DNA of 64,000 nucleotides from Isoetes taiwanensis. Its lineage: Eukaryota; Streptophyta; Lycopodiopsida; Isoetales; Isoetaceae. Where the stretch lies: NCBI GenBank assembly GCA_021234155.1, contig JAJEKV010000130.1:577658-641657 (forward strand). Direction: 5' to 3'. The notes below the pieces were generated by a model. It saw only the letters and a program-made list of their open reading frames with translations, was not told the origin of the DNA and searched no databases. The position numbers and the translations under genes are program-made. This document shows, piece after piece, positions 1 through 64,000 of this stretch; the first letter of the stretch is position 1, and every line of letters begins with the position of its first letter.

Positions 1-808
1 AGACTTGTTATTCTAGAATAACTCAAGTCAACATAGCAAAGATTGTTGTTTTTATTCAAGAACTAAGGATGACAATGAATGACCCAATTTTCATTTCATA
101 TCCACATCTTATATTCAATGGAACGTTAGGTGACACATCACAGTGGAGGAGAAAATGCACTTCCATTAAGTTAAAAGCTTATTACTTGAAAATTTCTTCA
201 TTTGCACCCCATTTCCATATGCAATGCTGGTACCCTTTTTCTCACAACCACCCTTTCCTCACAACCAATGTTTATGCTCCATTTGACAAAAATCCCCCCT
301 TTGTGATATATAAATTAATATTCTTCTATTAGAAATTCTTTTTTTTTTATACCATGTTTCCGCATGGAATGTGTTCCCAGTTCCAACAATCTCTCATTTC
401 CATATGTAATGTTATAGTAGGTTTCCATATGCAATGTGTTCTCCGTTTAGACTAATATCCTCTTATCAAGTCAACTTTATAACCTATAAGATCTGTTATT
501 GTAAAATACTCGGCCGCCAGATTTAAAGAACATTGTCATGATTCCTATCACCGGGCTGCATAATGTTTGTTGTATTGACCTACCTTCTATCATATTGCAT
601 GTAAGGTTTGATATTTTACACATATTGCCAAGTCCATAAACTTACATTTACAACTCACGAATCTAAAGGTAATCCTAGCCAATTAAAGAGGAACAAATTG
701 TTTGTATTATTCAAAAGAAAATTGATCATTTCTTAAATGGAGTAAACTTGAGACAAATGTACGCAAACACGCTTGGAACATCATAAATAAATAAAAAATA
801 TTACAAGT
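1..808. other. AT-rich intergenic stretch with a short interspersed word
   Basis: I see no gene here. The 87-codon open frame from about 69 is low-complexity and resembles nothing I know. The word TTCCATATGCAATG occurs at 213-226, with related copies near 357 (TTCCGCATGGAATG), 398 (TTCCATATGTAATG) and 423, two of them followed by TGTTC. The composition changes abruptly to GC-rich DNA at about 810, which I read as the edge of an insertion. Confidence 0.6.
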
Positions 809-809
809 G

Positions 810-3800
810 TTTTAATGTTGCAAAGGAAGGAAGAAGGAAGTGAAGGTTCTTTATCGTCTCACGGAGAGTCAATTCCACTTACGGACCGTGATTACACCGG
901 TGCAAAGAAGCCCGCTCCTACCCGGATTAAAAACCTCCTTAGGGAGGAAACGCCGCGAAGAAATACCTGGCATTGCATAAATATACATATACATGAATTC
1001 CCGCGACCTCGTAGGCTCGGGGCGAGGGTGAGTCCGCGATCCAAAACTTCCCGGGAGGAGCCATGGATCGAACTGACGGCCAGACCGAAAGAAGCTCTCG
1101 CGTGGGCGTGCACTGTGTCGCACCGCGAACGATGAGTCTCGAATTCCGGACGATAGCCGGATGTACCGGGAAGGTACGGTTTATCCTCAGCTCAACCCCG
1201 CAACATTAACAAAGCCTCGTCTGGTGGCCTCTTAAACCAATCAATTCTCAAATGATTATACCCTCGTCAATGGATCGCTGGCGATCCCGCTGGCTTCATA
1301 AAGTAACCGAACGCAGCCGGCCTCAACCGTGGTGGTGGGTTTATGTGTCGGTTTGTAGTGTGCCATCTTTATACGTTCCAGCATGGTGGTCCTGTGAGCT
1401 TCCCGTGAAATAAGAGTCCAAGTACCCCTCGTACTTATCCCCTAGCCAGCCGTCAGGCACTGACGCGACTTATGTAAGGCACTACGCTCTAAATACAAGC
1501 AACATCGGGTTTCTTTGTCCTTCCAACAAGCTCCCCGAAGTCGTTATGCTCATTCGCCACAGCCAGAAGCTGCGCGGAGCTGAAAGGTCGCCTATGTCAA
1601 GCAATTCCTCGAAATAAACAATGTCTATATCGAGGGGTCGCATGCGTAGGGCATGAATCCTCGCCTCTTGGTAAATAAGATCCGATATGGAACCAGGATT
1701 TGACCCTAAGTGCCCACGCTAAAAATGCTCTTCGACTCGCCGGCCGCTCCAAGTCGCAAGACACCGGGCCCCACACCTCGAATTTATACGGCGAACCGCC
1801 CACCAAAGGTTCGAATAAATGTGATTATCCTACCATACCGCTTCTATGACTATTACTGCTTGTATCAGGTATTGGGCCGCTTTCCAACTCCGGCCACCCG
1901 GCGCGTAATGGATGCATCCCAATACATCGATTTCGAAATTCCACCCCTGTGTACTTGTAGCCGGATGACCTCTACCGCTCGCTCGATAAGTGAGCCGGAG
2001 GTGCCGGATGCGAGGAGGATATGAGGGACTACCTTAGTCTTGGCTGACGCGATGTCACGCCTCGACGTATCAGTTCCAGTGCATCGTGCATGCATACCCT
2101 CCGTGTATGGGGCTAAGAGGTCCACATCATCCGCATAGATGAGTCACGGGATGACCTGCGTAAGAGTCAGATATCAGCCCCCCATTGCTAGCCGCTTCCA
2201 CCGACTTCAACAAAGTCCAAAGAGAGAGGACATCCGCTTAACCCAATGCTATCGGTAAATGATCGCCCTTCCACAGATACCAAAAGTGTTCTCGTGATAC
2301 CAGACACCGCTCGCAGATCCATATAGGGAGTCCCAGATGGTGCAATCTCGCCACAACTTTTCCCGGTACCGCGGTCGAAGTTTTGCAAAGTCCACAAACA
2401 AATTGCATATCCCCTGACGGCTCCTCCTCGGGCCCCCACTGTGGCCCCTGAAAGTGTGAAGATGTGATTAATGGTCGAATGTCTGGCCTAAGCCCGCCTT
2501 CGGGTAAGTGCCTCCGACTTCCGGGGCTGCCTCCGCCTATCCGCCGGTTCCGCCGCCGAATGCCCGCCGCACGCCTTGGCAAACACCGAAATAATTCATG
2601 ATGGTTCAAGAATTACCGATACAAAGGTGGGTCCTCTGTAGAGACGGAACAACCTCGCTTGTGGTCCATGACCGAAAACCTCTTGCAAATGTCATTCCGC
2701 TGAACAAAGGTATGTGCGACGCTACCATACCGCCCCGCCTAATTTGAGCAACTCCGCCTTCAGCCGCCTATCCGCTGTTTCATTAGCCAGCGCTGTACCT
2801 TCACATCTTCGCGGATCACTAAAGGTGGGCCAAGGCACATCCGGGTCGGTTCCTGTGGGATCATAAGTTGTTCGCGTACCGCCTCCATTGCAATCGCCGC
2901 GGATGTCATTTCGTAGGTCAGGCCGCCCGTGGAGCACCTTTGCTTCGCAGTTCTCGTGGTATGCCTAGTAGGCCTGACATTCTTGGTCGCACTCTTTGCT
3001 TTTGTTAATACCTTTGAGAAGGCGAGGTAATGGTCGTGGCCCGAAATTCGGTATCCCGATCCACGATGACGGAGTGCCGCCACAGATTCTTCTTACACTC
3101 AAAGATCAAACCATCCACGTGGAAAGGTTGCGCTATACCGACTGGCATGGGAGGTCTCTCAAAGAATTGCCACCGGGCTCGTTTCCGAGGAGCTCAACCA
3201 CGGCTTATTGCTCCATTGCGAAACAAATCACGAGGCTTCGCGAGCATAACAACAGAACCCTCCTCTCTCTCGCCTTCATAATCCGCGAACCGAGGTCGCC
3301 ATAGCCGCCATCGAGGCCGAGCTACCGGCCGTGCCAGCCTTCACATAGAATGGGAGGTGATCTGAGCTCTACCTCGGCCCGACCGTCTACGCCGATGTGA
3401 AATGTATCGGCGTACATCCCGCGCGTAGCCTACTATGACATAACTTACTTACACTAGTTCCGCTTGATTAATCCTGCCTTCATGCTGTACCTGGAAGAGA
3501 GGGCCATTGTAGGCTATTGTATGAGCAGGTCAAGTATACCTACTCGACAACAACCGCTGGCAAAAATTCGACCGGGCTATCCGAAAGGCCGTGGTTAGCC
3601 ATGACGAATCGGCAAAGACGTTATCCGCGAATCCACCAAGATGGCTCGTCGCACTTTGTATTGCGACAGTTCCCCGCGAGCATGACTTCATCCGCGAAAG
3701 GCCGAGGTATCATATAGATCGACATACGGGTCTATCCTGGCCCACCTCCCGTGGCCTGATAGAAGGGACTCTTCAGATGGGAAAGTAAGAAGCAGCCCAG

Positions 3801-4390
3801 GAAAAGAGGATCTCCTCGGGCTGTGGTGGTGCACTCGCACCCACAAGTAGCGTTAGTTCCACGGCCTTTCTCGAGGGAAACCAAATGTGCCAGCTACCCC
3901 AGAGTAGCAGTAACCCTCGCGCTCCACGCTCTCACAGACAAATCATTGAACACCGGGGAATGTCGTACCCCAGACGCAAAATTGTGGCCTCGGTGTTCCA
4001 TGTTCCATGAGGAAGATGAGATCCATGTCCATCAAGCACGTAATTGAGGCTATCAGCCTTTCCGCCACGAAAACCCCGGCCTGCACTCACCACAACTTAG
4101 GCACAATTCTATTGAGCTGGCCGAGATGCTTCAGGCGTGTCACGATGAAACTGCCGGAGCAGATCGAGTTGTGGGGGGCGACTTCTACGCTGCATGAGGC
4201 AAAGAAAGGGCGATTTATCATTTATTTACCCGCTTGTAGGGGCAGATTAAGCGAGGATCAGAGATGGAGGCGAGGGGTAGTTGGTCGAGCACATTTGGTC
4301 GACGGCTGCAAGGCCCTCGACTCGCAAACTCCTCCTACAGGCCTCCCGCTAGACCGGGAGTAAGATCCCTACCATACAGATGCCCTTCAA
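810..4390 (-). mobile_element. Degenerate LINE-type retrotransposon, GC-rich block
   Basis: This block is clearly richer in G+C and in CpG than the DNA on either side, with sharp composition edges near 810 and 4,390. On the minus strand it contains two reverse-transcriptase landmarks of non-LTR retrotransposons in the expected order: GCPLS at about 2,212-2,236 and YADD at 2,126-2,137. They are described in the next entry. The region at 2,440-4,390 would hold the upstream parts (endonuclease and early RT), but I could not recognise an endonuclease motif because frames are broken every few hundred bases. I found no poly-A tail or target-site duplication. The CpG richness is compatible with a fairly recent insertion or with unusual base-calling. 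LINE identity rests only on the RT boxes. Confidence 0.55.
1865..2439 (-). pseudogene. LINE reverse transcriptase palm fragment, frameshifted
   Basis: The minus strand from 2,439 reads through FDRGTGK, a stretch ending FTDSIGLSGCPLS, and then a stop at about 2,188. In a second frame LIYADDVDLLAP follows, and downstream there is SAKTKVV. In LINE reverse transcriptases the block IGVKQGCPLSP comes before the catalytic F/YADD box, which is followed by an AKTKVM-like segment. Order, spacing (about 25-30 residues between GCPLS and YADD) and the K-T-K-V word all fit. The catalytic pair DD is intact at 2,126-2,137, but the frame changes between the two boxes, so this copy cannot make a working enzyme as written. 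I chose a LINE over an LTR element because of the LIYADDV/LLAP wording and the AKTKV segment. No start codon can be assigned. Confidence 0.6.
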
Positions 4391-6240
4391 GAATTTGCCC
4401 TCATGGCAAGATGGCCCGAAAATAGTCTTCATAGCATCCCGAATAAGAATATCCATCTGCATAATGGAAAAGAAGCTTAATTACCGCAGAGTAACAAATT
4501 ATAAGTTAGCCTAATGGGCAATCAAGACACCTACTAAAGAAAATGGTGCAAACATTCTGGCTTATCGCCTACCCTAATAAAAATAAAAACAAAAATAAAA
4601 TAAAAACATCCTACTACATCCCGTTTATATTTCAAGATGTCAAACGAAATTTGACGAAACAGACCCAAACCCCATTTGAGAAGATTGTGGCATCTAGCTA
4701 CAATGTGCATTTGCGCGAACCTCGGTTGGAGGGGTTTCACGCAGGCAGCCCATCACGAGCGCGTTAACCAACAAGGGGAAATTTGGCGGTTCTGAAAGAA
4801 AAATGCATTTTACTATTACTATTTTCCTTCTTCAAGCTCTGGCTATGGCGAACCGGCTTCACACCACCCCTGTCATCGCGAGGCTCTTTTGCCCACATTC
4901 TATGGTTTGAGCGTTACATCCCAGCCTATATTTTGAACGCAGTTTTTGTTATTAGACGGCATAGCTTTGGTCATCTCTCGTGTTATTAGAGTTGCCGGAG
5001 TGTTGATTTATCGATGCTTGCTCATTTCTAGAGTTTGAGGATCTCGGCGCCGAGTTCTTGTTACTATGGGGTTTTGATATCTTTTGAGACTTTCGAAGTT
5101 TTTGTGGTAAATCTTATTGCCGAGTTCAGTTTCACGCTGCCGCTTACCCCAGCCCCGGAGATCGCCAGAGTAGGGAGCCGCCGATTTTTTTGAGATTCGG
5201 GGAGGCCGCGCCAATCTTTTGTTATCTTCGTTTTCTCGTAGCATGTATCTATTAGAATGATTTTATGATTTTTTGGGTGGTAGTCGAATGTGAATCAGAG
5301 CGCTTTTTCGCTTGGAGCATTAACCTCTAAAAAGAACACATTGTGATAATGAGAGATCGGGCTTAGGTATGGCGACACTCAGGTCGAGCTTCCAGTCAAG
5401 TCGTAAGGAATATGGCGTATAAAATAGAACAAATGTGTTCTTGGATTTGGGAAAGGGAATGGGTCCCATAGTGGAAAGGGGACATGGTGACAATTACAGA
5501 AAATGGGGAACAAGATTTTAAATACATGCAAATGATGGCCTTTTGGAAGAATATCAAATCAAATGAAAAAGCAGATGATTGAGATGGTACGACAATATGA
5601 GAATGGGGAAAAAGGGAGACAAAGACACCCCAAAAATACCTATTTTTCAGCTTGGTGATTGGTTGATTCCTACTGGGAGATGCATGAAAGCCCAATGCTA
5701 CTAGATCACAATCGAGCGTCAGCCTCCCGCCAGTACGAATTTAAGTGTCCCAATACTGCATCGATCAACCAAGAATAAAGTTCGACTTTCCAAATGGGCA
5801 CATGAAATTGTTCCGCAGTTTGACAAAATGCATTCATCTCTCAATCATAGTTTTGTTCCAAGTAGGTTGCAAACCTTCAAAAAGGGCTATCAGATTTAAG
5901 GGGTCAAGCTTACTTCCAAATTAGGAACTTAATCAAAATGGATAAATCCCCTCGATGATTACAGATTATATCGGCCGGATTTTCCTTTCAGAGTGTGTGG
6001 AGTGTGGAGGATGAAACTCGAGATTCCTACTCAAACAAGGAACAATCTTCATTAGAGGTAATTTGACTTCCTTTGTCCCCTATATAAGAATCCTCCAATA
6101 GAATGAGTACTTACATCAAACTCACCGCACTAATGCAAGATTAACAACTTATCATTGCCGCTTTTTCCCTATAACTTTTGGATCCACTCATGAAAATGTC
6201 AAGGCCAAGTTACTTAGATTTAATGAAAAAGATCTTTCAA
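4391..6240. other. Gene-poor spacer
   Basis: I see no supported gene. A simple A-rich run of AAAAT/AAAAC units lies at about 4,577-4,608. A perfect 12-bp palindrome, CTCGGCGCCGAG, lies at 5,043-5,054. The short open frames on both strands (for example 5,396-5,695 minus) show no recognisable motif. Confidence 0.5.
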
Positions 6241-6244
6241 GTGA

Positions 6245-6455
6245 TTGATAAATAGATCTAACTCTAAATATGGTGGAGAATAGGTGTGATGAGATTGAGT
6301 AATGAGTATGAGCCAACGTGGCATACAAAACATATGTACACACCTTTTACACCTAAGGACACGACTTCATCTTACTAGATTTGCCAATTCTCATTGCGGG
6401 TCACATGGCTCGTAAGCAATCCTTTGATCTATATGATCACTAATATTATATTCTA
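6245..6455. repeat. Direct repeat copy 1 (LTR-like)
   Basis: This stretch pairs with 8,619-8,824. Shared words in the same order include TAATGAGTATGAGCCAA, ACACACCTTT, a CATCTTA segment, CATGGCT, and CTTGATCTATATGATCACT followed by AATATTATATTCTAA. Several indels separate the copies. The arrangement could be the two LTRs of a short non-autonomous retrotransposon or a dispersed duplication. I see no TG..CA ends, primer-binding site or polypurine tract that would decide. Confidence 0.6.
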
Positions 6456-8618
6456 ATTCTTGATCAATAGATCAAGAAGGATTGAACTCTCTTTGGCACC
6501 TTTTAATGAAGAGAACGAATGCCTCAAATCTGAGAATTCAAACTCTAAACTCTAGCTTACTAGATCATAATACGAGGATGCCTAGATCATATAAGTTAGG
6601 CCTTCCCCCTGATCTATATAGCATCCCAGAAATGCTAAGATCGTATTAAATACCGATCCTCACAATTAGGTAATATTAGCTCATACTCTAGACACTGTAA
6701 CACTCTATATATTAATGCATGAAATTCGTCCCTAACAAACATGGGCCTTCGCTATGACATGAATTTCCAAATTTAAATAGAAAATCGATAATGCTTTCCC
6801 ATGTCACCATTTCAAAACAAACAAATTTTAGCATTGTATGACGTCTTGTTCACCACCTTGTCTCAAATTATGTCATCTGCCATTTTATGTCAACAAGATT
6901 CAAACTTAAATTAGGGCTTGCTTGATTGGTATAGTCTAACTTCCCTATCGCTCACGATAGCCGCTATTCTTGTCAGTTCTAGGGTTTATGAATCAGATAT
7001 CCTAATGGATCTTAGGATAAGTCATGGCTCCATTTCGAACATCCAATTGCCATCTTCATTTATTTTCCTCTCGGGCTTGAAGGTTCCGCATGCCAATCCA
7101 TTCTTCTTACAACTCCTTCCGCAAGGTTCTAGCTTCAGAGCTTCTATTAGGCTCTTTCTAAGAATCAATATCGATAGCAGCCAAGACTGGCCTGCTTACT
7201 GTGGTCAAAATTGCTCTACCAACGCAAACCTACTTGAAGACCATGGAGCTTTTCGTCACCATGTTCCAGAGAACTGCATTTTCGATGTGCTCATACCTCT
7301 GCCTTTTGAACCAGATGTTCGGGCCTCTTAATTTAGCATCTCTTCCTAAGATAATGGCCTAATCACGCTTTAAGAGTTTCTATAGCTTCTTCGCCCATTA
7401 CGATTTCACGACATTTAACCACTTCACAGGAAACAAACAGAACAAATATCGGTCATTCTTCCATTTATAATACAGGTAATGGAAGAAATTTGTTCTCAAG
7501 ATACACTGGATGTCCATCATGCCCATTCTAGATTCCGTATTTCTACCTGGCCCCAGATGCATTCTCGAATTCTTCCGGCAGTGGACTCTAGCTTTCCACA
7601 GTTGACTTCTTCATTTCATAAGCATTAATTCAATGTGGGACTCTCATGATTTTCCCATTCATCCCACTCGGCACCTGCAAATTTCACGTTTGGATTGAAT
7701 GTTTTATCCAGAGAAAAATTTTTCCCGTCACGCCTTGCAAGGCATCACATCCTTTCCCGTGTGGGTCTATATGCTTTTATCATTCCTCCTCGATCACACT
7801 CGTGTGGATCCTATCTTCTCAACAAATATCTCTCTCACTTTGAGTCAGTACTTTTTCCCTCTAAATTCTCTTCCGGCAGTCCGCTTCTTTCCAAACTTAT
7901 ATTGTAAAATAATTCTTTTCCGCTTGTAAGGAGTACCTTCCGCACCTCTTCGTGGAGTGCATCTACGCTTGTGGTTTTATCTGCATCAATTTGAGGCAGT
8001 TCTTCCGCTTCATTGCACCTCCTTCTCTTCCGAGCATACATAACTTCCGATTCCCAGCCCTTGGTTCTTCGTGATCACTAATTTGTTTTCACCGCTCATT
8101 TCTTTTGCAAGATTTCCAAATGTAATCCTTCGCCAAGCTTCATTAAACATCGCAATGTAATCTGCCCTAGTGGGAAAACCACGTATATCCTTTTGTTCTG
8201 AAGTTGATTCGGACAAAGACCATCCTTGGTTTCGGCCATACCAGAATCCAGATCGCATTCATACCCTCAGAAGATCTGCTCTCGCGGATCTTGAATCTCT
8301 ATCACTTCAAGAATGATATCTTCCCGAATCCCAAGATCAAGTACTTCATGCCATCCGAAATACTTAGGACGCTCTACTCTTCGCCTCCTCCTCTCTTGCT
8401 TGACAAAATCTTCAGAACTATTCTTCTTCTAAAACCTTATCGCATTCTTCAAGACTCTTCTTCCTCCCCGAGCACTTACCGTAAGAAAGAGCTCTTCCGG
8501 AATTCTTCTTCCATAATCAAACAACTGATTCTTCAAATCCTCGGTTTCTATCCTCATTGCATTGCCGCATTGCTTGATGTTAAGTCTCCTCCCAGATCGA
8601 TTCAGAGTTCGTGCCTCC
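6456..8618 (-). other. Interior between the direct repeats, weak coding traces
   Basis: There is no intact gene. On the minus strand two open frames, 8,258-8,010 and 8,041-7,835, overlap and follow each other as if one reading were broken by a frameshift. They are rich in charged residues (segments such as RADYIAMFNEAWRRITFG and DALHEEVRKVLL), which recalls gag-like or coiled-coil protein, but no family motif is visible. The plus-strand frame 6,918-7,331 (137 codons) is hydrophobic and serine-rich and shows no motif. If the flanking repeats are LTRs, this 2.2 kb is too short for a full pol region. Confidence 0.25.
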
Positions 8619-8824
8619 ATGATAAAATAGACGTAATTCTAAATGGCGGTGAGGAATAGGCATGACGAGGTAATGAGTATGAGCCAAACGTATGTCTATA
8701 TAGACACACCTTTGCTACCATGATCAATTTCATCTTAATAGAATGGGTTAACACCGGCCAGTAATACATGGCTTCCGCTGGTCATCAATCTCTTGATCTA
8801 TATGATCACTAATATTATATTCTA
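8619..8824. repeat. Direct repeat copy 2 (LTR-like)
   Basis: Partner of 6,245-6,455, in the same orientation and about 2.37 kb away. A useful difference is that copy 1 reads CTAAATATGGTGGAGAATAGG while this copy has GGCGG in place of ATGGTGG, one of the CG-rich substitutions seen elsewhere in the window. Confidence 0.6.
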
Positions 8825-11800
8825 ACAAAGTTGATATATGGTTAGTGATGTATTTCATGCTATCCTTGAGCCATACTTGCCTTTTCATATTTATCCCAAA
8901 AGATATAACAATGGGTTGTCATTAGAAAAGATTCGAGGAGGCTTAATCCATTGCCACAAATAGTGTTCGAATCCAGTTTGATCAAAAGTTATATAGCAGA
9001 AGATACACTTAAAAGTAGTTAGAATCAGACACTATCACGCTTACATAACACTAGCAACACCGAGCTCTTCTGGATGAAAAGTTGATGTGGCTTTTACAAC
9101 CCTGAATAATGAGATCTCAAATTACCTCTAATGGGCATCAATTTAGAAATGGAATGCTAAATTTGATCCCCAAACCTCCAACAACCTGCTCCACCTGTGG
9201 GCTTAGCCTAATTCCATCGCATGAAGATATCTTCAAAACTATTTGTCAGAAAGATCATTGATGGGAGGCCCCAGATGCAGCCCCGCATCCGGACAGATAT
9301 CCCAAAAGAAATCCCAAGTAATGGAATATCAGGATTTCTATGGGGATATCAAGTCTCAAATCGATTGAGGGCTCCTTCCTTGCACAATCCGTGGGCTTAG
9401 GCCGTGATGGGGAGGGGGTATGTCAAATGGATGGGGAAAAAGGAACATAAAGAACTCCATCTCATGGAGTATTAACGTAATTCATCCGTGCTCAATATTC
9501 TATACCAAAACAGAGTTGGAGCATGTAATAGGAGAAGGCAAAATAAAATGAGCAAGAAACAGAAAAGCAAGGGAAGATAAAAAACCAGGAAAAGGAAGGA
9601 GTTGGGAATCCACAAAATTATGAAAGAATGGAGAAGGAAAGAGCAACATGTCGAATAATGGCTAATCGATTAAGGTTCAAACAAACCCACCGAAGTAACA
9701 AAGGAGGAGTCTCTACCAAGTAAAATGAAACTAAAACAAAGAAAAGGAGTTGACTCACCTCTAAGCTTCTATATTACCTGCACTATTAAAAGAAGCAATA
9801 CTTTGATTCTAAGGAACCAATCGCCACTCTCCACAAATGAGTACCCGTGAGTCCTCGATTCAGATCTATCTGTGAGGGAGGAACTTTCATTTCTGTTATA
9901 AGGATCAAATTATATGCAACACCTAAATCAATACCCCTTCACCGTATTGGGCGATACATGCCAACCGATGCATGACATTTTGCCTTTGCTACTGTTTAAT
10001 GAGAAATTAGACCAAAGAAGAGATAGTTCCCAAACACTCCTCCGAGGAACAAGGGCTTACTCCAAATTCTTCACCACCTCTCCATTTGAGTTTGATAAGG
10101 ATGAGGAGTCTTTGGGGTACGTAAGAGCCGGCTTCGACCGATGCCATCGATCTAAGAAGGGATATGTTCGTATCGCATAACGATAAAGTCAAAAACACGA
10201 TTTTTAATAAATACTTATTTAATGATTAAAGCAATGCACGGAAAAAAAAATTTCGCGAATCGCGATACCTAAAAAATTGGGGCCAACAGACAAGAACCTT
10301 ACGAAAAACTTTCGGCATAAGGATTTTAAATTTCAAATTACTTTTTTCCTATACGATACTATAGTATTTCGCATGCCAAATTTCAAATTCAGATTTTTTA
10401 CAATCGCTTTTATACGCTTTATGACGCTGCATTTATAACATTACAAGACAAATTTAAATTTCAAATTTGTATCGCCGCAATCTTTCAAGCAGCCAAGGTA
10501 GACGCTGTAAACTTCTCGTTTCTTTTTTTTTTTTTTTCAGCGATATTTTTATTTTGCTGACAAAGAGGGTACATCGACCTTATTTTGAGGCTCCACAATA
10601 GGCCGATAGGGAAAATCTATTTCATGGTCACCGCCAGATCGAAGAATTATACCACAACAGCAAACACAATGTTTAGAGATTTCAATAGCCATAATCGTAC
10701 TTCATGGTGCTCCCCACCCTTCAACACCAGAGGTATGGGCATCCCTTTCTAACCTCCATGCACGGCATTACCATCTTCCCACCTCGCCTAACTACTATGG
10801 GTGTTTTATATCAAGGAGCCCATCAAAACTACTTTACTCTTGATCGCGAAGAATGCCTCTAATGATTTACTCCAGAGGAGTAGTCTCACATAGTAATGGA
10901 AGTCACTATGATCCGTCCTCTTCCCCGCTTCATATAGTACAAAGAGCTATGATCCTTCCGCAGGATAATACCACCACCATGAAGTTCAAACCAAGATATC
11001 GAGCGGCAATCCAACAGACAGAAAGGTTTCGCTTCTTCCCAACCTCGTGACTATGGAGGATCAAACCAGTTCCACCCAATATACTCCATTGCAATAGCAG
11101 CCTCAACTCTGGACATGCGAGTACTACAACAGGCACCTAGTTCCAAGTAATAAAGCTAAGAAGAAAAATAATCGCGATACCTCTCTCTCTAACCACAACT
11201 ACTATGGAGGGGCCTCTTCGCTTCCAAGATATTGCCTTCCATCTTCGCTAAGGCCGTGAACCCCACAGAGGCATGGTAAGGTAACTACGCGAAGTTCCTA
11301 AGATCACAGCCTCCCGTCTCCGCATCCCATGTTTTACCTTTCACCACACCGCCCGGAATAAGAGGGAACAAATCTTTGGCTCACAACAAGATCGTATTAG
11401 CAACACATAAGATGACCTCGCCCATGTCTCCATCCGGAGATCGCCAAGAAAACATCTTCGCGAATGGCGCAGACAGGCCGCAGCGGTGCAGATAGATATT
11501 ACCGTTAGCAGGCGCTTCAAGTTGCATATTGAGGCAACATAAAGACTTTCCAAGAGCAATACGAAGCCACATCCTCAAAACCCGGCTTCCAGTACGGCTC
11601 TACATTAGCGAACATACCCATCAAACAAACTAAACGCCGAGCTCTTAGCCGTGATAAGGATCTAAGACCATGCTAAGCTAACCCGATCAAGACACCAACC
11701 AAATGACAAGAGCCTGCATCCATTTCACGCCATTTGAAAACAAGAGCAGCCATATCAAGAAGAAACCCCAAAGATTTGCTCCAATCAGGCTGTGGGATAG

Positions 11801-12200
11801 AAGGGCCCAGAATCGCCATGGATCTCATGAAGACCACGTTGTTCTTTAATGTCGCCGCCTTCGAATCTCTATGGAGTTCTCTCCATGACCAGATATACCG
11901 CCGCTTTAGAAAGCTAAAACCCCTCTAGCCATCCGATTCAAACCTTCGCTTTGTGTGTACGCGAACCTTCGTTTTATGCGAATCGCGACGCAAAACAAGG
12001 TTTTATGCAGGCCATTTTTGCATTTGCTACGGACCTTCTGCCATTAAAAACTTCTTTCGCTACGAAAAATCTTCCGACCGGATTTTTTTGCCGATTTGCA
12101 TTTGCACAAATATGTGCCATATTATACAATTCATAATGATTCCGCTTAAAACGCATCGCAAAATATTGAACCTATCCTCGGATTCGCTAATCGTAGGATA
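8825..12200. other. Gene-poor spacer with short repeated words
   Basis: I see no supported gene. AAATTTCAAATT occurs three times within 10,328-10,466. A T-run of about 17 lies near 10,525-10,541. The word GCGAATCGCGA appears near 10,253 and again near 11,978. A purine-rich stretch lies at 9,500-9,620. The short open frames (for example 9,914-10,180 plus and 11,341-11,578 minus) carry no recognisable domain. Confidence 0.45.
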
Positions 12201-12214
12201 CAAGTAAGTTTGAA

Positions 12215-12700
12215 ATCTGATAACATGGACCCTATAAGACCCTCGTGGAGGCCGTGGGATGGAGTCCAATATTTCCATACACCCCCTAAAGATACTCTGA
12301 TCAAAACAGATCGCTATTTACGGCTGACCCTATAAGTCCAACAGAGGCTGTGGATGGGGTCAAATGGCTTCGACTCGTGACTCATGCCGACCTGAGAATG
12401 AACGCAAGTCTAAAATTTCGATAACATGGACCCTATAAGACTCCGTGGAGGCCAGGGATGGAGTCCAATTTTCGGCACAACCTCAAAGCCACTCTTGATC
12501 CAAACAGAATGCTCATCATCAATCTCTATAAGTCCTCTGCTAAATGAGGGCCGGGATGGAGTCAAATATGGTCGACTAGAGGAATGAGAAAGATATTGAA
12601 AACATTGACCTCTAAGACCTCGAGAGAGCGATGTTATCAAAATTCAAACCTACTCTTTCTCGCTCAATGACCGGGAATGGAGCAATCCAATGTCCTCGCT
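12215..12700. repeat. Tandem satellite with two alternating subunits of about 100 bp
   Basis: Related blocks start near 12,222, 12,323, 12,425, 12,523 and 12,602. Each begins with a form of GACCCTATAAG, followed about 20 bp later by a form of GGGATGGAGTC. Blocks 1 and 3 share CATGGACCCTATAAGAC, GTGGAGGCC, GGGATGGAGTCCAAT and a following AAACAGA segment. Blocks 2 and 4 instead share TATAAGTCC, GTCAAAT and TCGACT. The array therefore looks like a dimeric repeat of about 200 bp (A-B-A-B-A), decaying after 12,640, with faint traces to about 12,790. Confidence 0.7.
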
Positions 12701-12799
12701 AAGCCCAATTGGCTAAGAGAGGTCCAAGTCATCAGTCTGAGTCAAAATCTAATAAGTCCAACAACCAGGAAGGAGCAGGAGATTGAACAATTCCTATAC

Positions 12800-15700
12800 C
12801 CAACATGAGGTTAAAAAGGCGCTCACCAACAAATTTCAAATTTTAACCTAAGACCAAGAAAGGAAAAGTTACCTGCCTTAATGAAGATTAAATTGAACCT
12901 CGAGGGGAATCAAAGGTCCACTAAAAGGAAAAGAGCATTAATTACGGAGAAATGAAGATGTATATCATTCTAGTCCAAGAACATAGATCGCTTCTATCGA
13001 AGCAGAGATCTAGTACATGGATCTCTCCCACCAGACTCATTGGAATGGCTGCATGTCAAAAAGGAAGGAATTAGTACAATGTGGACTGGATTTGCTTGTA
13101 CGGGCAAGAAAACACCTCTCGTGGACATGGCCCTCTAAAAGGGAAATGTAAAACATTGAACATTATCACGTGTATGCATCCAATGCAATCCATCGACAGT
13201 AAAAACAATGGGACCAAATTACCTTTGATTCAAATAAAGAAGGAGGATAACATCCTTTATGGCTGAGACTTTAACAATACACCCAGCTTGGGATCAAACC
13301 GGGAAAAAATGAACATGACTAAAAAGAAAGGGAAGCATGGCGTGATTCATGCTACACTTTTTCCTATGTCCCTCTCATCATCATCAATATGTACTCATGG
13401 AGGAATAGCAGGAGCAAAGGACTTACCTATTGATAGATTTTATCTTTACAACAAGTCCATAACCGCATGGGATTCGGCTATTGTTACCGGTGATTTAGCA
13501 AATTCAATTTCAAAATCACTTTCCTAATCCCTTTGAGGAATAAACCACCAAGAAGGAGTAATGTTCCATTTAAGCTTCTTAATCACTGCATCACTCAATA
13601 TGAAAAGGTTTTGTAAAGAATATACAAGGAGTTTCTTTATTCCAAGTTAGGGCAATTCCTGCATAAGGATCCATGAATGCTTTCTCATGAGGGTTAAAGA
13701 CATAAAGAATTGCGACAAGCAATGTGAAAAGCCGGGTCCTTGGAGAAGAGGAAAACAACACAGGCCATTAAACATATCGTAAAAAAGTTATTCAATGACA
13801 AAACAAGAAACTTTGCAGGATGAAGAGGAAGACCTCGAAAAAAGTTAAAATCATTGAGGAGAAAGTGAAGCAAAGTTTCGGCAAAGTGAGAAGCGTAATC
13901 CAAATATCTCAAATATGGACAATGGCGCTCAGCTTTGTTTTTAACAGCCTAAAAGTAGAATGGTGAATAAATGGGATTACTAAAATCGGTATGGCCGTGA
14001 AAGACAGAGAAACAAAAAGAGATCGGAGAATACTTTCAAAGGGAATACTCTAAGCTCTTTGAGGAATTAAACAAGCAGAGTAGATCGGCTGCACTTTCCA
14101 AGGATATTCCACAAAGCTCGGAAAGATCTGAAGAATTCATCACAGCCCCACAGAGGGAGAGATCTTGGAAACACCGGTAAATTCATGTAATAAAGGAAAA
14201 AGTCTGTCCAGATACCGCCAAACCGTAATTCTTATCCGAGTCTCCGGGATATAAATGAAAGTGATCCCATTACCTTCTTTCAAGGGCATGGAGTGCCTCA
14301 AAGCATCCCGCATCACTAATGCAGGCACATCACCATGATTCCTAAGGTGGATACTCCTCGTGTTTTGGGAGAGAGCCGGGAGACCCATCAAGCATTGACC
14401 AATACAAGCTATAAGATCCTAAAATGACGCTTAACAGCTTAAATGTATGTTTTATATAAGCCGATCACCCTCGCTAACTGCAGATTTTTGGCCTCAAAGG
14501 AACATACATCGATAATTATATAGGAGCAAATCAAGGCTTGCACTGAACAAATCGTCAGCCAACAATGCATGCTCGCTGAATGGTGAGCATACGACACCAT
14601 TGATTGAGGTTCTTACAAAGGCCATGGGCACACCCAGTTTCCAGATACCATATACAACAAAATTTGGAGTTTCCAATGCTAATGCTTCAACCGCCATATA
14701 ATTAATGGTACTCCATCTAAACCTTTCCAATGCCAGAGAGTGGGTATACGCCTGCACCGCCCCATACCTATTCTTGATTATTGCTGAAATGGTCACTAGA
14801 ATGGCCGTTACTACAGGGAAGGAAGTTTTCACTTAGCAGCTGAAGATGCATAAGGTATGAGAATTGTACGCAATAATATGCCTACATACCTTGTGTTTAC
14901 ATGTGGAGATAAATAATCATTTAACTTCCCGAGGCAATCGAGCAAATTTGGGTCATTTCAGGGTTGGTGTTAAATAAAACCAAAAGTGCACACTTATGAC
15001 ACTAAGGAGACAACTATCCATGGCATAAAGGTTCCGATAACAGGTGTTTACAAAGATCTCCGATCCTCTTGCTCTCAACCATCTTTACATGGACTGCGGG
15101 GTCCATAGTTTGCAAGGATTAAGGAAAAACTCCATAGGTATCCTTCCACTTTATCTCACGGGAGAAACGAAACTCAATTTGGTGGATTTACGTTTTCTCC
15201 TCGCCTGTAGGCCCCAACCAAACTCCCAGCATTCACTGCAGTTCTATATACGGCAAGGGTCACAGCAGTATGGCCCACGTCCAAGGAAAGATGGGGGTCT
15301 CTGCTTGTAAGGACTTATTTGTACAAGCTCAAGCCTTAGTCAGCTAAGATGGTGTGGAGAGCTTCTATATCTTAATAGACCATCCCCCGCCTCTGCTGCT
15401 TAATCGATATTACCGCAGTACTCTAATTTCATTGCTGGGGAGTGTCACTTCAAACACCTTCACCGATTCAACCTTCTTTCTGGGCTTGACTCCAGTTCGA
15501 ACATCCAATATAATGAGAAGAATCCCGATGCATGGTACCGCCTACGCGTTATACCGCTGATGCTGTGGAGTAGATTAACAACTTTTGGCACCCCATCTGC
15601 TTCTCGGCACACAAGCTGCCTCTCTAACACTTCTTAAGTATATGCATGTTCAACGGTGTATTAACAAATCAAGATCTAAGGGACCCTTCAAATAGATGTT

Positions 15701-17590
15701 CACTTGAGGAGGTTAAGAAACAAACTAAAGGTTCTCAAATAGATAAAAAGATCTACCATCTTATTACTGAGCATATGGAGGACATCAGAACTCCAAATAA
15801 TCAATGGCAAATTGAATAAGCAGCTATCGGTCGACACCATGGCCTTATCACTTGAAAAGAAACCATTCTAAAGCTACCTACTACACCAGAGAGACAACTT
15901 AAGTCTGCTTGTGCAAAAAGGATGGAAGATATACACCGCTGCTAGATCAAACTCAAATGGATCATTGCTTTGCATCAGTAGGCCCAGCCACCAATCGTGA
16001 ATCGTTTCAAATATGATCAATAATCGTATCAAGCCAATGCAAATTATAGGAGCAGAGAATTCAACCATGCCTTTGTATGCAATCATTACTAGATTTTTAG
16101 AGTTGACAGCATAAATTAATAAGGGAGTGCTAACCATTAATAATTTACTTCTTTTGGGACAATGGTAGTGCATCAATAACACTATGAGAACTCAATTTGC
16201 TGGCTATATGGTTACACGTAATTGCAGAAGTTATGATTGGCGTCAGCCCCATCTATGATCGCACAAAGAACTTTGCTGGACCTTATTCAAATCCCATTGC
16301 CCACAAAACACTAAAGGGGAAAAATATGACACAGTATCGGGATGTACATTGGTTCCTTTAAGGACCTTTTGAATTCTTTATACTAAAACTAACATTATTC
16401 CACATGATGCTCTTTGCACGATGCTATGAGGAGACGCAATAGAGCAGAAGTCTCTACTAGAGGAATGGAAGGTGCGTAAAATCTCTGATGAGGAGGCCAT
16501 GTTATCTCAATAAATGGAGAACATCTTTATCCAAATTAAGCAAGAAATGATTCACTGGCCATCAAGAAGCATCAAGAGGAAAGAGGTTTGAGAAATAACT
16601 AGCCGAGCCTTCTTCAACCCGCTTCATGCATGGCAACAGTAAAGGGAGGCACATGCTCCTTTCCGCTAGATTTCCACAACTTCCTTTGTGAGGAGCTTTG
16701 ATCTTCAATATCTATGGCGGTACGCAGGTAGAAAACCTGACCATACAAGATTTGATTGCAGCACAAGAGGGTTTCCGTGTTCAACTCAATTTAATACAAC
16801 TGCTTCTCGCAAGTTTAAAAACTCTCTGCTTGTATCTACTGACATGTCAAACGTATTTCAAGATGTTTCTTTGCTTTTTCTGCATATCATTTTCCAATGG
16901 ATATACCTCCTTTGATGTAATTTATGTTAACATGAATACCAAAAATCCTTTTGCCTTCAAAAAAGAAAAAAAGCAATACATTGCGTAAATTCTTGCCGCT
17001 TTCTTTATTTTTCTTGTTTCTAACACTACTGGCGATTCATAAAACGCCACCATGGACACTTGTGTTGATAGGCTATTATATCTTGAATTGATTTCAATCA
17101 AGACACGAGTTTAATTTTGCACTTGTAGTTTAACCGCTTAGAACTAAGTGTTCCGCAGCTTTAAATTCAACTTTTAGTAGTTAGGTAAGTCAGCATTATT
17201 TTGTGTTTTAATTCTAGATTAAAAAATTGATTAATGTTTAATCTATTGCTGCGTATGCTGTAGGTCGTACTGGACGGCTTAGGTGTTTCGTGGTTTTCTT
17301 TGTTGTTTCATTGGAAGCGGCCGCGTATGGTTTCTTATTACTGTGTAAAGTCATATCAACTCACTTTTACAGGCGAGTATCACTGACGGTAACTCGAAGA
17401 TGAGACCATTGCCGTAAATTCAATGAGTCAACGAAGTCTATCGTGACGAATCCTTGTTGAAGGATGTTGAGAACAAGGCTTGGTTTAAACAGCACTTTGT
17501 TGAGTCAAGTGATGAAGGAAAGGCAAGGAACTAAGGAATTTGCGCACTAACGTATCAGCTATTAAAGATTGATAGTTGAGTAAAAGATAT
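12800..17590. other. Gene-poor spacer
   Basis: I see no supported gene in this stretch. Open frames of 60-112 codons occur on both strands (for example 14,494-14,832 minus and 15,874-16,182 minus) but lack domains, consistent frames or splice context. From about 17,160 the base use becomes more gene-like, with TTTTTATTTTG-style intron stretches that lead into the recombinase relic. Confidence 0.4.
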
Positions 17591-17599
17591 GTCTTCAAA

Positions 17600-18710
17600 G
17601 TACAATGAAGTTATGTAAGAAGTCTGGAGGAAGTTTGTGAAGTATGATCCGCACTTCGGCGAACCTCTGCCTCTTATAGAGCAGATACCTCATCACGGTT
17701 TGAATGAAATGTTAGTGCGATTTCTTCTACAAGTAAAAAAAGGATGGCTCGACGTTTCCTGCGGGCAAGTACTAGTATTTTTATTTTGTTGTTCTAATTT
17801 AATTTGAAACTAATAGTTTGTGTTTTATAATGCAGTTTAAATTGTATGTTAAAGGCTATTAGCATAGTTATCCGTAAGGATCAGGAGTCAAAGATGGCTT
17901 TAAGGGGTCTGAGAGTTGAACATTTTAATATTATGAGGGATCCATTGTTTATTAGAGCTAGGACAACTTTCATTGATTATAGTATTTAGCAAAAGAAGGC
18001 GCAGGCAATTCCACATAATTCTGAAAAGGATTTGCTTGCTAGATGAATACATCAGCACATCTAAAGGTGTTCAGAAAAGATTATGCTTTTATCTCTGCTC
18101 CAGGTTTGCGATAAGGGACACCAGTATTTGTATGAGGTTAAGACATAGATTTGTCACTTGAAAGTGATGGGAAATTTCAGTACTTGGTCTACAATGAGAG
18201 GAATAGCAAGACATGGGGAATAAATGTTACAAAATATGATCCCAGTCACTTCAGAACTGCGATTTGGAGTTACGAAGATTACTTTGTCTCAATTTACAAA
18301 CAATATGTTCGCCATTTTCTTGTCCAGGATAATGTTGCACCACGACTACTGTTTTTGCAAGCAGTTGTGAATTATAAACATGAGGTAAGTGGTTTTGTAA
18401 TTGTTGATTTATTTTTGTTTTTCAAATCTAATGTTTCAAAATGGATTAAAAGCATGGGTGCATTTATCAACATTGATATTTGCAACAAAACGGCGGTTTC
18501 TTCGCGACAACGTGATGCCATAAACCACCTAACTAAATTGGCGTCAATCAAACACGCGATCACTGGGAGTCTTAAGAAAAGTATGTAATTTGGTTTTATT
18601 GGTTTCTATTTTTATTTTAAGATAATTAGTTAATTTGAGTTACTTTTGTGGGTAGAATTGCAGCAGTTCTTCAGGGTCTATCAGCCGCTATGAGCATAAG
18701 CGTTCTACAC
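17600..18710 (+). pseudogene. Crypton-like (DUF3504-type) tyrosine recombinase relic with introns
   Basis: Pieces in successive frames read in the order expected of Crypton/DUF3504 recombinases. About 17,615-17,768 contains EVWRKFVKYDP and LNEMLVRFLLQVKKGW, like the family's 'LN..L.RF..EVRK' helix. About 17,837-17,985 contains LNCMLKAISIVIRK and FNIMRDPLFIRARTTF, like 'L..I.R.LR...I..D..F...R'. About 18,030-18,160 contains LLDEYISTSKGVQKRL and RFAIRDTSICMRLRH, matching the 'F.LR..EH..L' box whose Arg (codon 18,114-18,116) is catalytic. About 18,163-18,260 contains GKFQYLVYNERNSKTWG, like 'YL.YNE..TKT..GG'. Splice-like signals include an AG/GTAAGT donor at about 18,384 and a TGCAG acceptor at 17,831-17,835. 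A candidate nucleophile sits in SRYEHKRS (18,683-18,706), in another frame. At least two frameshifts and an in-frame stop make it non-functional as written. Family assignment is from memory of motifs, with no search. Confidence 0.5.
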
Positions 18711-19268
18711 CAATAATAAGTAATTTCTTGAATAATTGGCGCATCTCACAAAAGTGTTTCACTGCAAGCATAAATCTTTGTTACATATTATGTTTGATAT
18801 TTATTACATAGTTCTAACACTGATTGTATCATTGGTATTGAGGGGGCCAAAGTTGTTCCTGTTGTTGATTCTTCAAGTCATGTCATAATACAAGTCCTGC
18901 GGATTACAAATTCGGCCATTCCGCCCGCTGCCCCAGAAAACGCTAGTGAAGATAATGACTAGTGGACTATTGGGCATTTGAGGATTTTTTGAAGGCAAAT
19001 CCTTAGATTCAAAAGTATTTATCGAAGTGAGAAATGTCAATGAGTGTTTAATTTGCAATTTTAATTTTGAATTTGTTTCATGAAAGATGCTCGCTTTTCA
19101 CAAACAAAGAAACCAATTCATGGTTGTAGCTTTAGCAACTTATGATAGAGTTTTATGGTATCATCATGTACATGTCAATGAAGGGACAGACCCTCAAAAT
19201 TTCAAAACCATAACACATGATAGCTTTTGACATGAAGAGCTTCATGTCAACATTTATCCATTCCGAAG
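18711..19268. other. AT-rich spacer
   Basis: No gene is supported. This could be the 3' untranslated or terminal part of the recombinase element. I found no terminal direct or inverted repeat marking an end. Confidence 0.4.
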
Positions 19269-19900
19269 CACTACAAGAGAATCGTGTTTATCACGGGCTT
19301 TTTTGTCACTTTTGTAGACTACAAAGAAATTCCGTGAGACTGACAAAAATAAGGACCATAAAATGTCAAAATTGGTGACGATACATCGTCATAGTTTGTC
19401 ACTTAAGCAAATTTTGACACTCATTATGTCATCTCTATAGCATTGTTTAACTTTAAGTAATTGGACACTTATATCACATATCTTAGGTTGTTTTATAATT
19501 TATTGTCATCTATAGTGTCATATTTAGATTTTACAATTTTTTCGCAACTCCTTTACACTATTACATCATATTTCTCGTGATCATTTTTTTATCGTCTTTC
19601 AAAGATTTTTTGCAATCTATTTCAAGATGAAAGAGTTTAATTTTGTCACCTATTTTAACATATTTAGGTCATGTTTGTCATTTTGGCACCTATTTAGTCA
19701 TATGTTTTTGACATATTTTGTCATCTATTAACGTATGGCAATTATTTGTCAATTTTTCTAAAGCAATTCTTAGTCACATTTTTGTCATATTTTAACCATG
19801 TGTTTTGACACATTATTATTATTATCATCTCTGTTTGGCATTATTTTGACATTTTTTTAGCACTTAATTCATCATGATTAGAGAACACCATCTGTAAAGA
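19269..19900 (+). mobile_element. CACTA (En/Spm) transposon terminus with subterminal repeats
   Basis: CACTACAAGAG at 19,269-19,279 is the standard outer end of plant CACTA elements. The three bases before it (AAG, 19,266-19,268) would be one copy of the 3-bp target duplication. The following 600 bp hold about eleven TGTCA words in one orientation (first near 19,304, last near 19,785), as expected of the subterminal transposase-binding zone. A near copy of the end word, CTACAAAGAAATTCCGTG, follows at about 19,316. A palindrome, TGACGATACATCGTCA, lies at 19,376-19,391. The element should extend rightwards. I found no matching TCTTGTAGTG end in the window and no transposase, so this may be a truncated or solo end. 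Confidence 0.65.
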
Positions 19901-21985
19901 ATATTGACATGAAATTTTTTACGAAACATAGAAGTAATTTATTTATCATGTTTAGTTCACAAACTCGAAAAGCTAACGACTACACATACCATTATTTATG
20001 GAGAAGTTTATGACAAACAATCATCCATGTTAAGTTCTAGCTATAAATATGCTGCATAATTTATTGCACAACTTTTCGTGATTCACAACTTCATTTACCT
20101 AAACAAACTATATCGACTTAACCCCTTGTATATCAATATCCATATCTTCAAACTGATTTGCACTACTTTTCGCTCTATGTTTAGCGAGACTCTCTTATCA
20201 GTAGCGCATGTTGAATTTCCTGAAATCAGCACAAGATACCAAGAGATAAATCCAATTTTAGGGACAGGGCATTTAAGCATACCACAGTACACCATCTAAA
20301 AAATGTAAGACAATATATTTTGCAACCATGAGTGATAGGGAGTCACCAACCCGTCTCTTCCTTACCCAGAATAAGCCATCACTAATGCTAAAACCAATTT
20401 TGCTAACATATGTTAAATAAGAGAATCAAGTCAGGATTTTAGCCGGGATTGCATGTTGTACTTAAAGAGGTACATAGAACATGTACCCTAAAAGATTTGT
20501 AATAGAAAAGAAAAGGGAAGTAGATGCTTACTTTTGGGAATCCTCAGAATTTATATTAGCAGCTTCAGGAAATTTGCCTCCATTATACAGTCAGTCCAGC
20601 AAAGATGTATGCTAGTCTTGAAATGATTCATTATCAATAATTTTCAAAGGCCATGACTCCTCTTTCCGAACATCATAATAGACCATAAACCTTTCTTTTT
20701 TGTAAAGGCCATAAACGCATAAACCAAGAATCCCACATAACCATCCCTGCTTTGTTACATATATAGAGCAAAACTTTTCAGCATACAGCAGCAAAAAACT
20801 TATCCTAGTCCAATACATCTAGCCTTTCGCAAAAGCACAAGGTATCAATCTAAAACAAAACCACTATCTTATTCACATAGGGTAGCAACTAAAAGAATTC
20901 CAGACTCCATGATCTCTATCCTATTCAGCATTAGCCACATTCACATCCATCAGCCAACCCACAATATCTGGTATACAAAACCAGAACATAGCAAAAACAA
21001 CGGCATGTCGACCGGACCATCTCCTTTACAGCCACCAACAAGAGATCTATGCTGCAGCAACATACACCTGAGCAAATACCATTAATACCTACATTTTATT
21101 AAAAGCAAGCTATGTAGCCATTTGCTGTGGCACCCATGTCTTGTAACATTTTGAAAATGATTGTAATAAAATTTTGACGAGAAATTTTGAAAAGAACATA
21201 AGAACCTGATTATGGACGCCTCTTCCACATCTGTGAGTTGCTACTCTTATATGTGGGTGTCTCCCATTGGTGGTATTGCCTTGGTAACAGCTCCAAGAAT
21301 CGAGCGAGTCATCACAAACCCTTTAGCCAGGAAAGAGTCTCTGAATAAGAGTCTCTTTCAACTTTATTTTCATCCCATATAATTTAAAATAATATATATT
21401 ATGACTGCTATCAAACAAGGAGAGATAAGCCAGACAAAAGATATAATTCCCAGGCATCTTCATTAGTTCGTTGCAGGTTGATTGTCACATTACGGTAATT
21501 CTTATCCTATAAACAGGGACGCTTCCATGAAACGGTCGCAACGCCGCATGAAAAGTCGTGTCGTTATTCAACACTTATAAAACTTGAAGCTAGGGCACCT
21601 TTCGCTGTAAAGTTGCTCTAAGAAACTTCATCTTAGTCTACTGATCACATGTTCGGCGCGCTCACCTAAGAGAGGGTTTAATTCATTTTCTCCTCAAGAG
21701 ATGCCACATCTTTGTGATCTTCAGCAACTGCCTTTACATTCATTTGAAGTATTAGCAAAACAAACTATATGTTTCCAAATAATGCATGCCAATAAATATG
21801 AAGTATTCAACGAATTTATGTTCAAATAGTAGTGCTCATGATAACAGCAGCACTAGTCAATGCTTCAACTTTTTTCTTATCTTAGATGCAAATTACTCCC
21901 CAAATACAATCACACGTGTAACCATAGACAAAGCTAAGATGCTGAACAACAAGAATAATTATACAGATAACTTTACTTCTAAACT
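19901..21985. other. Gene-poor stretch, possible CACTA interior
   Basis: No gene is supported with confidence. The minus-strand frame 20,818-20,612 contains YGLYKKERFMVYYDVRKEES, which could be a piece of a propeller/F-box-associated repeat (the 'YD....W' pattern), but it is only 68 codons and stands alone. The remainder is AT-rich without recognisable features. Confidence 0.35.
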
Positions 21986-21987
21986 CT

Positions 21988-22430
21988 TCATTTGTTCTGT
22001 AAACAGAATCGCGAATTAACAACCTCCCAGAAGGTACAAGCAAGTTTAATAGCAGAGTATCTGGCTTGAATACACAAGTCTATGACACAGTTTCCGACCA
22101 ACCCCCACCCTGCCAAGGAACCGTTCTTAGCTCCCATAATAAAGAATGTACAAAGCTCATGCATTTCCAAATCAGGTCGAAAATACCCCGCTGTTTTACC
22201 CTTACTTTGAAATTGCATAATGCTTCCAAACCATATGCATATGCGCCAGGCAGAACACAGCCCTTTTTGAGCATCTGAAGCACCTAACTTCAGATTGTTT
22301 CGCCAGTCGATCTGTATACAGAACAGATCGGCACAAAATGGTGGCTTCATCTTTGCCTGTAAGTGTCATACAAATGTTTTTAACATTTTGATGGGCAGAA
22401 TTTGCACCTTCCAAGTTTAAGAGCAACCAT
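21988..22430 (-). pseudogene. Possible PLS-type pentatricopeptide repeat relic
   Basis: On the minus strand one frame reads MLKKGCVLPGAYAYGLEAL and a second reads MHELCTFFIMGAKNGS, then GLVGNCVIDLCIQARYS and ACTFWEVV. In land-plant PLS-class PPR proteins a 'M...GC.PD.YTYG..L.AC' motif is followed by 'G..LH..I...G......VGN.LIDMY...G....A..VF'. The order and the VGN-VID-L core fit that pattern, but individual matches are loose and one frame change is needed. A third trace, MQPEVTLGNL followed by RACINL, lies further upstream on the same strand (about 22,820-22,900). PPR proteins bind organellar RNA. Nothing here suggests the locus is still intact. Confidence 0.35.
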
Positions 22431-23240
22431 GTCCATATTTATTATTTGGTTCAACATTTGACTCATGTATAGGGGAATGTAGCCGCTAGGAAACTTCTTC
22501 AGACCTTATTAGAAAATTTCCTGCAGCCCTAGAGCCAGTCGAATTTTACAAAATGCAGCCGAAGCCCCCGCGATTAAAAATTCAAACCGAAATATAAAAT
22601 TCACAAATGTTTTTACATTGAGGCCTCACGTTAATGTAATATATTTGTTACAAAGAGATGCACACATTAGTTCAATATCAGATACACGAAAGTAATCTAT
22701 ACACAAGTCAATATATTACAAATGCACACAAGCACAGACCGCGCCTGATTACCTGATTACAGACCAATAAAATGCCATGATTAAAGGATGCATCTTCTGT
22801 GGATTTACCCCATGACCCCGCCAAAAAGATTGATACATGCTCGCATCAACCATAGATTGCGCAGATTACCAAGAGTTACTTCTGGCTGCATGTGGGTACT
22901 CAAACCAGAGCTGCATGATGCAGATTGTAGACCTACTGAAACTTGTAACAAGAAGATGGTAAGAAAATCACAGAACTGTGATAAGGGTAGTAATACTCGT
23001 ATTATCCATCCTTCCCTTTCATTTACAAAAGTAATCATCCCTTTTCCTGGGTAAAAAATCCATCTCCATCTTTGCCTATGCTTAAAGTACAGGGATATAT
23101 CCGATTCCATTTTGCCTTATGCTTAACCGTGACAAGATATTTTTGTTCCTTTCTTGCTATCACAGGCAACTAGTTTCTGACGCTCTGTTGCAGTTAATAA
23201 TCTCTAAAGAAGTTGTTATTTTCAGAGCATCTATGTTAAC

Positions 23241-23267
23241 AAAACCGCTTCAGAAGGCGGTTTTGCA
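23241..23267. repeat. Small inverted repeat (hairpin)
   Basis: AAAACCGC and GCGGTTTT flank a short TTCAGAAG spacer, giving an 8-bp perfect stem with partial TTC/GAA extension. There is no gene context that would make it a terminator. Confidence 0.5.
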
Positions 23268-23269
23268 TG

Positions 23270-25925
23270 ATATCTTTTTCTCACAGTTTGCTTGCTTTCC
23301 AATTTGCGGCAAAGGCAGAGGCGCCTTTGATGCTTGACGACACCTGATATGGTCAAGTTTGCAACTGGTGCAAAATGCCTGTATACTTTGGCGCCAGTAA
23401 TAACACTATTCTTTACTTCTTTAGGACCCGAGGCCACCTATAAACAAGCTTTAGGATGAAATTAGAAACCCACTATCCTTACGTCTGCTGCTCAGCCAAA
23501 ATGCTTATGAGCCCTTTTACCAATAGACTCTGGCGAGAGTATTCCAGTCATTCTTTTTCCAAGGCATCCTTGTAATATTTCATCCAATATACTAAGAAAG
23601 TTTTGTACGCTCAAGCTTCCTCATGTCTTAAACAATTTGAAGTCAGAGCGGAGCAGATCTACTTTAGAAAACCATAAATACAGAAGGAAAAGAAAAGCAA
23701 AACTAACATACCCGCAATGTAGCCAGGGCACTTGTATTTTTCTGATATTTGAAGGGGGATCAATACTTCGCTAGTAACCAACTATCCCCATCTGGACAAT
23801 CGTCCTGATTGGTTTTGATTCTAATTTTAAAACTCGCATAGTTCAGAAAAAGGGCCAGATGCAACATACCGCCATCTATGATTCTGAAAATATTTACAAG
23901 AAATACATGAAAGGAAGGAAGAGTCGGATTAAGCAAGAGTCGATTCGCCTGCTTCCCCGGGTAGATTACAAAGGCAAGTTCCGGCCAAGCTTAAGGGAAG
24001 GATCCGGAAAGCATCCTAAATTGTGGGTAGGGTTTCCGTAGGTTTGCCACATAAAATGGATGTCAGAAGGGACGGTAGTCAACGGTTCCCGGGAAATTGG
24101 CCCGAATGGAGTTAGTCGACGGTTTCCAGACCAAGGACCGGTGTTAACCTGAAACTGAATGGAGACCCCAAACTTCCATTCTATACATAGAAGTTAGATC
24201 GCGAGTTCCTCTATTGCATCCCAGTTAAAGTGCTCTATCTCCCGCCAGTTAACGCAAAGATTTTAAAACTCCCTTCCGGTAACAATATTTCTTTGAATCT
24301 TCTTCTTCTTCTTCGCAATGGTCGGCTTAGAAACCGCAAGGGTCATTTTCTGGCCACAACAAGCTTTATGTAAATCCGCATTTGAAAATCCTACAGTCGT
24401 CCCAGATCCCATGCAGGCTTCGAAGTGGCTCAAGATCCGTCTTTTCCGAAGAAATCCTACAGCAGCTGCGTAATTTCAAGATAAAACACGCCAGGCTTCA
24501 AGATCCCAGAAAAGAATCAAAGCAAGGCTTCAAAAATGGCTCGCTATGGCGTAGCAAGAGCAAATAGATTTAAATCAAGATTTATGCTTCGCTTCAGAGC
24601 ACACCAATGATTCTGCAGGTGAAGAACAAGCTTCATCCGGCTTATCTTTCTGACCAAGGCAAAAATCGACCATCTGTGCACCTCGGGTTTATTCAAGGAA
24701 ACCCAAGGGCTAATTCTGTAAGCCATAGAACTCCTTAAAATGAAGAACCCTAACCTCATGGGTAATTTCGCGCCAGTCCATGAACCCATCATTCCCAGTG
24801 ATTGGGCGTGCCGTTTGTCACCTTAAAATGCGAATTGTGAAAAACGACCCAACTTCTATATTGTAGATCCTATTGCCACCGCCCTCCAAGGCACGTATTG
24901 CAAATATACACGTAATGAGTCAACTATTAAGAGCTTGCACTTCCTGATTACCAATTTGTTGTTCCACGATCTTCATACTTAATCGCAAGATGGCAACAAC
25001 AACAAGGTATAAATAGTAAGAAAAGCATAGAAATAAAAATATAATATGGCAATATAACAAAGCAGAAAAAGACAATGGGAATGATGTGGTGGGTAGCTAA
25101 TTTCAAAGGGATGGATCATAGAAAATACTAAAGTAAATATCGCTTGAACGGAAATAGCACAAATCGGCAAAGGTGGAGAACCTACAAACAAGGGTGCTAA
25201 AGTCGATAGAATAGTCCCAGGAGCTATATTGTCCCAAAGGTTATGCATCAAGAATGAATAGGAATGGAAATGGGGCAATAGTAGATGCTTTCAAGTTGAG
25301 ATACCATGACAGCAGGCCTTCAAACTTCAACATAATGACTTTTAAACAAAGCCACAAAGCAATTAAATGGAGGAAGATTTAGAATGAGTAGTCAACTCTT
25401 CTATTGATTCAAAATTTAAAGTGTCCAATTATTATCTTTTATAGAACCTGAGACCATAGGGTTCATAAAACCAAAAGGTTAATTATATTGTGTATAAACT
25501 TTATCCTCGCCTCGCTATGCCTTGAATATTCGTGTGTCAATGAAGGCACCAATCCCACCGTCCATTTTGCAAGATGATTCATCATCCGCTACCATTTTTC
25601 CGCTGCAAAGCAACTGCAGGATTTCCTCAAGGTAAGTTCATCCTTTAGTTGCTCCATCGCTCAATCAAACTACAAAATGCGAGCTTCGCTATGGTGTTGT
25701 ACCGAGCTATGGAGATTGCCGGACAATAGGTTTGAATTGCAGCCGCCGCAGTTCCAACCCACATAATCGAGAACAACATCTTTGCCGCATGTTGTATGAA
25801 AGGTGTCCAAAATTCTTATACGGCGTTATGGAGGGCAATTGCTTTCAAAGAGATTAACATCAACAGAACTCGTAAGACAAGACCAACTTGGTAGTTTCTT
25901 TATCTCCTTTTCCTCCTCCTTTTTT
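23270..25925. other. Gene-poor spacer
   Basis: I see no supported gene. A (TTC)n run at about 24,297-24,315 is followed directly by an ATG in a fair context (GCAATGG, about 24,317), reminiscent of a 5' leader and start codon. The reading frame closes after about 20 codons and no domain follows, so I do not call a gene. Confidence 0.4.
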
Positions 25926-25964
25926 AAATCAGCGATGATGATGATGACCAAAAGATGATTGATG

Positions 25965-26140
25965 ATAATATTCGATTCTCGATAACTTTTTTATCGCTTG
26001 TCACTTCAAAGTCGGGCGATACATTTTTGTCATCCCATCAGCCTTCCAAAGCTCCATTTATTGGCAATCTTCTGTCATCCTATTATCACCAAAGTCAAAC
26101 TTTGTTGTCACCGACATTTCAAATCAACTTATCACACTTT
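25965..26140. repeat. TGTCA-bearing AT-rich zone left of the second GC-rich block
   Basis: TTGTCAC/TTGTCAT words occur near 26,000, 26,028, 26,072 and 26,107 within otherwise AT-rich DNA. The style resembles the subterminal zones at 19,300-19,800 and 31,390-31,800. It lies immediately left of the abrupt GC rise at about 26,160. I see no CACTA end here. Confidence 0.35.
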
Positions 26141-26159
26141 TATACCACATGCTTTCTCG

Positions 26160-29100
26160 CCATCTTGCTCCTCTCCACATAGGAACCCCACTTGCTAGTA
26201 GAATTGGAGCCACCAAAGCTGAGTGGGAGGCTAACAAGGTTCTCAGACAGGCTAACAAGGCCCTAGCCGGCATGGTGTTGGAGATGGAGTCTCTGATCCC
26301 ATGTGCTCAAAAGGCAAATCGGGTCGGTAGCCAGGAACCCGCATCAATAGTATGGGAGACCCGCACGCCGATGGGAAGATGGCCCGGCCTGCATACTTCG
26401 AAGGCAATGTGCTGCAGGTCACACAGGCGTGGCCTCAGCTGGGACTTCAGAGCTCATCACTGACACTATGACACGAGAGAGGAGCCGCTAATGCAGGAGA
26501 GACTTACGGTCACCAAGAAACTTCTACCGAGGTGGAGGCAGCCAACCACCATGGCACCGACGCAGTCGCCTCAGCAATGCCTGCATTACCGCCGGGATCT
26601 TCGTGTAGTAAGATCGAGCAAGCTCCCATTTCTACCGCAGGTAGGCTGGCTCGAAAGACGCCGCTACTGAGCTCCTGAGCGCCTGTGGGGCCGCGTAACC
26701 ATCCGTTTATTGTGAGGCCGGTCTCCCTACCAGGTGTTCATAGTCGCGTTAGGGTGGAGATGGCTGCGCTGAAGAAGTTCTACAAGAGCGCCGGTGGTTC
26801 CGACCATTGTGGTCGGTGAACACGCGCCGTACCGCTACTCCCCGCCACAGCCTTCCACGCCGGGTACCACGCCCGCGATTGCTGCTTCGGCTTCTCTGGG
26901 GCCTAATTTGCTTTATCTTCAGTTTACATTTCCGCGACGACATCCCAGTTTACTCACCACTCACCTCTGGGGATTCGCTCGCCTTAATTTTGACTCAAGA
27001 AGTCGCTAGAATCCCTGTAGAGCTGCTAGCGGAGGGGCTGGCTGGAATTGTGGCGTTCCGAGACATGCCGTATCGTTAGGGAGAGTTCTCGCCCACAACA
27101 TCCGAACACACATTCGGACGGATGATATTCCTACCATTGAAGCGTTCGCCATACTCGTCGTGACCGGCATTGTCATAATTCACTCGCTAAGGGATGCGCC
27201 AGTGCGTGATGCCATACGCCAAAATGATGTCAAGGGGACATCCCTGCACGCGGGACCGGACTCACACCTCCATGTATCAGATGCTGCATGAGCTTGTCAT
27301 CAGAGGGTATCGCGCCACCGGGTGCCAGGTAGATTATTGGTTCGGAGGTGATGCACATTCGACAAGCTATCGCCGCAGCACTTCGCAGCTCCACCGCAAT
27401 GCGACGCTGCCCGCCGCTTTCCTACCACGGCCCCTTTCTCTCAAGCCCTACCCTCGCTCCCTTACACGGCTCCACGCACTTCAAATTTCACATGTCGCTG
27501 GCCCATTTCCATTTCACCTCACTGCCCGTCCTCCCCCTCACGCGACTCAGTCGGCAGATATCCCTCACGGACAACAGGAATTGCGTCTCCCAAGTGGCTC
27601 ATGGTTCTAGGCTTCCCTTGGCGTATGGGGACAGTCTCAACCGGCGACTCTATTGTATGGATCTCATCTTTCTCATGTGGAGACATGGGAGCATGTCAAG
27701 CACGTGCCACCGATCGCCTGCCAACATTTCTGGCCTTCAACGCCCGCATGTGACGAAGTCATGGTGGAGTGGTTTGCTACTACCCATCAACCTTTGGCAC
27801 ATTCGTTACCCTCCAAACGTACGGGGACAATAACCGGTGATTGTGGGTTCGTGTGCACACACCGCTGGCAACCCTTTTTCTCGGCCGCCTGCTATTTCAC
27901 GCTGCATGCCAATTTCTATCGCAGCCCCGATGCGGATGATGGACCTTATGTCGACGAGTATGATGACATACCAAAGAAGCTGGTAGGTCGCCCTTGAGAT
28001 TTCACGTAACGACCGAGCACCTACGCCACCCTGACCCCTGCCTGATGTCCCCGCCAGCTCACCGCATGCACGGGCCACGAGGGTCGGATGACAAACTGTG
28101 TCACCGCTTTTGGCGCACGCCGCGTGGCATTTTGACTTGGATAATTTGGTAATGGCCTTTCACAGCGGCCCGACCGCAAGTGCACATGCGACAAGACAAT
28201 CGGGAGGGTCTAGTGGTGGACTATGTCAGAAGTTATGCTAAAGATATGCATCTCATCGGCCGCTTTCCTGGGTAAGTACGTATCGATGAGGAGGTCGACC
28301 GTGATCACCTCCCACTTTATTTGTCCGGTTTTCGGAATCTCCCCACTATGCTGCAAATTTCGCTGCCCTCGCTTGAGAGAGAGACTAGATTGCGAGCAAA
28401 AGTGTGGTAGGATCACGCCGAGATGCTCAAGGGACGCCTTCCGGCACTCTTTATATAGAGCATATGGTATGCGGCAAGGGCTCCATTGTGAACCCCTCAG
28501 ATACGGGCTTTTTATGGGCGAAACCCCAACCATAATGCTATACATATGAATTTTAATTTTGGCTCCCTTATCCGTATTATGTACTCATCTCCAACTAGGC
28601 AATCCATATACCCTTTCCATACATATACACCGAATGTTGGTCGATGTTTATCATACATATACCTGAATGTTGGCCAATGTTTATGCAAACCATTAGCCAA
28701 TGTTGGCCACCTACAATAATGGTTTATACGTTGGCATATGGGATGTTGAATTGTTGTTCTAACCCCATGGTAAAGCCATGGTCCTAACTCTATAATTCTT
28801 ACCCGGATCCATATGCGGAGCACCATTTCGCTTCTTCACCACCTCCGCTTTGAGTACTTCCAAATTTGTTTCCGTACGCCGTACCAACCCATAATGATAA
28901 TGCATCACCCCTTGGCAATAAAACCCCCTACCGGGCCACGATGTTAACCATACCGGTTCAACATGGTGAAGTCCCCGGAAGTTCTTCCCGGGCACTTCGC
29001 ACTTCTCCACACTAGAGCGCCACAGATGCATTCGCCACTTTCGCTACACGCGATGCGCCGACAAAAGCTGCGCACTGGCCGCCAGTGGTCAAGAATATTC

Positions 29101-31330
29101 TCACAGAACATGGTTTCCCGATTAGTAAGAACGCTAAGCGGCAGGCTCATTAATATCTCGGGATTCGTGTACCGCCATAAAGTTACCAATGGGGCATCGC
29201 CTTCATTCAAGGGACACAAAGGCACGGTACCTTGCCGCACGGGAGATGTTCGCCCGGCCGACACTCATATCCTCTAACCTTGCATAGAGTGCTTCAAGGC
29301 CAGCCCACGTATCATCACACCCCTGGAAACAAGACTTTGCGCCGTTCTATGACCCGCCAGGACGCTGCACTACACCCCAAAATGGCTCCCCATTGGTTCT
29401 CGCCGTGGACGAGGATGTTGAGGAGGGCCCGCGAACGTCGGCTAATGGGAAGGCAAATGACCTCGAGGAAGTGCATCGAAAGTTACCAAATGGCAGCGGC
29501 GCTCGCCAGGCCGGCCTCCTCACTACCTCCCCGAGCTCAACGAAACACTGCGCAGCTGTCTCCCACACGGAATCACGCTGCGGTTGTTCCCACAAGCGCG
29601 GGCTTATTCAACACCGTCCGCCACCACCTGACGCATCACGGTCAGCCTCTCCGCATTTTGCCAAACCGCTATCGGGTAATTGAAGTGCCACAGCTGGACC
29701 CGGCCGGGCGAGGTGTAAGTGCCAGATGTGCGGTGCCCTCACGCAGTGCTTTTAGACCCGCCACTCAACGACACCACCTTACACCGGCGGCACTGACATT
29801 GAAGACAACCGAATTACCGCGTGACTTGTATTGGTTTTGTCAATTTCGCTGGCGATACGTTTCGAAAGCTGGTGGCTAGACTGCTTAACCGGGCTCCCGC
29901 TGCTCGTGTAGCCGCCATATGGCGAGAGCAGCTTTTGGCAGATGCTCGTTTACTCATCAAGTAGTACTCGTCCGCGGTTGCCCTCACAACACCCTTTTGG
30001 CCTCATCGACCGCCAGCCCCTCGCCACCGGCATGGGGATGGCATGCCTTTTGCACCGTCATCCTACCATGCGACGATGTTGGCCCACGGCCCACCCCTGT
30101 TATGCGCTCACTCGACGCTTCAGACACATTTGTCGTGCTGCCGTATTATGCGCTAATCTCGCCAAGCACTGTGGTGGTTCTCATATCCTTCATCGCCACC
30201 CCATGCTCTCCTCGCGACTCTACATATCGGGTACCGGACGTGTCACTGCTCTATGCACCTAGAGTTCCCTCCCCGCCGATAGCGCCTATCCGCCAGGGAT
30301 AGCAGGAAAGCGCTTTGGCGCCATGCAGAACAACAGTCACCAGGCAGAGCTCTGGGGCCATCAATATAATCGGTCGCAGCCCGCCCTCCGCACGGGTCGG
30401 TGGTTTGGGGCCCTACGCTTTGGTGACTTGGAATGACTGGGAGCAGTGCGTAAGGGCATTTCTTGGCACGCACTGGGGTGAAACCTTCACCCTCTATCGA
30501 TTTCGCTGCTAGAAATCGGATTTACTGCTTGGCCGCAGTTCTTTGATAGACATTACTATCGCTTATTTTTCGTAGTGGTGCCATTATGGGTGAGCGTCGG
30601 CCTCGCGACTGCTTACACTGTACCATAATCTTAGGCCTCATGGGTGGTGAGATCATTGTTCGGGCTAAATGGAATGTGTAGAGTACGTATGTGGGTATCA
30701 GCCGTCGACATCGTGATACCGGGCGGAGTACTTAGACGCTGTTTCGGCGCTTCCTCGACCCGACGAGCACGCCAAAATGGCCCACATATCATCAACCCGG
30801 TAGCTAGTCTGGGCCCAATGCCTCTACCCTCGCTCCCACGCCGAAAAGCTGCACTCGCTCATTTGCACCCGGGTGCCCACCATCTTCGCAGATCGGTGAC
30901 AAAGTGTGTGGATTGAGCCCCGCCAGACAAAGTTCTCGCCGCCAAACCAAAAGCCATTGAGGGATGAGTCTCTACACTTTCAGAAGCTGCCCGCTCGGGC
31001 CAGGATCCGGGCCGAGCACGCCCTTTGGGCACGTGACTTGCCCCTTGTATTTGTCGATGAACACACCGCCGTAAGACGCGTCTCCGGGTCGACATTCGAG
31101 GAAATTGACTCGCGGGAGGGTCACCTTTTGCCCCGCTTCGCTGGCTTCATGATTGCACTACAGCCGGTGGCCGGATCAGAGAGCGCAGATGAGACAGTTA
31201 GGGATGGGCGAGTCAAGAAGTTGATGAGCTGCTATTGCTGAACTCGGAGCGATCCCGGGCAAGACCACTTTTGTCGCTTTTTGTATTGGGTCCCATAGAC
31301 CGATCACCGCCGGACCATAAGTTAACCTTC
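26160..31330. mobile_element. GC-rich degenerate block, probably a decayed transposable element
   Basis: About 5.2 kb of GC- and CpG-rich DNA with sharp edges, in composition like the LINE block at 810-4,390. Many open frames overlap (up to 215 codons at 29,232-29,879 plus), but most are CpG-driven shadows. Stretches that read like former protein are IPTIEAFAILVVTGIVIIHS with SLRDAPVRDAIRQNDVKG (plus, about 27,125-27,230, no start codon), KLVARLLNRAPAARVAAIW with EQLLADARLL (plus, about 29,865-29,960), and LPLVFVDEHTAVRRVSGSTF (plus, about 31,035-31,095, inside an open frame ending at 31,241). I recognise no reverse-transcriptase, integrase or transposase motif in any of them. Its position between two TGTCA-rich zones raises the possibility of a DNA transposon. 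Confidence 0.4.
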
Positions 31331-31389
31331 CTTCCTCTTCCTTCCCTTCCTTTTCATGATTTGAGGCGCCTATTGACGCACTGCTGGAC

Positions 31390-31850
31390 ATTATTTGTGC
31401 CATTTCTTCAACTTTGTCAGCATGACATTTTATTGTCATACTATGGTCACTTATATCATTTTGTCATTTCTTTGTCATTATAGTACAAATACCGTTGACA
31501 CCTTTTTATCAATATTGTTTTGTCAAAACTATTTCGCCATTTATTGTCGAAGCTGTGCCATTTGTTGCCACATTATAGTCAGATTTATATCATTTGTTTG
31601 TTATCTTTGTCAAGATAAGTCAATCTATTGTCATATTTTGAATAGTTTGTCAAACCATGTCATTCTATTGTCACATTATAGTTTCATTTATCATCTTTGT
31701 CACTTTTTGTCACTAAAAGGGCCACACACTATCAGCTTTTCACATTTATTGTCATTTGATTAATTATTTTGTCGGGCGTTGTTATTGTCATTTTTCGTAT
31801 CGCTTTTGACATTATTTAGTGACAAAAAGTGACAATAATAAATCACCGTT
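31390..31850. repeat. TGTCA-rich array with a 19-bp inverted repeat
   Basis: About fourteen TGTCA words lie in one orientation between 31,418 and 31,790, mostly as TTTGTCA or ATTGTCA. Near the right edge, 31,697-31,715 (TTGTCACTTTTTGTCACTA) is exactly reverse-complementary to 31,817-31,835. The array lies immediately right of the GC-rich block. It has the look of the subterminal binding-site zone of a CACTA-like element, but no CACTA end word is present. Confidence 0.6.
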
Positions 31851-31859
31851 TCATAGGTG

Positions 31860-33660
31860 CGCCCTTCTACCGTCAGTTGATCCATGTTGACATGAAGCCT
31901 TTTTATTTTGATACGCTAAAATCTTTGGAATAGACCTAACGGCCCAAATTAGGGGAAGTTTCTTTGATCGTCTTCATGGCTTTTTGACGGTCAATTTCTT
32001 TTTGAAGATGAACACGCCGATCCCAATCTTTATGCTATCCAAGTCGACATGTTAGCAGCCTAACATCCTCATGTGACTCTACTTCCTAGTGAGCTTAATT
32101 TTTCTCACCCCTATCCACGCTATAATATCGGGACATTTGTTGCCAACTGCCCTCATTTTTTGAGTTGTGGATGGTTTTTCAAAGAGCGTTTGTAATATTA
32201 ATCCATTAATTAGCTAACCCATTCATATCCTTATACTTTCAGCAGATATGTGCACTATTTAGCCATTTAGCCACTATAGGAGCCATAACCATGTTCATTT
32301 GCCTCCAGACAATTTTTTTCTTTTGCTCCACAACGCATTCAAGAAAGAATTTCATATGTAGAAATCAAGTTTATGTAGGCTAGGTGAACCCATTGTGTGA
32401 AGAAAATGTGCCTTAAAAGATAAAAGTCGCCCAAGGGGTTCATGGATGATGTTCAGTTGTTTGAAATCATTAATTTGAGATAGTCTTGAGACAACAGTCT
32501 AACTATTTGGAGCATTGTTACATCACTAAACATGGTTCTTCAATAATGAGCTTTTAATCCATAAGACATTCCATGCCTAATCAACCATGTCCAAATAGCA
32601 TATAAAGAGAACTATAATTCATTAATGGTTTAAACCAAGCTCAAATCCATAACTAGCATTTTAAACTATTCACATCATTGCACGATATTATCATTAGGAA
32701 AACTTCCACCTAAGTGGTGACCAAAACATTGGATACCTAGGTCTAAATGAAGCCAAATAAGCAAAGTGATTGTTCCAATGCATGTAATCCAAAAGGAGTC
32801 CTATAGACCTAAGCCATTGTAAGGGGGTTTGTGCCATCAAGTTTTAAGGTAATTTTGTGCAAGTGTGCAGATACACAACTAGTCCATACCAAAAAAATTT
32901 ACGAATTGGAAATCTCTTGTCACTGTCCTAGAATTGATCTAGGGCAATCCCATCAATGTGCACATGAGAACTATCGCTTATTTTCAAGGTATATCCTATG
33001 TTCGAGAAATTAACATAATCATATTCTAACTAAATGTACATGTCAACATTGGGGACTAGACTTGCCTTTTTATAGATGCCTGTTATAGTGAAAGCCAAAA
33101 ATTAGGAAGCATAATTTGATAACATTTAAAGGTTCGACCTACATTGAACTCCATTATTGAAAATGACTTAGTATTGCATATGACAGCTGAGAAGCACCAT
33201 CCTCCATGAGCACTGCAAAGGACTAGCCAAAGGTCTGATCAAAAATTCCAATTTATATTACGTTCACCTCAGGTTGTTCACTAACAACCATTCTGTTATT
33301 AGAATTAACAAGGTGATGCACATGATTAGTGAAAGGTAACATCGTCTCTGTGCATCACAATGGACTAATCCTAAGAAGTTAAACTTACCTATATGAGGTA
33401 TCATGCGCGTTACCTTTTCACCATAACTTTCTTTGAAGCCGAAGAAGGTGTAATCCCGGCCGAAAATAATACATAGTACATACCAATGGCATTTATGCCA
33501 TAGAAAGGAACTATTCTCAGCATCAAGGGAAGGCGAAGCAAAAAGATGGAAAATCATTGAAGGTGATAGAAGCTGGTCTCGAAGAAGGTCATAATTATAG
33601 GATTAGCCAGGAGTGAACAAAAAGAGGTGATTATAAACTTGACTAGTGTGATGAAGTTGA
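31860..33660. other. AT-rich gene-poor spacer
   Basis: I see no gene. Open frames such as 33,264-33,557 (minus, 97 codons) have no recognisable domain. Confidence 0.45.
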
Positions 33661-33664
33661 ATAG

Positions 33665-33862
33665 TTTACAAGATCAGACGCTTATGAAGAGGTGAAGTTT
33701 CAAATCAAGAAGGTTTTTTGTGGAACTATCTACAAAGAAGGAGACTACGTGTCATCACAGGAGTTAAGTGAGGAGAACAAGGGTAACATATCAACAATCT
33801 TTATTCATAAATTTGTTGTAGAGCTAAACGAAGCATACAAGGCAAATCAATTTCATCGATAA
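33665..33862 (+). other. Short open frame with coding-like base use, unrecognised
   Basis: A frame without a start codon reads DAYEEVKFQIKKVF, then YKEGDYVSSQELSEENKG, then FIHKFVVELNEAYKANQ, before a stop at 33,860. Its lysine- and glutamate-rich, GAAGAGGTGAAG-style codon use is more gene-like than its neighbours, and the next 100 bases continue with FFLDVAFGKTWFIHVS. I do not recognise a family. It may be an exon or retroelement remnant. Confidence 0.25.
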
Positions 33863-34680
33863 AAGGAGGCCATTTGGCCAAAGGCATACATCTTTTTCTT
33901 AGATGTAGCCTTTGGGAAGACCTGGTTCATCCATGTGTCAATGACAGATAAAAGAGTTTGTGGTATGAGCTATCTAACCACTTACGAACCAACATAGCAG
34001 GAGCGATAATTATTCTTCTTCTTTGATCAAGAGAAGAAAGTATTTGACATATTTCCCGTGATTCATTCTACGCATGGGACATATGTGTTCGTAGCTGGAT
34101 CTGGGCTTTGTTCATTGGTTATAATCATGTCTTTTGCATTTTACATTATTATAATTTTACTGTAATAAAGCTTGTCGCATCTCAATAAGAAAATAATAAT
34201 AATAACTGCTTATCCCTATTTTCCTTCCTCTTTCATCCCCTTTTTCATGTGGAATCTTCAACTCAAATCCCCTTGCCTTAACTCTATAACCCATTCTCAT
34301 CCCGCTAATTCTAATGTATAACTTCATTACCTCTCATTTATCCTTTATTACGCCTTTATACGATGACATTTTAATCCCCGAGCGACATTGCAGTGTCTAC
34401 AGCACTTCACACCGTGAGCCAACCTTGATTACCCATTTCTTGTCATCCTCTTCATATTTTTAATAGAAATCGCCATCCTCTATTAATACTCCAGACATAC
34501 TTTATTAATTTTAACTACTCATTTCTCGTCATCCCATTCTTCATTTTCTACTTAAAATCTCATGTTCTTAAATTGTAAGTTCCCTATCACCCACGATACC
34601 CCTAACATAGAACTACTACTAATCCTCAAGAAATTATCCTTGTCAATAATTTTCCATTTCCAAGAGCAAAGGCTCACACG

Positions 34681-34717
34681 GATTGATGGATGGATGGATG
34701 GATGGATAGATAGATAG
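34681..34717. repeat. (GATG)n/(GATA)n microsatellite
   Basis: A tetranucleotide tract of GATG units passing into TAGA units. Confidence 0.9.
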
Positions 34718-36485
34718 TTTCATTTTTGGGTTATATTTCAAGCATCATCCATATCATTACGCAAAGCTTATCAGGTGCCATACCTCTATAACTGTACATA
34801 TCATAGAACAGATGACTTCGATAGTTCCTTCTTGTTGAGTTTTTATTATGCTAATTAATTTTGATTTGTATTGCCAAATGCCGAACCGTATCGTACATAA
34901 ATTAGAATCGAATTTGCAAATACTATGAACGAAAATCATCAAGGCTTCAATATTGTCTTCATCATCTCGCTAAATATGCTTTGTTAAGAAAGACATTTTT
35001 TACCCGGCTATAATCTTAAAAGCGGGCGAGTATCAAAGACTCCATAAAGTTACCAAACTCATTGGGTTTTAGGTTTCCACTTATTCGAGTATTTGATCGG
35101 GCCATTTGATTGACGGAATAGAAGGAAGCCTATTGGATTAGTTTGATTTTTTGGTACAATATTCATGCTATTGTTAAGCACTATACAGGCCAATTATGGG
35201 ATAGATGGCACATGTATCTTCTACGCTTGAACCTGGCGAAAGAATAGTTTCTTGGACCCTAGAACAAAGGTGAAAATGGCGCAAATCAAGACGTGTATGA
35301 CGCCACCGCACACTCAGAGTAGCGCACAACTCTCCCTAAAATACGCTGCTTATGAATGGTTGATGCCAAAGGCCATTAAGCTGAATCTGGCCGAAAAGTG
35401 CGCTATATTTTGGTAATTAGATCGTGGTCGGGCGTATTTCACACCGCTGCAGGACAATTTACTAGAAGCAAGAAGAACCGCTGCCGCCATGCCTATGCCC
35501 GCGCCTCGTACCAACCTCGCCAGAAGCACCGGGTCCGCGTTATTGAAGCCATTGCCCTACACCCAAAGAAAAACCCTAAGCTATTCTCGACCACATCAAA
35601 CATGCAAAACAAAAATATTATCGTTTCACAAAACTATAGGCAACAAAGCCACCCAAAAATAAAACCCCTTTTTCTCCGCTTCAAATAGAAATTTGCAGGA
35701 GATGAATGTAATCAAATCGTAGAGAATATTTGTGAAAGCATTGGAAAGGAAAGACTTATAGTTTTTGCCGGGGGTTGAATCAAGGGTAATTTATCAAGCA
35801 TTAACCACTGGCGAAAGTACCCAAACACCGGGTAAAGTTTTTGCCGCAGATATAAATATGCCAAGACTAAGGAAGAACTGGTATATGCTTTGCTACATCT
35901 GGATATGGAGCCACTAACTTTATAACTCGTCTAGTGTACCGCTCTTCTGATTTCTCCAACAACGACAGCTTCGCACTTCCACTACCCTCGCCCAGAATGC
36001 CGAGAGCCTTATGTTAGGTATTATAAACAACATCATCCTTGAAGGTACCAATAGAAACGTGCTTGTTGATGCTTGTCAAGCCTTCCTTGTAGCATTAAAT
36101 CAACAATTGTTGCATTGTTGTTTGCCTTCATCTCCTTCGGGAAGGTATGAACAAAATGTGTGCCTTTGTTGAGTGCACAAAGTCCAAAGATGATGTGCTT
36201 TTGTTCTCTTCATTCCTGAACTGTCTACGGATATTTGGAGCTTTAAAAAAAACAACATTGTTTGGAGCTATGAAGATTTGCAAATGCGTCCAGATTTGAC
36301 TGCAAATGCTTAAGCAGGAGGTGTCGATGTGATTAAGTCTAAGCATCATTTGATATGGATATGCAAGCCATATATGCTACTCTAATGAATCAAATGCTTG
36401 ATGGCTAAGCTCAAATAGCATAATGTATTCAATAGTCACATATTAAAGATAGGTGGCCAAAAATTCAAACCTGTGAACGTAAAAC
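34718..36485. other. Gene-poor spacer
   Basis: No supported gene. The frame at 35,398-35,688 (plus) has a basic segment (SKKNRCRHAYARASYQPRQK) but no family resemblance. Confidence 0.4.
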
Positions 36486-36489
36486 ATAT

Positions 36490-36753
36490 TCACCAGTCCC
36501 AGACATCTACCCCAGTAACGGAATCCACAAAGCCGCCATGCAAAGGACCGCCAACATCATAACCGTAATACGCTAATTCAAGCTCTACATTTAAGACGCC
36601 GCGCATTTGCGTAGTAGGTGAAGGACATCTTGGCAAAGTCCATCTCAACAACCCAATCACGCTCTCCAAAACAGCGCATTCTCGAACAATGTTGTCACAG
36701 CAGGAGGGGGTTATTAAGACGTACAAAACTCCTTCCATGAAATCTCGACGCAT
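36490..36753 (-). other. Open frame of unknown identity
   Basis: An 87-codon minus-strand frame contains CAVLESVIGLLRWTLPRC, SPTTQMRGVLNVELELAYYG and GGPLHGGFVDSVTGVDVWD. The balanced residue composition is unlike the low-complexity frames around it, which suggests a former exon. I recognise no domain, no splice sites can be fixed, and no partner exon is evident nearby. Confidence 0.2.
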
Positions 36754-36759
36754 TAAGGC

Positions 36760-39700
36760 TTATGACGTTGTTAGCATGCGCGATAAGGCAGACTGGATTT
36801 GGGGTGGAGAATATCGAGATATGAAGTTGATGTTCGGCATGGGCGAACAGCAGGTGTTCCACGGTGGATCGGTCGTATCTTCACCGGGTCGGTATTCGGC
36901 CAGTGGATGCCCTTTTAGCACCATTGTTTTTCAATAATTGTCACGAGTTTTGTTTCCATATTCATCAAGGCAAACTACTGAGTATCTCTTTCATGGTTTC
37001 TGCAATGGAGTGATGCCGGACGCAAGAGGTTTGCAGGTAATCAATATGCATCTACACGTTCCTCTTCCTAGTCGCTAATGTTGGAGAATCTTGAAGCCGT
37101 TGAATTGCTTTTAGACACTTTTTTCACCGCTTCCGTTGTCCTTGTAGGGGTGGGCGGCGGTACCGCTTTTATGGACATTAGATACTCGGACCGGCTGCAT
37201 ATTCATGATTATCCATGGAAATTATTGTGCATGGACAATTTTTCCGCCGTTGTTGGAAACGGGCTGGCATCCATGTTACTATAGGTTTGATGGGAGGAGA
37301 TCATTAAGGGTTTGAAGAAGCACTTGTTCGTGGGGTTCTCGTACACCTAAAAATTATTCTTTTAAGTGGCGATACAATGGCCAAGTCATCTCCTTAATAG
37401 TAAATTCCATGTTTATAAGGACATCTTACCGCTGTAGCCCCACGCATCAAAGTAATGCGGAGCTCATTTAATAGTTCAAACTTTATATGGAAGGAAACCG
37501 TGAAGGTGTTGTGATTAAGGTGGCTTGGTCAATTGCATCCTTCCAAAATGGGCGTGGTCTGCATGATAACTTCTTACCGCAGAGCAAAGTCCTTATTTCA
37601 GTTCATTTGGAGACCCTAAATGGTGAACATGACTCTTGATTTACGCTTCTACCCAAAGCTCTGGTCACCGTATCCCTAGGCAAAAAGGTTGTCAAACCAC
37701 CCCATTTTAAGTATTATTTTAGGACGCTGCATTTCTCCCGGATTCTATTGATTTATGGGAGGGCCAGTATCTCTTTCTGCTATAACCTTTCATTCTCCAC
37801 CCTATTGATTTCCATGATGGTGGGTGCACCCACTACTCTCCAGATCCTCAAGACTCTCCACTATAGCATCACCACCACTCCACGCAGATGTCATGAAAAT
37901 TCACAAAAGCAAACACTTTGTTCTGACGTAAGATATTGCCTTCTTTTATAACCATAGCCCCTCCAATTGCCGTGATGGTATAACTCATATATTCCAATGT
38001 AACTCACTCTCAGCTCCACACGGCTTACTACTCTGGGACAGGTCATTCACCCAAAGTTTGCATCATGGTGGCAAAAAAGTCATCCAATGTGTGCCCGCTA
38101 AGCCAATGCCTTCCTAATATCTGCTATGATCCTTATATATCTCCAAGATGCCGCTCGACGTTGAGACTCTGGAGCACCGGTTTCTTTTGATTGTCCGTGA
38201 GAGGTTCAACCAACGGCCGCCCTCATACACAAGGTTTGTTTAACAAGCATTGGACCGATGTATCCTCTTGGGGTCCTATTCAATGCACATTCCCACCAAA
38301 CATGGGGCATTCCAGTCTGGTTCTCGGGTTGGCTCTCGTGGACGATATGGGAGCTGCCGCAGATTGCATCTTTTCGTGGCATTTATTCATCTGCATCACA
38401 GGCATAGGCCTGTGAAAAGATACTGCAGCCTAGTGTTCATCCTGAATCGAATGATAGGAACGACTGTGATGGTATCTTTAAATTAGATTTTACCGCACTT
38501 CCTATTTCGAGAGGTACAGGCTCAGGCCTGTGGCACCTTGCCGGCCATCACCCATTTGAGAATATGTACCTTAAAATTTTATCCGATTAATAAACTTTTA
38601 CCGTCCTTCCGTAAAAGCAGAGAGAACTAGTTTGAATATAACATCATCTCCATGTCATGTAAAATCTATTGTCTGGATAATGGGAGCATCAGATAGCTAG
38701 ATTTCAAGAAAGCCTGAGGTCTTGGAAGGTGAGAATAAAATACATATTACTTTATCTAAATCAAGCTGTAGCTTTCTTATTAATGATTAATTGTTATGTG
38801 TAAATATTATAATACACTTAAAATTATGCAATGATTATTAATCACTATTAAACATCATAATAATTTTAACTCAAAATTACAATGTCAATAAACCAAAGAT
38901 GATAATGACCAAATAACAATATGATAAACTTTGATAAATTAAATGGTACTAAGATCATACAGGAGTTTCAAGCAACGATCCGCATGGCGGATCACCCGCC
39001 GCCGCTCGGGCATTGTCCATGCACGTCACCGGGAAAATGACAAACAGCAAAACGTAAAATCCAATCCATCCAACTGAACCATCCATCGCATTGTTTTATC
39101 ATTTTTTATGGGCTTCTCCCAGATTCTCCGCCTGGATCCGCGGATATACACCTTTCCCTTCTGGTATCCTGGCTTGAGGATTTTCTATTCGGGCCTTTCA
39201 CTCTAGATTTCTTCAGTAGGGATCAGTAGCTTGACATATTAAATCTTCCTCCAAGTAGAACTGCTGAGGAAACAAATGTAGGGAATTCAATTAAGATGAA
39301 TAAGAAATCTAGAGGAAGGAAGGATGGTACCGTTTAAATTTATTTAGCTTATTGCTTCAACAAATCACCGGCCTCATTTGCCCATCCCATCTCATTACCG
39401 CTCATTGCGAGAGGTCGATCATTACGCAGTTTCCGCGATCGCGTAAAGCTATCAAAGGATCTATCTGCTTGCCGTGATACTCAGTAAAAACTAACTATTC
39501 TTTTTCTTTGTGTAGCTTGAAGAGTGCTTAGAGGCTGTTCGCTGCTCCTAAATTTTCCGCACTCCACGATTCTAATATTCTCTCTCTGCCTCCATTTTGG
39601 GGCTTCAACCGGCTCATTTTGGCATCAAGGTTCTGCTAAATTCCGGAAACATGAGTAGAGCATATCATTGGTTCTCATTTTGCACTGGTATAAATCTTGA

Positions 39701-42225
39701 AAACGTAGAGAAGAGCATATCATTGATAGGTTTGCTTATCGGATCTTCTCAAAAACCGATGAAGAAATGTTTATTTCAGATTCAAAGCATTTGAGTTGCT
39801 TCGGAGCCGCCTGTGGTAAGATTCGCTACTGTGGTTTTTTATTTTATCAGAACGAATCGTTGTTCTTGGTTAAGACCTTTGAGTTTACTGAGTTGTTTTC
39901 GCCTCCGGTGGCCTCTTTTTTCGCGAGTTTTTCCTCCTCCGCGTTCACGACACCATAAGAGCCCGGCCCCGCCAACCCATGAGGAAAACGCGCTTTGAAC
40001 GTGTTGATTGCTGCACCCAAGACCATGTCCTCGCTCGTCAGCTCGACTCGAATTTTTTCACAGAAATGCTGGAATTAATGTTTTTCATTGCAATGAGGTG
40101 AGTTTATGATGGAAACATGCAAATCGCGCCGAATTTTGAACCATGGTCTTTAAACTCAGATATTTAGTCCAGCCTATGAATGAAATATTTAACTAACATC
40201 GCGATCTTCTTACATTCTCGCCATGCGAATACACAAGATTTGACATATAGATAAATCGTAAAGTGGCTGGGTAAGCAGGGTCTCTATCAATGCGGCGGTA
40301 ATCATCATGACATATTTTTATCCAGTATTCTGATTTACAAAAATACTAAGGTCTCCACTCGAGATAGCTATCACTCATGAAGATGCCTATTATTTGTTGG
40401 TTCGTTTCTTAATGCAGTACAAACAGGAGCAAATAGGTCGTTTTGGCTTCCAGCGGTCGGATTAGAATCATCTCTACTGGAGGTGAGGCACCCATGATTT
40501 GATCTCATTTATGCTATGCCCGCTTTTTGCGAAAGGTTTCATCCACGACTGGTATTTGAAAGAGTATGACTTACCGCGCTAACATGTAGAATATTTCTTT
40601 TGCCGCGATGGTTCAATGGAAACTAAAATAGCGGACTGCCATTTTTCTCGATGTGAATTGACCCAGCCTTTCTATTATATGCACCGGAAAATCATTCTTT
40701 TATGCTTTGTCCCGCACGTTCTATGCTTCTTATGTAAAAACGTTTTTGCGCGCGCCTTGGCAGAAAAAGTTTTGAACATAAGGATAAAGCTTCTTCGGCC
40801 TTTGGTGGCCGGCTTTTTAGGTACTGTATCAGCATCCTAAAGCTTTTTATATGGATTAAACTCTTTTCTTCTAATGGTTACCGAAAAGCCATAAATGAAG
40901 AGCACTTGATCTAGAAATTCGGTCTATTCAGATGGTTCAGAACTTTAAATTTATTGGTGAGGCCAGGTTAATTGTTGATTCCCACGTCCCCACCGTCCTA
41001 CTTTAGGTATAAGACACCGGATTATTGATAAACGTGCTTCAATAGTAGCAACATTATACTGCGCAGTAGCTTCAATGGCCTATAAACGAAGAGGTACTTT
41101 GAACTTTAAGTTTCTAACCATAAAAATGAAGATTTACCCTGCCCAGATTTGAGCATTCATTTTTGGTGATCTTAGTATGCAATTTAGCATGAGGCTATAT
41201 CATTTGTATCATAGTGCTTTTTGTAATACTTTCGGCGCTGTGTAAGGGACTCAATTGTCAATCAATCCGTAATTGATGTTCTCAAATTGTTCGGCCGCGT
41301 AGGTCCATTTCCACAGCTAAATGATCGGCCAAGGATCTCATCCGTTGATATTTTATTTTCATGTACAAACCATGTGTCCTCCGCTAGAACCAAGTTTGCT
41401 AACGCAAACGAACACAAAAGGCCAACCCTATTTGCGTGACATAAGTCTTGAACCTCCCCTTCCGCGACAACAAGCAAAGACATATTCGGTCGTATAAAGG
41501 ATGGTGCAATTCAAGATCCCTTCATGCAACACGAGTAATTACGAATACCTCATCTCGATTTGATCATCATATGGTCCTCCTTTTTGTTCTTACATAATTG
41601 GAATGCTAATGCACGCCTACATCTACAAAGTAAACAATCACGCACGCTATCAACCGGTATTTTCAGCCATCAGCCAAGCCTCCGCTATCCCAAACTCGCT
41701 GAACCTTTTGTATTCAACATCTCGGAAACGTAAGAAAAGGCTCATTGAATTTAGATGCAAGGGAAACCCATGCAAAGCTGATTACTGAGTAGTTTTTTTA
41801 TGCCGCTTTGCTTAGTGTTTCAACTGGTTGATATCCGGCGAACCGAGGTGGCGCCTCTGCATCATCCTCTCCCGCGGACCAAATATTTGTTTCATCATGT
41901 TGATTTCTATCCAGTACGTATATTTATAAAGATATCCTGCTCATGCATTTTGTGGTGTATCATTTCCACGACCTTTTAATATGGATGGCCTATGGCCACT
42001 TAAAGAGCCAGCTATGTCCTGCCGTAATGATAGTATGCGTATGTAGTAGAGAATGGTTGGAATTACACAGAGATTAGAGCTCCAAGAGAGGTGATTTAAC
42101 CAAACGTGCGATTCAACCTTTGCGAGTTCTTTAGCTATTGTGAACTAAATCAATATTCAGCAAATTCAGCCTTGCTGATATTATACTTTGCCATCATTTC
42201 TTTTATTAAAATGAGTGGCTTTGTG
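36760..42225. other. Gene-poor spacer with small hairpins
   Basis: No supported gene. The frame at 37,078-37,284 (plus) reads ENLEAVELLLDTFFTASVVL with a later YPWKLLCMDNFSAVVGNG and could be an exon relic, without recognisable family. Two similar hairpins based on CAGGC...GCCTGTG lie at about 38,396-38,415 and 38,516-38,532. AGAGCATATCATTG is repeated at about 39,657 and 39,713. Confidence 0.4.
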
Positions 42226-42229
42226 GTGA

Positions 42230-42263
42230 GGAACGCCGCATATGCAGACGCATGCGGCGTTCC
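42230..42263. repeat. Perfect 12-bp inverted repeat
   Basis: GGAACGCCGCAT at 42,230-42,241 and its exact complement ATGCGGCGTTCC at 42,252-42,263 flank a 10-base loop. It lies in otherwise AT-rich DNA with no adjacent gene. Confidence 0.75.
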
Positions 42264-43479
42264 ATCTCCCCCTTGCGGGACGCTTGGATTTTTTTTGAAT
42301 GGGCGGAATGTTTGGTATCCTTCAAGCCTTGAAAGCGAGGGAGCGTCAATCCGTGTAAATATCCGCCATAGCTGCTCCACATACCGGCCATATCCATGAA
42401 GCCCAGCTGAGTTCCGGCTGCCAGAGGAGCCCCATATTCGAAGTCATCTCTTTTGGCAAAGCTTCACATTTTGGCAAAGTTTCACATCTGCATCGGCATC
42501 ATTTTGCAGTTCGCTTCAGCATTTCAAAGCTTACATTTTTCTGGTTCTCGATTCTGTTGGCTTTTTTGTGGACAACAGTGGTATCTCCTGAACAATTTCC
42601 TTTGTTTCTTGATATATTTGGGCACAACAGGTACATTTGCATTTTCTTCATAAGAATCGTGAATCTAAGTTGATGAACACTGATTTTCAGTCTCGGGTAG
42701 CAGCTGCACAGCGGCTAATTCATGCACTAGGGTAAGGTCTGCTCCAAGAATGGTTTGCTGCGACATGATCCGTGCTAAAGCATCATATGATTTATCAGAA
42801 ACTCTGATTCAGGTCTGTGTTGATATGTTTCACCGTTAGTGAGAACTTGCTTTTTACAAATTTTCGTTGCCTAATTTGTGTCATGTGCATTGCGGGATGC
42901 CAAGGAATGGGTGATGGAAACAAATGTAACAAGCCTGATAGACATAGCCAACTTATTTTAGCCAGCAAGGTTTAGAGTGAGCTCTTTCACGGTTCCACCT
43001 TATGAAATCCATCTGTAAATGGTTATCTAGATCTCTATTCAGTATATAGGGAGCAACAATTCATGAACATGGGAGGCATAAGAAGGACAAAGAAGGAAAT
43101 TTCACCAAAGCCTGTTCGTGCAAAACTAACATTTTCGCGCCAGTGGGCTCTAAACGAGCAATCATCTTCATCTTAGCAAACTGGATTTTTCTGTCAGGCG
43201 CGTACGCCTTCTCAAAGGCAATTTCATCACTGCCATTGAAATAAAATCACATTGCTACTCTTGCGCCTGGAGACAGCAAAGAATAATGGGCGGAAAAAGG
43301 CACATATTTCTCCCGTGTTCTTATTTATGCCTCCCTGAAAATGCACTGATGTGGTCTGAAGTGGGTATTGGTTATTAAATGTACTTGGATTAGACTTTAT
43401 ATTCTTCCCAAAATTCATGAACATGGAGAATTGTTCATGGTATATGAATTCTTTTGCCCAATGGTCTGGACAAACATCC

Positions 43480-44040
43480 TTTAATGCTAAAGCGAAGTAC
43501 TTCCCTGGTCCTCATAAGTTCACCATTGTCAATGGTTTAGCCGCAGCCTACTGCAATGGAGAATCTGTTATTCACAGGAATGCAGCCAGCAATGTAATGC
43601 TCGATAATAACTTTAACGCTCGGCTTGGAGACTGGAATTTGCAGATTGCTGAGCAAATTTATGAACCCGGAAAATACTATTACGTGGAACATCTTGCTGG
43701 CAGTATTGGCCCCTGAAGCCGTGCAAACAGGGAGGTCAACAGACAAGTTCACGTGTTCAGCTTTGAGCGGTGGACGTTAGAGGTTGTTTAGGCAGACAAG
43801 CATCAAATGATGTATTGCTGATGACGAGGTTGTTCGGTGGACTGTCGGAACTTGCACAGATGATAAACTTGGCGGATGCCGCCGACCCCTGCTTCGGAAG
43901 CGCTGGAAGTTTATGACGTTCATGAAAATGAAACCATGTTGCATGCGCTGGGTCCAGCCTGAACCACGCGTAGCAGGCTATCAATGCAGCAGTTGTGAAG
44001 ATATTAGCAGGTGAAATACACACTTCAGGCCCGGGAGCAG
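43480..44040 (+). pseudogene. L-type lectin receptor-like kinase pseudogene (kinase domain)
   Basis: Successive pieces spell the C-terminal half of a LecRLK kinase domain. PHKFTIVNGLAAAY is the helix before the catalytic loop. SVIHRNAASNVMLDNNFNAR followed by LGDW is the catalytic and activation loop. LAPEAVQTGRSTDK at 43,706-43,747 is the APE motif, in a shifted frame. VFSFERWTLEVV corresponds to DVFSFGAVTLEVV. LADAADPCFG at about 43,870-43,900, a PEPR segment at about 43,960 and VVKILAGE at about 43,992-44,015 follow. The phrase NVMLDNNFNARLGD is characteristic of lectin-type plasma-membrane receptor kinases of plants. The catalytic Asp of HRD is Asn, the following Lys is missing, DFG reads DWN, and there are several frameshifts and stops, so the copy is dead. 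No lectin or transmembrane part was found upstream. Confidence 0.75.
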
Positions 44041-44905
44041 CCTTCTTCGCTCTCTCACATCAGATATACCATTTAAGACTATACCATTTAAGATATCTGT
44101 TGAAGATCTGCTGGTCGGAGTCCGCGAAGCTAACATCAGCAACTCCTCAGGAAATCAGCAACTGTTCTCCAGTGAAGAGACCACTTCTTTAGGCAGCAAA
44201 TGCAGTTAACGAAAATATACCGGAACTCCTTGCTGTTAAGTGAGGGAAGCTGGCAGACGCATTATGTCGGAGAGTCTCATGCAGGCAACAAGTTTCATGT
44301 AAATGCAGATGTAAGATCTATTGCAGATATAATGCCCTGGTTGTTCATATTGTATTTTGCTTGAACCCATTTTAGATGAGATTCTATTAAAATGTCATCA
44401 TTGTAGAGAGCTTGATGGCATATCTCAGACAACAATGAAAAGGTGCAAAAATAGTGATGATTCGATCTTCCATGTACCCTCACATTTTGTTATCATCAAT
44501 GTTTTATATATATGGATGTTACTCCTTCCATGAAAGTCATCTCCACAAAGTTGGACAGAGTTAACAAAAATATAAATGTGGTGTTCTGTATCTTTGCACC
44601 ACCATAAATTCATTTTCTTTTGATGCATGCTTGGTATTAATTAGTTGTGTTATTCACATCGAAGAGTTTTATCTCTCTCTATAGACCATACATTGCTGGA
44701 TAGTCCAATATGTATATCTTCTATAACCATTAGCAGTATGGGAAGTCCACTTAGCCATGGTCTGCTCGCTTCAAAGCCTTTTGCTTCATCTCCATGTTCA
44801 CCGTAGAGTTCGCTAACCCCTTCTTGAGAATTATTTTCTTATCTATCTTTTCATAATAGAAGATGAGCGCTCTTCAATGATTTTTAGAACCATATTATTT
44901 GGCTC
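44041..44905. other. Spacer after the kinase relic
   Basis: No gene is seen. The first 150 bases may be the decayed C-terminal tail of the receptor kinase (frame 43,995-44,192). Confidence 0.4.
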
Positions 44906-44910
44906 AAACG

Positions 44911-45113
44911 AGAACTATTTTTATGTAGTTCTTGTTGAATGTTATTTCCAGCTCAAAACAATGGCATGGAATGTAGCTTTTATTGTACACATACAGTTTT
45001 CCAAGCTACACTTGCACAATGTTAAGGTAAGATTTAAGCTTCTAGATTATTAGTTTCTTTTTGAGCCAATAATCCATTTCTGCTTATCGATGAACCTTTC
45101 TTTGTCAAGTAAT
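44911..45113. repeat. Direct repeat copy 1 of a 0.9-kb-spaced pair
   Basis: Shares with 45,818-46,030, in order: AGAACTATTTT, TATGTAGTTCT, GAATGTTATTTCC, GGAATGTA, TTGTACACATA, GTAAGATTTAAG, and CCATTTC followed by GCTTATC. Indels separate the copies throughout. Confidence 0.65.
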
Positions 45114-45817
45114 ACGTAACGAAAAGCTTCGGCATTTTCTCTCACCTTCAATCACGGGCCATACGCATTTCAGAAACAATTTAGTGCCTCATGGTAAATG
45201 TGTTTCGGTTGATCACTTATATGCCTAGCAACCGTGAACCACAAGCGCACCAACTACGCAAGCCTCCTCGATGAACAGAACATGTTGTAACTTTATCTCT
45301 GGCCCCGCCTAAGCATGCATTCATTCATGGAACCTCGCAGTTGCAAAGCTCTTGCAATAATCGCGGTAAAATTTCTTCCAACAATTTTCCTAGCAACTAG
45401 CCTAATCACAAGCCACCACCAGATTCCGCCTACAAACAAAAGTCGGCAGCAGCCTTTTATCCTGTATCATTTGCCTATTTAACATGCACCCACCATCAAG
45501 CATACCGACATTTAAAAGCATACTATCTCTATTAAGCTTTGCACTAAGGTGCCCATCATATGATCTCTACACCTGCTGCATCCATCTCTAGATATATGCA
45601 GCATTTCCAGCTGCAGCTCACCACCATTCCCACACAAGGCCATAACATTATAACCTGTCGCTATCACGCATCTAAAACGACATTTGGTTGTTTTACCAAA
45701 TGTAGGAGAAAGTGATGGAATGGTTGCGCCTCTAAGAGAGGAAACAAGTGGTGTTGACTAGCTTCCCAAAAGAGATTCCAAATTGGCTATTTGCGGAAAA
45801 AGTTAATGTCCCCATAG

Positions 45818-46030
45818 AGAACTATTTTATGTAGTTCTGTGAATGTTATTTCCGCTCAACAATAGTATTGGAATGTACCGCTTTGGTTGTACACATATTT
45901 CCAAATTAATGACATTCCATGGAGCTATACTTAGTAATGTTATGTAAGATTTAAGTTTAGATTATATTAGTTCTTCTGAGTCAATGAAGCCATTTCGCTT
46001 ATCAAGAACTCTTTTCTTTTGTTGCATACA
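45818..46030. repeat. Direct repeat copy 2 of a 0.9-kb-spaced pair
   Basis: Partner of 44,911-45,113. Where copy 1 has TTCCAGCTC, TGTAGCTTTT and TTTCTGCTT, this copy has TTCCGCTC, TGTACCGCTTT and TTTCGCTT. The differences repeatedly create CGC words. Confidence 0.65.
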
Positions 46031-47535
46031 TAATCAAAAGCCACTCTATTACATCTATAGGCATAATTACATTTTGTAGCTCTTATTGCACCTTATAAAG
46101 TCCATTACCCTAGCCATTCCATCAAAGTTCAATGTCTCTAAGCATTGTCGCGGCACACGCTTCTAGTAACTATTATCTTCAATTCCACGTGAAGAAACCA
46201 TATTTATTTGTCACATTACGAAATTGCATTGATGAACTATACTGTATAACTAGACATGGTTTGTAAACTTTTTGGCCCACATATCGATATTGATTTCTCG
46301 TGAATTGGTTTTGCACCACCTCTAAAAATCATACTACTCAATTTTAGTCCTACGGGCCTTTGAAGGCGTGAGGCAAATGAACCTTCAAAATTTGAGCTGA
46401 AAACTCCATTTCCACCGGCAGTGGATGTGGGCTACCAAGGTAGGTAGGAAAAACTTGTATCCTAGGATTGACATCTCTAATAACAAACCAGAATCAAAGG
46501 CCCAAAGCCTGGTGGCGCAGAACCTTCTTGCAATTCATGGAGGTAGACTGGAAATAGTGCTTAGCGAGGAGGTTGTGTTTCAAAATAATATGCCCAGCGA
46601 AGCTGCAAACACGTTTTGATGGAGCTGCTCCTGCTGTTGACAATCATCTAGACATGTCCAACAGTGAACTAGCTGTATCTACAAGACCTCAAAATCCTCC
46701 TCACATTGTATAGGCTTCAAGTGCTATACCTTTTGGCATTGAATGGTACCTTGAATAGTACAGATTCAAACATTCAAAAGTCAAACTCGTTACGTGTGTG
46801 TCTACATCACAAATCTTTGACATCCTGGATTACATTTTCAAACATCACCCAACCACAAAACAATGACCTTTGGCATCAACATCTATACATTTACAAATGT
46901 CGCTAACTCTCGTTTCTAATAATCATTTATAACACGATTTTAGACATTAAACACCACGAGCGGTGCGAATATATCACTATCGCGAGTAAATGCATACAGA
47001 TTATTGTAGCCGTGGTGGATAAAAGTCGTCAACCCATCAGCAGTATAAGGTCGATGCATTGAGTGGCGACTGCTCTGCGGATGCCACCGCAGCGGCACGC
47101 GAACCCAGCCATAGGAGATCTGAATCAGTTAGTGGCGGATGTCGTGTCAACATCAACAGATAACCAGGAGTTCAACAGATAACTAGAGTGAGCATTTCCT
47201 TATTGGGCCCCCTAGTGATATGGCATCAAATCTGGTCTTCCACCATGCATCAACGATCAGATATGATGCAAGGGGGACTGAATAAGGAAGGCTAGCCCTA
47301 GAGGTGGATAAAGTCATGTCAATGCAAGAGGCCTTATGGAAGATAAGGCCAACTAGTGGTGGATATTTTTCATTCACCACATTTGACATGGCCCCAGTGC
47401 AGGATGTAAAATATTGCGTCCAACAAATCTGGTCATGCAAGATCAAGCCTTCTTGGTGCCAAGACAAACAAACATGGGCGTCAATCTTGTAAGGCATTTC
47501 ATAATCTGGCCAGATGATTTCATCTCTTGTAGCAC
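46031..47535. other. Spacer with weak open frames
   Basis: No supported gene. The frame 46,425-46,619 (plus) contains AQNLLAIHGGRLEIVLSEEV, and a shifted continuation reads FDGAAPAVDNHLDMSNSEL, which could be another degenerate exon. The 149-codon minus frame 47,183-47,632 is the shadow of plus-strand exon-like sequence. Confidence 0.35.
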
Positions 47536-47642
47536 ATGGGTGAGAACAGCAAGGGCGAATATTATCCTGATTTAACAAAACAACATGTAAATTGTGTTCT
47601 GAAAAAACACTTTGCCTTATCCAATGATCCATTCTATAATGG
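47536..47642 (+). CDS. Possible upstream exon of the membrane glycoprotein gene
   Basis: A plus-strand frame reads GENSKGEYYPDLTKQHVNCV then LKKHFALSNDPFYNG and ends at a good donor (GG|GTAAGAG, donor at about 47,643). The next long frame begins about 180 bases on, so a normal-sized intron would join them. The exon start cannot be fixed because stops lie just upstream. Its presence would explain why the main frame lacks a signal peptide. Confidence 0.35.
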
Positions 47643-47794
47643 GTAAGAGGTCATATCTTGCCCTTTGGTTTTGAGTTAATGATAATATTACGAGTCAGGA
47701 GGGTGAAATAGCCTGACAAGAAACTTTGTAATGAGAGTGGTAAGGAATGAGAATGGTAGGATGGTTATGTTCACGCACCAGAGCCACATGTTGA

Positions 47795-49021
47795 GGGATC
47801 CTTCCGTCAAGGTGGCAATGTGACATTGTTGCAAACATGACAGTCAATTGGGGTTTGAGCATCAGAAGCTGCAGCTCGCTTTATGATAAGGGACCAAACA
47901 TATGTCGTTACACAAGTCAGATTATCGCTTCAAAGGAAGGTGGTAATGTCACCTTCAAGGTTCTCCTAGCAGAAGTACCCTTTATGAAGAATGGCATTGC
48001 TAGTGATGTTAAGTATCTTATTAATTGGGTAAGCAATGCCAACACCTCTGGAGCAGTGGGAGAAAAATGGCAAATTGAGAAGAGGAATGAAGATAGCTGG
48101 TACTACTTTAATCCTCTTCTTGATACTACCTGCAGCAATAAGATGTCAATAGGCTATATACCTGATATGGCTGCTTTTTTGCATAACAGCTATGTAGAAT
48201 GCAGCTGTGTGGGTAATGTATGTATCAAGATAAGATATTCTTATCCAATTTACACGGGGGTTTTCAAAGATGCAGGTGGTTGTAAGGATCTTAACTCTTA
48301 CTGGTTACCATTAAGTGGTGGAGTATGGCTCTACTCTTATAGTACCAAATCAAATGTTTTTCATTACATCAACTCCATTGTCGAGTTGGATGGCATGAAT
48401 GACACTACTGTCGCAAAAATGGATGCTTTCCGGATCTGTTTTGAGGGATTTATAGACAGCAACAAAACTCAAAGCATCCAGGATGCTTGTCCTAATTATA
48501 ACTTTATCAAATATAATGAAACATATTCGAGTTCTAATCTGCAGATAGTATACTACGCACATCTAGTCTCTCAAAGTGTTCAGAAAGCTGTAGAAAGTGG
48601 GGATGACTGCCAAGAGGGCAGTGCAACTGATAAGGTATGCTCCTCTGACCTTCTAACTGATCTTGAAAAGCAAGAAATACGCGGCATAATAGCAAAATCC
48701 GGGCAGTTGCAAGAAGTAAGGGATTATGCCAAAAATCAATGGCAAAGCATAGCCTCCAAACGCCACACAGTTTACTTGGATATCATAACAGCTTTGTTGG
48801 CTGTGCTTACTACAACAACAATTATTTTTAGTGAGGCATTGGTGACAACAGAGCAGAAGATTGTTGACTGTGTCCACTGGATTTTCAGGATGTTCAAAGC
48901 TAAAAGGGAAATGGTAGATGGAATAGAAGGAGAGAGAAAAGATAATAGAAATTTGTCTTCATGGATGATCATTGCTGGCAGAGAAGCAATAAGGCTTGTT
49001 CTATTGGTTGGAGTGATGTAA
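47795..49021 (+). CDS. Putative multi-pass membrane glycoprotein, family not recognised
   Basis: This is the longest intact frame in the window: 394 codons from the ATG at 47,837 to TAA at 49,019-49,021. The frame is open upstream to about 47,795 (reading QCDIVANM before the Met), so the real exon may begin earlier. Residues 1-305 look extracytoplasmic, with eleven cysteines (including CSCVGNVC at 122-129) and five N-glycosylation sequons (N37, N69, N188, N209, N227). Residues 312-332 (VYLDIITALLAVLTTTTIIF) form a clear membrane segment. A basic, charged stretch, RMFKAKREMVDG, follows, and a second hydrophobic segment begins at about 376. There is no signal peptide at the annotated Met, in line with an upstream exon. 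Codon use is ordinary and the sequence is free of the CG-rich words seen around it. I recognise no domain and do not propose a function. Confidence 0.65.
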   Translation, partial: GILPSRWQCDIVANMTVNWGLSIRSCSSLYDKGPNICRYTSQIIASKEGGNVTFKVLLAEVPFMKNGIASDVKYLINWVSNANTSGAVGEKWQIEKRNEDSWYYFNPLLDTTCSNKMSIGYIPDMAAFLHNSYVECSCVGNVCIKIRYSYPIYTGVFKDAGGCKDLNSYWLPLSGGVWLYSYSTKSNVFHYINSIVELDGMNDTTVAKMDAFRICFEGFIDSNKTQSIQDACPNYNFIKYNETYSSSNLQIVYYAHLVSQSVQKAVESGDDCQEGSATDKVCSSDLLTDLEKQEIRGIIAKSGQLQEVRDYAKNQWQSIASKRHTVYLDIITALLAVLTTTTIIFSEALVTTEQKIVDCVHWIFRMFKAKREMVDGIEGERKDNRNLSSWMIIAGREAIRLVLLVGVM

Positions 49022-49038
49022 GAATGAAATTATTATAA

Positions 49039-49324
49039 TGCTTGGAAGAGCTTGCGGCAGTGAGATTGAAACCACAGGGCTGCTTGGAGTCAAACTTATC
49101 ACTACCAAGCAAGGAAGAACATGGTATTTCTTGTCACCACTACTTCAACTATTGAGGTGAAAACTATAAACACTACGCTTATTTGTCTCAGCGCCATCCT
49201 CTTGCCATACCTGTTAGTTGTAATGTACTTTAGCCACTCACATGTGAAGCAAAGTCCTCTACTTGCAAATACCAAGGCCAGTAAAACCAAGGTAAACAGT
49301 TTGGAAGAGCCACCTCTTCCTTGA
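49039..49324 (+). CDS. Likely 3' continuation of the membrane glycoprotein gene
   Basis: Two overlapping plus-strand readings lie just after the stop at 49,021. One (about 49,039-49,161) contains ETTGLLGVKLITTKQGRTW. The other (49,121-49,324, in the same frame as the main reading) contains TINTTLICLSAILLPYLLVV followed by MYFSHSHVKQS, a strong transmembrane segment with a basic flank, and ends at 49,322-49,324. Either a short intron or an indel could join these to the upstream frame. If joined, the protein would have two or three membrane segments near its C-terminus. Confidence 0.35.
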
Positions 49325-49772
49325 AAATGGGTATATAATTTGATTAGTAGGCTAAGCCTTTCATTTAGAGCCTTTCATTTAAGTTTAAACCCAATATTTG
49401 CTTGTGATGTTTTTTTTATCCTTCTTTGATGTACCATTCTCCACTACACTGCTCTGTTCTAGACATACTCTGCTCTGAACATACTCTGTTTCTAGCCCAT
49501 GGCCATACTTTACTTCGTGGAATTCCTGTCCATAGCTTGTTTAGCCTGCAAAATGGCTGTAGCCTTGCAGAAAAATGCCATAGCCATAGTTCTGTGTATC
49601 TTTCATTGTGCAGAGACTAGCATAACAAAACTAGAAGAAGAAGCCGCAACCATAGAAACAGAAAAGCCGAAGCCATAGCCAGATCCGGCACAGCAAGGAT
49701 GATGGGCATGGGTGGTAGGGCTGCAGGGCACAGGGGATAAAGTCACAGGGGAAAAGGCCGTAGTTGTTCTTC

Positions 49773-50793
49773 TTAAGGCTTTGATTCATCCTCAAGAACA
49801 TCCCAAATCGTCCCCAAAAGCTCTGAATCTGGAAAAAAAAAAGTTGAGGACTCACCAGAAGCTTCCGCCAGATCATATATAGCAAGTTGAACATGGTTGA
49901 TGCTATCCTTCAACAGGTCCCATTGACAACGCTCATGCGAGAACACATACATGAAGTACTTTGAAATGCTTAAACTCGTTTCCCATAAAATTTCGACATC
50001 AACTGAACCACTTTGATCCATTGTGAGTGTGAGCAGTCTAAACATCTGAAAAAGTAGAGATCCCAAACATCTTTGGTTATCGAACCTCTGTGATAGAGTG
50101 CTTCTGCCAGCATTTTGCCTCCTGAAATTGACTGTTTAGCATGTAGAATTAACATAAAGACACTGTTATTCATCTATACATAAACAGGTAGAAGAATGAT
50201 GATCTTCTAGAAACATTATATTGGGATTTATAGTGCGATGGCATGCCACTTTTTAGTAACATCGCCAAGGAAGAAACTAGAATTTGCATGATCAAACTTT
50301 CTTGTTTACTACATTTGCAACATCCTTAGCAATAATTCATATGCTCATGTTGCATCATGCCAAAAGCATGAAATATTTTAATTGTAATCCTATACCTGAC
50401 TCTAAGTAGAAATAATCATTCTCTTGCACATCCAAAAAATGTTGCTACAAAAATACCCTAGCAGAAATGCAGAGCAATCAAACCACGAATTTATTATTCA
50501 TGGCATATAAATAGAACCTATGCAAATGAGAAGCAAACAATCACCATAACTGATGCATGTTACCTCTTGCTCTTGTAGTAAAACCACTGAAGAATAGAGC
50601 TTGTGCTCCGTAAACTCTTTACCTATAAAGGAGTACATTGATGGATGAGAGTATCCATGTGTGCCATAACAAAAATTTCAAGAATGCAAACACGCAAAAT
50701 GGCAAAGATAATTAGTTAGATACCGCCACCCAAAGTAGTTTTTGCCTTCACAAATCATATGTTCCTTGGCACGGTCAAATATTCTCAATTGCC
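49773..50793 (-). CDS. Multi-exon gene fragment, product not recognised
   Basis: Minus-strand segments bounded by splice-like signals, in transcript order: 50,793-50,729 (after TGTAG; LRIFDRAKEHMICEGKNYFG), 50,622-50,564 (after TATAG, before GTAAC; GKEFTEHKLYSSVVLLQEQE), 50,121-50,086 (after TTCAG; EAKCWQKHSITE) and the terminal segment 50,045-49,773 (after a pyrimidine-rich CTCTACTTTTTCAG; MFRLLTLTMDQSGSVDVEIL through AIYDLAEASGESS to stop). An earlier mini-exon may lie at 51,050-51,027 (HVYPQSSE, donor GTGAG). The gap between the last two is only 40 bases, short for an intron, so 50,121-49,773 may instead be one exon with an indel (alternative reading KMLAEALYHRGSITKDVW). I recognise no domain. 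The start lies upstream and was not found. Confidence 0.4.
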
Positions 50794-51656
50794 CTACATA
50801 AGCTTAGATGATACAGATTGGTATCAAATAAAAAATGAAACGTAGATGCATATCATCCCTCTTAGCTGGAGCTAATAAAGTCGCCTTACATAGAAGAGAC
50901 AAAGCTAGTAATGGACCTCTGGCATATATGCCATCTTAGTATTGGGTTATCCTACCAAGTACATAAAATTTAAGCAAAACTTAGTTATTGCACAAAGACT
51001 GGAAATTAAAGAAAAAAGAAACTCACCTCACTGGACTGTGGATACACATGCTATGAAAAATTGAGCGGGATCCTAAGAGCTTGTTATCAGAACTAAATAC
51101 ATCCAAAACCCATAACATAGCTGGAAGTTTTTATGATAGATGAAAATTTGAAATAGATGGCCATTAATGTTTTCACCGAAGTATTTAAGCTGCCATGAAA
51201 GTTCATTTAGAACTTAATATAGTTTGTAGCCAGAAACATCACAGTTACAACATAATGAAGCCCCGGCGTCATAGACATGTAGTGATGGATAGTAATTGTA
51301 TCACTGGATATTAGATGGTAATTATGTCTTATAGTGTATGCATGGAAAAATGTAATAACCTCTGAATTTGTTGTGTTGCCAGGTATGACCTTAAATGATT
51401 TGGTAAATATTCTCTACAATATTGCTATCAAACTTATTGAATGCTTTCCTAACAACTTAGTGCTAAATTCTATTGAAAAACTAGTGGTATGTTAAACTAG
51501 TTCAGTTTTTAGGTAGAGCCTGAGCAAGCAAAATCATGAGAAACGAGCTTAGCAAGATCAAACCTAAGCTTGATGGTAGCATGGATGTAGGGAAGAATGT
51601 TTGTCTACATATTACATAATTTTGGTTATGTCATGTTTGAATAGCCACTACAGGAT

Positions 51657-51995
51657 ATGAAACTAACTACATCACGATATGTAGCGGACCAAACAAAGAA
51701 GGCGACAATGGAATTATTCACCGGTCAAGTTAAAACCCAGCCAGAAGGGCTGCGGGGAAAAGCCTGCAGCGATAATAAGTATGCTAATTTTGTGAGTTAT
51801 ATGGGGAGCAGCTCAATCTCTTTGTCGGGAGGACACAGTAGTCCTTCGATAACCTCTTGGAGGTATGACCCCAACAAGCCCGCGGACTCAGAGTATTCAA
51901 TACTTTTGCAGCATTTTGGCGAACCTTGTAGTAGCAAGATACTGCTTCCGGATATGGGCAAATCTTTGAAGGATCTGGAGGCATTACATTCATAA
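51657..51995 (+). CDS. Open exon, product not recognised
   Basis: 112 codons from an ATG at 51,657, preceded by an acceptor-like ACTACAG, ending in TAA at 51,993-51,995. The translation (ELFTGQVKTQPEGLRGKACS, SSISLSGGHSSPSITSWRYD, LLQHFGEPCSSKILLPDMGK) is soluble, balanced in composition and serine-rich in the middle, and looks like the last exon of a real gene. I found no convincing upstream exon and no known domain. The minus-strand frames over it are shadows. Confidence 0.35.
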   Translation: MKLTTSRYVADQTKKATMELFTGQVKTQPEGLRGKACSDNKYANFVSYMGSSSISLSGGHSSPSITSWRYDPNKPADSEYSILLQHFGEPCSSKILLPDMGKSLKDLEALHS

Positions 51996-52269
51996 CCATC
52001 ATTCAATTAGGTGGGTTTATGTCTTAATTTTGGGACAAATTTTAACAATATTGCATGTTTTAGTAGCATATTCAAATTCACATTTCACCTCAAATTATGA
52101 AAACGTAATATGTGTTATTTACAAAATAGTGATATTTCACAATATAGCACCATATCATAAGCGTGATAACAAAATTTACATAGTTATTCAACTTTCTTCA
52201 AGCACCCCAATGATATCATAGCCTTCTTCCTGACATCACGAGGTATTGTAATTCGCATTTCTTGGAATA

Positions 52270-55000
52270 GTGTTTGGAGTCCATGAGTACAAAACACTTT
52301 CATAGATCTAGCCAAAGAATCGGGATCACTCGGATTTCTCTCCATCTCTTTGTGTCAACATTAGGCGCTTTCTTTATCGAATCACGTTGGTCAGAAGCGA
52401 TGCCTTCGGACACCACCATTCCACGCACATGGTTGAAGTTAATATTACCTTCTTCTTTGCAAATATAGGAGATAGTAGACCCCAACCCACCTTTGGATAT
52501 CAGCATCACAAATCTGATGGCTTTACTACCACAAATTGGTGGCATTCCAAGTCGATTGGAAGGGTTCATAAGCATCCATGCCTAGAAACTTTGGCCTATT
52601 GTTCTTGGGACCAACGCAGTGTTTACAGCCGAGAAGGAGGGAGGGAGCATATTGCTTCGCGAATGCTGCTACGGTCATCAAAATCCGGCACACCTTTAAG
52701 GTCTTCCACCTAGTCTTAGGCAACCACCCTTCTTTCAATTCACATGCGAGGAATGTGTCTATCTCCCCAACGGGTTAATCACCTTCTTCCGGTAAGCCGC
52801 AAAGACACGGTTGGTGTCATCACAGTTGGTTTGCCAATGCTTTATATGATCTTGGATTCCTTCCTTGAGTCGATCGAATTGCTTCCACTTCTTGATGGGT
52901 TTTAAAGCTTTTGGTGGCTGAGGTATCATAGGCTTGCCATTCTCATCTCTCACGCCATATTTCCTCCCTCCTCGCTCCATCCTCTGAAGGTCTCATCTTC
53001 CATTGGAAGATTGGAATCCCATCTCACCCGAAAATTGAGCTGGAGGCACGGAATGACCTTCCAAGATCCAATGTATAACCATCCACAAAGCTCTTCCAAT
53101 GGGCACTTCTTCTATGAGGAAGCTATAGGGTTTGGAGTAGTGCATTCATGCAAGATTTCCATTAGCCTAGGAAAGTTGGTCTTGTTTGCTGCTTGATTAT
53201 GCACAACTATATTTGCGAATAAATGCATCCACATCCTCATGGGTATGCCGGGCATAAAACCCTAAATTAGCTCTCAAATACCACAGTACATTAAGTGGGA
53301 TATAGGAAAAGAAACATCCACAATTTCTTATTTTGGCTAATTATCAAGTTACAGAGAAACCTTTGGGTAGATCTTGAGGTTTATACGATGAAGTTGAAGC
53401 TCCAACATGTTCATTAGACCCATGCTTCTAAACCTTGCTTGTGAACTTTTCAATATTGTTAGGGTTTCCATCTAACAATGCTCTATGTAGTGCACACGGC
53501 TGGTATGGAGTCACGGAGGTGACCATTGTATCCATTTTCATAGTTTCTCAAACACCTCATGATACTCCCGTGTAATCGGACCATCCTCCACAACTCCAAG
53601 CTAAAATGGCCATAGTAGGTTTGATTAAACATGCAAGTTACTTGATCATTGAGATGCGTAAAAGGGTATGATCTTCCACATGACTTTGGTATGTACTTGA
53701 ATTGTGGAAGGCATGAGTCTTTTCTTGGTCCATCTTGTCATGTATAATACATAAATGGTTATTGGGTTCCAATGCGGATAAAGTCCTCCCACATCCAATA
53801 ACATGATCTACATGATAGTTGGTCAGTCATATGGTCCTTCATATGCTCCTTATCCTAGCCCTTTGACTAGGTTGCCGCAGTCTTATCAAGAGTCTCCTTC
53901 AACTTAGCATAAATTGCACTTTGCAAAGTTGTTTGAAGTTGCTATGGTGACATGATTGAAATGCTTCTTCCATAACCTACTAAAAAGCTAGGTTGGGATA
54001 TTGGAAAATTCCCAATTCTCGAGTAGAATTCACTTCTTCAAAATACTCTTTTGAGTACAATGTGATGGCAACCTTTTCTCAACAACTGCTCTTCCTTTTC
54101 ATCCCATACTGCTTTTGTGGCATAGACTGCGCATTGGGGAAATCAATATATTTTTCAAATATCTCCACGAAGAGCCGGGGGTCTGAAGTATTGGCCTCAA
54201 CAAACCATTATTTCCATGTAAAAGCGATCTGTTCCCCTCTGCTACATTTTTTTTTGCCAATTATGCCATGAAAGAGTTGGAATTGCGGTGCTCTGCCATG
54301 CTTGCACATAATACATTTGCCTAATAAAGGGTATCTTTTCATTTGGGTTTTCCTTTCATCTTAGGTGCGGCATGCTTTTAGAAGATTGTGTACATATGGG
54401 TCCTCCTCTCATCAGCGATTGTACTCTTGAAAAGTGGCTCTTGCTTCCACCAATTGTTCTATTGTGAAGAATTGCATACAATCCCTCCAACAGCTAATCA
54501 GGCCCCTAACTTCACCATTGTCTCACGTTTGGTGTCACTAATCAACTTGGCTCTTTTGCTAGGATGAAATGTCACGGCAAGGCGATACTTCTACCTTTTG
54601 CCTAGGTTTAGAGTTCCAAGCACTTGATGGATCAATATCAAGACAATCATTGTCTAAGCCTGGGGCTCACGGAAAATATAATCCTCCACAAGGAATTGAA
54701 CACTACTTATAGGCCATTACCATGATGCAAGGAACCTCGATTGCTTGGCCTAACCAAAACATTCCTTGTCACTTTAAACCTTTACCTTTCAGTTGTTTTA
54801 ACGCCAGGTGCAATGCAATATTGTTAACCCCTAGCCTTTCATCATTAGCAACCCGGCCGGGGATCTGCTTGCTGGCTCATGGCCTACTATTTCCTTGTTG
54901 CACTTGTGCATGATTCTCACCACGCTGACACTACGTTTGCACCCCTACTACCGAGAGACTAATTGTTTTCTTCAACATTCTTGCTAGGAGTTGGTTTTCA
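52270..55000 (-). pseudogene. Degenerate minus-strand coding region, unidentified
   Basis: Several minus-strand pieces read like one decayed protein: 54,560-54,480 (HPSKRAKLISDTKRETMVKL), 53,250-53,140 (FANIVVHNQAANKTNFPRLM with EILHECTTPNPIAS, in shifted frames), 52,980-52,759 (PKALKPIKKWKQFDRLKEGI then DHIKHWQTNCDDTNRVFAAY) and 52,575-52,300 (GNINFNHVRGMVVSEGIASD). Frame changes and stops occur between them. The lysine-rich linker and length would suit a plant DNA-transposon or retroelement protein, but I see no catalytic motif that would decide. Confidence 0.3.
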
Positions 55001-55615
55001 TTGATATTGCTCTTTTCACCGCTCACTTTGAGTTGGAGGCTTTGGTGAGCCTAGGCAAATTTGCCTTACGATGTTGATAGAAAAAATTCGGCTACACCAT
55101 AAGATAAAAAAGTCACGATACATTTATGGAATATGTAGGGAGTAAATCAAATTTTTAAAATTCAGGAAATAGGTTTAATATAATAATAACAATGAAATCC
55201 TTGAAATCATTTTACAAAACAAAATTTTCATGGCAACAACAAGGAAATGATATTTATAAATATATCAAATTTTGTTGTAGAAGAATTTGGATATATGATT
55301 CTGAAAGACATACTATAACTAATAGGCGTGGGAATTTATTATCCATAATAATATACCTAGACTAGATAATATAGGTGAGATTTACGATGCATGGTATTTG
55401 AGGGCAATAAAATTATTCAAGCTGAGCTAATTAACCTATATAAATCTGGTTTCAGCTCTCCAAAGAGACCTCTCCATTAAATCCCCAATTTTTCGCATGG
55501 GCGTTCGTGCAAACAGAGCCTTCTTGAAGGCAGAATCTCCTCAAAGAGGCGTGGGTTGAAGAGCTGCGCTCAATTCCCCCCTCATTGAGGATTTTTCTTT
55601 CCCAATTCTCCTGGG
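55001..55615. other. AT-rich spacer
   Basis: I see no gene. The composition changes from strongly AT-rich (55,080-55,440) to mixed just before the acidic open frame. Confidence 0.4.
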
Positions 55616-55621
55616 ATTAGA

Positions 55622-55828
55622 TTGAGGATGATTCTGAGACTAAGACTATGGAAGGAGGAGTTGGGCTCTCGGTTCTCTGATTCTGAAGAGGAGGAAGAGG
55701 AGGAAGAGGAGGAGTTGGAGGAAGGAGGAGGAGATGTCCTCGAGAGCATGAAACCCGCTCCGAGGTGGCTTGATACGAAGCGAGAGAATGAAATCTCGGA
55801 GGAGGAGGAGGAGGAGGAGGAGGATTAG
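55622..55828 (+). CDS. Short acidic open frame built on GAG repeats
   Basis: 68 codons from a non-ATG start at 55,622 (an ATG lies at 55,628). The frame reads LRLWKEELGSRFSDSEEEEE, then a glutamate run, then DVLESMKPAPRWLDTKRENE and a second glutamate run before TAG at 55,826-55,828. The upstream DNA (pyrimidine-rich, CAATTCTCCTGGG) resembles a 5' leader. The +2 frame after the second GAG tract stays open through STIDRFLEWLEMNQ to a GT at about 55,880. An indel in the repeat could therefore hide a longer first exon of a nuclear acidic protein. It may equally be chance in purine-rich DNA. Confidence 0.3.
   Translation: MRMILRLRLWKEELGSRFSDSEEEEEEEEEELEEGGGDVLESMKPAPRWLDTKRENEISEEEEEEEED
55686..55733. 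repeat. Purine-rich (GAG/GGA)n tract
   Basis: Imperfect trinucleotide GAG/GAA tract. A second, purer GGA tract lies at 55,797-55,823. Both encode the glutamate runs of the acidic frame. Confidence 0.85.
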
Positions 55829-55889
55829 GAAGAAGGTCGACAATTGACCGATTTTTGGAGTGGTTAGAGATGAACCAGGTTTGCATGTG

Positions 55890-58800
55890 ATTTCTTTTTG
55901 TTTTTGTTTTTGCACCTTTCTTTCTTTTCTAACACCTTTCTTTCTTCTTTGTTGCGGCGTGGAAGAAGAGTGATGGAATCACGAGGTGGAGCATTTTTTG
56001 TTTCATTCTTACGAAGTTTTGGACCGCCTGGGGCATTTTTTTTACGTAAAATTGTGTGAAAAGCCTTGAACCTTTGCTTCCAAGCCTTCGGGCATCGTAC
56101 ATACTTATTTTTAATGAAATCAAGCAGTTTTCTTCATAAACTGTCTTCAACAGTTTTCTTCAGCAGTTTTACATGCACTTAAAATTTTTTTGGATAAGAG
56201 TAAAGCTGTATTCTCCAGAATTATTTTGGCTCCAAACATACAAATTTTGTCTCTCTAGAATTTTGTATCTGCAAATTTTGTCTCAACAAAGTCCTGGGAA
56301 CACTATAAATCAACCACATGAGAAATCTACGATTAGATCCATTAACCATAGGAAATTTTCCTATGCGACCTAAAAACAATTCCCCAACAAGTCATTTTTT
56401 TTAGCCTTCCTTAATTTTGCCTTTAAAATCATTTTTAATGTAGCCTATATAAAATTTTAATTCTATTTTTTGAATGCAATAAATGGAATAAAATGTGGAA
56501 GTGAGAATTTATTGCATGAAATGCAATATTCTCCCATATATACCATATACATGTCATGTCATTGGGAAGAGCGGAATGCGCCCGGTGTTAATTCAACCCG
56601 ATCAATTATTCAGCTAACTTTTTCTAATTGTGCCTATATAAATCCATTTTATGCTCTCAAAGGGACCACCACATTTTCTTCCTTCCTTCATCTGATTTGT
56701 GGGTTCTTATAACGTGTTGGATCGAATCCGAGAAATCTTGGTGGCGGTTATATTCATCAATGTTAGATGTTTGGTTCCGGCAATTCCTAACTTACTAAAG
56801 ACTCCGCCTTTTTGTTTCTATAATACATGCTTGAGAGTAATTTCAGGGTCAAACCAAAAGGAGGACTAAGATGCAAGAATCCGAAAAGCCGAGATTAAAA
56901 CCCTGAAGCATAGTCCTGTAGTTCTTACGATCCTTCCCGTACCAGGGCTCAAAGGTTAGTTTTCATTTAGTTTTTAGTTGCATCTCAATGGCGAGGAGTT
57001 TAATCCGAGAGAATGGCGCATTTGCTTTCAGTGAGATGATGTTTATAAAGGCGAGAATGAGAACATGACTTCATGCAGCTATTCGAGATAGAATTCTTAA
57101 GTTCTCATCTGAATTAATCATGCTGTGCATGCGAGTTTCTATTATGAATAAGTGTAGTAGCATTAGAAAAATCTGAAAGATAAATATTTGAAACAGCTAA
57201 AAGTGTTTTAGAGATAACAAACCTTCAACGGGCCATGCCATTCGTGAGGGAGGAGAAAAAAAACACATCTGAGGATAGATAGAAATGCGTAGATAAAGGC
57301 CCGGAGCCAATTATTTCCGCAGCTCGAATGCAGCGGCGTGTATGGTTTCCTATATAGTAGTTTACGGCTGGCGTGCAAACAATTAATATCCTTCCACTTT
57401 CAACTTTTAAGCTAAACACGGCGGTGTCTCTTCTAGGTTGCCAAATAAAAAAAAGAAATATAACAAGCGTGAATCTTGATCTCAGCTCACTTCCTATTGA
57501 TAGATGCGGGTTACGTTAAATCACGGTTGGTGGCGAAGATGGTTTGGAATTACATTGGGCCGACATCCACCGCGGTATTGACTCGGTTTGACATGATCTC
57601 TGATCCGGTTGAGCCGCGTAGGCAGTTAGAACGGGCACGATCTTGCAACCTGGAGTGGATCAAGTAATGATGATGATGGCAGCGGAAGCCTTGAGGCAAT
57701 GATAGATGCGGGCTCACGGGGCCCTTGCAATATACGGAGGCTAAGCCCTCTTATCTAATCCGCCGAGGGCTACGGTACATGTATTGATGAGAGTGAATCG
57801 CATCCGTCATTCGAGATTCAAAATGAGAACTCGCGTTTCTTAGTGGTTGGCCTCTATGCGGATCCTTTAACCACGGGCCTACCACGCAGTGATTATCTGA
57901 TGCAATGGAATGGCTCCTTAGCTGGAACCCTCTGCATGAAGCCTGCGATGCATTGGAGTTCAACCAATGGGAGGTGGAGGCGGGAGGGCGAATGAAGTTT
58001 GCCCATGAGGCTATTTATGACCAAATGGCTATATTTTGAATATTTTGAAAATGAGATACTAAAGGCCAGGTTACTGTGAAAACCAATTATATTCTTTAAA
58101 AGCCAAAGTTTTACCATTTACGTCCAGCGTAGCTATGGGAAATTAGCCATGCATTCTTATTTCGAGATCACAGAGTTTAGCCTCCGGTTCCATGGATCTA
58201 AGTGTTTAGGATCATAGATTATCCCTTAACAACATTGTAGATCAAGTAATTGTTTCCCCTTTAGCTCTAGTGGACCATATTAGAATACTCAAAAAGTCAA
58301 CAATTACTCCAAATTTTTGCTAGAAGCATAGTAGGCTTCCTTAATCCTATAAGTTGTATGTGAATTGACATCTAATTTATTTATTCCAATTACCACATTA
58401 GCGTTGGCAAGGTTTGCGAGTTTCTATGAAGCAGTTCAAGTCGCAAAAAAGTAATACATACAAAATTAATATAGAAAGCTTATGATTCGCCTCACCTTCT
58501 AAATCCAGCCCTATCACGGATATGGCCTTAAGGGCAACCACGGCGAGGAGTGGAGGTGGAAGCCCGGTGAGGGGTGGTGGAGCTAGAGCACAGTGTTTTC
58601 TTTGAGGGTTTTACGGAAGAATTCACTATGCTGCAATGGAAATAGAGATGCTCGATAGCCCGGCTTCGATGGGCTGGGCGGCGATGGTCTGGGATTTTTA
58701 TGCGGTTTATATCCGGTTTATCGGATTATATACAATTGTAATCTTTTCCAATGAATACAACGGAATTTTGTCTACTTCTATATTTTATTTCTACAATGTA

Positions 58801-60090
58801 ATACATGTTACATACCTTTTAAGCGGTTTTCTTGGCCATGCAACAAATGTTCCAACTTTCTCCAAGTATCCCCAGGGAGTGTCGCGAGTAAGCTTCATCC
58901 ATGGCCTTGTGATTAATCAACTTGTAACTTCGGACATACTTATCCGGCGGAATTCCATGGCGGTTCTGGTCGGATCGATGGAGTCGATCATATCTTGTGG
59001 AAATTAATGTTCAAGCTATTGGAATAGGATAATTACCCGGAAGTGCAGCCATTCTTGAAGGCGGTTGGAGTCTGAAGCTGATTTGAAAATTTGAAGGCGT
59101 ATGGAAACTCGTGATGGGAAAATTCGAATTAGAAGAAAGATTAGAGTTAACTCGTTTTAAGTGGAAGGATAAATTTGGCGGGATTTTTAAAAATTTAATG
59201 AAAGAAGTCGTGAATGGTCTTACGTCATTATTATTTGTATGTCGAGAATATTTATTTGCATTTTGTGTTTTCTTGAAATTCAAATTTCTCTAATTCGTCG
59301 CAATTAGAAAAAGCTATTTCTTAGGCATTTCGGTAGCGTATCCGGCGACCAGAGCTGTTCTTGGCGTTCAGGAGATGTCTTCTAAAGCGAATCGAAGTCG
59401 GCGGACCGAAGGAAGCCGGTGGAAAAGAGGAATCTCTAAACAGAGCTCTTCTCAAGTTTGGAGGGCGTTGGTCGAGAATACCACGGAATACCGCGAACCC
59501 TATTCAAGGTATTTAATTTACTTACTTGTGGTAGGAAGTATTATGCTTGCATGAATTTGAGATCTTTACTTTCACTTAATATGCTTTGCATGAGTTTGAT
59601 TATTATGCTTTGCATGAATTTTAATTAACATCGATTAATGCTTTCACGATTGTAATGGATTACATAGAACATAGTTTTGCTACATTTTATATATAGAATA
59701 TAAGCGGTGTTAGGCGATTTAGAATAGCAATGTTCAATGAGGGTTAAATAGTGTGAAATGGATTCATGGAAAGTTATGTAGCTTAAAATGTGGATCTGAA
59801 ATAGAACAGTTTCAAATTAGCATATGGTCAATAATAGGAGATACCAACATGCGTGATTTGTATAATTGGGGTTTGATGCAGCCAAAGTGATCTCTTGTTC
59901 TGAAAAGTACTCTAAAAGTGCTCATCTTCATTTGCAGGTGCTCAAGAGGAAGAAAACCCTACTAATTCGAGGGACCTAATCACTGCCCGAAAGCAAAGAG
60001 CTGAGGCGACCCGGAATCACGATTACCATATGATCTCACCTTAGATGATGAAGAGTAGATTCTTATAGCAACCTGACCACACTGAAGAGG
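55890..60090. other. Gene-poor spacer
   Basis: No supported gene. One exon-like reading, RIRKAEIKTLKHSPVVLTIL followed by PVPGLK, ends at a GTTAG donor near 56,957 (plus), but it has no partner exon or known family. The other open frames (57,476-57,667 and 58,636-59,007 plus) show no domain. Confidence 0.4.
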
Positions 60091-60096
60091 AAATGG

Positions 60097-60297
60097 ATGA
60101 GGAGTCTTAGAATTGATGCGTTGACCTTGCAGAATAAATGGCAAGCTCGACTTAACTCTCTTCTCGAGGAAAAAGGCGGAGACAAGATGGCCAAACAAAG
60201 GGATCCTAATCTCTTGAGGAAGGATGGCCTGGCACAAATTATGCCCGATTACGAAGCGAGAAAAGAAAGATACGCTTTCGGACTTACTCCTTTGTAG
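60097..60297 (+). other. Open frame of unknown identity
   Basis: 66 codons, hydrophilic, containing NKWQARLNSLLEEKGGDKMA and PNLLRKDGLAQIMPDYEARK, followed by a TAG at 60,295-60,297. The charged, helical composition is unlike its surroundings and suggests an exon or retroelement remnant. No motif is recognised and no splice partner was found. Confidence 0.2.
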
Positions 60298-60299
60298 AG

Positions 60300-63200
60300 C
60301 TCGCATACGAGGATCGTTCATGAGAAGGCAGTGTGAGCGGTGAGACATATTTTAGTATGGTTTGGCCAACCAATGTAGCGATTACATGATATCTATTTGC
60401 CAAGGGAGTTAAAATTCGTAGAAACATGTTCACTAGCAGAGCACCAAGTCACTATTTGCGGCAAGCTAGAAATTAAGAGTACGACTTGAAAGCTTCTAAA
60501 GGGTCTAGATCTGGGAAGATATTCAACCTCTGAGTTGTCGAAGGCGTGACTTACATCTTTGAGAATGAACATGACGAGTAAAGCGCGGCTTCGAGTATGA
60601 ACAAAGGAATAGAATGCAGTACGACCATTATCCATTGGAGTCTTAAAGGAAACTTTTGCGATCCATGTAGAAGTCCTCATGGATTCACCAGCTCCATTTA
60701 TGTTAGCGGAGATATGATCGGCACATGCCATGGAAGTTATTCCGAGCATGATTAGTAATCGAGGTCAAATGCCTGTAATATGCGGTGTGCTACCTTGGGA
60801 TATGATCTCGAACAAGCTGCTTTGTGAATGACGCGTCCGGGAGCTATTATCAAGTGATGATATTAAATATGTCATCATCGGCGGGCCAGCATTCGGGTTA
60901 GGCACAAAGAGCCATCATCGGTGGCCGGAACAAAGCGGGCCAAAAAGTGTTCTAATCACTATCGCGTATAGGAGGTGTAAGTATCTTGGATGCTGTACTA
61001 CTGCAGTTTGGGTGAGATTAGTGCAACTTTGAATGAAATGGGAAGACATTTCTATACAAAAATTAATCAACTGGTTTCATAAATTGTGATGCGCCCGGGG
61101 CGTGCTTTCAAATCAAACCAATTCCGCGCCCGAGTATTTTGAAATCAATGAATTCACGCTGACGTGTTTCAAATCAACCAATTGATTTGAAAACCGCGCT
61201 GGCGTGAATGATTAATACGCTGGCGATGAATGAACTGATTAACTGAAATGAATTGATAATAACTTTATTCATTTCCGCGCCCGGTATTGATTTTCTCTTC
61301 ATCAATTCTATTCAAATCCCGGCGTGTTTCTATTCTATGATCTTGATTGATATACGTACTATTGCGGTCCATCGTTGAACAAGCTGCGCCACGCCGAAAT
61401 CCAGCGATGGGTGGAATATGGCTGCCCATTGCCCACGGGCAGTGAGTCAAAATACGGAGCATTCAAGGCTAGCTGGAGGCGGACTACTGTCGCGGAGACA
61501 ATTATCTGAGGAGAAAGAAGGCGCAGAAAATCAAAGAAAAAGGTGGTGATGACATTGCGGATCGCCACGAGAAAGCTCATCAGTCGGGATATGGGGCTTC
61601 GTGGGTGTGTTTTGTAGGGCTGATTATGGCTCAAATTAAGGATGAATTACGGGGCGGCTTATACAAGGAAGGTACGGATACTATGGGTAAGGTGCCTCAC
61701 GATGTAAGCATGCGGCTTGAATGTAGCGAGGAGATGAGAAGGCTTCGGGGGCTAAGGCTACGAGACCATTTTGGAGTTTAGACGGTGCTTAAGAAGGAAG
61801 TCTATACCGAAGGGTGCTTTCACGAGGATAGGATGTCCTTAAGTTGAGTCGCTGCCGATCATGCTCTAAAGGATGTCACGTTACAATGAAGTCCCGGTTT
61901 TGTAGAATTTGAGAGTTACAAAGGCTATCGAGGGGATGTGGCATTATAGAAATTGGATTCTTTGGACAAATACAAGGTGATGTGATGACATCAAAGTTTG
62001 TATTCTGGTCAAGGACTTCCTAAAAAGGGTGGAAGGCTAAAATACAAAACATAAAAGGAGACTCTACCCCTAAAGATGCTTGGTGAGTTGAGAAGAAAAG
62101 TGGCCCTTGTGAAGAAGATGCTTTGGAAGGCGACAGCATCCCGTTATTAGGTCTCATTAGATTTTAAAGGTCTCTTGCGATTCAACTCGGCCTTAAAAAT
62201 ATATCACTCTTTGTGTTGGGCCGAGTGGGAGAGGAGAATATAACATAAGACGAGAAGGACTCTGATAGCTTCTTGTTTTCCAGAGTATGGGATTATTGGT
62301 AGGAGGTCCTTCACTATTGTCATCGTTTGTCCTTGGTGAGTCATCGCATGCACCTCTGGCTGCTCATGATAAAGGTGCCTCAAAGTTATTAGGGAGGGAT
62401 GCCCTGTATGATGTTAAGGATAGTAGAACGAAACGAGCGGAAAGATGGCACATGTGATCTTTATTATGATATCCATCATCCAGGGCGAGGCATATGATAT
62501 TACTAGAGCCAAGGGTGACAATAGCGATTGTAGGAATGTTTTCTTCTAGATGATCGGACTTAAGAACTATGATACTTTCATAGGATCAAGGAATCGGTGA
62601 GCAGGATGATAGTCGAAGAAGGATGAGGATGCGGGACCCCTCTAAGTGGGGAAATCAAGTCTGAGCGCTACAAGAAACTAAGGAGAAGGGCCCCTTAAAT
62701 AAAATGGTTCCCGTCATGGTACGCTTACCTCGTCGGGGAACATTTGCTCCAATTGATACAACTTTGCTTGGGCTTCATGTTAAAGATTATATTGCGAGGC
62801 TCTTATGGGTGCAAAAGAGATGTGCTTTGTGAGTGATGAAGCCCGGGGCCAAGACTTTCTTGAACCATTCCTCATGCATGTGCTTGCCAAGGTCTCCACA
62901 AAGGCCCTTATGGCAACCGCAAATCATCGACCAATCAAGAAGTCACCGTGGAGCTTGTCCAAATTCAGTGGGCCGTTATCACGGAGAGGGAACTAAAATT
63001 GTCTGCCTTTGATAAGGGGCGTTAATGAACAAATAGCTGCTAAGTAGTTTGCTCAAAGTCTGTGATGGCGTGAACCCAGGAATATCCTTGCCCACATTGC
63101 GAGATTGATGCAAGCAACGATGAGTAGATTCACAGTTAACAATGGGAATAATTGAGCGGAAGGCAGAAAAGTAGAAGGCGAAGCTCTGATGATTCTGAGT

Positions 63201-64000
63201 TTGCCAAATCAATGAATAAAATAATGTCGAGTTGTGAAGGGCCTTGTGGAACTAATAGAAAATAACAATTCTAACGGTCCCGAGGAAGAGCGAAGATTAA
63301 AATTGGGCCCGGAGGAGAATGGCCAGATGTGTGTGTGGCTGAAGATGATAGGTATGGCCTTGCCACGAAATAGCGCCAGTGATTTAATTTATTATTACCT
63401 TTGAATTAAATCGTAAGCGTGCTGATTATTTTAGTTGTCAAACTAAATCAGCGAAGCGATTTGGTTATGACTATTTCAAATCCGCTTGGCGTTTGTATTG
63501 TTTTGTGCTCGTATCTTATTAGGATACATGTTTGATATTTCCAGCTTCCATTGCGTTTCTAAGAAGGTTGTGGTGTTAGGCCCTACATGGAGTCCTTTTA
63601 CGAACTTTAGAAAAATAAAGTGGCTAGAGAGCAGGTTTCGCCGGACACCCGGTAGAATCAAACACAAGTGGATCTATCGCGGCCGCGCAGAAAGGAGATG
63701 CTAGGCGAGGCGGTGGTTATTCGAGGGTTGGTATTTGGTCATCCATGGAACTAAAGAGGCATCAAGGATACTTTGGAGAGCCTTGGGGAAATCGTAGAAT
63801 TGGATTTGACCCTTTTGGGATCGGAACAAATGTGTAGAGTTCACTAATCCCAAGGATCCAACGGGCAAGCCTATCTTCGCCAAACACTTGAGTAACATGA
63901 TGGGCCGAACTTGGTATCGAGAATAAGGATGATATAATCATAGTGGATGATGATGCTCTCAAATGCTTCTACAATCAAACACAAGCAATACGTAATACCC
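60300..64000. other. Gene-poor spacer, probably decayed repeats
   Basis: No supported gene. 61,080-61,330 carries repeated TTCAAATCAA words and a perfect 11-bp inverted repeat (arms 61,167-61,177 and 61,182-61,192) interrupted by GCGCCCGG, CGCTGGCG and GCGTG words. From 61,560 to 63,350 the plus strand is purine-rich without long frames. At the right edge, a frame in 63,835-63,905 reads TNPKDPTGKPIFAKHLSNMM but is isolated. Confidence 0.35.

What the first reader, a model, noticed from the sequence alone, without database searches (positions are those of the whole stretch)
17600..18710. Crypton-type tyrosine recombinase relic in a plant-like window
Seen: in correct order but across frames, LNEMLVRFLLQVKKGW, LNCMLKAISIVIRK, FNIMRDPLFIRARTTF, RFAIRDTSICMRLRH and FQYLVYNERNSKTWG. 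Established: Crypton/DUF3504 recombinases (ZMYM2/QRICH1/KIAA1958-like) have an N-terminal LN..L.RF..EVRK helix, an 'I..D..F...R' stretch, a catalytic Arg in F.LR..EH..L, and a YL.YNE..TKT segment. Inference: this is a decayed, intron-bearing Crypton-like gene. Cryptons are described mainly from fungi, oomycetes and animals, so a land-plant copy would be noteworthy, whether resident or horizontally acquired.
Basis: partly seen in the sequence, partly recalled or inferred. Interest (0 to 1): 0.7.

Follow-up and report, generated by a model that had tools for sequence, protein, structure and literature searches.

The report
Decayed Crypton-like recombinase gene relic
A stretch of probably plant DNA carries the worn-out remains of a gene resembling the tyrosine recombinases of Crypton transposons; it is dead, and its value is as a pointer to a little-documented presence of this family in plants.

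Summary
The five peptides are in the sequence exactly as stated, and the central ones exceed chance. A six-member version gives 20.9 bits against at most 10.9 in 131 shuffled windows. The supported core is 18054-18318: the first-arginine box and the YNE..SKT box, across one frameshift. The upstream peptides match the right profile positions in order but weakly. The C-terminal third (HxxR, catalytic tyrosine) is unsupported, so catalytic status cannot be judged.

Against it: Pfam finds no DUF3504 match in the window pieces; intron-tolerant chaining on DNA did not set the site apart window-wide; the one real family sequence obtained (QRICH1) does not find it alone; the profile members were typed after the window had been seen. 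Copy number, intact relatives and host are untested. Best reading: a decayed, probably multi-exon Crypton-type recombinase gene, probably in a plant genome; a new member of a known kind.

The parts
17619..17768 (+). candidate exon 1: N-terminal helix of the recombinase (...LNEMLVRFLLQVKKGW...)
   Evidence: open frame; matches profile positions 3-16 with only 0.9-1.3 bits
17769..17835 (+). candidate intron 1 (GTACTA...TGCAG), 67 bases; taking it out leaves the frame off by one base
   Evidence: 79% A+T, 52% T against 27% T in exon 1; boundaries chosen by eye, inference
17836..17986 (+). candidate exon 2, first frame (...LNCMLKAISIVIRK...FNIMRDPLFIRARTTF), followed by an in-frame TAG
   Evidence: profile positions 38-61, 4.6 bits alone; 4.7 with exon 1 joined, against at most 3.3 among the 233 of 400 shuffled joins that HMMER listed
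18054..18146 (+). core, second frame: STSKGVQKRLCFYLCSRFAIRDTSICMRLRH, with the expected first catalytic Arg (FAIR)
   Evidence: profile positions 100 onward
18148..18384 (+). core, third frame after one frameshift: DLSLESDGKFQYLVYNERNSKTWG...YFVSIYKQYVRHF (supported to 18318)...
   Evidence: profile positions 133-193; best single piece of 2194 in the window
18385..18436 (+). candidate intron 2 (GTAAGT donor; acceptor uncertain)
   Evidence: 18384-18454 is 46% T; by eye, inference
18437..18580 (+). possible C-terminal exon (...KWIKSMGAFINIDICNKTAVSSRQRDAINHL...ITGSLKK); no catalytic HxxR recognised with support
   Evidence: by eye only; 28.2-28.9 bits in three frames when added to the 29.6-bit core, no better than 400 shuffled versions (mean 28.6)
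18581..18655 (+). candidate intron 3 (GTATGT...GGGTAG)
   Evidence: 18580-18657 is 53% T; by eye, inference
18656..18710 (+). possible last exon, where the catalytic Tyr would lie
   Evidence: by eye only; no gain in score in any of three frames (28.5-28.8 bits)

Best explanation
The region is a pseudogene of a Crypton-type (DUF3504-like) tyrosine recombinase, probably of several exons, decayed by frameshifts and stop codons. When intact, its protein would have had an N-terminal DNA-binding (SAM-like) domain and a C-terminal tyrosine-recombinase fold. If it was a Crypton, the recombinase would have cut out and reinserted its own element through a covalent tyrosine-DNA intermediate. Shown: similarity of the core (18054-18318) to the family, colinear weaker matches upstream, and broken frames. 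Inferred: the introns, the mobile origin, the catalytic mechanism (from the family) and the plant host.
For: Peptides present in order. The family profile singles out the site: 20.9 bits with six members, 131 shuffles at most 10.9; 25.9 bits with eight members, next 6.6, 87 permuted profiles at most 13.9, and 20.1-33.3 bits whichever member is left out; 24.3 bits, next 7.5, with real QRICH1 added. Pieces fall at the right profile positions in order. The typed members are fair family proxies: the seven scanned of eight score 41.6-133.3 bits against PF12012, and two profiles of them match solved QRICH1 at 98.5 and 96.1 bits. Local shuffles of 17401-18800 (300 each) do not reach the site's score under two DNA-level settings (22.9 against at most 20.9; 26.9 against at most 25.2). 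T-rich candidate introns.
Against: Pfam finds no DUF3504 match to the pieces tested or to the joined protein. Frameshift- and intron-tolerant alignment to the whole window under seven settings did not set the site apart from shuffles. tblastn with one typed member does not list the site among its 40 best places. Of eight typed members used singly, three rank the site first, one third, and four do not list it among their top three. Real QRICH1 alone does not find it. True members score 181-352 bits full length against profiles of the others, so the window is far more divergent than any of them. The C-terminal third has no support and exon 1 adds only 0.1 bit to exon 2.
Confidence: 0.7

Rival explanations
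2. Relic of a host gene domesticated from a Crypton (as QRICH1, ZMYM2 and KIAA1958 are in animals), not of a mobile element. This is a sub-case of the best explanation, which leaves mobile or domesticated open; the two odds overlap.
For: Candidate introns within the recombinase-like stretch; only one copy in the window; no element ends recognised. WOC/ZMYM/QRICH1 genes are described as sharing intron positions (PMC3212892 passages).
Against: Decayed, so no sign of selection now. The KCTD1 and KIAA1958 domains are each uninterrupted by introns (PMC3212892 passages); whether the ZMYM/WOC introns lie inside the domain I did not see. Cryptons lack inverted repeats (recalled), so missing ends say little.
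Confidence: 0.3
3. Recombinase relic of a DIRS/Ngaro-type retrotransposon.
For: These elements also carry tyrosine recombinases; a few DIRS and Ngaro entries appear in a plant annotation table (PMC8729191).
Against: PMC3212892 states that DIRS and Ngaro recombinases do not match DUF3504 even at E 100 (passage). Ten neighbouring open frames tested show no reverse transcriptase or RNase H in Pfam; other decayed frames nearby were not tested.
Confidence: 0.06

Closest known systems
CryptonA and KIAA1958/ZMYM-like DUF3504 recombinases (PF12012)
   Same: Order of the N-terminal helix, the I..D..F box, the F..R box, the YNE..SKT box and a V..YK.Y box; core identity 19-26% to the eight typed members (16 of 84 to 23 of 89).
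   Different: Below Pfam's detection; the E-H that follows the first Arg in several typed members (R..EH) is not kept; the HxxR/Tyr part is unproven; broken by frameshifts; candidate introns within the domain.
QRICH1 (PDB 9hjt)
   Same: A solved member of the same family by profile (98.5 bits).
   Different: Only 9 of 89 identical in the core; alone it does not find the site.
Phage tyrosine integrases (Phage_integrase superfamily)
   Same: Same superfamily by family knowledge (recalled); typed members also match PF00589.
   Different: A profile of real phage integrases does not detect the site; it is a weak control, since it scores the typed family members themselves only 2.6-20.6 bits.

Membership tests
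DUF3504 / PF12012 | Match to the Pfam model above its 29.7-bit cut-off | tested here: not met
   No DUF3504 hit at E up to 10 for the pieces tested or the joined protein (HMMER filters on); cut-off
Crypton-type tyrosine recombinase | Similarity to Crypton/DUF3504 proteins beyond chance | tested here: met
Crypton-type tyrosine recombinase | Catalytic tetrad R-H-R-Y | tested here: inconclusive
   First Arg position present in FAIR (within 18102-18146); the HxxR and Tyr segment has no score support
Crypton transposon | Dispersed element copies encoding the recombinase | not testable with these tools
   Whole genome not held; one copy in the window
Domesticated DUF3504 gene | Intact, selected gene with orthologues | tested here: not met
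   This copy has frame changes and in-frame stops; orthologues not testable
DIRS/Ngaro retrotransposon | Reverse transcriptase/RNase H beside the recombinase | tested here: inconclusive
   No such Pfam domain in the ten neighbouring open frames tested

The most novel reading that the evidence does not exclude
Land plants carry, or carried, their own intron-bearing lineage of Crypton-type recombinases, closest to the KIAA1958/ZMYM-like branch and below the reach of current domain models. Relics like this one are what remains; intact members may survive in related genomes as transposons or domesticated genes.
Probability: 0.35. Interest if true: 0.6.

Novelty: new member of a known kind. Interest (0 to 1): 0.36.

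Why it matters
Cryptons are characterised at the protein level in fungi, animals, oomycetes and a diatom (PMC3212892 Table 1); the plant reports that I saw are an automated annotation count and a survey table. A plant copy with introns would widen the documented host range, offer a source for domesticated plant DNA-binding proteins, and suggest that Pfam-based annotation misses such relics. This single dead copy does not establish that alone.

Tried and rejected
Own-genome search: no genome held. Pfam on single and joined pieces: nothing for DUF3504. PDB by sequence with the joined window protein: no hit up to E 10. IMG/VR with the window piece and with typed members or alignments of them: no relatives. 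One search gave one locus, L002, whose matching ORF reads by eye as an ordinary phage integrase with H.LRHT; it and 79 relatives served only as a control: 60 distinct integrases were extracted from the 80 loci and the first 40 used. Prokaryote genomes: two scans, no relatives. PF12012 over one phage record and 14 control genomes: only a sub-cut-off ring in Bacillus subtilis. Frameshift- and intron-tolerant dynamic programming on raw DNA, seven settings: searches (one; three) put other places first; (one, lenient) gave similar scores everywhere; one setting put the site first with 22.9 bits (36 whole-window shuffles reach 24.7) and one put it second with 31.7 (31 shuffles reach 36.2). Pairwise blastp of one typed member with the joined protein gives E 0.002 for a one-sequence search. 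Rfam and tRNA: 0 matches. The opposite end of the CACTA-like tip: 22 matches with up to three mismatches, 19 expected by chance. Structure prediction was not attempted: no relatives to align, and a decayed single chain would be uninformative. Literature: nine searches of the held library, whose listings were capped in several cases (for example 20 of 42 and 15 of 54).

Full report
What is in the sequence. The open frames are short and broken: an in-frame TAG ends the second piece at 17987, the frame changes before 18054, and it changes again between 18146 and 18151.

Is it more than chance. Pfam does not report DUF3504 for the single pieces tested, for the joined protein in two versions or for the core alone. 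I therefore built a family profile. Seven of the eight were scanned with Pfam, and all seven match PF12012 above its cut-off (41.6 to 133.3 bits). The eighth, a sibling at 71% identity to another, was not scanned. Profiles of three and of five of them find solved QRICH1 at 98.5 and 96.1 bits. They are thus fair proxies for the family, but I had seen the window before typing them, which is a possible bias.

With the six-member profile, the best of 2194 six-frame open pieces is the piece at 18142 (E 0.042). When neighbouring pieces are also joined automatically across frames (5585 pieces and joins on +, 5248 on -), the best is 17937-18585 with 20.9 bits. The next place on + has 7.6, the - strand at most 3.3, the reversed window 6.5, and 131 dinucleotide shuffles of the + strand reach at most 10.9 (mean 6.2). 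With eight members the site has 25.9 bits, the next 6.6, and 87 column-permuted profiles on the + strand reach at most 13.9; leaving out any one member gives 20.1 to 33.3 bits. With real QRICH1 added as a ninth member the site has 24.3, the next 7.5. A control profile of 40 of the 60 distinct real phage integrases extracted from 80 IMG/VR loci does not pick the site (best elsewhere 5.8; joined window protein -2.1); it is a weak control, because it scores the typed family members themselves only 2.6 to 20.6 bits.

To probe the recall bias I masked typed residues that equal the window's. Masking the 35 that occur in at most two leaves 6.9 bits, still first (next 6.7) but not significant. The harsher mask would also remove true signal, so I do not think that it decides the matter.

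Results against. Seven settings of a frameshift- and intron-tolerant alignment to the raw window did not set the site apart from whole-window shuffles or other places. Under two of them the site did exceed 300 local shuffles of its own region. Single typed members find it first in three of eight cases and third in one; the other four do not list it in their top three. QRICH1, the only family sequence taken from a database, does not find it by itself. True members score 181 to 352 bits full length against profiles of the others, so this relic is far out.

Anatomy. In the region, pieces match profile positions 3-16 (from 17700), 38-61 (from 17900), 100-124 (from 18054) and 133-193 (from 18151), in genomic order; the last three are the best three of 68 pieces, the first is rank 7. 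Exon 2's first piece scores 4.6 bits and 4.7 with exon 1 joined; of 400 shuffled joins the 233 that HMMER listed reach at most 3.3; exon 1 alone has 1.3 and adds almost nothing. The core scores 29.6 bits, over 18054-18318. Adding the proposed C-terminal exon in any of three frames gives 28.2-28.9, no better than 400 shuffled versions (mean 28.6); adding a last exon gives 28.5-28.8 (no shuffles for that one). The HxxR motif and catalytic tyrosine that I thought I saw by eye are therefore not supported. Three candidate introns, their ends chosen by eye, have GT donors (17769, 18385, 18581). Their T content is 52, 46 and 53% against 25-32% in the candidate exons and 34-35% in the flanks. T-rich introns are typical of plants (recalled). 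Intron 1 leaves the frame off by one base, which fits decay.

Surroundings and host. A sequence like the typical start of plant CACTA transposons (recalled) lies at 19269-19281, followed by a TTTTGTCA-rich stretch; the pattern was taken from the site itself, and three matches with up to two mismatches are not above chance (1.7 expected), so this is a lead only. A kinase relic at 43360-43713 reads like a plant lectin receptor kinase (recalled; Pfam kinase E 0.02, below cut-off). These make a plant host likely, not proven. No genome is held for the window.

Mechanism. If it was a Crypton, the protein acted as a site-specific recombinase moving its own DNA through a tyrosine-linked intermediate; this follows from the family (PMC3212892: abstract, passages and sections 5 and 17 seen; the intermediate is recalled) and is not shown here. 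A domesticated origin is the main alternative. The same paper describes shared intron positions among WOC, ZMYM and QRICH1 genes, but uninterrupted domains in KCTD1 and KIAA1958 (passages), so introns do not decide between the two.

Known before. Kojima and Jurka list Cryptons from fungi, animals, oomycetes and a diatom, with no land plant in Table 1; their tree legend has one plant suffix, for Chlamydomonas. Their text mentions a DUF3504 protein in the mitochondrion of a green alga. Elliott and Gregory list Crypton among superfamilies found in all groups studied, with land plants as one group (PMC4438587 section 8). An automated plant atlas counts 535 Crypton annotations in soybean (PMC8729191 section 12). 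A review says that none has been described in Arabidopsis thaliana (PMC7385966 passage). Passages of PMC3537659, PMC11630846, PMC5846285 and PMC8232201 gave no plant Crypton protein. In nine library searches (listings capped in several) I saw no listing of a protein-level description of a land-plant Crypton; that is a statement about those listings only.

Verdict. A real but decayed relative of Crypton/DUF3504 recombinases is the best reading (0.7). It is a new member of a known kind. Its interest lies in what a search of plant genomes would find.

Noticed in passing
19269-19281 and about 19300-19860: CACTACAAGAGAA, like a CACTA-transposon tip (recalled), followed by an AT-rich stretch with repeated TTTTGTCA-like words; no matching opposite end found above chance.
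   Followed up: partly
43360-43713: Kinase relic (...VIHRNAASNVMLDNNFNARLGDWNL...) resembling a plant lectin receptor kinase (recalled); Pfam kinase match below cut-off.
   Followed up: partly
47795-49021: The longest open frame of the window (408 aa, + strand), with a likely membrane segment towards its end (by eye), has no Pfam match up to E 10.
   Followed up: partly
18849-18962: Open stretch ending in an acidic tail (...ENASEDND, then stop) that might be a last exon of the same relic; read by eye only.
   Followed up: no
26000-32000: G+C rises to 49-54% against 37-41% on either side, with many overlapping long open frames on both strands; the four frames tested have no Pfam match.
   Followed up: partly
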